Source: an uncultured Pelagibacteraceae bacterium (GTDB lineage: Bacteria > Pseudomonadota > Alphaproteobacteria > Pelagibacterales > Pelagibacteraceae). From it: DNA of 39,110 nucleotides. A program made the translations under genes and the position numbers. The stretch lies in NCBI GenBank assembly GCA_902587435.1, contig CACILF010000008.1:1-39110 (forward strand). Direction: 5' to 3'. Below, in pieces: positions 1-39,110 of this stretch. The notes under the pieces were generated by a model. It saw only the letters and a program-made list of their open reading frames with translations, was not told the origin of the DNA and did no database searches. Positions within the stretch are counted from its first letter, which is position 1, and each line of letters begins with the position of its first letter.

Positions 1-433
1 TACTTAAACTTATGAAAAAAAATTGTGTAGAATAAACGCGCAATTCTTGAGAGTAGCTTATTAAAAAAACATTAAAACTTATTAAAAAAGCTGATAGTAA
101 ATATTCAGAGTTTTTTGATATATGCCTTGAAATTTGCGTAACTACCAAAATTGAAAATATGGAAGTCAAAGCTGGTATCAATCTTGCAAGTTCAATTTTA
201 TATCCAAAAAAAGAAAAAAAAATTTTAACAATATAATTAAAAAGGTAAGGAGTTTGTTCTAAACTTAAGTGATTTTTGTATGAAGTGTTAACATCAAATG
301 AGGGGTTTGAAATCCAAAAAGTGGATATTTCATCGATCCATAAATCATCAAAATTAATATTATAAAATCTAAAAATTGATCCTAGTAAAAAAATTATAAT
401 TAATACAAACAATGGATTTAATAATTTTGTCAT
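1..433 (-). CDS. GT39/ArnT-like membrane glycosyltransferase, N-terminal part (runs off the window)
   Basis: Reading the minus strand from an ATG at 433 gives 144 codons with no stop before the window edge. The protein begins with a hydrophobic segment (residues 4-22), followed by a loop with the acidic motif DDLWIDEIST near residues 29-38. Further hydrophobic stretches follow, and then SYSQELRVYS near residues 125-134. An acidic first loop and an E-x-R-x-Y motif are typical of the PMT/ArnT (GT39, GT-C fold) family, which transfers sugars from polyprenyl-phosphate donors in the inner membrane. The gene is divergent from the GT2 gene at 475, with 41 bases between the start codons. The neighbouring GT2 could supply the lipid-linked sugar donor; that is inference. 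The acceptor is unknown and the C-terminal part is not visible. Confidence 0.75.
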   Translation of the reverse strand, partial: MTKLLNPLFVLIIIFLLGSIFRFYNINFDDLWIDEISTFWISNPSFDVNTSYKNHLSLEQTPYLFNYIVKIFFSFFGYKIELARLIPALTSIFSILVVTQISRHISKNSEYLLSAFLISFNVFLISYSQELRVYSTQFFFISLS

Positions 434-474
434 AATGTAAAAATTATAATATAAAATTTAAAGTTAAAAAGAAT

Positions 475-1257
475 ATGAATTTATCAATTGTTATACCAGT
501 TTACAATAGTAGTAAAATTATCAAAACTTTAGTATCAAAAATTGAAAAAAAGTTAAAAAAAAAAATAAAATTTGAAATTATTTTAATAAACGACAATAGC
601 AAAGATGATAGCTGGGGTATAATTAAACAAATCTCAAAAAAAAAATTATTTGTTAAAGGTATTAATTTATCTAAAAATCATGGACAACACAAAGCCATAT
701 ATACAGGATTGAGATTTGCAAGAGGAGATGTAATTGTTACCATGGATGATGATATGCAACATCCACCTGAATATGTTTTTGAAATTTATAAAAAAGTTTT
801 GAATAATGATATTTGCTATACAAACTATTTAAAAAGAAAACATATTTTTTGGAAAAGAACAGCAAGTTATGCCAACAACCTTTTTGCCAGCCTACTATTT
901 AACAAACCACTCAATGTTTATATGTCATCATTTAGAGGTTTTAAAAAAAAAATATCGAAACAAATATTAAAAAAAAAATCAGATGTAGTTTTTCTTGATA
1001 GTATGCTCTTAAGGGAAAGCAAAACTATAACAAAGATTAATGTTATTCATAAAAAAAGATTAAAAGGAGAGAGCACATACAAACTCAAAGAATTATTTTC
1101 TTTATGGTTCGATATGATTAAAAATTTTCATTTTTTGCCTTTTAGATTTGGTAGTATTATAGGGCTTGTTTCAAAAATTATTATTATGATTTTAGAAAAA
1201 TTATTTAATAGAAATGAAACAAACTTAAAGGTAGAGATAAAAGAAAAAACTTTTTAA
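475..1257 (+). CDS. GT2 family glycosyltransferase (dolichol/undecaprenyl-phosphate sugar synthase-like)
   Basis: 260 residues. The N-terminus LSIVIPVYN, followed by FEIILINDNSKDDSW and the metal-binding VTMDDDMQHPPE, is the signature of GT-A fold family 2 enzymes resembling GtrB/ArnC, which move a sugar from a nucleotide donor to polyprenyl phosphate. The C-terminal segment around residues 220-245 (PFRFGSIIGLVSKIIIMIL) looks like the first membrane helix of that group, but the usual second helix is absent, so the protein is 50-70 residues shorter than typical. Its TAA overlaps the stop of the convergent rmlD-like gene (TTAA at 1254-1257). It is divergent from the GT39-like gene. The family is clear; the sugar is unknown. 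Confidence 0.85.
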   Translation: MNLSIVIPVYNSSKIIKTLVSKIEKKLKKKIKFEIILINDNSKDDSWGIIKQISKKKLFVKGINLSKNHGQHKAIYTGLRFARGDVIVTMDDDMQHPPEYVFEIYKKVLNNDICYTNYLKRKHIFWKRTASYANNLFASLLFNKPLNVYMSSFRGFKKKISKQILKKKSDVVFLDSMLLRESKTITKINVIHKKRLKGESTYKLKELFSLWFDMIKNFHFLPFRFGSIIGLVSKIIIMILEKLFNRNETNLKVEIKEKTF

Positions 1258-1961
1258 TTCAAAATTCTTTTAAGATTATTTAGATTCATTGTTTGATTAA
1301 GTGGCATCTTTTTTGATATTTTAGCTTTAATTTTTTTAATATTTTTATTGTATTTTTTTGCGAAAGAATAAACAGATTGAGATTTACCTCCAATATTCAA
1401 TATTCCTTTTTTTGTAATTATTTTTGGCAAAATTTTTACTAAGTCTTCATGAAACATAAAATTTGTTTTTAAATTTGTAAAAGCTTTATTATGTAAAAAA
1501 GGTTTTTCTGTCATTGTAATTCTTAAAATTAATGAATTTTTATACATTCTGACCGCACACTCACCACCTAATTTTGATAAACCATAATTATTAAATGGTT
1601 TTACTGGATCTTTTTCTTTGTAATTACCTTTAGTTCCTTCATAAACATAACCTGTTGAAAAATATATTAATTTTACATTATGTTTTTTACATATCTTAGT
1701 GACATTTGCTGTGCCAATTATATTTAAATCTATACTTTTGGAAATATTCTTTTCATGAGCACTCATTGGCCTAGATAAGCCAGCACAATGAATCAGAATC
1801 TTAGGTTTTATTTTTTTTATAATTTTTTCAATAGAATTTAAATTTAATATATTGCATTGTTTTTTTGATACAAAAAATAATGACAATTTCTTATTTTCTC
1901 TTTTAAGAATTTTAGCAAATCTTCCATCAGCCCCAGTTACTAAAATTTTCTTACTCATCAT
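1254..1961 (-). CDS. rfbD: RmlD-like NAD(P)-dependent sugar-nucleotide reductase (short)
   Basis: 235 residues, extended short-chain dehydrogenase. It has an N-terminal Rossmann motif (KILVTGADGRF), the central IHCAGLSRP stretch, STGYVYEG, and the catalytic YxxxK in NNYGLSKLGGE. By position as the last gene of an rmlB-A-C operon it should be the dTDP-4-dehydrorhamnose reductase that makes dTDP-L-rhamnose. It is about 50 residues shorter than usual RmlD, and the third glycine of the nucleotide-binding loop is replaced, so a different final reduction or epimerisation is possible. It overlaps rmlC by 4 nt (ATGA), which suggests translational coupling. The reductase family is secure; the exact product is less so. 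Confidence 0.72.
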   Translation of the reverse strand: MMSKKILVTGADGRFAKILKRENKKLSLFFVSKKQCNILNLNSIEKIIKKIKPKILIHCAGLSRPMSAHEKNISKSIDLNIIGTANVTKICKKHNVKLIYFSTGYVYEGTKGNYKEKDPVKPFNNYGLSKLGGECAVRMYKNSLILRITMTEKPFLHNKAFTNLKTNFMFHEDLVKILPKIITKKGILNIGGKSQSVYSFAKKYNKNIKKIKAKISKKMPLNQTMNLNNLKRILN

Positions 1962-2482
1962 AAATATTTTTTTTTAAATTCATTAAGAGTCAATGCGTTT
2001 TTATCTTTTTTTGAAACAACCGGTTTTTTTGTAGGCCATTTTATATTCAAAAATTTATCATTATATTTTATTGCTTTTTCACTATGTGCATCTCTGTATT
2101 GTGTGCAGCTGTAAATAATATAATTTTCCTTATCCATAGCACAAAATCCGTGAGCAAATCCCGCTGGTATATAAATTGAATTTGAATTTTTTTCACTCAG
2201 TATACAGCAAAAATATTTACCGAATGTTTTTGAACTTTTTCTTAGATCTAAGGCTACATCAAATACTTTGCCTCTTAAGACTGAAATAAACTTACCTTGC
2301 GATTTTTTTGTTTGAATATGTAAACCTCTTATTACATTTTTCTTTGAAAAAGACATAACAGTAAAAGGAAATTTTTTTTTAAATTGTCTTTCTTTTAAAA
2401 CCTCTTTGAAATAACCTCTTTTATCTTTGAATATTGTATTTTTAAAAATAATTAAATCTTTGAATTTTGTTTTTTTAATCAT
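1958..2482 (-). CDS. rfbC: dTDP-4-dehydrorhamnose 3,5-epimerase
   Basis: 174 residues, RmlC cupin. The protein shows FKDKRGYFKE at the start, VIRGLHIQ with the catalytic histidine, GKVFDVALDLRKSSKTFG, and IPAGFAHGFCAM followed by IYSCTQYRD. These are the conserved blocks of the epimerase that inverts C3 and C5 of dTDP-4-keto-6-deoxyglucose. Length is close to the family's usual 180. It overlaps rmlA upstream and the rmlD-like gene downstream by 4 nt each, so the operon is read rmlB, rmlA, rmlC, rmlD. It is a soluble cytoplasmic enzyme of dTDP-rhamnose synthesis. Confidence 0.93.
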   Translation of the reverse strand: MIKKTKFKDLIIFKNTIFKDKRGYFKEVLKERQFKKKFPFTVMSFSKKNVIRGLHIQTKKSQGKFISVLRGKVFDVALDLRKSSKTFGKYFCCILSEKNSNSIYIPAGFAHGFCAMDKENYIIYSCTQYRDAHSEKAIKYNDKFLNIKWPTKKPVVSKKDKNALTLNEFKKKYL

Positions 2483-3351
2483 CTAGAAATAAGATTTTTT
2501 AAATATTTAGAGTAATTACAATTACCATAAAATTTCATTGCACTTAAAATTTCTTTTTTTCCAATCCAATTATTATTTAATGATATCTCTTCAAGACAAG
2601 CAATTTTAAAACCTTGTTGGTTTTCAACAGATGATACAAATGCACTTGTTTTATAAAAATCTTCTAAAGATCCAGTATCAAGCCAAGCTCCACCCCTACC
2701 TATAACTTCAGTAGATAAATTTTTATTTGATAGATATTTTTTTAATAAGTCAGTTATTTCGAGCTCATTTCTTGAGGAAGGTTTAAGACTTTTAGCATAT
2801 TTAGTTACCTTGTTATCAAAATAATAGAGTCCCGTTATTGCATAATCTGAATAAAATTTTTTAGGTTTTTCTTTTATGCCAATAATTTTGTTTTTATTGT
2901 TTATCTTAGCTACCCCATATAACTCTGGTTTACTAACCTTATGTAAAAATATTTTTGCACCTTTTTTAAATTTTTTACTTTTTTGAAGTTTTTCAGATAA
3001 ATTTTGTCCATAAAAAAAATTATCACCTAATATTAAAGCTACGTTTTCTTTTCCAATAAATTTTTCACCTAAAATAAAAGCATCTGGCAAACCTTTTGGA
3101 TAATTTTGTTCAATAAATTTTAATTTTATTCCTAAATTTTTTCCATCAGCAAGCAATTTCTTGTACTGATGTAATTGACCTTTGTTAACGATAATTAATA
3201 TATCTTTTATTTTAGAAAGCATTAAAATCGAAAGTGGATAAAAAATTAAAGGTTTATCATAGATAGGCAGAAGTTGTTTGTTAACAGCTTTAGTTAAAGG
3301 ACTCATTCTTGTACCGTGTCCACCAGCTAAAATAATTCCTTTTTTAATCAT
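2479..3351 (-). CDS. rfbA: glucose-1-phosphate thymidylyltransferase
   Basis: 290 residues, the usual RmlA length. The nucleotide-binding signature GIILAGGHGTRMSPLTK is at the N-terminus, followed by KQLLPIYDKPLIFYPLS, LILGDNFFYG, and GGAWLDTGSLEDF near the C-terminus. The enzyme makes dTDP-glucose from dTTP and glucose-1-phosphate, the entry step of dTDP-rhamnose synthesis. Glucose-1-phosphate could come from the phosphohexomutase at 25965-27419 (inference). It overlaps rmlB by 4 nt upstream and rmlC by 4 nt downstream. Confidence 0.95.
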   Translation of the reverse strand: MIKKGIILAGGHGTRMSPLTKAVNKQLLPIYDKPLIFYPLSILMLSKIKDILIIVNKGQLHQYKKLLADGKNLGIKLKFIEQNYPKGLPDAFILGEKFIGKENVALILGDNFFYGQNLSEKLQKSKKFKKGAKIFLHKVSKPELYGVAKINNKNKIIGIKEKPKKFYSDYAITGLYYFDNKVTKYAKSLKPSSRNELEITDLLKKYLSNKNLSTEVIGRGGAWLDTGSLEDFYKTSAFVSSVENQQGFKIACLEEISLNNNWIGKKEILSAMKFYGNCNYSKYLKNLISR

Positions 3352-4370
3352 AATGTTCTACCCAGCCTTTTAGTAATATCCTTTATATTTAAAAATTTAA
3401 AATATTTTTTATTATTTAAATACCAATCAAATGTTTGATTCATGCCAACTAAAAAACTAGTTTTTGGCTTCCAATTCAATTTTTTAATTAATTTTAAACT
3501 GTTTAAAGCATATCTTTTATCATGTCCTGGTCTATCTTTTATAAATATTATTTTAGTATTTTTTCCCAATCGAATTTTTTTCTTTGCGACAGAAAGCATC
3601 ACTTTTACAACCTGAAGATTATTCAAATTATAATTAGAACCTATATTATAAAATTCTCCTACTTTACCTTTTTTAAAAATTTTAATTAAAGCGTCGCAAT
3701 GATCTTTTACATAAATCCACTCACGAGAATTTTTACCTTTTCCATAAATAGGTAAACTTTTATTATTTAGTATATTGTAAATTAATTTAGGAATTAACTT
3801 TTCAGGATGTTGTCTAGGACCATAATTATTTGAACAATTAGTAACCATAGCTGGGATTTTATAAGTTCTTATGTAAGAATATACCAAGTGATCAGATGCA
3901 GCTTTTGATGCTGCATATGGAGAACTAGGCTTATAAGCATCCATTTCTTTTGATCTTCCACTTAAAACATCGCCATAAACTTCATCTGTTGAAATATGTA
4001 TTAATTTTTTTTTTTTTAAATTTTTAGAATATTTTTTAAAGGCTTCTAGAAGATTAAATGTCCCAACTATATTAGAATCTATAAAATTTTTTGGTGAATC
4101 TATTGATCTATCCACGTGTGTTTCTGCTGCAAGATTAAATATACAGTTTGGTTTAAATTTATTAAGAATTTTATTAAGTTTTTTAATATTTTTTAAATCA
4201 CATTTTATAAATTTATAATTTTTATTTTTAGAATATTTTTTTGTATTATAAAAATTTGATGAATAACTAACTTTATCAATATTTATTACATAGAACTTTT
4301 GTTGGAGTAAAATTTCAATTAAATTACTACCAATAAAACCTAGGCCTCCAGTTACTAAAATTTTTTGCAT
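3348..4370 (-). CDS. rfbB: dTDP-glucose 4,6-dehydratase
   Basis: 340 residues, extended SDR. It has KILVTGGLGFIGSNLIE at residues 3-19 (NAD-binding), NLAAETHVDRS, the catalytic block HISTDEVYGDV, YAASKAASDHLV with the YxxxK pair, and NCSNNYGPRQHPEKLIP. These match RmlB closely. It converts dTDP-glucose to dTDP-4-keto-6-deoxyglucose. This is the first gene of the four-gene rml operon; 48 bases separate its ATG from the inferred ATG of the divergent GT2 gene at 4419, so both promoters must sit in that gap or reach into the opposite gene. No clear Shine-Dalgarno sequence is visible. Confidence 0.95.
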   Translation of the reverse strand: MQKILVTGGLGFIGSNLIEILLQQKFYVINIDKVSYSSNFYNTKKYSKNKNYKFIKCDLKNIKKLNKILNKFKPNCIFNLAAETHVDRSIDSPKNFIDSNIVGTFNLLEAFKKYSKNLKKKKLIHISTDEVYGDVLSGRSKEMDAYKPSSPYAASKAASDHLVYSYIRTYKIPAMVTNCSNNYGPRQHPEKLIPKLIYNILNNKSLPIYGKGKNSREWIYVKDHCDALIKIFKKGKVGEFYNIGSNYNLNNLQVVKVMLSVAKKKIRLGKNTKIIFIKDRPGHDKRYALNSLKLIKKLNWKPKTSFLVGMNQTFDWYLNNKKYFKFLNIKDITKRLGRTL

Positions 4371-4418
4371 TATTTTTTTTACATCAAACCTAACTTTAAG
4401 TATACTTAATTTATCTCA

Positions 4419-5268
4419 ATGGATTTAAATCTCAAAAATATAACTTTTATCATAGCTTGTTTTAGAAGCGAAAAAGTCATTTATAAATGCATTGACTCTT
4501 TACCAAAAAATTCCAAAAAAAATTATTATTGAGAATTCTAAAAACATTAATTTAAAAAATGATTTAGAATTAAAATATGACAATATTGAGGTAATATTAA
4601 ATGAAAATTTAGGTATGGGAGCATCGAATAATATTGGAATTAAAAAATCTAATACTCAATTTGTTTATATCTTAAATCCAGATGTTACATTTGAAAATGA
4701 TACCTTCTCAAAATTAATTGAAGAAACTAAAAATATTGAAGATTTTAGTATAATTTCACCTTGTCATGCTGATAAAAATTTTCCTAATTTTAAAAATCAA
4801 AAAATTATAACTGAGAATATTTCAGAAGTAGACTCTCTAGATGGTTTTTCAATGATACTAAATAAGGATAAATTTAATAATATTTTTTTTGATGAAAATT
4901 TCTTTTTATACCTTGAAAACGATGATCTTTGCCTTCAAGTTAAAAAAAGAAATGAAAAAATTTATGTAATAAAAAATTCTAATATTAACCATCTTGGGGC
5001 CTCTTCTTCATATTCGAACTTAGAAAATGAAATTGAATATTTGAGAAACTGGCACTGGATGTGGTCTAAATTCTATTTTAATAAAAAACATTTTGGATAT
5101 TTAAATGCTACTATGAAAATATTTTTTAATTTAGTTTCAGCAAATTTAAAATTTTTTTATTATTTAATTTCTTTAAATAAACATAAAAGAAAAATTTATC
5201 AAATGAGGATATCAGGTATAATTAATTCTATGATGGGAAATAAATCTTTTTATAGACTTAAAAACTAA
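4419..5268 (+). CDS. GT2 family glycosyltransferase (rhamnosyltransferase-like), frame broken in an A8 run
   Basis: An ATG at 4419 opens MDLNLKNITFIIACFRSEKV, the beta-strand start of a GT2 enzyme. That frame stops at 4530-4532, just after eight A residues (4515-4522). The next frame continues with KKIIIENSKN, NLGMGASNNIGIKKS and YILNPDV through to 5268. Removing one A joins the halves into about 282 residues with no gap in the family pattern. The downstream piece alone would have to start at TTG 4492 and would lack the nucleotide-binding strand. The family resembles WcaA/RfbF-type rhamnosyltransferases, consistent with the adjacent rml operon. The gene could be a pseudogene, a sequencing error, or rescued by slippage in the A run. 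The stop overlaps that of apt (CTAA, 5265-5268). Confidence 0.75.
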
Positions 5269-5792
5269 TGACCTGGAAAATCTATTAAATTTTCCACTTT
5301 GTATCCTGATTTTACTAATTTATCACAACCACCTAAATCAAAAAGATTAATAACAAAAATAAATCCTGAAACAGAACCTTTGGAAATTTCAACTAGTTTA
5401 GCTGCTGCTTCAGCAGTTCCACCTGTCGCTATTAGATCGTCAATAATTAACACTGAGTCATTTTCTTTAATTGAATCTTTATGAACTTCAATGGTAGCAG
5501 TTCCATATTCTAATTCAAAATCTACTGAATGTGTTTCCGCAGGTAGTTTGTTTTTTTTTCGTAGCAGTATAAAAGGTTTATTAATTAAATATGATACTGC
5601 AGATGCAAAAACAAATCCTCTAGACTCTATAGCTGCTATTTTATCAATTTTAAATTTTTTAGTCCTTTCAACTATTTGATCAATACATTCATTAAAAGCT
5701 TTTTCATTTTTAATTAATGTAGTTATGTCTCTGAAAAGAATTCCCTTTTTTGGATAATCTTCAATTGATCTAATATAATCTTTTAAATCCAT
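5265..5792 (-). CDS. apt: adenine phosphoribosyltransferase
   Basis: 175 residues, normal for Apt. It carries IEDYPKKGILFRDITTL at the N-terminus, AAIESRGFVFASAVSY, the LLRKKNKLPAET loop, and the PRPP-binding motif VLIIDDLIATGGTAEAAAKL near residues 119-138. It salvages adenine with PRPP to AMP. Adenine is the second product of MTA phosphorolysis, so its position next to the divergent mtnP (41 bases between start codons) is functionally sensible: apt and mtnP together recover both halves of MTA. Convergent with the GT2 gene. Confidence 0.95.
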   Translation of the reverse strand: MDLKDYIRSIEDYPKKGILFRDITTLIKNEKAFNECIDQIVERTKKFKIDKIAAIESRGFVFASAVSYLINKPFILLRKKNKLPAETHSVDFELEYGTATIEVHKDSIKENDSVLIIDDLIATGGTAEAAAKLVEISKGSVSGFIFVINLFDLGGCDKLVKSGYKVENLIDFPGH

Positions 5793-5833
5793 AATAAATT
5801 ACGATATATAAATAAATAAATTATTTTTTTGAT

Positions 5834-6706
5834 ATGGCAAACAATAAATTGGCAATAATTGGTGGTAGTGGGCTATATGATGTTGAAGAATTTAAAGAAA
5901 GAGAACTATTAGATCTAAATACACCATGGGGCAAGCCTTCAGATCAAATCTTAAAAACAAATTATAATAATAAAGAAGTTTATTTTTTACCACGACATGG
6001 AAGAGGACATTTCATTAACCCTTCAAATATAAACTTTAGAGCAAATATTGACTCTTTAAAGCAATTGGGGGTTACTGACATTGTTTCAGTCTCTGCAGTT
6101 GGTTCCTTAAAAAAAGATTTACCACCAGGAAAGTTTGTAATAGTTGATCAATTTATAGATAGAACATTTGCTAGAAATAAAACTTTTTTTGATGATGAGA
6201 TAGTAGCCCATGTATCTATGGCTCACCCAACATCCAATGGTTTAATGAATGCTTGTGAAGAATCAATAAAAAAAGAAAATATAGAATATCAAAGAGGAGG
6301 AACCTATGTTGTTATGGAAGGACCTCAGTTTTCAACACTAGCGGAGTCAAATTTATATAGATCGTGGAAAGCAGATGTAATTGGTATGACCAATATGCCT
6401 GAAGCTAAATTATCAAGAGAAGCTGAAATTAGATATGCATCTGTTTCAATGGTAACCGATTATGATTGTTGGCATCCAGACCATGAAAATGTGGATGTTC
6501 AGCAAGTAATCAAAGTTCTTTTAGGAAATGCTGCTAAAGCAAAAAATATGATTAAAAATTTAATTGAGAACTTTGAAAAACATATAGATCCAAAAGATCC
6601 TGCAAATAACTGTTTGGATGTTGCAATAATTACTGCACCAGAAAAAAGAACGCAAAAAACTAAAGATAAATTAAAAACAGTAGCTGGCAGAATTTTAAAT
6701 AAATGA
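5834..6706 (+). CDS. mtnP: S-methyl-5'-thioadenosine phosphorylase
   Basis: 290 residues, typical for MTAP/PNP family 2. Conserved blocks are LAIIGGSGLYD at residues 5-15, YFLPRHGRGHFINPSNINF with the phosphate-binding Arg-His, SVSAVGSL, VVMEGPQFSTLAES, and IGMTNMPEAKLSREAEI with MVTDYDCWH. It splits MTA, the by-product of spermidine synthesis, into adenine and methylthioribose-1-phosphate. It is the first gene of a tight operon (ATGA overlap with mtnA) that ends with the spermidine-producing fusion, so substrate source and use are encoded together. The adenine can go to the divergent apt gene. Confidence 0.93.
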   Translation: MANNKLAIIGGSGLYDVEEFKERELLDLNTPWGKPSDQILKTNYNNKEVYFLPRHGRGHFINPSNINFRANIDSLKQLGVTDIVSVSAVGSLKKDLPPGKFVIVDQFIDRTFARNKTFFDDEIVAHVSMAHPTSNGLMNACEESIKKENIEYQRGGTYVVMEGPQFSTLAESNLYRSWKADVIGMTNMPEAKLSREAEIRYASVSMVTDYDCWHPDHENVDVQQVIKVLLGNAAKAKNMIKNLIENFEKHIDPKDPANNCLDVAIITAPEKRTQKTKDKLKTVAGRILNK

Positions 6707-7773
6707 AAATTGAAGGTAAAGAATATCGTACAATTTGGTTTGAAAACAATGTTGTAAAAATTATTGATCAAACAAAACTTCCACATCAATTTTTAATTAA
6801 AGACCTTAAAACAGTAAAAGATGCGATTAATGCAATAAAAGTTATGGAAGTAAGAGGCGCTCCTTTGATTGGAGCTACTGCTGCTTATGGATTAGTTTTA
6901 GCTATTATAGAAAATAATGATCAATCTTTTTTAAAAAAATCTGCAGAAGGTTTGATTAATTCAAGACCAACCGCAATAAATTTGAAGTGGGCAGTTGATA
7001 GAATGATAAATAAATTATCAGGTGTTAATAGTGATAAAATTTTAGAAATAGCATTAAATGAAGCAAAAGAAATTTGTGGAGAAGATGTTAAGTTCTGTGA
7101 AAATATTGGACTAAATGGTCTTAAAATAATTGAAGAAATTTATAATAAAAAAAAAGATACAGTAAACATTTTAACTCATTGTAATGCTGGTTGGCTTGCA
7201 ACAATTAATTGGGGAACTGCAACTTCTCCAATTTATCATGCACATAAAAAAGGAATACCGGTTCACGTATGGGCTGATGAAACAAGACCAAGAAACCAAG
7301 GTGCAAATTTAACTTCTTACGAATTAAATGAAGAGAATATACCTAATACTATTATTGCAGATAATACAGGTGGTATCTTAATGCAAAAAGGTCAAGTTGA
7401 TATATGCATCGTTGGGACAGATAGAACTTTAGCCAACGGTGATGTTTGTAATAAAATTGGAACATATTTAAAAGCATTAGCAGCGAAAGATAACAATATT
7501 CCTTTTTATGTAGCATTACCAAGTTCCACAATTGATTGGGATATAAAAAATTATAAAGATATACCAATAGAAGAAAGAAATTCAGAAGAACTATCTCATA
7601 TAGAAGGCTTAGATGAAAATGGAGATGTAAAAAAAATTCAAATTTATCCAAAAAAAAGTAAATCAATGAATTTAGCTTTTGATGTAACACCTGCCAAATA
7701 TGTTACAGGATTAATTACTGAAAAAGGAGTATGTGAAGCATCAGAAAAAGGATTAAAAGACTTATTTAAATGA
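6703..7773 (+). CDS. mtnA: methylthioribose-1-phosphate isomerase
   Basis: 356 residues, the usual MtnA length. It shows the family blocks VMEVRGAPLIGATAAYGL, SRPTAINLKWAVDRM, ILTHCNAGWLAT (catalytic Cys region), VWADETRPRNQGANLTSYEL, and IADNTGGILM with IVGTDRTLANGDVCNKIGTY. The NKIGTY ending and the catalytic aspartate distinguish it from eIF2B-type relatives. It isomerises methylthioribose-1-phosphate to methylthioribulose-1-phosphate. It overlaps mtnP and the following secreted-protein gene by 4 nt on each side, indicating strong coupling. Confidence 0.93.
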   Translation: MKIEGKEYRTIWFENNVVKIIDQTKLPHQFLIKDLKTVKDAINAIKVMEVRGAPLIGATAAYGLVLAIIENNDQSFLKKSAEGLINSRPTAINLKWAVDRMINKLSGVNSDKILEIALNEAKEICGEDVKFCENIGLNGLKIIEEIYNKKKDTVNILTHCNAGWLATINWGTATSPIYHAHKKGIPVHVWADETRPRNQGANLTSYELNEENIPNTIIADNTGGILMQKGQVDICIVGTDRTLANGDVCNKIGTYLKALAAKDNNIPFYVALPSSTIDWDIKNYKDIPIEERNSEELSHIEGLDENGDVKKIQIYPKKSKSMNLAFDVTPAKYVTGLITEKGVCEASEKGLKDLFK

Positions 7774-8729
7774 AAAAAAAATCTCTAATATTATTAAGTA
7801 TACTATTTTCTTTATTCATATTTGAAAAAACTTTTTCAAAAGCATTTTATATAGGTCAAATAATCAGAGGTGAAATTGAAATAAACAAGTCATTTAAAAT
7901 TAAACTTCCTCCAGGTGAATGGGAAGTTATAAGGAAAAGCGCTGATACTTCTTATGGTTTAAATCAAAGGATTATTGGCATTGTAAGAGTTGAAAACAAT
8001 GAATGGTTTGAAGCTATTGAGATTTACGAAGGTTTGCTTGGTGGAATATATCAGGCTGCAATTAATGAAGCCATTACTGAAATGGTTTTTAAAAACAAAT
8101 ACGATGGTTGTTATGAAAGACCAGAGTATTATAGGTTAGGATTATTTAGAAAAGGTAGTACTCATAATTGTATCTTTATAGAACCTTGGGATTTACCAAA
8201 AGAATTAACCAACCCAGATGACCCAGAAACAAGAGGAATGGCTGCAGCATATAACAAATGGATAAAACTAAATAATTATAAAGTCCCTGATATTGTTCTT
8301 ACAAGTAATCATAGTTATTTTTCTCGATTAGTTGGAGGTAATTGGTATAGGATAACGTATATAGCAGATCCAAGAATGTTTAATGCTCCTGAAACTAAAT
8401 TTAAAACACTAGAGTCAACCGAATACCATGGTCGTAATATAGAAAACTTTCCAGAACATAAAAAAGTAATGGAAGAATTTGTTAAATTGTCATTTCAAAG
8501 ACATCAAGAATTTGAAAATAGTGTAAAAGCAAAACAACATCACAAGTTAAAGCATGAAGATTTAGGCATAATAAAACCTTTAAATAAAGAAGGTGATACT
8601 AAAAATATAAATTCAGATACAGATAATGATGATTTAGTTAAACAATTAAAATCTCTAAATGAATTGTATAAATCTGGAGTTTTGACCAAAGAAGAATTTG
8701 AAAAAGCTAAAAAAAATATTTTAAATTAA
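7770..8729 (+). CDS. unrecognised exported protein with C-terminal SHOCT-like domain
   Basis: 319 residues. A signal peptide is visible (lysine-rich start, hydrophobic residues 6-19, cleavage plausible after KTFSKA). The middle region is rich in aromatic residues and contains two cysteines (YDGCYE and THNCIF) that could form a disulfide in the periplasm. It does not match a family I recognise. The last about 30 residues, DDLVKQLKSLNELYKSGVLT followed by KEEFEKAKKNIL, match the short SHOCT motif (a hydrophobic helix, then L-x-x-G-x-[LI]-[TS]-x-x-E-[FY]). It lies inside the MTA/polyamine operon: 4 nt overlap with mtnA and 5 nt before the aldolase gene. Function unknown; co-expression with polyamine genes is inferred from the layout. 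Confidence 0.7.
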   Translation: MKKKSLILLSILFSLFIFEKTFSKAFYIGQIIRGEIEINKSFKIKLPPGEWEVIRKSADTSYGLNQRIIGIVRVENNEWFEAIEIYEGLLGGIYQAAINEAITEMVFKNKYDGCYERPEYYRLGLFRKGSTHNCIFIEPWDLPKELTNPDDPETRGMAAAYNKWIKLNNYKVPDIVLTSNHSYFSRLVGGNWYRITYIADPRMFNAPETKFKTLESTEYHGRNIENFPEHKKVMEEFVKLSFQRHQEFENSVKAKQHHKLKHEDLGIIKPLNKEGDTKNINSDTDNDDLVKQLKSLNELYKSGVLTKEEFEKAKKNILN

Positions 8730-8734
8730 TAATC

Positions 8735-9400
8735 ATGAAAAATGTAAAAGAAAGAGAAGACATAATTAAATTTGCGCTTATGCTTAATACCACAAATTTA
8801 TCTCCTCTTAGATCAGGAAATCTTTCTATAAGGGTAATAGAAAATGATGTCGAAGGATTTCTTCTTACACCTTCTGGAATTAAATATGAAACTCTTAAAC
8901 CAGAGGATATTGTTTTTCTTGCTTTAGATGAAAAATATGACAATTTAAAAATGTTCAATTCAGGATTAAACCCGTCATCTGAATGGCGTTTTCATCAAGA
9001 CGTTTATATAAAAAAAAGAGAAGCAAAAGCAATTGTTCACGCTCATTCTCCTCATGCAACTGCAGTTTCAACTCACGGTAAATCAATTCCTGCCTTTCAT
9101 TATATGGTCGCTCTAGCTGGCGGGGACGATATTAAATGTGCTGAGTATGCAACCTTTGGTACCCCAGACTTATCGATAAATATTATTAAAGCTTTAGAAA
9201 AAAGAAAAGGCTGTCTTATGTCAAATCATGGACAGTTAACAATCGGCGGAACTTTAAAACAAGCTTTCGAGTTAGCTCAAGAAATAGAAAATATTTGTCA
9301 TCAATACATAATTGCATTAAAGTTAGGAAAGCCTAAGATTCTTTCATCGACCGAGATGAGTAAAATCTTAGATAAAATAATTCATTATAAAAAGGGATAA
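8735..9400 (+). CDS. class II aldolase/adducin family; candidate methylthioribulose-1-phosphate aldolase
   Basis: 221 residues. It reads like L-fuculose-phosphate aldolase: SGNLSIRV (27-34), LLTPSGIKYETLKPEDIV (43-60), PSSEWRFHQDVY with the catalytic glutamate near 83, metal-binding HAHSPHA (His 102, 104) and a third histidine in SNHGQ (165). The related dehydratase MtnB is a possible alternative, but the PSSEW-plus-YATFGT pattern favours an aldolase. After mtnP-mtnA, the expected substrate is methylthioribulose-1-phosphate, giving DHAP and 2-(methylthio)acetaldehyde, as known for Ald2 of the DHAP shunt. No mtnC, mtnD, mtnW or mtnX gene is in the window. Fold certain; substrate inferred. Confidence 0.8.
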   Translation: MKNVKEREDIIKFALMLNTTNLSPLRSGNLSIRVIENDVEGFLLTPSGIKYETLKPEDIVFLALDEKYDNLKMFNSGLNPSSEWRFHQDVYIKKREAKAIVHAHSPHATAVSTHGKSIPAFHYMVALAGGDDIKCAEYATFGTPDLSINIIKALEKRKGCLMSNHGQLTIGGTLKQAFELAQEIENICHQYIIALKLGKPKILSSTEMSKILDKIIHYKKG

Positions 9401-9425
9401 CTTTTTATAAATTGTGTAGGGAAAT

Positions 9426-10466
9426 ATGATTAAAGTAGGGGAGCATGTTACTCTAGATATTATTGGTACAAAGAAAGAATACGATGCATCTTTCTTTGAA
9501 AGCCTTGTTCATAAAATTGCGGAAAAAGCAAAAGTAACTGTTCTAAATATAGCAAAGTATAAATTTGAACCGCAGGGTTTTACTTTAGTAGCTTTATTAG
9601 CAGAAAGTCATATTAGTTTTCATACATATCCTGAAAAAGGAATAATAAGTTTTGATTTCTATACTTGTGGAACAGTTGCACCATCTATTGCATTAGATGT
9701 TATAAAAAAAGAAATTGAACATAAAAGAATTATAAAAAAAGAATTAAACAGAGATACAATTTCTTTTTATTACGACAATACCAGCACAAAAGGATTGCAA
9801 AAAAATTATTTAGTAAAAGAAGTTTTAGAAGATTTTAAATCAAAAGTAGGTCAGCATATTGAAATATTAGATTTAGTAGAATATGGAAAATCATTGTTTA
9901 TAGATGGTGATTTGCAAGTTGCTGAGAGTGATGAGCATATATATAGCGGGACATTTGTAAATTCTGCAATGAAGTTAAATAAAAGCAAAGATAGAGCGGC
10001 AATTATTGGAGGAGGCGACGGGGGAGTTGCAAGAGAATGCATAGCAAAAGGTTTTGGATTTATTGATTGGTACGAATTAGATCCAGAAGTTGTTGAAGTT
10101 TGTAAAAAACATATTGGTTCTATTGGTAAAAATGCAACTGAGAAAAACTCTGTAAAATGTGTTTGGGGTGATGCCTTTGAAAGTATTAAAAAAGTTGAAG
10201 ATGATGCTTATGATAAAATATTTATTGATTTAAATGACGATCAGTTTTGTATAGATCTTGCAGCTAAAAATATGAATTCATTAGTAAGAATTCTTAAACC
10301 CGATGGAGTTATAACTGCTCAAGTTGGAAGCCAAGATAAAAAACCAAAGCAAGTTGATAATTGGTTAGATGTTTTTAACAAAAATTTTGGCAATGCTACC
10401 TTAGATAGAGTATATATCCCAAGTTTTGATAGTTCTTGGAATTTTTACTCATCAATTAACCATTAA
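9426..10466 (+). CDS. speD-speE: bifunctional S-adenosylmethionine decarboxylase / spermidine synthase fusion
   Basis: 346 residues in one frame. Residues 1-105 are a bacterial AdoMet decarboxylase: AESHISFHTYPE holds the processing site (Glu60-Ser61, where the pyruvoyl group forms) and DFYTCG holds the catalytic Cys81. Residues 110-346 are an aminopropyltransferase with the AdoMet-binding AAIIGGGDGGVARE (191-204), YELDPEVVEVCKKHIG and FIDLNDD (Asp268 and Asp271 in place of the usual DSSD pair). The enzyme should decarboxylate AdoMet and pass the aminopropyl group to a diamine such as putrescine, releasing MTA for mtnP. SpeD-SpeE fusions are known in bacteria. The acceptor region is divergent (DEHIYSGTFVNSAM, no DPxGPA). 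Last gene of the operon, 25 nt after the aldolase. Confidence 0.9.
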   Translation: MIKVGEHVTLDIIGTKKEYDASFFESLVHKIAEKAKVTVLNIAKYKFEPQGFTLVALLAESHISFHTYPEKGIISFDFYTCGTVAPSIALDVIKKEIEHKRIIKKELNRDTISFYYDNTSTKGLQKNYLVKEVLEDFKSKVGQHIEILDLVEYGKSLFIDGDLQVAESDEHIYSGTFVNSAMKLNKSKDRAAIIGGGDGGVARECIAKGFGFIDWYELDPEVVEVCKKHIGSIGKNATEKNSVKCVWGDAFESIKKVEDDAYDKIFIDLNDDQFCIDLAAKNMNSLVRILKPDGVITAQVGSQDKKPKQVDNWLDVFNKNFGNATLDRVYIPSFDSSWNFYSSINH

Positions 10467-10525
10467 TTTTATCTTTTTAAATCTCAGATTTTGTGGAATA
10501 ATAACTTTTAATTAATATTAATTAT

Positions 10526-10530
10526 AGGGG
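10526..10530 (+). promoter_or_regulatory. strong Shine-Dalgarno of the ABC binding-protein gene
   Basis: AGGGG followed by AA lies 6 nt before the ATG at 10537. Most genes here have weak or no recognisable Shine-Dalgarno sequence, so this clear site fits very high expression of a periplasmic binding protein. The only other equally clear sites I saw are before dctP and nrdA. Confidence 0.6.
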
Positions 10531-10536
10531 AACATA

Positions 10537-11400
10537 ATGAAATTGAAAAAAATTATATTAAGCGTTTTTGCTTCAATATTTCTTTTTAGTTCAACTGTAT
10601 CAGCAGATACTATTAGAATTGCAACAGAGGGCGCATACCCTCCGTGGAATGATTCATCTGAAGACGGAAAACTAATTGGATTTGAAGTTGATCTTGCAAA
10701 CTGGCTTTGTATTTACATGCAAAGAGATTGCAAAATTGTAGCTCAAGACTGGGATGGAATGATTCCAGCGTTAAGAATGAGAAAATACGATGCTATTATG
10801 GCAGGTATGTCTATTACTGATGAAAGAAAAAAAGTAATAACTTTTTCTCAAGGTTATGCTGATGAAGTTGCATCTCTTGCAGTAATGAAAGGTTCTGATC
10901 TTGAAGGAATGTCTACACCAGAAGGTATAAATTTATCTTTAGGTGGTAAAGATGTTAAAGCTGCTCTTAAAACTATTACTGGAGCTTTAGCTGGCAAAAC
11001 TGTTTGTACTCAAACTGGAACTATTCACCAAAACTTTTTAGAGTCAGGTGATGTTGGATCAGTTGATGTTAGAACTTATAAAACTCAAGACGAAGTTAAC
11101 CTAGATTTATCAGCAGGTAGATGTGATGCAGCATTAGCTGCAGCAGTAGCATTTACTGATTATGCTGAAAAATCTGGAAAAGCTGTTGTGTTAGTTGGAC
11201 CAACTTTCTCTGGTGGACATTTTGGAAACGGAGTAGGTGTTGGTTTAAGACAAGAAGCACAATTTGGTTCAGACTCTGCTCTTGGAAAAAGAGACGCTCA
11301 ACTACTTAAAGATTTCAATAAAGCTATTGATCAAGCAAGAAAAGCTGGAAAAATTAGCGAACTTGCTACTAAGTGGTTTGGCTTTGACGCATCAATGTAA
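10537..11400 (+). CDS. polar amino acid ABC transporter, periplasmic substrate-binding protein
   Basis: 287 residues. Signal peptide of about 23 residues ending VSA, then DTIRIATEGAYPPWNDSSED, GFEVDLANWLC, WDGMIPALRMRKYDAIMAGM and SITDERKKVITFS. These are the hallmarks of family 3 solute-binding proteins of the HisJ/ArgT/OccT type, which bind lysine, arginine, ornithine, histidine or opines. The insertion near residues 125-145 is unlike short HisJ. It is followed by a 12-bp hairpin and then two permease genes. A strong Shine-Dalgarno AGGGG precedes the ATG. Placement after the polyamine operon makes a basic amino acid (polyamine precursor) substrate attractive, but that is inference. Confidence 0.88.
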   Translation: MKLKKIILSVFASIFLFSSTVSADTIRIATEGAYPPWNDSSEDGKLIGFEVDLANWLCIYMQRDCKIVAQDWDGMIPALRMRKYDAIMAGMSITDERKKVITFSQGYADEVASLAVMKGSDLEGMSTPEGINLSLGGKDVKAALKTITGALAGKTVCTQTGTIHQNFLESGDVGSVDVRTYKTQDEVNLDLSAGRCDAALAAAVAFTDYAEKSGKAVVLVGPTFSGGHFGNGVGVGLRQEAQFGSDSALGKRDAQLLKDFNKAIDQARKAGKISELATKWFGFDASM

Positions 11401-11410
11401 ATTTAAAATT

Positions 11411-11440
11411 TAAAAGGCGGTTTATTTTAACCGCCTTTTA
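11411..11440 (+). terminator. 12-bp hairpin between binding-protein and permease genes
   Basis: TAAAAGGCGGTT and AACCGCCTTTTA are perfect inverted arms around a 6-nt TATTTT loop. The 3' arm ends in TTTTA, as in an intrinsic terminator, yet the ATG of the permease gene follows after only 2 nt (11443). It probably lets most transcripts end or be stabilised after the binding-protein gene, with limited read-through to the permeases, a known way to make binding protein in excess. Confidence 0.85.
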
Positions 11441-11442
11441 CC

Positions 11443-12135
11443 ATGGACTTAATATCATTTGGAGATAACGGTTGGGGTGATGAGCTTTTTGTAGCCGCGC
11501 TTATGACAATTGCTGTTGCAATTGCAGCAATGCTTATTGGTTTTTTATTTGCATTAATATTTACACCTTTAAAACTCTCAAAATATAAAATTTTAAATTT
11601 AATTGCTAATTCTTACACCACAGTTGTTAGAGGTGTTCCCGAACTTTTAGTTATATATCTTTTCTTTTTTGGTGGAAGCGGTGCAATAATGTATGTTGCG
11701 CAAATTTTCGGCTATTACGATTATATAGAAATAAATGCATTTATTACTGGTGCCACATCAATTGGAATTATTTCTGGTGCTTATTCTACAGAAGTTTTTA
11801 GAGGAGCAATTCAATCAATAGACAAAGGCCAGTTCGAGGCTTGTCATGTTTTAGGTTTAAAAAAATATATATATTTTTTTAAAGTAATTATGCCTCAAAT
11901 GTTAAGGCTGGCAATACCGAATCTAAGCAATGTTTGGCAAATAACTTTAAAAGATACTTCTTTAATTTCGGTTACTGGATTAGTTGAAATTATGAGACAG
12001 TCTTATATTGCAGCTGGATCAACTAGAGATCCACTTTTCTTTTATTCTTTCGCAGCACTTTTATATTTAATACTTACTTTTTTGAGCATGAAATTAATTA
12101 ATAGATTAGAAAAAAATTATAGCAGAGGCTATTGA
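11443..12135 (+). CDS. polar amino acid ABC transporter permease (HisQ-like)
   Basis: 230 residues with about five hydrophobic helices (roughly 15-40, 55-80, 95-120, 150-175, 190-215). The permease signature for coupling to the ATPase is visible as GAIQSIDKGQFEACHVLGL (EAA motif), and TVVRGVPELLVIYLFFFG is typical of the HisQ branch. The start ATG follows a stable hairpin by 2 nt, leaving no room for a Shine-Dalgarno sequence; the next in-frame ATG is 20 codons later and would cut into helix 1, so 11443 is kept. It overlaps the next permease by 4 nt. Confidence 0.9.
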   Translation: MDLISFGDNGWGDELFVAALMTIAVAIAAMLIGFLFALIFTPLKLSKYKILNLIANSYTTVVRGVPELLVIYLFFFGGSGAIMYVAQIFGYYDYIEINAFITGATSIGIISGAYSTEVFRGAIQSIDKGQFEACHVLGLKKYIYFFKVIMPQMLRLAIPNLSNVWQITLKDTSLISVTGLVEIMRQSYIAAGSTRDPLFFYSFAALLYLILTFLSMKLINRLEKNYSRGY

Positions 12136-12812
12136 TGGATTTAGAATTAATAATAACAATTTTCCCAAAATTATTAGGTGCAACACTGATAACTTTAAAA
12201 CTTTTATTTGCTTCATTATTTTTTGGATTAATTTTAGGATTATTTTTTGCAATTCTAAGACTAAATAAAAATAAATTAATAAGCAGTTTTGCATATGGAT
12301 ATTCATACTTGTTTCGAGGAACACCACTTTTGGTTCAGATATTTATTATTTATTTTGGTCTTGGACAAATAGAATACTTAAGAACAACTTTTTTATGGGT
12401 TATTTTAAAAGAACCTTATTGGTGCGCAATCATTGCGTTTTCATTAAATACCGGAGCGTATACTTCAGAGATATTAAGATCAGCATTTGAAACAATAAAA
12501 CCAGGAATAATTGAAGCTGGCAGAAGTTTAGGATTAAACAAAGTATTTATCTTTACTAAAATACAAATACCAATAGCAATTAAACAGTCTTTACCAGCAT
12601 ACGGCAATGAAATAATACTGATGTTAAAAGGAACATCTCTTGCAAGCACTGTAACACTTATGGATATAACAGGAGTTGCAAAATTTATTATTTCTACCAC
12701 TTTTAGACCAGTTGAAGTTTTTATAATAGCTGGAAGTATTTATTTATTTATTACTTTTTTAGTTCACAACTTAATAAAATATTTAGAAAAAAAATATAGT
12801 TATAATAATTAA
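12132..12812 (+). CDS. polar amino acid ABC transporter permease (HisM-like)
   Basis: 226 residues, multi-helix inner-membrane protein. SYLFRGTPLLVQIFIIYFGL and the EAA loop SAFETIKPGIIEAGRSLGL identify the HisM-type partner of the upstream permease; the two would form the heterodimeric channel of one importer. No ATP-binding subunit follows: the next gene lies on the opposite strand and its stop overlaps this one (TTAA, 12809-12812). The ATPase must be encoded elsewhere or be shared with another importer. Confidence 0.9.
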   Translation: MMDLELIITIFPKLLGATLITLKLLFASLFFGLILGLFFAILRLNKNKLISSFAYGYSYLFRGTPLLVQIFIIYFGLGQIEYLRTTFLWVILKEPYWCAIIAFSLNTGAYTSEILRSAFETIKPGIIEAGRSLGLNKVFIFTKIQIPIAIKQSLPAYGNEIILMLKGTSLASTVTLMDITGVAKFIISTTFRPVEVFIIAGSIYLFITFLVHNLIKYLEKKYSYNN

Positions 12813-13654
12813 TTCAATCTAAGATAAGTTAAAAAATTATATTCTTTAGAAGAATTTAAATAATTTTTTAATTTATCAGGCATACTATTAAATAAAGGTT
12901 TTTTAACAAATTCATCATCTTTTAAGTCCTCATATTTTATCAAAGGGGGAAACTCATAGTAACAATCTATTATTTTATTAATATTTTCAAACCAATTTAC
13001 ATCAGCATTTCCATCTCTTACTCTTTTAGAAATTTTATCAATATCTATTTTTACATTATAATTTTTATTAAATATTTTTTTAAAAATTATTTTATTAAAA
13101 AAAATATTTGTTTTTATTAAACTTAAAATGCCAGGATTATGATTAAATGCATAATTATTATATAATTGTTTTAAAGTTTGAAAATCACCTTTTCCAGGCA
13201 AATAATTATCCTCTAATACAATATTTTTTATATTAAAAAATTTTGACTCAATAAGTCTTTCAACGTGATTAACATGGTCGTCAAAAAAAACGAGCGTATT
13301 TTCTGGAATTTTTGAAAAATCATGAAATCTAAAATCTTTGGAACTGTATATAGCTTTTTTTGAAATATATTCTCTCTGACTCAAATCTATATCTAAAGAA
13401 ATTATTTCAGAATTTGGAAGAGTGTTCTCAATCAACCAAGTAGACTGACCTTTGTAAACTCCACTTTCAATAATTAACTTAGGTTTTAATCTTTTTAACA
13501 AAAAAAAGAATGAAAACATTTGTTGAAATAACATTCCACCTTTATTATTTTTAATAGGTCTATTTTCATAAAGATCACAAAAATTATCTAGTTCATTCGA
13601 AATATCATTGCCAGACCATTCTGGATTAGATTTTTCAAATATGAATTTTTTCAT
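12809..13654 (-). CDS. SAM-dependent methyltransferase-like protein (cephalosporin-hydroxylase-like fold)
   Basis: 281 residues. LIIESGVYKGQSTWLIENTL (residues 60-79) resembles the AdoMet-binding motif I (E-x-G-x-x-x-G), followed by EIISLDIDLSQ (motif II) and TLVFFDDHVNHVERL, then NIVLEDNYLPG. This pattern is seen in class I methyltransferases of the cephalosporin hydroxylase/FkbM type, often found in glycan clusters. It is probably co-transcribed with the DUF6165 gene 8 nt upstream, beside glycosyltransferases, so modification of a surface polysaccharide is plausible. The substrate cannot be read from sequence. Confidence 0.65.
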   Translation of the reverse strand: MKKFIFEKSNPEWSGNDISNELDNFCDLYENRPIKNNKGGMLFQQMFSFFFLLKRLKPKLIIESGVYKGQSTWLIENTLPNSEIISLDIDLSQREYISKKAIYSSKDFRFHDFSKIPENTLVFFDDHVNHVERLIESKFFNIKNIVLEDNYLPGKGDFQTLKQLYNNYAFNHNPGILSLIKTNIFFNKIIFKKIFNKNYNVKIDIDKISKRVRDGNADVNWFENINKIIDCYYEFPPLIKYEDLKDDEFVKKPLFNSMPDKLKNYLNSSKEYNFLTYLRLN

Positions 13655-13662
13655 TAATAAAA

Positions 13663-14052
13663 TTAATAATTTGTATATTCTTTGATTTCTTTAATTTTTG
13701 ATCCTGTGTGATTGTTTATATCTAATTTGATTTTGGCTCGAGTATCGTTGAGAAAATGAATATCTCTAGACAATCTAATAAACTCTTCTCCAAAATTTGA
13801 ATCTTTTTCACATTTTCTTTTATCATCTTCAATAATCCACAATTTTGAATTTATATTTTTTAAGGCAATAAAAAATTTTTCTAATTTTACATCCATTTTT
13901 ACATTTTTATCTAGTTCATTTTTTAAAACTTTATATTCGTCATTTATAAAATTAAGCTTTTCGGAGTCTTTAATTCTGTCTTTTTTAATTTCTAAAATGG
14001 ATATTTTATCAAAAAGTTCTCCAACAGATACTTCAACTAGAATTTTATTCAT
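13663..14052 (-). CDS. DUF6165 family protein
   Basis: 129 residues. The start VEVSVGELFDKISILEIKKD, the centre NINSKLWIIEDDKRKCE, and the end FIRLSRDIHFLNDTRAKIK with NNHTGSKIKEIKEY match the DUF6165 pattern as I remember it. The protein is helical, charged, and has neither signal peptide nor membrane segment. Members often sit beside GT9 heptosyltransferase-like genes, and here a GT9 gene is divergent with 32 bases between start codons. Molecular role unknown; a part in surface-glycan assembly is suggested only by context. Confidence 0.75.
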   Translation of the reverse strand: MNKILVEVSVGELFDKISILEIKKDRIKDSEKLNFINDEYKVLKNELDKNVKMDVKLEKFFIALKNINSKLWIIEDDKRKCEKDSNFGEEFIRLSRDIHFLNDTRAKIKLDINNHTGSKIKEIKEYTNY

Positions 14053-14084
14053 AAAATTTTATAGTGTGCTAAGTTGTTAAAAAT

Positions 14085-15020
14085 ATGTCTAATATTTTAA
14101 TAATAAAACACGGTTCTTTAGGAGATATAGCGCAAGCTTGCGGTGCAATTCAAGATATATCTGAAAATCATAATAACGATCAAATATACTTATTAACCAC
14201 AAAGCCATACTTTGATTTATTTAAAAAAAATCCTCATTTAACAGATGTAATATTAGACAAGAGACTATCTAGGTTTAATTTAATTTACCTTTATTTTTTG
14301 ATGAGAAAAATAAAAAAATTAAAAATTTCCAAGGTTTATGATTTGCAAAATTCTTCTAGATCAAGTTTTTATAAAAAAATTTTATTTCCTAGTTCAAATT
14401 TTAATACCTGGTCTTCATCTGAAACAACACTTCCAAAAGATACAACAAAAGAAGAATTTGATAAAAAATCTGTTCTGGAGAGATTTGAGCATCAACTACA
14501 GACATCAGAAATAAATACAAAGCATACAATGCTACCTGATTTTTCTTGGAGCTGCAGAGACATTTCTAAAATAAAATCAGAATATAAATTAGAAAAATAC
14601 ATTGTTTTATTTCCATTTTGTTCACCTCATCTTGCTCAAAAAAAGTGGCCTTATTACAATGAGCTAATTGAAAAAATAAAAAATAAATATAATGATCAGT
14701 ACAAAATTGTAGTGGCACCAGGGCCTGGAGAAATTAATGATTCAAAAGATATTAATGCATTATGTATTTTAGATAATGGAAAAGCTTTAGATATTTCTCA
14801 ACTTTCATCATTAATAAAAGATAGTTCATTTATTATTGCAAATGATACAGGCCCAGCACATATGGCAGCACATTTAGGATCAAAAGGTTTAACTTTATTT
14901 GGATCTCACACAACAGCTTACAAAGTAAGTATTGAAAGAGAGAATTTTAAAGCAATTCAAGTTAATGATTTAGCAAAACTATCTACGGATAAAGTTTTGG
15001 AAAAAATTATTTTAAATTAA
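14085..15020 (+). CDS. glycosyltransferase family 9 (heptosyltransferase-like)
   Basis: 311 residues, GT-B fold. The N-terminal NILIIKHGSLGDIAQACGAI and the C-terminal FIIANDTGPAHMAAHLGSKG plus LTLFGSHTTAYKVS are GT9 signatures (the D-T-G-P-x-H nucleotide-sugar site). WaaC/WaaF-type enzymes of this family add heptose to the LPS inner core; others add different sugars. VLFPFCSPHLAQKKWPYY in the linker is also typical. Divergent from DUF6165, convergent with a small membrane protein (TTAA overlap 15017-15020). Family certain, acceptor not. Confidence 0.85.
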   Translation: MSNILIIKHGSLGDIAQACGAIQDISENHNNDQIYLLTTKPYFDLFKKNPHLTDVILDKRLSRFNLIYLYFLMRKIKKLKISKVYDLQNSSRSSFYKKILFPSSNFNTWSSSETTLPKDTTKEEFDKKSVLERFEHQLQTSEINTKHTMLPDFSWSCRDISKIKSEYKLEKYIVLFPFCSPHLAQKKWPYYNELIEKIKNKYNDQYKIVVAPGPGEINDSKDINALCILDNGKALDISQLSSLIKDSSFIIANDTGPAHMAAHLGSKGLTLFGSHTTAYKVSIERENFKAIQVNDLAKLSTDKVLEKIILN

Positions 15021-15430
15021 ATATAAATTTTATCTGCTAATCCGTAACAAAGAATTGCACTTAAAATTGTAAAAACTAATGGTGCAATTACACCTTCGTT
15101 TGAGTCATTTTTTATTCCAGTTTTATCAATCTTTATAGAATAAGTATTCACTAAAAAGATGCATAAGTTTTGTACAAAAACTAAGTTAAAAAATCCCCAT
15201 GTTCCCTCAACTCCTCCTGGTCTAACAAACATAATGTAAATAGCCATTAAGACTGCGCCGAGAAAAAGTGCTCCACACATTCTCATCATAGTAGATGCTG
15301 TTTCATCTATTTGAAATTTTTCACGAAATTTTTTTGTTCCTATTATTAACTGGAAAGCGTAAACACCTAGTCCAATAAAATGAACTAAGAAAATTATTAA
15401 GTAGATTATTCCATTAAATTTTTCGATCAT
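15017..15430 (-). CDS. small four-helix membrane protein of unknown function
   Basis: 137 residues with four likely membrane helices at about 7-30, 50-69, 78-98 and 113-131. Between helices 1 and 2 is a charged loop (TKKFREKFQIDET); MFVRPGGVEGTWGFFN lies before helix 3. I do not recognise a family. The open frame is conserved-looking, in tight context (11 nt after the upstream GT4 gene on the same strand, stop shared with the convergent GT9 gene), so it is likely real and co-transcribed with the thioredoxin-like and GT4 genes. Confidence 0.65.
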   Translation of the reverse strand: MIEKFNGIIYLIIFLVHFIGLGVYAFQLIIGTKKFREKFQIDETASTMMRMCGALFLGAVLMAIYIMFVRPGGVEGTWGFFNLVFVQNLCIFLVNTYSIKIDKTGIKNDSNEGVIAPLVFTILSAILCYGLADKIYI

Positions 15431-15441
15431 TATTTATCTTA

Positions 15442-16524
15442 TCACAAAATTTTTAAATATTCTTTGGTTATATTATCCCATTCAAATTTAGTTACATATT
15501 CTTTAGCCTTTTTACCCATTTCTAAATATGAATTATTTTTTAAAATTAAATCTATACTAGAATAAATTTCTTCTAAATTATTACCATTACAAATAATTCC
15601 TGTTTCATTATTTTTTATTGCATCTGATGCACCCCCATCTTTTCCACCAATAGAAGGTATTCCGTATTGAGCAGCTTCTATGTATGCAATACCAAATCCT
15701 TCAACTGAAGTTTTATGTATAATTGATGGCATAACAAAAAGATTTGACTTTGAAACTAGTGCGTTTTTTAGGTCATGTGAAATATTTTTTAAAAAAATTA
15801 CTTGTTCATTTAATTCTAGCTCATTTGTAAGTTTCTTTATATTTTCTTCTTCTTCTCCATAACCAATACAAGTATAGATAATATTTGGATATATTTGCTT
15901 GAGATTTCTTAATGCCATTATTACTTTTTCATGATTTTTTCTCTTATCAAATCTTGAAACTGTAATTAATCTAGGATTTTTATTTTTTAACAAATTTTCT
16001 GCTTCTTTAATTGATGATTTGTCTATTTCTTTAGGAGGAAATACACCTGGATTAATTACAACTATTTTATTTTCATCTATTCCAATCTCTACTGCAAGAT
16101 TTTTTGTATATTCAGAATTTGCAATAACCTGATCAATATTACTAAAAGCTTTTAAAATTCTTCTATTAGCAAACGATCCTTTTTTATGATTAATTTCTTT
16201 TGAGTGAATTAAACAAATCTTTTTCTTTGTTGTTTTAATTAATTCTAAACTTTTCCAGTGATCTGCAATAACACAATTAACATTTTTATTTTTCTTGATA
16301 AATTCATTTACCAGATATGATTTTCGATATTTTCTTAAAATTTTTATTCCTGCAACTCTATCAATAGAAAAAGATACTTTTTGATCATGTTCTTTATATT
16401 GTTCATGAAAATCTGCGAATACTTTTACTAAATTATATTTTGCCAAAGAACAGGTTAGTCCCCACATTAAGTTTTGCATTCCACCAACCTCTGGAGGAAA
16501 AGATCTGGTAACTACTATATACAT
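15442..16524 (-). CDS. glycosyltransferase family 4
   Basis: 360 residues, GT-B fold. The N-terminus VVTRSFPPEVGGMQNLMWGL has the glycine-rich acceptor loop. VIANSEYTKNLAVEIGI, VINPGVFPP, ITVSRFDKRKNHEKVI and the E-x7-E motif in EGFGIAYIEAAQYGIPSIGG are the donor-binding blocks of GT4 retaining enzymes such as mannosyl- or galactosyltransferases. It starts with a TAATG overlap (1 nt) on the thioredoxin-like gene, so the two are probably translated from one message although their functions seem unrelated. Sugar specificity unknown. Confidence 0.88.
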   Translation of the reverse strand: MYIVVTRSFPPEVGGMQNLMWGLTCSLAKYNLVKVFADFHEQYKEHDQKVSFSIDRVAGIKILRKYRKSYLVNEFIKKNKNVNCVIADHWKSLELIKTTKKKICLIHSKEINHKKGSFANRRILKAFSNIDQVIANSEYTKNLAVEIGIDENKIVVINPGVFPPKEIDKSSIKEAENLLKNKNPRLITVSRFDKRKNHEKVIMALRNLKQIYPNIIYTCIGYGEEEENIKKLTNELELNEQVIFLKNISHDLKNALVSKSNLFVMPSIIHKTSVEGFGIAYIEAAQYGIPSIGGKDGGASDAIKNNETGIICNGNNLEEIYSSIDLILKNNSYLEMGKKAKEYVTKFEWDNITKEYLKIL

Positions 16525-17081
16525 TAATTATTTAACCACTTAATATTACAACCCATACTTGGAATTTGGCTTTCTGGTCCTTTTCCTGTTTCAGAAATTT
16601 GTTTCATTGCTTTATATAAATCACTTTCTCCACTTCTTACAGGTTTCAATTCTTTTAATTCTCTAATTCTTCCTCTGTATTGTAATTCTAAATCTTTGTT
16701 GTAACCAAAAAAATCAGGAGTACATACAGCGTCATATTTTTTTGCAATCTCTTGGGTTTCGTCAATCATATATGGAAATTTAAATTTATTTTCTTTTGAA
16801 AATTCAATCATGTTTTCAAATGAGTCTTCTGGATAATTTTTTACATCATTAGAGCAAATCGCCACTGATTTTATCCCAAAATCAGCTAATTTATTTGTAT
16901 CCTCAACAATATCCTCAATAACTGCCTTTACGTAAGGACAATGATTGCAAATAAACATTATCAAAGTTCCCTTATCTCCCTTGATATCATTTAGTGATAT
17001 AATTTTATTATCAGTAGATTTTAATTGGAAAGTTTCAGCTTTTTTTCCGAAATCACATATTGGAGTTTTTGTAAGCGACAT
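16524..17081 (-). CDS. thioredoxin-fold peroxiredoxin-like protein (NHCPYVKA family)
   Basis: 185 residues. FICNHCPYVKAVIEDI (about 43-58) carries a C-x-x-C pair in the position of the redox-active site of AhpC/TSA-like proteins, followed by VAICSNDVKNYPEDSFENM and the cis-proline region VCTPDFFGYN. The family is widespread and annotated as thioredoxin family or thiol-disulfide oxidoreductase; its partner is not established. No signal peptide, so it should act in the cytoplasm. Divergent from the gamma-carbonic-anhydrase-like gene, with only 19 bases between the two ATGs. Confidence 0.82.
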   Translation of the reverse strand: MSLTKTPICDFGKKAETFQLKSTDNKIISLNDIKGDKGTLIMFICNHCPYVKAVIEDIVEDTNKLADFGIKSVAICSNDVKNYPEDSFENMIEFSKENKFKFPYMIDETQEIAKKYDAVCTPDFFGYNKDLELQYRGRIRELKELKPVRSGESDLYKAMKQISETGKGPESQIPSMGCNIKWLNN

Positions 17082-17100
17082 GTTAAGTATTATATAAGAT

Positions 17101-17613
17101 ATGTTTTACGATTTGGAAAATAAAAAACCAAAAAATTCTGGCGAAAATTGGGTCGCACCTAATGCTGTTATTATTGGAGATGTAACATTAGAAAAAAACT
17201 CAAGTATTTGGTTTAATGCAACTCTTAGAGGAGATATAGAAAATATTCACATAGGTGAGGGATCTAATATTCAAGATGGAAGTGTTTTACATACCGATCC
17301 AGGTTGTCCTTTAAAAGTTGGAAAGAATGTAACGGTTGGTCATCTTGTTATGCTTCACGGATGTACGATAGGAGATAACAGTTTAATTGGAATCGGCGCT
17401 GTGATTCTTAATAATGCAAAAATTGGAAAAAATTGCATTATAGGAGCAAAAGCTCTTATTACTGAAAATAAAGTAATACCAGACAATTCACTTGTAATTG
17501 GCTCTCCTGGTAAAGTTATTAGAGAGGTAACCGAAGAAGAAAAAAAGGATATAGCAGAAAACACTAAGCATTATCAAGATAACTGGAAAAAATATTCCAA
17601 ATCAATTTTTTAG
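17101..17613 (+). CDS. gamma-carbonic anhydrase-like hexapeptide-repeat protein (YrdA/PaaY family)
   Basis: 170 residues of left-handed beta-helix. Repeats run from about residue 22 to 140. SIWFNATLRGDIENIHIGEG, NIQDGSVLHTD and VGHLVMLHGCTIGD supply the three histidine ligands (one in LHTD, two in GHxxxLHG) of the gamma-class metal site. Some members are carbonic anhydrases, others (CaiE, PaaY) act on CoA thioesters or have unknown roles. Nearly leaderless if transcribed from the 19-nt divergent gap. Convergent with the small 67-residue gene, 6 nt apart. Confidence 0.88.
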   Translation: MFYDLENKKPKNSGENWVAPNAVIIGDVTLEKNSSIWFNATLRGDIENIHIGEGSNIQDGSVLHTDPGCPLKVGKNVTVGHLVMLHGCTIGDNSLIGIGAVILNNAKIGKNCIIGAKALITENKVIPDNSLVIGSPGKVIREVTEEEKKDIAENTKHYQDNWKKYSKSIF

Positions 17614-17619
17614 TTGAGT

Positions 17620-17823
17620 TTAATTAAAGAGCAAGCCATCAATTGAATAAATAATTAGCCCTAAAATTATTATAAAAAAAATTACAAAGGCAATCTGTTC
17701 CAGCGACTTCTTTTTAAGTTTGGTTTTGCCCTGTTTGTATTGTCTTATTTGGATTATGCCAAATCTCATAGCAAACATTCCTAAAATTATTAAAGATAAA
17801 TAAAAAATAAATTTTATAAACAT
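17620..17823 (-). CDS. small two-helix membrane protein of unknown function
   Basis: 67 residues with helices at about 4-24 and 43-61, linked by a strongly basic loop (QIRQYKQGKTKLKKKS) that should face the cytoplasm. It starts 3 nt after the stop of the PNPOx-like gene and fills the space to the convergent hexapeptide gene, which supports a real gene in a genome with no spare DNA. No family recognised; its size and topology are reminiscent of HIG1-type proteins, but the diagnostic motif is not seen. Confidence 0.6.
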   Translation of the reverse strand: MFIKFIFYLSLIILGMFAMRFGIIQIRQYKQGKTKLKKKSLEQIAFVIFFIIILGLIIYSIDGLLFN

Positions 17824-17826
17824 TAT

Positions 17827-18426
17827 CTAAGGAACTAGCCAATATTCTTTATTATTATCAACTTCAAATCTAGCTCTACGATGACCTTTGGCGGCTAAAT
17901 AAAGCCATTCAATAGTTTTTATTTTACATTGAATTACAGTAAAATTTTTATAACCTTCTTCACTTTGCTCCATAGTAAATTCAAAATTGTCTAACTCAGG
18001 TTTTAAACCAGATGTTGGTTTAGGAGATTCTGTTCCAGGGCCATTTTCAACTAAATAGCATTTTCTACTTATATGTCCTGTTTTTGACCAAGATTCTTTT
18101 GTTATTTCATTTTTATGATTAATATTACATTCAACTTTCAGTCTAACCTGGATTTTTTCTTCTTTGTCATAGAAAAGCATAGAAGCATTTTTATTGCTTT
18201 TTAATTTAGCAATTTTATCAGATCTAATATCGCTATGAAATTGAACTAGATTATTTGATTGATCAGATTTTCTAAGAACAACAATTCTTCCATCAAAATC
18301 TTTTTGCTCTCCACAAATAAAAACTGGAATTCTAAACTGAGAACTTCTATTAGTCACTGCATCATCTAGCATAGACCAAATTTTCTTTTTTATTTCTTTG
18401 AAATCTTCGTAGTATGCTAGTTGCAT
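17827..18426 (-). CDS. pyridoxamine 5'-phosphate oxidase family protein (FMN-binding split barrel)
   Basis: 199 residues. FRIPVFICGEQKDFDGRIVV, LVQFHSDIRSDKIAKLKSNK, ASMLFYDKEEKIQVRLKVEC and the C-terminal KTIEWLYLAAKGHRRARFEV fit the PNPOx-like split-barrel family, including the FMN-phosphate-binding strand and a W-L-x-L-x-x-x-x-H-x-R-A-x-F end. It is distinct from true PdxH, so it may use another substrate (haem, F420 or an unknown oxidoreductase reaction). It lies 6 nt downstream of the beta-hydroxyacid dehydrogenase gene on the same strand. Confidence 0.8.
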   Translation of the reverse strand: MQLAYYEDFKEIKKKIWSMLDDAVTNRSSQFRIPVFICGEQKDFDGRIVVLRKSDQSNNLVQFHSDIRSDKIAKLKSNKNASMLFYDKEEKIQVRLKVECNINHKNEITKESWSKTGHISRKCYLVENGPGTESPKPTSGLKPELDNFEFTMEQSEEGYKNFTVIQCKIKTIEWLYLAAKGHRRARFEVDNNKEYWLVP

Positions 18427-18432
18427 ACTTTA

Positions 18433-19302
18433 TTACTTTCTAAATCTTTTGATTAAACTAGATGTGTCCCAACGTTTGCCACCAAGTTCTTGAACTTCAC
18501 CGTAATATTTGTCAATTATCTCAGTTATAGGCAGTAAAGATCCATTATTTTTTGCTTCATCCATTGCAATTTTTAAATCTTTTCTCATCCAATCAACTGC
18601 AAAACCAAAATCAAATTTATCATCAATCATTGTTTTATATCTGTTATCCATTTGCCAAGATTGAGCAGCCCCTTTTGAAATAACTTCGATTACATCTTCC
18701 ATATTTAACCCAGCTTTCATTCCAAAATTAATTCCTTCAGATAATCCTTGTACTAAGCCAGCAATACAAATTTGATTAACCATTTTCGCTAACTGGCCAC
18801 TTCCAGCTTTTCCTAGTAGTTTCATTTTTTTACTGTAGCAATCAATTTTATCTTTTGCTTTATCAAAGTCAGCTTGATCACCACCGATCATAACTGTTAG
18901 TGCACCATTTTCGGCACCAGCTTGACCACCAGATACTGGAGCGTCTAAAGAACCGAAACCATTTTTTTTTGAGTATTCATAAATTTCTCTTGCTATAGTT
19001 GCTGAAGCAGTGGTGTTATCAATATATACAGATCCTCTTTGAATTGTTTTAAAAGCACCATGTTCACCAAAAGTTACTTCTTTAAGATCATTATCATTTC
19101 CTACACATGTAAAAACATATTCTGCATCCTTAGCAGCTTCCGCAGGTGTTTCTGCAATATTACCTTTATATTCACTCACCCATTTTTCAGCTTTAGATTT
19201 TGTTCTATTAAAAACAGTTACTTTGTGTCCACCTTTTGATATATAACCAGCCATTGGATAACCCATTACACCAAGACCAATGAAAGCAACTTTACAAGTC
19301 AT
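18433..19302 (-). CDS. beta-hydroxyacid dehydrogenase (3-hydroxyisobutyrate dehydrogenase/GarR-like)
   Basis: 289 residues. Rossmann motif VAFIGLGVMGYPMAGYISKG at 5-24, NRTKSKAEKW, the substrate-binding DAPVSGGQAGAENGAL, and the catalytic lysine in GSGQLAKMVNQI are all present, with a C-terminal helical dimerisation domain. Members reduce tartronate semialdehyde or oxidise 3-hydroxyisobutyrate and related C3-C4 acids with NAD(P). The start cannot be moved without losing the first beta strand. Its ATG is only 8 nt from the ATG of the divergent MFS gene, which may carry the same or a related organic acid (inference). Confidence 0.88.
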   Translation of the reverse strand: MTCKVAFIGLGVMGYPMAGYISKGGHKVTVFNRTKSKAEKWVSEYKGNIAETPAEAAKDAEYVFTCVGNDNDLKEVTFGEHGAFKTIQRGSVYIDNTTASATIAREIYEYSKKNGFGSLDAPVSGGQAGAENGALTVMIGGDQADFDKAKDKIDCYSKKMKLLGKAGSGQLAKMVNQICIAGLVQGLSEGINFGMKAGLNMEDVIEVISKGAAQSWQMDNRYKTMIDDKFDFGFAVDWMRKDLKIAMDEAKNNGSLLPITEIIDKYYGEVQELGGKRWDTSSLIKRFRK

Positions 19303-19310
19303 AAAAAAAT

Positions 19311-20522
19311 ATGTTTAAAAATTTAAGTTTAAAAGTAGTTATATTTGGTTTTATATTTACATTTTTTTCAAGCTTTGGACAGAGTTTTTTTTTAGGAATT
19401 TTTAATCCTAGTATAAGAAATGAACTATCTATTACCCATGGACAATTTGGCTCAGTTTATGCTTCAGCTACTCTATTAAGTAGTTTTATATTAATTTGGG
19501 TTGGAAAAAAAATTGACGATATAGATATTTCTAAATTTGCTTTTTTTGTTATTTTACTGCTTGCATTATCTAGTTTCTTTTTTTCTAAAATTTCTTCAAT
19601 ACCATTATTATTTATAGCAATCTTATTAATGAGATTTTCTGGCCAAGGAATGATGTCTCATACAGCAACCACTACAATTTCTAGATATTTTACGAAATCT
19701 AGAGGAAAGGCTTTAAGCACTGGATGGTTTGGTTTGTCAGCAGCAGAATTTATTTTACCAGTTTTGATGATTTACCTTTTGACAATTACTGTATGGCAAA
19801 ATATTTGGATTGGAATTTCACTTGTTGTATTAATTTTTTTACCTCTGTCTTCATATTTTTTAGTAAAAAATCTTAATTTTGATTCAAGAGAAAAAGGAGA
19901 TGATAATAGTTTAAATGAAAAAGATTTTAAGCAATGGAAAAGAATTGAAGTTATAAAAGATTATAGGTTCTATATTGTATGCGCAAACATGTTAGCTATG
20001 CCATCAATTGCTACTGGCACATTTGTTTATCAATCTTTTATACTTTCTTCAAAAAATTGGGGCCCATATATAATTGCACAATCATTTATGTCTTATTCTA
20101 TACTTTCAGTTGTAGCATTAATTCTTTCAGGATTTCTAATTGATAAATTTACTAGTAGAAAAATTTTAATTTATATGAATATCCCATTATTTTTTGCTTC
20201 AATGGTTTTATTTTATTTTGATAATCCTTTTTCATCTTTTGTATTTTTTGGATTGATTGGTATTACAAATGGTCTTTGTAATGTTCTTGGCTCTTCTACT
20301 TGGGCTGAAATATATGGAGTAAAATATATTGGTTCTATCAAAGCTCTTACAACAGCATTAATGGTATTTGCTACAGCCTTTGGAACTGCTGTATTTGGCG
20401 TTCTAATAGACAAAGGTTTTTCTATAGAACAAATTTCCCTAGTTTCTGCAGTTTATATTTCTCTCTCAATAATTTCTTTGTTCTTTATAAGAAAAAATTT
20501 AAACCCTATAAAAATCACTTGA
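19311..20522 (+). CDS. MFS transporter
   Basis: 403 residues, about 12 hydrophobic helices in two halves. GQFGSVYASATLLSSFILIW followed by GKKIDDIDIS is the helix 2-3 loop of the major facilitator superfamily; RFSGQGMMSHTATTTISRYF and SRGKALSTGWFG resemble the NarK/OFA or monocarboxylate branches. Substrate not readable. The divergent neighbour, a beta-hydroxyacid dehydrogenase, hints at an organic acid. There is no Shine-Dalgarno sequence and only an A-rich 8-nt stretch between the two start codons, so transcription must begin inside the neighbouring gene or the mRNA is leaderless. Confidence 0.85.
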   Translation: MFKNLSLKVVIFGFIFTFFSSFGQSFFLGIFNPSIRNELSITHGQFGSVYASATLLSSFILIWVGKKIDDIDISKFAFFVILLLALSSFFFSKISSIPLLFIAILLMRFSGQGMMSHTATTTISRYFTKSRGKALSTGWFGLSAAEFILPVLMIYLLTITVWQNIWIGISLVVLIFLPLSSYFLVKNLNFDSREKGDDNSLNEKDFKQWKRIEVIKDYRFYIVCANMLAMPSIATGTFVYQSFILSSKNWGPYIIAQSFMSYSILSVVALILSGFLIDKFTSRKILIYMNIPLFFASMVLFYFDNPFSSFVFFGLIGITNGLCNVLGSSTWAEIYGVKYIGSIKALTTALMVFATAFGTAVFGVLIDKGFSIEQISLVSAVYISLSIISLFFIRKNLNPIKIT

Positions 20523-20553
20523 TTTTAAGATTTACCAAGTATAAATAGCTCGC

Positions 20554-21090
20554 ATGGCAAGAGTAACAGTAGAAGATTGTATTGACAAAGTAGACAGTCC
20601 TTATGAATTAGTATTGGTTGCAAAAGAAAGAGCCACTCAACTTAACTCAGGATTGGAACCTACTTTAGATAGAGACAACGACAAAAATACTGTCGTATCT
20701 CTTCGAGAAATTGCAGAAGAAAATATTAAAGTTAAAGATTTAGTTGAAAGCGCTGTTTACAAACTAAGAAAACATATTGAGCAAGTTGATGACACATCTG
20801 AGGATGATGAAGTAGTGGGCGACGACTTTGAAAATCTTTATAAAGGTGAAATATCAAAGAGTGGTGTTCCAATATTACCTTCAAAAAGAGCAAGAAAAAT
20901 TCCAGAAAAAATTCAAGTATCTAAAGAAGATCTTGCAGAATTAACAAATTCACCAGAAGAAAAATCGATTGAAACCCAGCCAGTTGAAGAGTCAGTAGAT
21001 GAACAATCTGAAGAAGTTTCCTTAGACAATTTAAAAGATGAAGAAGTGGCTAGCGAAGAAAAAAAAGATTCTGAGACTTCAAATAGTTAA
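20554..21090 (+). CDS. rpoZ: RNA polymerase omega subunit with long acidic C-terminal tail
   Basis: 178 residues. The first about 80 are a normal omega subunit: [49 protein letters not shown]. Omega helps beta-prime fold and joins core RNA polymerase. The remainder (about 95 residues) is strongly acidic and low in complexity, rich in Glu, Asp and Ser, with a short basic patch [12 protein letters not shown] near 109-120. Typical omega proteins have 70-130 residues, so the tail is unusually long. The gene is followed by dusA after 26 nt. Confidence 0.9.
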
Positions 21091-21116
21091 TTAAATAATA
21101 TAACTTTCTTAATAGT

Positions 21117-22109
21117 ATGAATAGAAAAGTATCAGTTGCACCAATGATGGACTGTACAGATCGTCATGAAAGATATTTTTTACGTTTAATAAGTAAAAAT
21201 GTTCTTTTGTACACTGAGATGATTGTTTCAGAAGCAATTGATAGAGGTGATAAAAAAAAATTATTATCATTTAATATTAATGAAAAACCTTTAGCACTAC
21301 AAGTAGGTGGGTCTTCGCCTAAACTTTTAGCCAATGCATCAAAACTTGGTGAAGAATTTGGATACGATGAAATTAATTTAAATCTTGGTTGTCCAAGTAA
21401 AAAAGTTCAAAAAAATAAATTTGGTGCTTGTTTAATGAAAGAGCCAGATCTTGTGGCCGATTGTTTAAGTAAAATGCAATCTTCAACTAAACTTCCGGTA
21501 ACAATTAAAACTAGAATTGGTTATGATGATCAAGAGGATTATGAAAATTTATATAAATTTATAGATAAATTAAAAAATACCGGAGTTAAAACATTTATCA
21601 TTCATGCCAGAAAAGCAATGCTTGGAAAATTTACACCTAAACAAAATCTTAATATTCCACCGTTAAAATATGATGTCGTTTATAATTTAAAAAAAGATTT
21701 TAAAAACGAAGAAATAATTATAAACGGAGGTATAACATCTACTGACCAAATTAAAAGTCATCTAAACAAAGTCGACGGTGTAATGATTGGTAGATCAGTT
21801 TATCATTCTCCTTATTTTTTATCTGAAATTGAAAAAGAAATTTTTAAAAATAACAACATACCTTCCAGACAGGAGGTTATTGAAAATCTTATTCCATATG
21901 TAAAAGAAGAGACAAAAAAAGGAACAAGACTAAATCAAATTATGAGACACACATTAGGTTTGTTTCATGGTCAAACAGGATCTAGCTTTTGGAAAAGATA
22001 TTTAAGTGAAAATTTATGTGTAAGAGATGCTGAAGTTAAAAAAATAGATCATATTATGGATAAAGTTAAATTAGCTCCTCAAGCACGACTAGAAGGTCAA
22101 ATTGATTAG
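21117..22109 (+). CDS. dusA: tRNA-dihydrouridine synthase A
   Basis: 330 residues, typical DusA. VAPMMDCTDRHERYFLRLIS with the R-H-x-R-Y-F pattern is diagnostic for the A branch; PLALQVGGSSP, EINLNLGCPSKKVQKNKFGA with the catalytic cysteine of GACLM, IKTRIGYDD, FIIHARKA and GVMIGRSVYHSPY follow. It reduces uridines in the tRNA D-loop (U20/U20a) with FMN and NADPH. Its last codons overlap the TTG start of the TauE/SafE gene by 8 nt. Confidence 0.95.
   Translation: MNRKVSVAPMMDCTDRHERYFLRLISKNVLLYTEMIVSEAIDRGDKKKLLSFNINEKPLALQVGGSSPKLLANASKLGEEFGYDEINLNLGCPSKKVQKNKFGACLMKEPDLVADCLSKMQSSTKLPVTIKTRIGYDDQEDYENLYKFIDKLKNTGVKTFIIHARKAMLGKFTPKQNLNIPPLKYDVVYNLKKDFKNEEIIINGGITSTDQIKSHLNKVDGVMIGRSVYHSPYFLSEIEKEIFKNNNIPSRQEVIENLIPYVKEETKKGTRLNQIMRHTLGLFHGQTGSSFWKRYLSENLCVRDAEVKKIDHIMDKVKLAPQARLEGQID
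22091..22096 (+). promoter_or_regulatory. Shine-Dalgarno deciding the TTG start at 22102
   Basis: AGAAGG lies 5 nt before TTG 22102, inside the dusA coding region. The first in-frame ATG (22150) has only T-rich sequence upstream and would remove about 16 residues. The site therefore supports the TTG start. Confidence 0.55.
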
Positions 22110-22935
22110 TTCAATTTTATCAAACGAATATTCTTTTTTTATTATTTTAATGATCCTAACAGCTTTTCCTGTAGGTTTTTTTGCTGGCTTATTTGGAATT
22201 GGAGGTGGGCTAATAACAGTTCCATTTCTATTTTTTATATTTGAAACTTTAAATATAGATAAATCTTATATAATGCACTTAGCAGTAGGTACTTCTTTTT
22301 CTATAATTATACCAACATCATTATCTTCTGTCTTAACTCATAAAAAAAATAATTATGTAGATTTTAATATAATTAAAACTTACATAATATTTGTAATAAT
22401 TGGAGTTTTGGCAGGCACTATTTTTGCTGCGTTAATGCGAACAAAAGGATTAGTTTTATTCTTTTCAGCAGTAGTTTACTTTTTAGGAACTTATTTACTA
22501 TTGAGTTCTAATAAAATCATTAATTCTAAAAAGAAATTTAATCTTTTATCAAGAATAATTGCAGGTTTAGTATCAGGGTTTATTTCTGCATCAATGGGAA
22601 TAGGAGGGGCAATAATGAACGTTCCTGTTCTAAAATATTTTGGTTATCCAATAAAGAAAGCAATTGGAAGTGCTGCCGCAATTGGATTAGTTATTGCAAT
22701 AGTGGGGGCTATTGGTTTTTTAATTTCAGGATCTTTTTTAGATGCTAATTTACCTTTAAGTATTGGATTTATAAATATTCCTGCATTTTTAATATTTATT
22801 CCAATTACTACTTTTATGGCAAGGGTTGGAGCAAATACTGTACATAGAATAGAAAAAACAAAAGTTCAGGCCTTCTTTGGAATATTTTTATATGTTGTCG
22901 GAACTATATTTATTTATAGATATTTAAATTTGTAA
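22102..22935 (+). CDS. TauE/SafE family membrane exporter
   Basis: 277 residues with about eight hydrophobic helices in two repeated halves. Each half starts with the family's glycine-rich motif: GFFAGLFGIGGGLITVPFLF near residue 25 and GFISASMGIGGAIMNVPVLK near 160. The family moves sulfite, sulfonates or other small anions across the inner membrane; the direction and substrate here are unknown. In a SAR11-like cell dependent on reduced sulfur compounds, sulfite export is a reasonable guess. TTG start supported by AGAAGG upstream. The coding end is followed after 8 nt by a GC-rich inverted repeat. Confidence 0.85.
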   Translation: MISSILSNEYSFFIILMILTAFPVGFFAGLFGIGGGLITVPFLFFIFETLNIDKSYIMHLAVGTSFSIIIPTSLSSVLTHKKNNYVDFNIIKTYIIFVIIGVLAGTIFAALMRTKGLVLFFSAVVYFLGTYLLLSSNKIINSKKKFNLLSRIIAGLVSGFISASMGIGGAIMNVPVLKYFGYPIKKAIGSAAAIGLVIAIVGAIGFLISGSFLDANLPLSIGFINIPAFLIFIPITTFMARVGANTVHRIEKTKVQAFFGIFLYVVGTIFIYRYLNL

Positions 22936-23156
22936 AAAAAAAGAGGCGGTTTCAGTCTCCCTCTACCGCCCCTTAATTTGCTTGTATTTGATTCTCTTAT
23001 AAAACTTAAACAATTAATACGTGTATATTATTATTATACAGAGCAAGGGAACTCTATTTTTCGCAACCAATCAATTAATAATTGCATAAAATATTTTTTT
23101 TTATTGCAATTAAGTTATCTTCATAGTGAATTAAATTAATTATAAATGGAGGGAAT
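22936..23156 (+). promoter_or_regulatory. intergenic leader region of the TRAP operon
   Basis: This is the largest non-coding stretch in the window. From left to right it holds the GC-rich hairpin after tauE, an AT-rich part, a small AGAG/CTCT hairpin with loop CAAGGGAA (about 23040-23055), an AT-rich imperfect hairpin with arms TAATTGCA/TGCAATTA (23079-23112), and a strong Shine-Dalgarno GGAGGG (23148-23153), 3 nt before the ATG of dctP. The promoter of dctPQM should lie here, but no clear -10/-35 pair can be fixed in such AT-rich DNA. Confidence 0.5.
22941..22974 (+). terminator. GC-rich inverted repeat after the TauE/SafE gene (probable terminator)
   Basis: GGCGGT (22945-22950) pairs with ACCGCC (22965-22970), extended across one A-C mismatch by AAG/CTT, around a 14-nt loop. 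A second pairing, AGAGG (22942-22946) with CCTCT (22960-22964), is also possible and shares bases with the first. The U-tract after it is weak (TTAATTT). It most likely ends the rpoZ-dusA-tauE transcript; the alternative pairing is described under findings. Confidence 0.55.
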
Positions 23157-24131
23157 ATGAAACTATTAAACAAATTATTAATAATATTTTTTGCATTCTT
23201 GCTAAATTCAAATTTCGCAATGTCAGCTGAAAAATGGGATATGGCTCTTGCTTATGGAGCTGGAAATTTTCATTCTGCAAACGCTACTGAATTTGCCAAA
23301 AATGTTACAGAAAAAAGTGGAGGCAAGTTAACTATTGTTGCTCACCCAGGGGGATCATTATACAAAGGTGGTGAAATTTTTAGAGCAGTTAGAACTGGCC
23401 AGGCTCAAATTGGAGAAAGGTTTATGTCGGCTCTTGGAAAAGAAGATCCTTTGTTAGAAGTTGACTCACAGCCATTTTTAGCAACTAGCTATGATGATGC
23501 TATGAAACTTTACCAAGCTTCAAAACAAGAAATTGTTAAAGGTCTTGATGCAAAAGGACTTGTATTCTTATACGCTGTCCCATGGCCAGCTCAGGGACTG
23601 TATAGTAAAAAAGAAATTAATAGTATTGCTGATCTTAAGGGTTTAAAATTTAGAGCTTACAACTCGGCAACAATAAGAATAGCTGAACTTACAGGAATGG
23701 CTCCAACAAAAATTGAAGCAGCTGAAATTAGTCAGGCTTTTTCAACTGGAGCTGTAGAAAGCATGATTACATCACCAACAACTGGTAAAAATAGTAAAAT
23801 TTGGGAAAATGGTGTTGGATATTTTTACGACATTGCAGCTTGGTTCCCGAAAAATATGGTGATCGTTAACAAAGACTCTTGGAACAAATTAGATTCTGCA
23901 ACTCAAAAACTTATTATGTCTGAAGCAGCGGTAGCTGAAAAAAAAGGCTGGGAATTATCAAAAAAAGGTAATGTAGCCGATAAAAAAGCTCTTGCAGATG
24001 CAGGTATGAAAGTTGGCAAAGTTAATTCAGCTTTAGAAAAACATTTTCAAAAAGTTGGAGCAACAATGGCTGATGAGTGGAAGGCAAAAGCTGGATCTAG
24101 AGGTGCTAGTGTCCTTGCAGCGTACAAATAA
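23157..24131 (+). CDS. dctP: TRAP transporter periplasmic substrate-binding protein
   Basis: 324 residues. Signal peptide of about 24 residues ending AMSA. AHPGGSLYKGGEIFRAVRTG, the DLKGLKFRAYNSAT block with the carboxylate-binding arginine (IADLKGLKFR), and EISQAFSTGAVESMITSPTT are typical of DctP family proteins that bind carboxylates or sulfonates in the periplasm and deliver them to the QM membrane complex. The ligand cannot be assigned. Strong GGAGGG ribosome site. Followed by a hairpin that ends 2 nt before dctQ. Confidence 0.92.
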   Translation: MKLLNKLLIIFFAFLLNSNFAMSAEKWDMALAYGAGNFHSANATEFAKNVTEKSGGKLTIVAHPGGSLYKGGEIFRAVRTGQAQIGERFMSALGKEDPLLEVDSQPFLATSYDDAMKLYQASKQEIVKGLDAKGLVFLYAVPWPAQGLYSKKEINSIADLKGLKFRAYNSATIRIAELTGMAPTKIEAAEISQAFSTGAVESMITSPTTGKNSKIWENGVGYFYDIAAWFPKNMVIVNKDSWNKLDSATQKLIMSEAAVAEKKGWELSKKGNVADKKALADAGMKVGKVNSALEKHFQKVGATMADEWKAKAGSRGASVLAAYK

Positions 24132-24143
24132 AATTAATATAAT

Positions 24144-24174
24144 TAAAAAGGCCGTTAACTAGACGGCCTTTTTA
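24144..24174 (+). terminator. 12-bp hairpin between dctP and dctQ
   Basis: TAAAAAGGCCGT and ACGGCCTTTTTA form perfect arms around a 7-nt loop, TAACTAG. The 3' arm ends in a T5 run as in an intrinsic terminator, but the dctQ ATG follows at 24176. The design matches the hairpin at 11411-11440 in the ABC operon. Likely role: partial termination or 3'-end protection so that binding protein exceeds membrane protein. Confidence 0.85.
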
Positions 24175-24175
24175 T

Positions 24176-24664
24176 ATGTTTAAACTAAACAATAATCTAA
24201 AAAGTATTTACAAATATTCAGGATATATAGCTGCTTTTTTTTTAATTTTGGTAGCTGGTTTTATTTTAATTGGAATAGCTTCAAGAATTTTTGGTTTCTA
24301 TATTAGAGGCTTAGCAGAGTATTCAGGATACTGTATGGCTGCATCTTCATTTTTTGCTTTAGCATATACTTTTGTTGAAGGAGGTCATATACGAATTACG
24401 CTTTTCTTAGAAAAAATAGAAGGCAATAAAAAAAAATATTTAGAAACTTGGTGTTTAATGATTGCCAGTTTTTTTTCAGGTTACTTAGCGTTCTATTTTA
24501 TTAAAATGCTTATAATATCTTATAAATTTCAAGAAAGAAGTGAAGGAGCTGATGAAATATTGGTTTGGATACCCCAAACTAGTGTTGCGATTGGTTCAAC
24601 AGTTTTTTTTGTATGTGTTCTTCATCAATTTATTTTAACAATTTTAAATAAATCTAATGCCTGA
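24176..24664 (+). CDS. dctQ: TRAP transporter small membrane subunit
   Basis: 162 residues with four membrane helices (about 15-37, 49-68, 88-110, 130-152). GIASRIFGFYIRGLAEYSGY and FVEGGHIRITLFLEKIEG are DctQ-type features (conserved E-x-x-x-Y region and G-H-I-R-I). It forms the membrane complex with DctM. The ATG is 1-2 nt downstream of a stable hairpin, so it has no Shine-Dalgarno site unless the hairpin opens or the RNA is processed. Overlaps dctM by 8 nt. Confidence 0.9.
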   Translation: MFKLNNNLKSIYKYSGYIAAFFLILVAGFILIGIASRIFGFYIRGLAEYSGYCMAASSFFALAYTFVEGGHIRITLFLEKIEGNKKKYLETWCLMIASFFSGYLAFYFIKMLIISYKFQERSEGADEILVWIPQTSVAIGSTVFFVCVLHQFILTILNKSNA

Positions 24665-25964
24665 AATTTTATTAACAATTTTTTTTATTACTGTTCTATT
24701 ATTTTTTTTAGGAAGCGGAATTTGGGTTGCAATAAGCATGATTGGCGTTTCTACAATAGGAATGATACTTTTTACATCTAGACCAGTTGGTGATGCGATG
24801 GCCACAACAATATGGGGAACTGCATCTTCTTGGACTTTGACAGCATTACCTCTTTTTGTATGGATGGGAGAAATTCTTTTTAGAACAAGATTATCTGAAA
24901 ATTTATTTAAAGGTCTATCACCTTGGATGCAAAGGCTTCCCGGTGGATTAATTCATGTGAACGTAGTTGGATGTGCCCTTTTTGCGGCTATTTCAGGATC
25001 ATCAGCTGCAACAGTTGCAACAGTTGGGAAAATGTCAATTCCAGAACTTAGAAAAAGAAAATACCCAGAAAAAATATTACTTGGCAGTTTAGCAGGCTCT
25101 GGAACTTTAGGATTATTGATACCACCTTCAATTATTTTAATCATTTATGGTGTGACTGTACAAGAATCTATAGCAAAATTGTTTATAGCAGGAATTTTTC
25201 CTGGAATAATGATTGCTTTGATTTTTATGTCATATGTAATCATTTGGTCACTAGCAAATAATAAAATTATGCCAAAAGTGCATGAAACATCTTCTTTTTT
25301 AGATAAAGTTAAAAAATCAAAACAGTTGCTGCCTGTGATCCTGTTAATATTAGGTGTGATTGGTTCAATATATACTGGTGTAGCAACAGCCACCGAAGCA
25401 GCATCTTTGGGTGTAGTTGGAGCACTTACTTTATCTTACTTTCAAAAAAGTTTGAATTTAAAAACTTTTAAGGAATCTTTATTAGGAGCGACAAAAACTT
25501 CTTGCATGATTGCTTTTATTTTAGCAGGCTCAACATTTTTATCTCTTGCGATGGGCTTTACAGGTCTTCCAAGAAATTTAGCGATTTGGATACAAGAAAT
25601 GAGTCTATCTCCATATGCATTAATTTTTGTTTTAACTATATTTTATATCATTTTGGGAATGTTTTTGGACGGAATATCAGCTGTTGTTTTAACAATGGCA
25701 ATCATAGAGCCAATGATTAGACAAGCTGGCTTCGATATGATTTGGTTTGGTATTTTCTTAGTTGTAGTTGTTGAAATGGCGCAAATCACTCCACCAGTAG
25801 GTTTTAATTTGTTCGTACTTCAAGGTATGGCTGGCAAAGATATGGGTTATATTGCAAAAAGCGCATTTCCTCTTTTTCTACTAATGGTATTAGCTGTAAT
25901 AATCATAATAATATTCCCTGAAATTGCTCTATGGCTTCCCAATCAAATGATTCAAAAAATATAA
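24657..25964 (+). CDS. dctM: TRAP transporter large membrane subunit
   Basis: 435 residues, about 12 helices. LPLFVWMGEILFRTRLSENL, AAISGSSAATVATVGKMSIP, GSLAGSGTLGLLIPPSIILI and ITPPVGFNLFVLQG are signature stretches of DctM (ion transporter superfamily), which uses the sodium gradient to import the substrate handed over by DctP. It completes the dctPQM operon. Its TAA is immediately followed by the stop of the convergent phosphohexomutase gene with no base between them. Confidence 0.93.
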   Translation: MPEILLTIFFITVLLFFLGSGIWVAISMIGVSTIGMILFTSRPVGDAMATTIWGTASSWTLTALPLFVWMGEILFRTRLSENLFKGLSPWMQRLPGGLIHVNVVGCALFAAISGSSAATVATVGKMSIPELRKRKYPEKILLGSLAGSGTLGLLIPPSIILIIYGVTVQESIAKLFIAGIFPGIMIALIFMSYVIIWSLANNKIMPKVHETSSFLDKVKKSKQLLPVILLILGVIGSIYTGVATATEAASLGVVGALTLSYFQKSLNLKTFKESLLGATKTSCMIAFILAGSTFLSLAMGFTGLPRNLAIWIQEMSLSPYALIFVLTIFYIILGMFLDGISAVVLTMAIIEPMIRQAGFDMIWFGIFLVVVVEMAQITPPVGFNLFVLQGMAGKDMGYIAKSAFPLFLLMVLAVIIIIIFPEIALWLPNQMIQKI

Positions 25965-27419
25965 TTAAATCTTTTGATCGTATTCACCAATTTTACCAGT
26001 TTTTTGGAGCAACTCATCAATGAATTCAAAGATCTTTTTCTTTCTTTCGTCTGAAGTGGGGCTTTCAGTGACAACTACCAGAGAAGGTTTATTCGATGAA
26101 GCTCTAATTAAACCCCAAGAACCATCATTAAAAGAAAATCTAACACCATTTACTGTTAATACTTCATTAATTTCCTGACCATCAACTTTAGTTTTATTAT
26201 CTTTAATTTCTTTAACTTGATTTACTAACTCATCAACTACTTGATATTTTTCTTCATCCTTGCAATAAGGAGCCATAGTAGGGGATTGATATGTATTAGG
26301 TAATTCTTTTATTATTTCACTCATTTTTTTATCTTGATTATCAAGTAGATGACAAACTTGAATTGCTGAATTAATTCCATCGTCATAACCATAACCTAGT
26401 GGTTGACTAAAAAAGAAATGTCCACTTTTTTCAAAACCAGCTAAAGCCTTTTCGTTATTTACTTTTCTTTTAATATGTGAATGTCCTGTTTTCCAATAAA
26501 TAGTTTTACAATCATTTTCTAAAAGAATTTTATCATTTGAGTAAAGCCCAGTTGACTTAACATCAACTATGAATTTAGAGCCCTTGTGCTTAGGTGATAA
26601 GTTTCTTGCTATAATTAATCCTATTTTGTCTGAAAATATTTCATTACCTTCATTATCAATAACACCACATCTATCTCCATCTCCATCAAAACCAAAACCA
26701 ACATCAGCATTATTTTCTTTTACAGTTTTACTTATAGCATGCAGCATTTCCATATCTTCAGGGTTTGGATTATATTTTGGAAAACTCCAATCTAATTTAC
26801 AGTCTAGCTCAATTACTTCGCAACCTATACCTCTTAAAATATCTGGAGCAAATATTCCCGCTGTTCCATTTCCACATGCGACAACAACTTTTATTCTTTT
26901 GTTTATCTTATTTTTACTTATTAAATCATTCTTATAAACTTCTTGAAAATTGCTTATTTGTTTTTCACTGCCTTTTCCTTTTATAAATTTTTCGTTTAAA
27001 GTTATATCCTTTAATTCTTTCATTTCTTCTGGTGCATGAGTTAAACCTTTTTTGATTCCCATTTTAACTCCTGTCCAACCATTTTCATTATGACTGGCGG
27101 TTACCATTGCCACGGCATCTGAATTCAAATTAAATTGTGCAAAATAAACCATTGGTGATAAAGACAATCCAATATCCTCAACAAAACATCCTGTTGAAAT
27201 CAATCCTTTTTTTAAAGCTAATTTAATTTCTTCACTGTAGGATCTATAGTCGTGACCAACTATCACCCTTGGGTTATTTTTTTTTGTATGATTTATAATT
27301 TGAGTTCCCAAACCTTTTCCAAGTTTTTCTATACCTAGAAGATTTATGTTTTTATCATACAACCATCTTGCGTCGTATTCTCTAAAACCGTAAGGATCAA
27401 TTTTTGTTGAATTTTCCAT
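25965..27419 (-). CDS. phosphomannomutase/phosphoglucomutase
   Basis: 484 residues, four-domain alpha-D-phosphohexomutase. The phosphoserine loop is VTASHNENGWTGVK with Ser109; the metal loop is GFGFDGDGDRCG (DGDGDR at 245-250); the sugar-binding loop is GFEKSGHFFF; the phosphate-binding loop is RASSNKPSLVV. This resembles the AlgC/ManB type that interconverts mannose- or glucose-6-phosphate and the 1-phosphate. It could supply glucose-1-phosphate to the rml pathway, or stand in for GlmM in amino-sugar supply (inference). It is divergent from nrdA, with a 155-nt spacer. Confidence 0.9.
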   Translation of the reverse strand: MENSTKIDPYGFREYDARWLYDKNINLLGIEKLGKGLGTQIINHTKKNNPRVIVGHDYRSYSEEIKLALKKGLISTGCFVEDIGLSLSPMVYFAQFNLNSDAVAMVTASHNENGWTGVKMGIKKGLTHAPEEMKELKDITLNEKFIKGKGSEKQISNFQEVYKNDLISKNKINKRIKVVVACGNGTAGIFAPDILRGIGCEVIELDCKLDWSFPKYNPNPEDMEMLHAISKTVKENNADVGFGFDGDGDRCGVIDNEGNEIFSDKIGLIIARNLSPKHKGSKFIVDVKSTGLYSNDKILLENDCKTIYWKTGHSHIKRKVNNEKALAGFEKSGHFFFSQPLGYGYDDGINSAIQVCHLLDNQDKKMSEIIKELPNTYQSPTMAPYCKDEEKYQVVDELVNQVKEIKDNKTKVDGQEINEVLTVNGVRFSFNDGSWGLIRASSNKPSLVVVTESPTSDERKKKIFEFIDELLQKTGKIGEYDQKI

Positions 27420-27500
27420 GTTAATATATGTACATTTTTTTTATTTTTTTATTGATATTTATTTACTATGTTCTATAAATGTTCTATTGATTTCTAATTT

Positions 27501-27541
27501 ATATAGTATATTAAGGAAATCTACATACAACATATAGTTGT
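27501..27541 (+). promoter_or_regulatory. putative tandem NrdR-type operator upstream of nrdAB
   Basis: Two copies of ATATAGT begin at 27501 and 27532, exactly 31 bp apart (about three helix turns). The second is inside a dyad ACAAC-ATATA-GTTGT (27527-27541). NrdR boxes (ACACTATATATAGTGT-like) occur as pairs at such spacing before ribonucleotide reductase operons. The match to consensus is only partial, especially in the left halves. Confidence 0.4.
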
Positions 27542-27563
27542 TTTACTAAAAAACTGTTAAAAT

Positions 27564-27570
27564 AAGGGAG
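27564..27570 (+). promoter_or_regulatory. Shine-Dalgarno of nrdA
   Basis: AAGGGAG lies 4 nt before the ATG at 27575. It is one of only three clear ribosome-binding sites noticed here, indicating efficient translation. Confidence 0.6.
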
Positions 27571-27574
27571 TTAA

Positions 27575-29512
27575 ATGAATAAAGTTTTGTCTCAAGCAAT
27601 CAAGAAAGCTGTTTCTGAATTTTCACCAACAACACAGGAAAACCATTTAGATAAAAGACCAGACTTATTCTCTTTAAATAATGAAACTGAACTATTTCAA
27701 AATTCAAAAGGTATAACAATTAAAATTGATCGATCTAAAGATAAAAATCTTACATCATTCGGAAAAGCAACTTTAAGTGATAGGTATTTAGGTTTTAACG
27801 AGTCCTTCCAAGATTTATTTGCAAGGGTAGCAAGTCATTATGCTGATGATAATTTGCATGCCCAAAGGCTATATAATTATATAAGTAATCTTTGGTTCAT
27901 GCCTGCAACACCCGTTCTTTCAAATGGCGGAACAAAAAGAGGTTTGCCAATTTCATGTTTTTTAAATGAAGCAAACGATAGTCTTCATGGAATTTTAGAC
28001 CTTTGGAGTGAAAATGTTTGGTTGGCTGCTAAAGGTGGAGGTATTGGAAGCTATTGGGGAAACCTAAGATCTATTGGAGAAAAAATAGGAAGAGTAGGAA
28101 AAACTTCAGGAATAATTCCTTTCATTAAAGTAATGGATTCTTTAACAATGGCAATTAGCCAAGGATCACTTAGAAGAGGTTCAGCTGCGTGTTATCTTCC
28201 AATTGATCATCCAGAGATAGAAGAATTTATTGAAATGAGAAGACCAACAGGAGGAGATCCAAATAGAAAATCATTAAATCTTCATCATGGTGTTCTTGTT
28301 AGTGATGCTTTTATGAGAGCAGTTGAGCTTGATGAACAATGGGCACTAAAAAGTCCTAAAGATGGAGCAGTTCAGTCAACTGTTTCTGCTAGAAATTTAT
28401 GGATAAGATTGTTAACAGCAAGAATAGAAACAGGAGAACCTTATATAATTTATATTGATACAGTAAACAGACTTATTCCCCAACATCATAAGCTTGCTGG
28501 ACTAACAGTTAAGACATCTAATCTATGTAGTGAAATTACTTTGCCAACTGGAGTTGATAAAGACGGTAGGGATAGAACAGCTGTATGCTGCTTATCTTCT
28601 TTAAATATAGAAAAATATGATGAATGGAAACACGATAAAAATTTTATTCGTGATGTAATGAGATTTTTAGATAATGTGTTAACAGATTTTATTGAAAGAG
28701 CGCCTGAGGAATTTAGTGATGCCAAATATTCAGCTATGAGAGAAAGAAGTGTAGGCTTAGGTGTTATGGGTCTTCATTCATTCTTTCAGAAAAAAATGAT
28801 TCCACTTGAGTCCGTTATGAGTAAAGTTTGGAATAAAAAGATTTTTGAACATATTCAAAAAGATGTAGATAAAGCTTCTAAAGAGTTAGCAGAAGAAAGA
28901 GGATCATGCCCTGATGCAGAAGATTATGGAATAAAAGAAAGATTTTCAAACAAAACTGCGATAGCACCTACAGCTTCAATATCGATTATTTGTGGAGGAA
29001 CCTCACCAGGTGTTGAGCCAATTGCTGCTAATAGCTTTACACACAAAACACTTTCAGGCTCTTTTAATGTTAGAAATAGATATCTTGAAAAAATATTAGA
29101 AAAACATAGCAAAAACGATGACGAAACATGGTCTAGTATTACAACTAATCAAGGCTCTGTATCTCATTTAGATTTTTTAACACAGTCAGAAAAAGATGTA
29201 TTCAAAACAGCATTTGAATTAGACCAAAAATGGATTATAGAATTAGGTGCCGATAGAACACCTCATATATCTCAAGCACAATCTATTAATATATTTATTC
29301 CTGCAGATATTCATAAAAAAGAATTACACCAAATTCATTTTCAGGCATGGAAAAAAGGTCTTAAGAGCCTTTATTATTGCAGATCTAAATCAATCCAGCG
29401 AGCTGAAAATGTTAACGATACAAAATTAACCGATGTTACGGCTAATGTTTATAAATCTAAAAATCAAAAAAACGAAGAACAAGAATATGAGGAATGTTTA
29501 TCATGTCAGTAA
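27575..29512 (+). CDS. nrdA: ribonucleoside-diphosphate reductase, catalytic (alpha) subunit, class I
   Basis: 645 residues. The catalytic cysteines are visible: LPISCF (Cys128), NLCSEITLPTG with the thiyl Cys318 and Glu320, and TAVCCLSSLN. The C-terminal CLSC (641-644) is the redox relay to thioredoxin or glutaredoxin. KGGGIGSYWGNLRS and AISQGSLRRGSAACYLP are substrate-loop blocks. The N-terminus lacks an ATP-cone: only about 60 residues precede the start of the ten-stranded barrel region. So overall dATP inhibition through this subunit is not expected. It makes dNDPs. It overlaps nrdB by 10 nt, preceded by NrdR-like boxes. Confidence 0.93.
   Translation: MNKVLSQAIKKAVSEFSPTTQENHLDKRPDLFSLNNETELFQNSKGITIKIDRSKDKNLTSFGKATLSDRYLGFNESFQDLFARVASHYADDNLHAQRLYNYISNLWFMPATPVLSNGGTKRGLPISCFLNEANDSLHGILDLWSENVWLAAKGGGIGSYWGNLRSIGEKIGRVGKTSGIIPFIKVMDSLTMAISQGSLRRGSAACYLPIDHPEIEEFIEMRRPTGGDPNRKSLNLHHGVLVSDAFMRAVELDEQWALKSPKDGAVQSTVSARNLWIRLLTARIETGEPYIIYIDTVNRLIPQHHKLAGLTVKTSNLCSEITLPTGVDKDGRDRTAVCCLSSLNIEKYDEWKHDKNFIRDVMRFLDNVLTDFIERAPEEFSDAKYSAMRERSVGLGVMGLHSFFQKKMIPLESVMSKVWNKKIFEHIQKDVDKASKELAEERGSCPDAEDYGIKERFSNKTAIAPTASISIICGGTSPGVEPIAANSFTHKTLSGSFNVRNRYLEKILEKHSKNDDETWSSITTNQGSVSHLDFLTQSEKDVFKTAFELDQKWIIELGADRTPHISQAQSINIFIPADIHKKELHQIHFQAWKKGLKSLYYCRSKSIQRAENVNDTKLTDVTANVYKSKNQKNEEQEYEECLSCQ
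29489..29493 (+). promoter_or_regulatory. Shine-Dalgarno deciding the nrdB start
   Basis: GAGGA sits 9 nt before ATG 29503 but directly touches ATG 29494. Ribosome spacing therefore favours 29503 (MSVIKN...) over the upstream in-frame ATG. Confidence 0.55.
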
Positions 29513-30510
29513 TAAAAAATGTTAAAAAAGAAATAATTACCCCAAAAAAAATGGGCTTGTTAGTAGAGAACCCAGTATACAAACCGTTTAGATATCCATG
29601 GTGCTATGATGCTTGGTTAACACAACAAAGAATTCATTGGCTACCTGAAGAAGTGCCACTAGGTGATGATGTAAGAGATTGGCAAAAAAACTTATCACAG
29701 TCAGAAAAAAATTTATTAACTCAAATTTTTAGATTTTTTACACAAGCTGACGTTGAAGTTAATAATTGTTATCTAAGGCACTATACAACTGTTTTCAAAC
29801 CAACAGAAGTTTTAATGATGATGACAGCATTTGCATCAATGGAGACAGTTCATATCGCAGCTTATTCTCATTTGCTTGATACAATTGGAATGCCAGAATC
29901 TGAGTATTCAGCATTTATGAAGTACAAAGAAATGAAAGATAAATATGATTACATGCAAGGTTTTAATGTAAATTCAAAAGAAGATATTGCGAAAACGATG
30001 GCAGTGTTCAGCGCTTTTACTGAAGGACTACAGTTGTTTGCAAGTTTTGCAATCTTGCTTAATTTTCCAAGGTTTAACAAAATGAAAGGAATGGGTCAGA
30101 TAGTTACTTGGTCAGTAAGAGATGAAACTTTACATTGCAATTCTATGATAAGATTGTTCAAAGAATTTATAAAAGAAAATCCAGAAATTTGGACACCTCA
30201 ACTTAAAAAAGAACTTTATGAAGCTTGCAGAACTATAGTTCATCACGAAGATGCTTTCATTGATTTAGCTTTTGAAATGGGACCAATGGAAGGACTAACT
30301 GCAAAAGAAGTTAAAGATTATATAAGATTTATTGGAAATAGAAGGCTTGCTCAATTAGGTCTAGAGCCAATTTATGAAATTGATAAAAACCCTTTAACTT
30401 GGCTTGATACTATGCTGAATGCAGTCGAACATATGAATTTCTTTGAAGGAAGAGCAACAGAATATTCAAAAGCATCTACCCAAGGAAATTGGACAGAAGC
30501 TTTTAGTTAA
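29503..30510 (+). CDS. nrdB: ribonucleoside-diphosphate reductase, radical-generating (beta) subunit, class I
   Basis: 335 residues from the ATG at 29503. Metal ligands can be matched to E. coli NrdB nearly number for number: Asp83 (FFTQADVEV), Glu114 and His117 (SMETVHIAAY), Glu174 (FTEGLQLFA), Glu208 and His211 (RDETLHC). Tyr121 occupies the tyrosyl-radical position, so a tyrosyl-radical cofactor is expected. The C-terminal GNWTEAFS is a plausible docking tail for NrdA. No ATP-cone at the N-terminus. Convergent with prpC, 8 nt apart. Confidence 0.93.
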   Translation: MSVIKNVKKEIITPKKMGLLVENPVYKPFRYPWCYDAWLTQQRIHWLPEEVPLGDDVRDWQKNLSQSEKNLLTQIFRFFTQADVEVNNCYLRHYTTVFKPTEVLMMMTAFASMETVHIAAYSHLLDTIGMPESEYSAFMKYKEMKDKYDYMQGFNVNSKEDIAKTMAVFSAFTEGLQLFASFAILLNFPRFNKMKGMGQIVTWSVRDETLHCNSMIRLFKEFIKENPEIWTPQLKKELYEACRTIVHHEDAFIDLAFEMGPMEGLTAKEVKDYIRFIGNRRLAQLGLEPIYEIDKNPLTWLDTMLNAVEHMNFFEGRATEYSKASTQGNWTEAFS

Positions 30511-30518
30511 TATTTATT

Positions 30519-31643
30519 TTATCTTTGATTTAAAAGCATAACTTTTCTATGCTTTGCTCCACTATATTTAGAAAGTGGTCTAATTAATTTATTTGCTGCA
30601 TGTTGTTCCATAATGTGTGCAGACCATCCAGTAATTCTCGATATTACAAAAATGGGTGTGAAGAAATCCGTATCGAAACCCATTAGATGGTAAGTAGGTC
30701 CAGTAGGGTAGTCAACATTTGGGTGAATATTTTTTCTATCAATCATGACATTTTTAACAATGTCGTAAATTTTAATGAATTTTTTATCTCTCTTTATTGA
30801 TGCAACTTTTTTAAAGTATTTTTCCATTGTAGGCACTCTAGAATCGCCTCTTTTATAAACTCTATGACCAAAACCCATTACAACATCTTTATTTTTAAGT
30901 GCTTTATTAATCCATTTTAGGGCGTTTTCAGGCTTTTTAATTTTATTCATCATATGCATCACTTCTTCATTAGCACCACCATGCAAAGGACCTTTTAAAC
31001 TTGCTATAGCTCCAGTAATTGCTCCATGAATATCAGATAAACTACTAGTTATAGTTCTTGCAGTAAATGTTGAAACATTAAAACTGTGTTCAGCATATAA
31101 AATTAACGATACATCGAAAGCTTTAACAATTTCTTTGCTCGGAATTTTTCCAAAGCACATATAAAAAAAGTTTTCAGAAAAAGATAAATTTTTCTTTGGA
31201 GATATCATTTTTTTACCTTTTCTAGCTCTAAAAAAAGCAGCTAAAGCAATTGGAGTTTTTGAAAATATTCTTATAGCTTTTCTCATGTTAGCTTTGGGAG
31301 AATTATTTTTTGTATCTTTATCTTCTAAAGCCATTAGGCTTACAGCCGTTCTTACTACATCCATTGGATGAGCTTTTTTTGGCATTTTTCTAATATCACT
31401 TAGAATTTCTTTTGAAAGGTTTCGATCGGATCTTTCTTCTTTAATAAAACTTTTTAACTGTTTTTTATTTGGAAGTTCACCGTTTAAAACAAGATAAGCA
31501 ACCTCTTCAAAATTACATTTTGCACAAAGATCCTGAACCGAATACCCTCTGTATGTAAGAGAATTTATATCCGGCATTACTTGAGACACAGTTGTTTCGT
31601 CAACAACAATACCAAGTAAGCCTTTTTTAATTTCATCACTCAT
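30519..31643 (-). CDS. prpC: 2-methylcitrate synthase (citrate synthase family)
   Basis: 374 residues, length of the short PrpC/citrate synthase II type. LTYRGYSVQDLCAKCNFEEV, GPLHGGANEEVM with an active-site histidine, VVMGFGHRVYKRGDSRVP with the second histidine, and YPTGPTYHLMGFDTDFFTPI are conserved. Between prpB and no other citrate-cycle gene, the role should be condensation of propionyl-CoA with oxaloacetate; some activity with acetyl-CoA is usual in the family. It is last in the operon prpD-prpB-prpC and overlaps prpB by 1 nt (TAATG). Confidence 0.88.
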   Translation of the reverse strand: MSDEIKKGLLGIVVDETTVSQVMPDINSLTYRGYSVQDLCAKCNFEEVAYLVLNGELPNKKQLKSFIKEERSDRNLSKEILSDIRKMPKKAHPMDVVRTAVSLMALEDKDTKNNSPKANMRKAIRIFSKTPIALAAFFRARKGKKMISPKKNLSFSENFFYMCFGKIPSKEIVKAFDVSLILYAEHSFNVSTFTARTITSSLSDIHGAITGAIASLKGPLHGGANEEVMHMMNKIKKPENALKWINKALKNKDVVMGFGHRVYKRGDSRVPTMEKYFKKVASIKRDKKFIKIYDIVKNVMIDRKNIHPNVDYPTGPTYHLMGFDTDFFTPIFVISRITGWSAHIMEQHAANKLIRPLSKYSGAKHRKVMLLNQR

Positions 31644-32539
31644 TATTCATGACCCTCTGTACTAAAATTATAAATTTTTTCATCTAGCGAGTTGTATTTT
31701 TCGTACTCAACCAAATCATACAATCTTTTCCTAGTTTGCATTTTATCAATAATATTATTTTGATGTCCATCGTCAAAAATAGCACGCAGTCCATCTTCAA
31801 CGTTTTTCATAGCCAAACGTTGTGTGGTGACAGGATAAATTACTATATTATAACCTATATTTTCTAACTCTTTGTAATTTAATAATTTTGATTTACCAAA
31901 TTCAGTCATATTTGCTAATAGATAACAATTTAGAGACTTTCTTACTTTTTCAAATTCTTTTTCATCATGTAAAGCTTCAGGAAAAATAATTTCTGCTCCT
32001 GCATCAACATAGCTTTTACATCTGTCAATCATCTTATCAATACCCTCAACACTTTTTGCATCAGATCTTGCAATTACTTTAAAGTTTTTATCTTTCTTTG
32101 AGTTTACACATTCTTTGATTTTTTTTATCATTTCTTCTTTAGTAACCAATTCTTTATTTTCTAGATGACCGCATCTTTTTTGCGCTACTTGATCTTCGAT
32201 ATGAATTCCAGTAATTCCAAATTTTTCAAAAGTTTCAATAGTTTCTTTGCAAGATTTAAATCCAGTATCAATATCAACAATTGTTGGTAGGTTTGTAACT
32301 CTGGCTATTTGATTTGCTCTATTACTTACATCTTGCAATGTAGTCAAACCAATGTCAGGATATCCTAAATCATTGGACATAACTCCTCCAGATACGTAAA
32401 CAGCATCATATCCAATTTCTTCAATTACTTTTGCTGTTAAAGGATTGTAAGCACCAGGAGCTCTTAATATTTTTTTTGATTTTAATTTTTTATCAAATTC
32501 TTCTCTTTTTTCTTCTGGTTTTTTTTTTACAAAATGCAC
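31643..32539 (-). CDS. prpB: 2-methylisocitrate lyase (PEP mutase/isocitrate lyase superfamily)
   Basis: 298 residues. LRAPGAYNPLTAKVIEEIGY, AVYVSGGVMSNDLGYPDIGL, VDIDTGF at 88-94 (metal aspartates) and the catalytic loop KRCGH at 121-125 identify the PrpB branch. It cleaves 2-methylisocitrate to pyruvate and succinate. The usual DTGFG reads DTGFK, a small local change in the metal loop. Overlaps both neighbours by 1 nt, so the three enzymes are probably made in step. Confidence 0.88.
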   Translation of the reverse strand: MHFVKKKPEEKREEFDKKLKSKKILRAPGAYNPLTAKVIEEIGYDAVYVSGGVMSNDLGYPDIGLTTLQDVSNRANQIARVTNLPTIVDIDTGFKSCKETIETFEKFGITGIHIEDQVAQKRCGHLENKELVTKEEMIKKIKECVNSKKDKNFKVIARSDAKSVEGIDKMIDRCKSYVDAGAEIIFPEALHDEKEFEKVRKSLNCYLLANMTEFGKSKLLNYKELENIGYNIVIYPVTTQRLAMKNVEDGLRAIFDDGHQNNIIDKMQTRKRLYDLVEYEKYNSLDEKIYNFSTEGHE

Positions 32540-34041
32540 TAAAAAATCCCTTTTTTATTATTTTTTTTCAAATTAGAACTTTTGATTTCTATATTAAGTT
32601 TATTTAATTGACCTGATTTTAATTTAGTTAAATTTTGTACAGTTCTTAAAAAACGATCACTTTCTTTTTTAGAAAGAATATTTTTGGTTAATGTTAAAAA
32701 TTTATTTATATAATTTTTCCTTACAAAGGGTCTTAATCCATAAGGGTGTGCATCAGCCCTATCTAATTGTTCAATAATTTTTTTATTATTATTTAGTGTC
32801 ACAACTACTTTTGCTCCAAATGATTTATTTTTTGGATTAGGATCATGGTATTTTTTAGTCCACTTTTTATCTTCGTGTGTTTTAATTGATCTCCAAATCT
32901 TTATAGTGCTTTTTTTATTAGCCCTAGACTTTTTATATGAATTAACATGATGCCAACTCGCATCTTCTAAAGCGACAGCAAATATGTACATAATTGAATG
33001 ATCTAAGGTTTCTCTACTTGCCTTCGGATCCATTTTTTGAGGATCGTTTGCACCAGTTCCAATTACATAATGAGTGTGATGACTTGTATAGATATCAATT
33101 TTTTTTATTTGACTAAGATTTTGAATTTTTTTATTAAGTTTTTTAGCTATATCGATAAGAGCTTGTGCCTGATATTCGGCAGAATATTCTTTTGTATATG
33201 TTTCCAATATAGCTTTTTTTTTCTCATTTTTTTTTGGTAAAGGAACTTTATATAATGCTTTTTTACCATCAAGTATGCGAGCAATTACACTATCTTCTCC
33301 TTCATAGATGGGGCTTGGTGCTCCTTCACCACGCATTACTCTATCTACGGCTTCAATAGCAAGTTTACCTGCATGGGCAGGGGCATAAGCCTTCCAACTT
33401 GAAATCTCACCTTTCCTAGATTGTCTGGTAGATATTGTTGTATGAAGTGCTTGTTGAATTGCTTGATAAATTGTATTTGTATTTAATCTAAGCATTGTAC
33501 CAATACCTGCCGCTACACTAGGTCCAAGATGTGCAATATGATCAACTTTATGTTTATGTAAACAAATTCCTTTAACTAAATTTACCTGAACTTCATAAGC
33601 GGTAATTATACCTCTCAACAAATCTATCCCACTTTTTTTCTTTTGTTGGGCAACAGCTAAAAGAGGAGGAATATTATCACCTGGGTGACTATAATCCGCA
33701 GCTAAAAAAGTGTCATGAAAATCTAATTCTCTTACCGCTGTTCCATTTGCCCATGCTGCCCACTCACAATCAAATTTTTTTTTTGAATTAATACCAAACA
33801 ATGTTGATCCATATTTCTTAGGATGTTTTAAAGCCATTTCTCTTGAAGAAATTACTGATTTTCTATTTAATGATGCAATCGCAACTGAAGCATTATCGAT
33901 AATTCTGTTGATTGCCATTTCAATAGATTTTTTATTTAATTTTGCATTGTCACTAGATATTTCTGCTAATTTCCAAGCAAGTTGATTTTTCTTACTTAAT
34001 TTAATTTTTGATGGGTATACTTTTACAGTATGAATTTTCAA
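32539..34041 (-). CDS. prpD: 2-methylcitrate dehydratase (MmgE/PrpD family)
   Basis: 500 residues, typical for PrpD. RMALKHPKKYGSTLF-like start region, WAAWANGTAVRELDFHDTFL (residues about 90-110), the ADYSHPGDNIPPLLAVAQ stretch, RQSRKGEISSWKAYAPAHAG and MDPKASRETLDHSIMYIFAV are conserved. It dehydrates 2-methylcitrate to 2-methylaconitate, and often also hydrates it to 2-methylisocitrate. First gene of the methylcitrate operon. In SAR11-like cells propionyl-CoA can come from DMSP, odd-chain or branched amino acid breakdown; no prpE or regulator gene is next to it. Confidence 0.9.
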   Translation of the reverse strand: MKIHTVKVYPSKIKLSKKNQLAWKLAEISSDNAKLNKKSIEMAINRIIDNASVAIASLNRKSVISSREMALKHPKKYGSTLFGINSKKKFDCEWAAWANGTAVRELDFHDTFLAADYSHPGDNIPPLLAVAQQKKKSGIDLLRGIITAYEVQVNLVKGICLHKHKVDHIAHLGPSVAAGIGTMLRLNTNTIYQAIQQALHTTISTRQSRKGEISSWKAYAPAHAGKLAIEAVDRVMRGEGAPSPIYEGEDSVIARILDGKKALYKVPLPKKNEKKKAILETYTKEYSAEYQAQALIDIAKKLNKKIQNLSQIKKIDIYTSHHTHYVIGTGANDPQKMDPKASRETLDHSIMYIFAVALEDASWHHVNSYKKSRANKKSTIKIWRSIKTHEDKKWTKKYHDPNPKNKSFGAKVVVTLNNNKKIIEQLDRADAHPYGLRPFVRKNYINKFLTLTKNILSKKESDRFLRTVQNLTKLKSGQLNKLNIEIKSSNLKKNNKKGIF

Positions 34042-34096
34042 TTTATCTCCAATTTTTATTGTTTTTTAATACAACTAGGAATGAGAATAATCAATA

Positions 34097-34786
34097 TTAA
34101 TGATGTAAGTATTTTTGAACTATTTTTTCAATTCCAATAAAATCTCTTATTAAATGATCGTGTGAAATTTCATTTACATTTTTTTCAGTATATCCATCTT
34201 CTAATAGAATAAACGGGATACCCGCAGCTTTTGCTGCATTACCATCAGTTTCACTATCACCAATCATTATTGATTTTTTTATATCACCCTGCATAATTTC
34301 TATTACGTTAGTTAAATGTCTAGGATCAGGCTTGCAAAAATCAAAAGTGTTACTTCCTGCAACATATTCAAAAAAATCATAAACTTTAATTTGCTTTAAC
34401 AAATCAATCGCTAGGTGCTCTTGTTTATTTGTGCATACTCCCATCGATATTTCATTTTCTTTACACCATTTCAAAAATTCATAGACTCCATTAATTAATT
34501 TGCTTTCATTTGCAATATTTTTTCCATAGAAATCTATAAATTCAGTTACCATTTCTTTCTTAATTTTATCATCATTTATCTTTTTCAGTTCTTTTTTTGC
34601 TTGACCCCACACCGATCTACCAATCAATGATCCCGCCCCTTGACCTACTAATTTTCTTATGTCATCAGTTGATTTGGTTTCGTATCCAAATTTTCTCATA
34701 ACATGATTATGAGCATTCATAAGATCCGGAGCTGTATCAACCAAAGTTCCATCTAAATCAAACAATATGGTAAATTTTTGAGTCAT
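34097..34786 (-). CDS. gph: HAD-family phosphoglycolate phosphatase
   Basis: 229 residues. FDLDGTLVDTAPDLMNAHNH at residues 8-27 holds the nucleophile aspartate, GVCTNKQEHLA the motif II threonine, CKPDPRHL the lysine, and IMIGDSETDGNAAKAAGIP the motif IV acids. Size and cap domain fit Gph, which removes 2-phosphoglycolate made by DNA repair or oxygenation reactions; other HAD phosphomonoester substrates are possible. It lies 55 nt after prpD on the same strand upstream, and is divergent from the GlmU-like gene with 71 bases between. Confidence 0.85.
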   Translation of the reverse strand: MTQKFTILFDLDGTLVDTAPDLMNAHNHVMRKFGYETKSTDDIRKLVGQGAGSLIGRSVWGQAKKELKKINDDKIKKEMVTEFIDFYGKNIANESKLINGVYEFLKWCKENEISMGVCTNKQEHLAIDLLKQIKVYDFFEYVAGSNTFDFCKPDPRHLTNVIEIMQGDIKKSIMIGDSETDGNAAKAAGIPFILLEDGYTEKNVNEISHDHLIRDFIGIEKIVQKYLHH

Positions 34787-34857
34787 TTAAAAAGTATTAA
34801 TAAGAAATAATTTGTGAATTAACGAACATGTTTACTTAACTATAAATAAAATTGCAA

Positions 34858-35478
34858 ATGAAACAAACAAATTTACAAAAAGCCCAAGTACGTTTAAGAG
34901 AAAAATTTATAAAAAATGGTGTTAAGATGTCTGCACCTGAGACAGTTTATTTTTCAAAAGATACAAAAATTGGAAAAAATGTGACAATAGAACCCTATGT
35001 AGTTATTGGAGAAAAAGTCAAAATACAAAACAATTCTAAAATAAAATCATTTTCTCATTTAGAAAATGTTAAAATAGAAAATAACGTAACTATAGGACCT
35101 TTTGCTAGATTAAGACCAGGAACAGTTTTAAAATCAGGATCAAGAGTTGGAAATTTTGTTGAAATAAAAAAAAGTAGTCTAGGAAAAAATTCAAAAGTAA
35201 ATCATTTATCTTATATAGGTGATGCTGTTATCGGCAATTTTGTTAATATTGGTGCCGGTACAATTACTTGTAATTATGATGGAAAAAACAAAAATAAAAC
35301 AATAATTAAGCATAAAGTTTTTGTAGGTTCAAATTCATCATTAGTTGCACCTGTTACATTAAATGAAAATAGTACAATAGGTGCAGGCTCTGTTATAACA
35401 AAAAATGTTAAAAAAAATTCTTTGGCACTTACTAGATCAAATCAAAGTGAAAAAAAAAATTATAAGAGAAAGAAATAA
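34858..35478 (+). CDS. GlmU C-terminal-type acetyltransferase (no uridyltransferase domain)
   Basis: 206 residues from ATG 34858 (a TTG two codons earlier is less likely). The protein begins where the linker helix of GlmU would be ([20 protein letters not shown]) and continues as a left-handed beta-helix with [52 protein letters not shown] and [11 protein letters not shown], all hallmarks of the glucosamine-1-phosphate acetyltransferase half of GlmU. The about 225-residue N-terminal uridyltransferase domain is missing, and nothing like it lies upstream. Followed 3 nt later by glmS, so it belongs to hexosamine/UDP-GlcNAc supply. Confidence 0.85.
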
Positions 35479-35481
35479 ATT

Positions 35482-37302
35482 ATGTGTGGGATAGTAGGCA
35501 TTACAAGCACTAAATCTGTAACTTCAATGATAATTAATTCTTTAAGAAAACTTGAGTACAGAGGGTATGACTCTTCAGGAATTGCCACTTTGCACAATGG
35601 CAGTATTAACGAGGTTAAATGCGAAGGTAGGGTCGATACTTTAGAAAAAAATTTGAATAAATCAAAATTATTAGGAAATGTTGGAATTGGACATGTCAGA
35701 TGGGCAACACATGGAATACCAAGTACTTTGAATGCACACCCTCATTCCTCAGAAAATGTTTCTGTAGTACATAATGGAATTATTGAAAATTCTACAATAC
35801 TGAAAAAACTTTTAGTTAAAAAAGGTCATGTGTTTAAATCACAAACAGACACAGAGGTAATTACTCATTTAATAACAGAATACTTAAAAAAAAATGACCT
35901 TAAAAACTCAATAATTAAAATGCTTCAAGATTTAAAAGGAAGTTTTGCTTTGGGAATTATTTTTAAAGATCAACCAGATGTAATTATTGGAGCTAGAAGA
36001 GGTTCTCCATTAGCAGTTGGTTATGGTCCAAAGGAAAATTATCTTGGATCAGATTCGTATGCTCTAAAATCAATGACTAACAAAGTTTCATATTTAAATG
36101 ATGGAGAATTTTGCATAATTAAAAAAGATAATATTGATTTTTTTGATGAAAAAGGAAGTAAAGTTAATAAGAAAATATTAGAACTTTCTTCAAATGAAAA
36201 TAATTACGATAAAGGTGAATACAAACATTTTATGGCAAAAGAGATTGATGAGCAGCCAGTTACAATAAAAAACTGTGTTAACGAGTATATTGATAAAATA
36301 AATAATGATATAAATATTTTCAATTTTCCTTGGAAAACCGAGGACATTTCTTCAATAGTTTTAATCGGGTGTGGTACAGCTTATCATTCTTGTTTAATGG
36401 CTAAATATTGGTTTGAACAATTAACGTCATTAGATGTATCGATAGATATCGCCTCTGAGTTTAGGTATAGAAAAAATAGATTTAAAAAAGATGCACTTTA
36501 CATATTTGTATCTCAGTCGGGTGAAACAGCAGACACATATGGAGCTTTAGATTTATGTAATAAAAACAATATGAAAACCTGTTCTGTAGTAAATGTAGTA
36601 GAAAGTTCTATAGCGAGAGACTCAAAATTTGTTTTACCTATTCATTGTGGTCCAGAAATTGGCGTAGCATCAACAAAAGCATTTATAGGTCAAATGTTAG
36701 TATTATATTTATTATGTATCAAAATTGCAAAAAGTAGAAAAGATATATCAAAAGATATTTTTTTTGAAAAAATAAAATCTCTTAAATCATTATCTGGATT
36801 AATTAAGGAAAGTTTAAAAACTGAAAATGAAATTCAATCAATTTGTAGTTCATTTATTGAAGCAAAAGGCTCTATGTTTTTAGGAAGAGGTTATTCTTTT
36901 CCTATAGCGTTAGAAGGAGCATTAAAATTAAAAGAATTAGCTTATGTTCATGCGGAAGGTTATCCTGCAGGTGAAATGAAACACGGGCCGCTTGCTTTAA
37001 TAGAGGATGGAATGCCAGTTGTAGTTTTAGCTCCCAGAGATCAATATTATAAAAAAACAATTTCTAATATGCAGGAGGTGATTGCAAGAGGTGCAAAAGT
37101 TCTTTTAATTACAAATAAAAGTAAAGACGAAGTTTATTCAGAAAATATTTGGCAAACAATTGAAGTGGAAAATACTTCAGAAGATTTATTTCCTTTTCTT
37201 GTTACAATTCCATTACAAAAACTTGCTTATTATTCTGCATTAAAAAAAGGATATGATATAGATAAGCCTAGAAACTTAGCGAAATCTGTCACTGTTGAAT
37301 AA
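35482..37302 (+). CDS. glmS: glutamine--fructose-6-phosphate aminotransferase (isomerising)
   Basis: 606 residues, the usual GlmS length. Cys2 of MCGIVGIT is the glutaminase nucleophile; RKLEYRGYDSSGIA and GHVRWATHGIPSTLNAHPH complete the amidotransferase domain (1-240). SIS domains follow with IGCGTAYHSC, SQSGETADTYGAL and ELAYVHAEGYPAGEMKHGPL, ending with the conserved DKPRNLAKSVTVE. It forms glucosamine-6-phosphate for peptidoglycan and LPS. The spacing of 3 nt after the GlmU-C gene indicates an operon. Confidence 0.96.
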   Translation: MCGIVGITSTKSVTSMIINSLRKLEYRGYDSSGIATLHNGSINEVKCEGRVDTLEKNLNKSKLLGNVGIGHVRWATHGIPSTLNAHPHSSENVSVVHNGIIENSTILKKLLVKKGHVFKSQTDTEVITHLITEYLKKNDLKNSIIKMLQDLKGSFALGIIFKDQPDVIIGARRGSPLAVGYGPKENYLGSDSYALKSMTNKVSYLNDGEFCIIKKDNIDFFDEKGSKVNKKILELSSNENNYDKGEYKHFMAKEIDEQPVTIKNCVNEYIDKINNDINIFNFPWKTEDISSIVLIGCGTAYHSCLMAKYWFEQLTSLDVSIDIASEFRYRKNRFKKDALYIFVSQSGETADTYGALDLCNKNNMKTCSVVNVVESSIARDSKFVLPIHCGPEIGVASTKAFIGQMLVLYLLCIKIAKSRKDISKDIFFEKIKSLKSLSGLIKESLKTENEIQSICSSFIEAKGSMFLGRGYSFPIALEGALKLKELAYVHAEGYPAGEMKHGPLALIEDGMPVVVLAPRDQYYKKTISNMQEVIARGAKVLLITNKSKDEVYSENIWQTIEVENTSEDLFPFLVTIPLQKLAYYSALKKGYDIDKPRNLAKSVTVE

Positions 37303-37337
37303 TCAATAAACTCTGTTAGAACACTCTTAGGTTGAAT

Positions 37338-38717
37338 ATGAAAAAATGGAAAATAAATAGCTGGAGAAATTACCCTGTAAAGCACATTCCAACATATGGG
37401 AATGAAAAAGAACTTAATATGGTTCTTGGAAAAATAAAAGATTTCCCCCCTTTGGTCTTTGCGGGAGAAACAAGACATTTAAAACAACAACTTGCTGATG
37501 TTGTAGATGGAAAAGCCTTCTTATTACAAGGAGGAGACTGTGCAGAAAGTTTTGCTGAGTTTAATCCAGATAATATCAGAGATTACTTCAAAGTAATGTT
37601 GCAAATGTCTTTAGTTTTAACTTATTCAGCATCTTTACCAGTTGTTAAACTTGGAAGAATTGCTGGACAATTTTCTAAACCAAGAAGTGCACCAACGGAA
37701 AAACAGGGTGATGTAGAGTTACCAAGTTACCTTGGTGACAATATAAATGGTATAGAATTTAATGAAAAAGCTAGGAAACCTGACCCAAAAAGATTATTTA
37801 AAGCTTATTCACAAGCAGCATCAACATTAAATTTAATCAGAGCTTTCTGTCATGGTGGATTTGCCGATCTGAAAAAAGTTCATCTTTGGAATTTGGGTTA
37901 CATAAAAAAAAGTCCTCAAGCTAAAAAATTTAAAGAATTAGAAGACAAAATTGCAGATGCATTAGCATTTATGGATGCGTGTGGGATAAATTCAGATTTT
38001 AATAGAAGACTTAAGACAGTTAACTTTTGGACTTCTCATGAAGCATTACTACTTCCTTTTGAAGAAAGTATGACAAGGATTGACTCAACAACTGGAGAGT
38101 ATCACGATACCTCAGCACACTTTGTTTGGATAGGTGATAGAACAAGACAATTAGATGGTGGTCATGTAGAATTCTGTAGAGGAATAGAAAATCCAATTGG
38201 AATTAAATGTGGACCAACATCAAAACCAGAAGAGATAGTTAAAATTTGTAATGTTATAAATCCTAAAAATGAAAAAGGAAAAATTACTTTAATTTCAAGA
38301 TTTGGTTGTGAGAATGTTGGAAAATTTTTACCAAAATTAGTTAGAACTATTAAAAAAGAAGGTTTAAATGTAATTTGGTCTTGCGATCCTATGCATGGAA
38401 ACACAGTTAAATCTTCCACAGGTTTCAAAACTAGACCGTTTAACAATGTTCTAAAAGAAGTTAAAAATGTTTTCGCTGTTCACCAAAGCGAAGGATCTTA
38501 TGCTGGAGGATTACATATTGAGATGACTGGACAAAACGTCACTGAATGTACAGGAGGGACACAAAAAATTTCTGATAAAGACTTATCAAGTAGATACCGT
38601 ACACATTGTGACCCAAGATTAAATGCTAATCAAGCCTTAGAATTGTCATTTTTAATTTCTGATGAAATTAAAAAAAATTCCATTTACGCACGAAGTGGAA
38701 TTAGAGCGGTTTCTTAA
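37338..38717 (+). CDS. aroG: class II 3-deoxy-7-phosphoheptulonate (DAHP) synthase
   Basis: 459 residues from ATG 37338, which has AGG 6 nt upstream; a TTG two codons earlier is possible but less likely. FLLQGGDCAESFAEF carries the metal-binding cysteine; RIAGQFSKPRSAPTE, RLFKAYSQAASTLNLIRAF, HFVWIGDRTRQLDGGHVEFC, IWSCDPMHGN and SEGSYAGGLHIEMTGQNVTE are class II (plant-type) blocks. It condenses PEP and erythrose-4-phosphate as the first step of the shikimate pathway. Same direction as glmS, 35 nt apart. Confidence 0.95.
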   Translation: MKKWKINSWRNYPVKHIPTYGNEKELNMVLGKIKDFPPLVFAGETRHLKQQLADVVDGKAFLLQGGDCAESFAEFNPDNIRDYFKVMLQMSLVLTYSASLPVVKLGRIAGQFSKPRSAPTEKQGDVELPSYLGDNINGIEFNEKARKPDPKRLFKAYSQAASTLNLIRAFCHGGFADLKKVHLWNLGYIKKSPQAKKFKELEDKIADALAFMDACGINSDFNRRLKTVNFWTSHEALLLPFEESMTRIDSTTGEYHDTSAHFVWIGDRTRQLDGGHVEFCRGIENPIGIKCGPTSKPEEIVKICNVINPKNEKGKITLISRFGCENVGKFLPKLVRTIKKEGLNVIWSCDPMHGNTVKSSTGFKTRPFNNVLKEVKNVFAVHQSEGSYAGGLHIEMTGQNVTECTGGTQKISDKDLSSRYRTHCDPRLNANQALELSFLISDEIKKNSIYARSGIRAVS

Positions 38718-38756
38718 CGCATTTATAAAAGAAATCTTTTAACGTATATTTGAATT

Positions 38757-39110
38757 ATGGAAGTAGCTAAAAAAGTTGTGTTTATAAAAGATTGGATATT
38801 GAATTATGTTAATTCAATGCCTGTTAAAGCGCAGTCATTAGTTATTGGTATTTCTGGAGGTATAGATTCATCAGTAACCAGCACCCTATGTGCGATGACA
38901 GGTTTAAAAACTATTGTTCTAACTATGCCGATTAAACAAAAAAAAGAACAGAATGATCTAAGTCTCTTATGTAGAAACTCATTCTTTAGAACTTGATAAT
39001 GTGTTTAATAATTTTGAAAATACATTGTCTGATTTTAAAAGTGAACATGGTATGGCTAACTCAAGAGCTAGATTAAGAATGACAACTTTATATCAAGTGG
39101 CTGCAGCGAA
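38757..39110 (+). pseudogene. nadE: NAD+ synthetase, N-terminal part, with internal deletion/frameshift; cut by window edge
   Basis: From ATG 38757 the frame gives the ATP pyrophosphatase P-loop VIGISGGIDSSV (29-40) and VLTMPIKQKKEQNDLSL, then runs into LCRNSFFRT and a stop at 38994-38996. From about 38968 the next frame reads YVETHSLELDNVFNNFENT and later EHGMANSRARLRMTTLYQVA, both clearly NadE. Between the two parts the family normally has about a dozen more residues (the H-x-x-x-L helix), so bases seem to be missing around 38966 as well as the frame being shifted. NadE makes NAD from deamido-NAD and ammonia and is usually essential, so a sequence or assembly error near the end is a serious alternative. 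Confidence 0.75.

Follow-up and report, generated by a model that had tools for sequence, protein, structure and literature searches.

Most solute-binding protein (SBP) genes of SAR11 bacteria are followed by a conserved, SBP-specific hairpin that begins a near-constant distance past the stop codon, and most SBP genes that carry it have a Shine-Dalgarno motif that nearly all genes behind the hairpin lack. The case that led to this pattern lies between dctP and dctQ of a TRAP transporter operon, where the stem stops one nucleotide short of the dctQ start codon. Most likely, to judge from the sequence comparisons below, the hairpin lets the cell make far more binding protein than membrane channel. 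We give a probability of about two in three to its being an expression-ratio element that would combine mRNA protection, partial termination and occlusion of the next start.

Results

The window analysed here is a stretch of 39,110 nt from a contig of an uncultured Pelagibacteraceae bacterium, with a G+C content of 28.8%; the TRAP and ABC operon features described lie on its + strand. Gene dctP (23157..24131) encodes a TRAP-type solute-binding protein of 324 aa (Pfam DctP PF03480, E 7.8e-39), and the letters ahead of its start (ATG 23157) read GGAGGG, a Shine-Dalgarno motif, at 23148..23153. Behind it lie dctQ (24176..24664), an open reading frame of 162 aa named as the small TRAP membrane subunit from position, size and context, which has no Shine-Dalgarno motif at -20 to -4, and the overlapping open reading frame dctM (24657..25964; 435 aa), presumably the large TRAP membrane subunit from its position and sequence. 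The best relatives of DctP in named records (80 of 403 relatives kept) belong to Pelagibacteraceae, Pelagibacterales and Ca. Pelagibacter, with identities up to 100%, which upholds the SAR11 assignment of the initial annotation, and a search of DctP against viral contigs returned no relative. DctQ has relatives in 27 of 61 same-genus genomes, its own included. Upstream of dctP, a GC-rich stem with a long loop (22940-22975) follows the gene that ends at 22935; it is weakly above shuffles in stability (z -1.96; 9 of 200 as stable) and is perhaps the end of the preceding transcript.

The intercistronic stem-loop (24144..24174) starts 12 nt past the dctP stop and ends 1 nt ahead of the dctQ ATG. 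It is, as the initial annotation had it, a perfect stem of 12 bp with a 7-nt loop, separated from the ATG at 24176 by base 24175 alone; the folding program makes it 13 bp with a 5-nt loop if a further inner pair of the U.G/U.A type is counted. Its minimum free energy is -17.2 kcal/mol (z -5.6), and none of 200 dinucleotide shuffles was as stable. A T-run, TTTTT (24169..24173), forms the 3´ base of the stem; it was listed as terminator-like and may be the U-tract of a weak intrinsic terminator. A known RNA family as the identity of the stem was rejected, as Rfam 15 gave 0 matches at gathering score within the window.

The same design had been proposed for a second boundary between a binding protein and the first membrane gene, and this sister stem is real. 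It lies at 11411..11440, 10 nt past the stop of a gene for an amino-acid-type ABC binding protein (SBP_bac_3, 287 aa, 10537..11400; PF00497, E 5.2e-34) and 2 nt ahead of the ATG at 11443 of the first ABC permease gene of that operon, an open reading frame at 11443..12135. Its stability is -16.6 kcal/mol, with a z of -4.1 for the 73-nt context. By the criteria used, strong hairpins occur at 2 of the 26 evaluable co-directional junctions of the window. They are the two stems described here, each behind a gene that Pfam assigns to an SBP family (DctP and SBP_bac_3).

Both stems are conserved among relatives. All 29 same-genus DctQ junctions examined have a stem of 9-16 bp before the start (no threshold set; the fragment L026 left out). 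Under a strict rule, and with an order-wide draw added, it is present in 44 of 45 DctQ-type junctions (a set without L026-L031 and L234) and ends -2 to 8 nt from the start in 42; the sole miss, L006, is due to a mismatch in the stem. Four of these 45 come from two genomes of another genus in the same family (L230, L231, L239, L240), and seven represent a second, distant TRAP operon (including L235-L238 and L233) with the stem 6 nt from the start. This second operon (L028-L031, L235-L237) carries its own stem, of the ACCCCGCAC type, 6 nt before the membrane-gene ATG. In the 80 named Pelagibacteraceae/Pelagibacterales records, which were picked from 403 relatives and, as they overlap the genomes of the other counts, are not an independent sample, 78 dctP-dctQ junctions have the stem 8-21 nt past the stop, and in 76 of the 80 its end lies 0-8 nt ahead of the start; the two stemless loci have a long-loop stem visible by eye. 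For the ABC junction, 43 close relatives (E < 1e-100) were listed among 61 genomes of the genus, and the best 30 were inspected. All 30 loci have the stem, and its end lies 2-8 nt ahead of the ATG.

The stems carry compensatory changes. In an alignment of 26 of the 27 distinct dctPQ junctions (L008 left out), 98.9% of cells are paired. Both partners have changed in 6 of 11 pairs, a number that 7 of 500 shuffles attain, and 42 cells show such double changes. Covariation scores 0.405, compared with 0.164 for shuffled alignments, with 0 of 500 as high and at most 0.182 when the partner is slid. The 27 distinct ABC junctions gave 96.7% paired cells, both-side changes in 5 of 9 pairs (12 of 500 shuffles reach 5) and a score of 0.304 against 0.151 (0 of 500 as high; at most 0.123 when slid). 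The count of further pair types was not above shuffles in either alignment. In dctPQ the core AAGGCC/GGCCTT is nearly constant and the upper stem covaries, with an A-U to U-A swap at two pairs outside the core in 7-8 sequences; the dctQ ATG is invariant. Both alignments together hold 20 G.U cells versus 3 A.C cells, an excess that points to RNA transcribed from this strand. Covariation and G.U excess thus argue that the stem-loop between the cistrons is kept by selection as an RNA structure.

The initial annotation had proposed to look for stems of 10 bp or more whose end falls 0-5 nt ahead of a start codon, as a check on enrichment after SBP genes, and the answer is positive. The material was the window together with 60 segments, each of 20 kb, taken from two genomes of the genus. 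Such stems precede 4 of the 1202 starts, each time behind an SBP gene (4 of the 11 post-SBP starts versus 0 of 1191 others, Fisher p 3.8e-9; shuffled sequence 0), and without the window's own two cases, which prompted the finding, 2 of 9 post-SBP starts are positive. SBPs in the sampled stretches were picked by N-terminal sequence; Pfam confirmed 8 in genome G012 and 2 in the window, and those of genome G027 rest on the N-terminal sequence, such that an overlooked SBP there counts as non-SBP. The hairpin is recurrent rather than a product of chance, as had been supposed: shuffled sequence has none, and the SBP genes that bear it belong to six Pfam families (SBP_bac_1, 3 and 5, DctP, Peripla_BP_6 and NMT1).

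In six genomes and four SBP Pfam families, a strong hairpin follows 51 of 61 SBP genes, 47 of 56 with a co-directional next gene and 4 of 5 without, counts that are not independent events since many of these genes are orthologs. Among gaps of 35-100 nt, a hairpin is present in 47 of 51 after SBP genes, versus 6 of the 117 that follow other genes in the sampled stretches. The 61 genes derive from 68 SBP-family matches. One (L179) was dropped as its locus holds no stop codon, and six (L180, L184, L185, L187, L188 and L189), hairpin-free partial matches to PF13458, one of them below the cut-off, were set aside; we take these six to be LpoA-like and not transporter SBPs, and with them the count is 51 of 67. 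Hairpin-less SBP genes are L128-L130, L148, L165, L166, L170, L172, L178 and L181; in L178 and L181 a stem is visible with a loop above the 11-nt limit. They include one SBP_bac_3 type (L128-L130) and an SBP_bac_1 type of ~350 aa (L165, L166, L170, L172), which perhaps transports iron.

Outside the order, 29 DctP loci of other alphaproteobacterial families were inspected (L137, from the genome of the window itself, left out). A stem lies within -10 to +90 of the stop in 15 of the 29, two of these inside the next gene, and z is -3 or lower in 9 of the 29 regions. In the loci where the start comes after the stem, 18-230 nt lie between the two; the one exception is L205 (8 nt before the start, 66 nt after the stop, z 0). 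Those genomes are mostly GC-rich, so that the counts are weak evidence for or against a wider spread.

The hairpin keeps its distance from the stop codon and not from the next start. At the 47 co-directional SBP junctions with a hairpin, the stem begins 9-33 nt past the SBP stop (standard deviation 5.4), and the next start lies anywhere between -12 and 44 nt from its end (standard deviation 13.2), where the -12 nt (L162) relies on an ATG within the stem, an alternative called start lying 18 nt past the stem. The start distances form two groups, with 19 of 47 at -12 to 8 nt and 28 of 47 at 14-44 nt. A fixed distance from the stop and a variable one from the start mark the hairpin as an end element of the SBP gene. 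The hairpin-on-start-codon design put forward in the initial annotation is thus kept within the dctPQ and ABC ortholog groups but fails across SBP operons, and a start-abutting stem was rejected as the general rule. The term SBP 3´ hairpin, with the start-abutting stems as a subclass, describes the element better. Only 1 of 16 hairpins after non-SBP genes comes less than 15 nt from a start, so compaction alone is not a ready explanation of the abutting group.

The second constant feature is found at the other end of the SBP gene. With the Shine-Dalgarno motif defined as GGAG, GAGG or AGGA at -20 to -4, 40 of 45 SBP genes (the 47 with a hairpin minus two without a usable start) have it, versus 1 of the 47 genes that follow the hairpins and none of the 19 that follow abutting ones. 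The motif precedes 14.6% of 1250 called genes (shuffled 7.3%), a figure that is if anything high because the gene caller prefers starts with such a motif. In the sampled stretches and the window together, 11 of 13 SBP genes and 166 of 1179 others have it, and none of the 10 following genes does. All 78 evaluable dctP genes of the named loci have it as well. Across three series of loci (the sampled loci L062-L121, the SBP loci L122-L177 and the dctP loci L241-L320), the motif is rare overall (~14% of called genes) and nearly universal before SBP genes. A motif before and a hairpin after mark the SBP cistron at both ends, and the membrane gene at neither. Of the 570 genes whose upstream spacer measures 20 nt or more, 55 have a strong Shine-Dalgarno motif, and the motif also precedes other probably highly expressed genes; judged from their N-termini, the non-SBP genes with a strong motif include presumable genes for chaperonins, acyl carrier protein, the ATP synthase c subunit and a proteorhodopsin.

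A T-run at the 3´ side of the stem is far less constant. Counted over distinct orthologs, a run of at least four T is present in 18 of 26 at the dctPQ junction and in 2 of 27 at the ABC junction; among hairpins of the named dctPQ loci, 47 of 78 have one and 31 of 78 do not. After SBP genes in general the T-run is present in 19 of 28 non-abutting and 10 of 19 abutting hairpins, with no difference between the two groups (p 0.37, n=47). The stem itself is retained without a U-run in most ABC orthologs and in one dctPQ clade, in which the A-U to U-A swaps affect pairs beyond the GC core. The A-run/GC/T-run layout of intrinsic terminators, to which the initial annotation had likened both stems, therefore holds for the two stems of this genome and is not conserved among the orthologs. 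As the stem persists where the U-run has been lost, termination is not the whole function, and the element is not simply a terminator.

Discussion

We propose that the stem-loop is a 3´ end element of the dctP cistron, and of SBP cistrons in general, that would raise SBP output over that of the membrane subunits in up to three ways. Once the downstream part of the transcript is cut or released, the stem may shield the dctP mRNA against 3´-to-5´ exonucleases. Together with a U-run, such as the TTTTT of this genome, it could terminate a share of the transcripts, although termination is weak where the U-run is absent. Finally, a stem inside the ribosome landing site of dctQ, which lacks a Shine-Dalgarno motif, might keep translation of dctQM low. 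From the size of the ribosome footprint, the stem should just be cleared by a ribosome halted at the dctP stop codon and would overlap with a 30S subunit bound at the dctQ ATG. Counting against the expression-ratio reading, 10 of the 61 SBP genes are hairpin-less by the criteria used, and so stable a stem against the ATG might silence dctQ altogether, although the invariance of the ATG means that dctQ must be translated somehow.

Each of these activities could in principle account for the element by itself. If the hairpin were an intrinsic terminator only, polymerase would stop in a fixed fraction of passes, and this alone would set the ratio of SBP to permease. Such a terminator would fit the TTTTT that follows the GC stem in the window, the T-runs of the majority of dctPQ hairpins (18 of 26 orthologs; 47 of 78 named loci) and of both abutting and non-abutting SBP hairpins, and the presence of a hairpin after 4 of 5 SBP genes with a non-co-directional neighbour; termination after SBP genes has also been shown in the Ruminiclostridium operons described in the part of Wu et al. 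(PMC9045158) drawn on here. The reading is weakened by the ABC orthologs, most of which, like one dctPQ clade, keep the stem without the T-run (2 of 27 have it, yet all 30 loci have the stem), as well as by the 31 T-run-less dctPQ hairpins, and a stem-loop without its U-tract failed to stop transcription in the experiments reported in that part of PMC9045158. We consider termination alone unlikely. Control of dctQ translation alone, through occlusion of its start codon by a hairpin that a cold-shock protein or another factor might open, would be in line with the closeness of stem and start in dctPQ and ABC junctions (a distance of 0-8 nt at 76 of the 80 named dctPQ loci, of -2 to 8 nt at 42 of the 45 DctQ-type junctions and of 2-8 nt at all 30 ABC loci), with the missing Shine-Dalgarno motif in the 19 abutting cases and with the single hairpin in 16 after non-SBP genes that comes so near a start. 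Occlusion cannot be the common function, however, as 28 of 47 SBP hairpins sit 14-44 nt from the start and others follow SBP genes that have no co-directional next gene, and we regard it as distinctly improbable as the only role.

The palindrome might instead act in the DNA, as the binding site of a regulator or as part of an internal promoter region. Palindromes are able to bind proteins, and a TATAAT stands directly ahead of the stem at 24138-24143. This hexamer is found at that place in 8 of 26 dctPQ orthologs and 0 of 27 ABC orthologs, and for this lack of conservation an internal dctQM promoter, which would count against the expression-ratio reading, was set aside as improbable; the wobble pairs, moreover, favour the transcribed strand, and the distance after the stop codon is fixed. 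A DNA-level role is therefore most improbable. A more speculative extension of the expression-ratio reading, and an improbable one, is that the abutting hairpin serves as two-sided punctuation, where a cut just 3´ of the stem would yield at once a protected 3´ end of the SBP message and a leaderless mRNA for the membrane gene. The leaderless message would then begin 0-8 nt before the AUG and be translated without a Shine-Dalgarno motif, and some 45 nt would suffice to set the stoichiometry of a transporter and to segregate motif-led from leaderless translation with no protein regulator.

The element is best read as a variant of known intercistronic hairpins. The closest system in the literature, as far as described in the part of the report compared here, is that of the ABC importer operons of Ruminiclostridium cellulolyticum, which have internal terminators downstream of SBP genes; termination was demonstrated and proposed to set the ratio of SBP to translocator, and at least 15 stem-loops were predicted downstream of E. 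coli SBP genes (Wu et al., 2022; PMC9045158). In both types, the SBP gene that heads the operon is directly followed by a stable stem-loop with a long stem and, where a 3´ U-tract is present, this pairs with 5´ sequence and is weaker than in ordinary terminators. In SAR11, unlike in the operons of that report, TRAP operons have the hairpins too, stems that reach up to the next ATG are frequent, a U-run is missing from many orthologs, and the hairpin is coupled, so far as the DNA letters tell, to a Shine-Dalgarno motif that the SBP gene has and its successor lacks. A term search of the accessible text of PMC9045158 gave no occurrence of 'start codon', 'ribosome' or 'translation'. The puf operon of Rhodobacter is likewise an alphaproteobacterial operon with an intercistronic hairpin, and segmental mRNA stability contributes to its stoichiometry (Klug et al., 1987, as cited in PMC6238624); it differs in that it carries photosynthesis genes and, in the citing text, has mapped RNase E sites. 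In E. coli, conserved RNA structures protect regions of operon transcripts from decay, and differences in ribosome density also take part in this programmed differential mRNA decay (Dar and Sorek, 2018; PMC5927463). According to the portion of that work used here, those structures generally lie inside protein-coding regions, whereas the SAR11 hairpin is intergenic.

Among the literature matches listed (titles and abstracts, with most subscription journals outside the scope), there was no account of this element in SAR11, and the pairing of Shine-Dalgarno motif and hairpin was not found in the portions of the papers compared. A search of Ca. P. ubique was directed at long GC-rich intergenic regions (PMC2704228, from the part consulted), and junctions of 45 nt would presumably have been passed over for that reason. 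Under iron limitation, the sfuC, sfuB and sfuA transcripts rose 16.0-, 10.4- and 5.0-fold, and SfuB gave no peptides, which was ascribed in part to poor recovery of membrane proteins (PMC2864753, from the part consulted); these data are no test of the hairpin.

SAR11 relies on binding-protein transporters, and how a streamlined genome obtains a surplus of binding protein over channel from one operon is a practical open question. The rule that emerges, a Shine-Dalgarno motif before the gene, a hairpin 9-33 nt after it and a next start without the motif, is readable in any such genome. It predicts which transporters are SBP-heavy and can be checked against metatranscriptomes and metaproteomes. 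Stems that survive without a U-run offer a natural comparison for separating RNA protection from termination, and the pairing of motif and hairpin is the part most deserving of tests.

Hairpins were also seen at two other kinds of gene. In two genomes (L085 at ~910 and L119 after 15860), a gene that we take from its N-terminus to be proteorhodopsin-like is followed by a hairpin of 17-18 bp with a T-run and then by a ferredoxin-like region. In L064, at ~7568, a 9-bp hairpin follows an atpE-like gene (ATP synthase c subunit) with a strong Shine-Dalgarno motif and overlaps the called start of the next gene.
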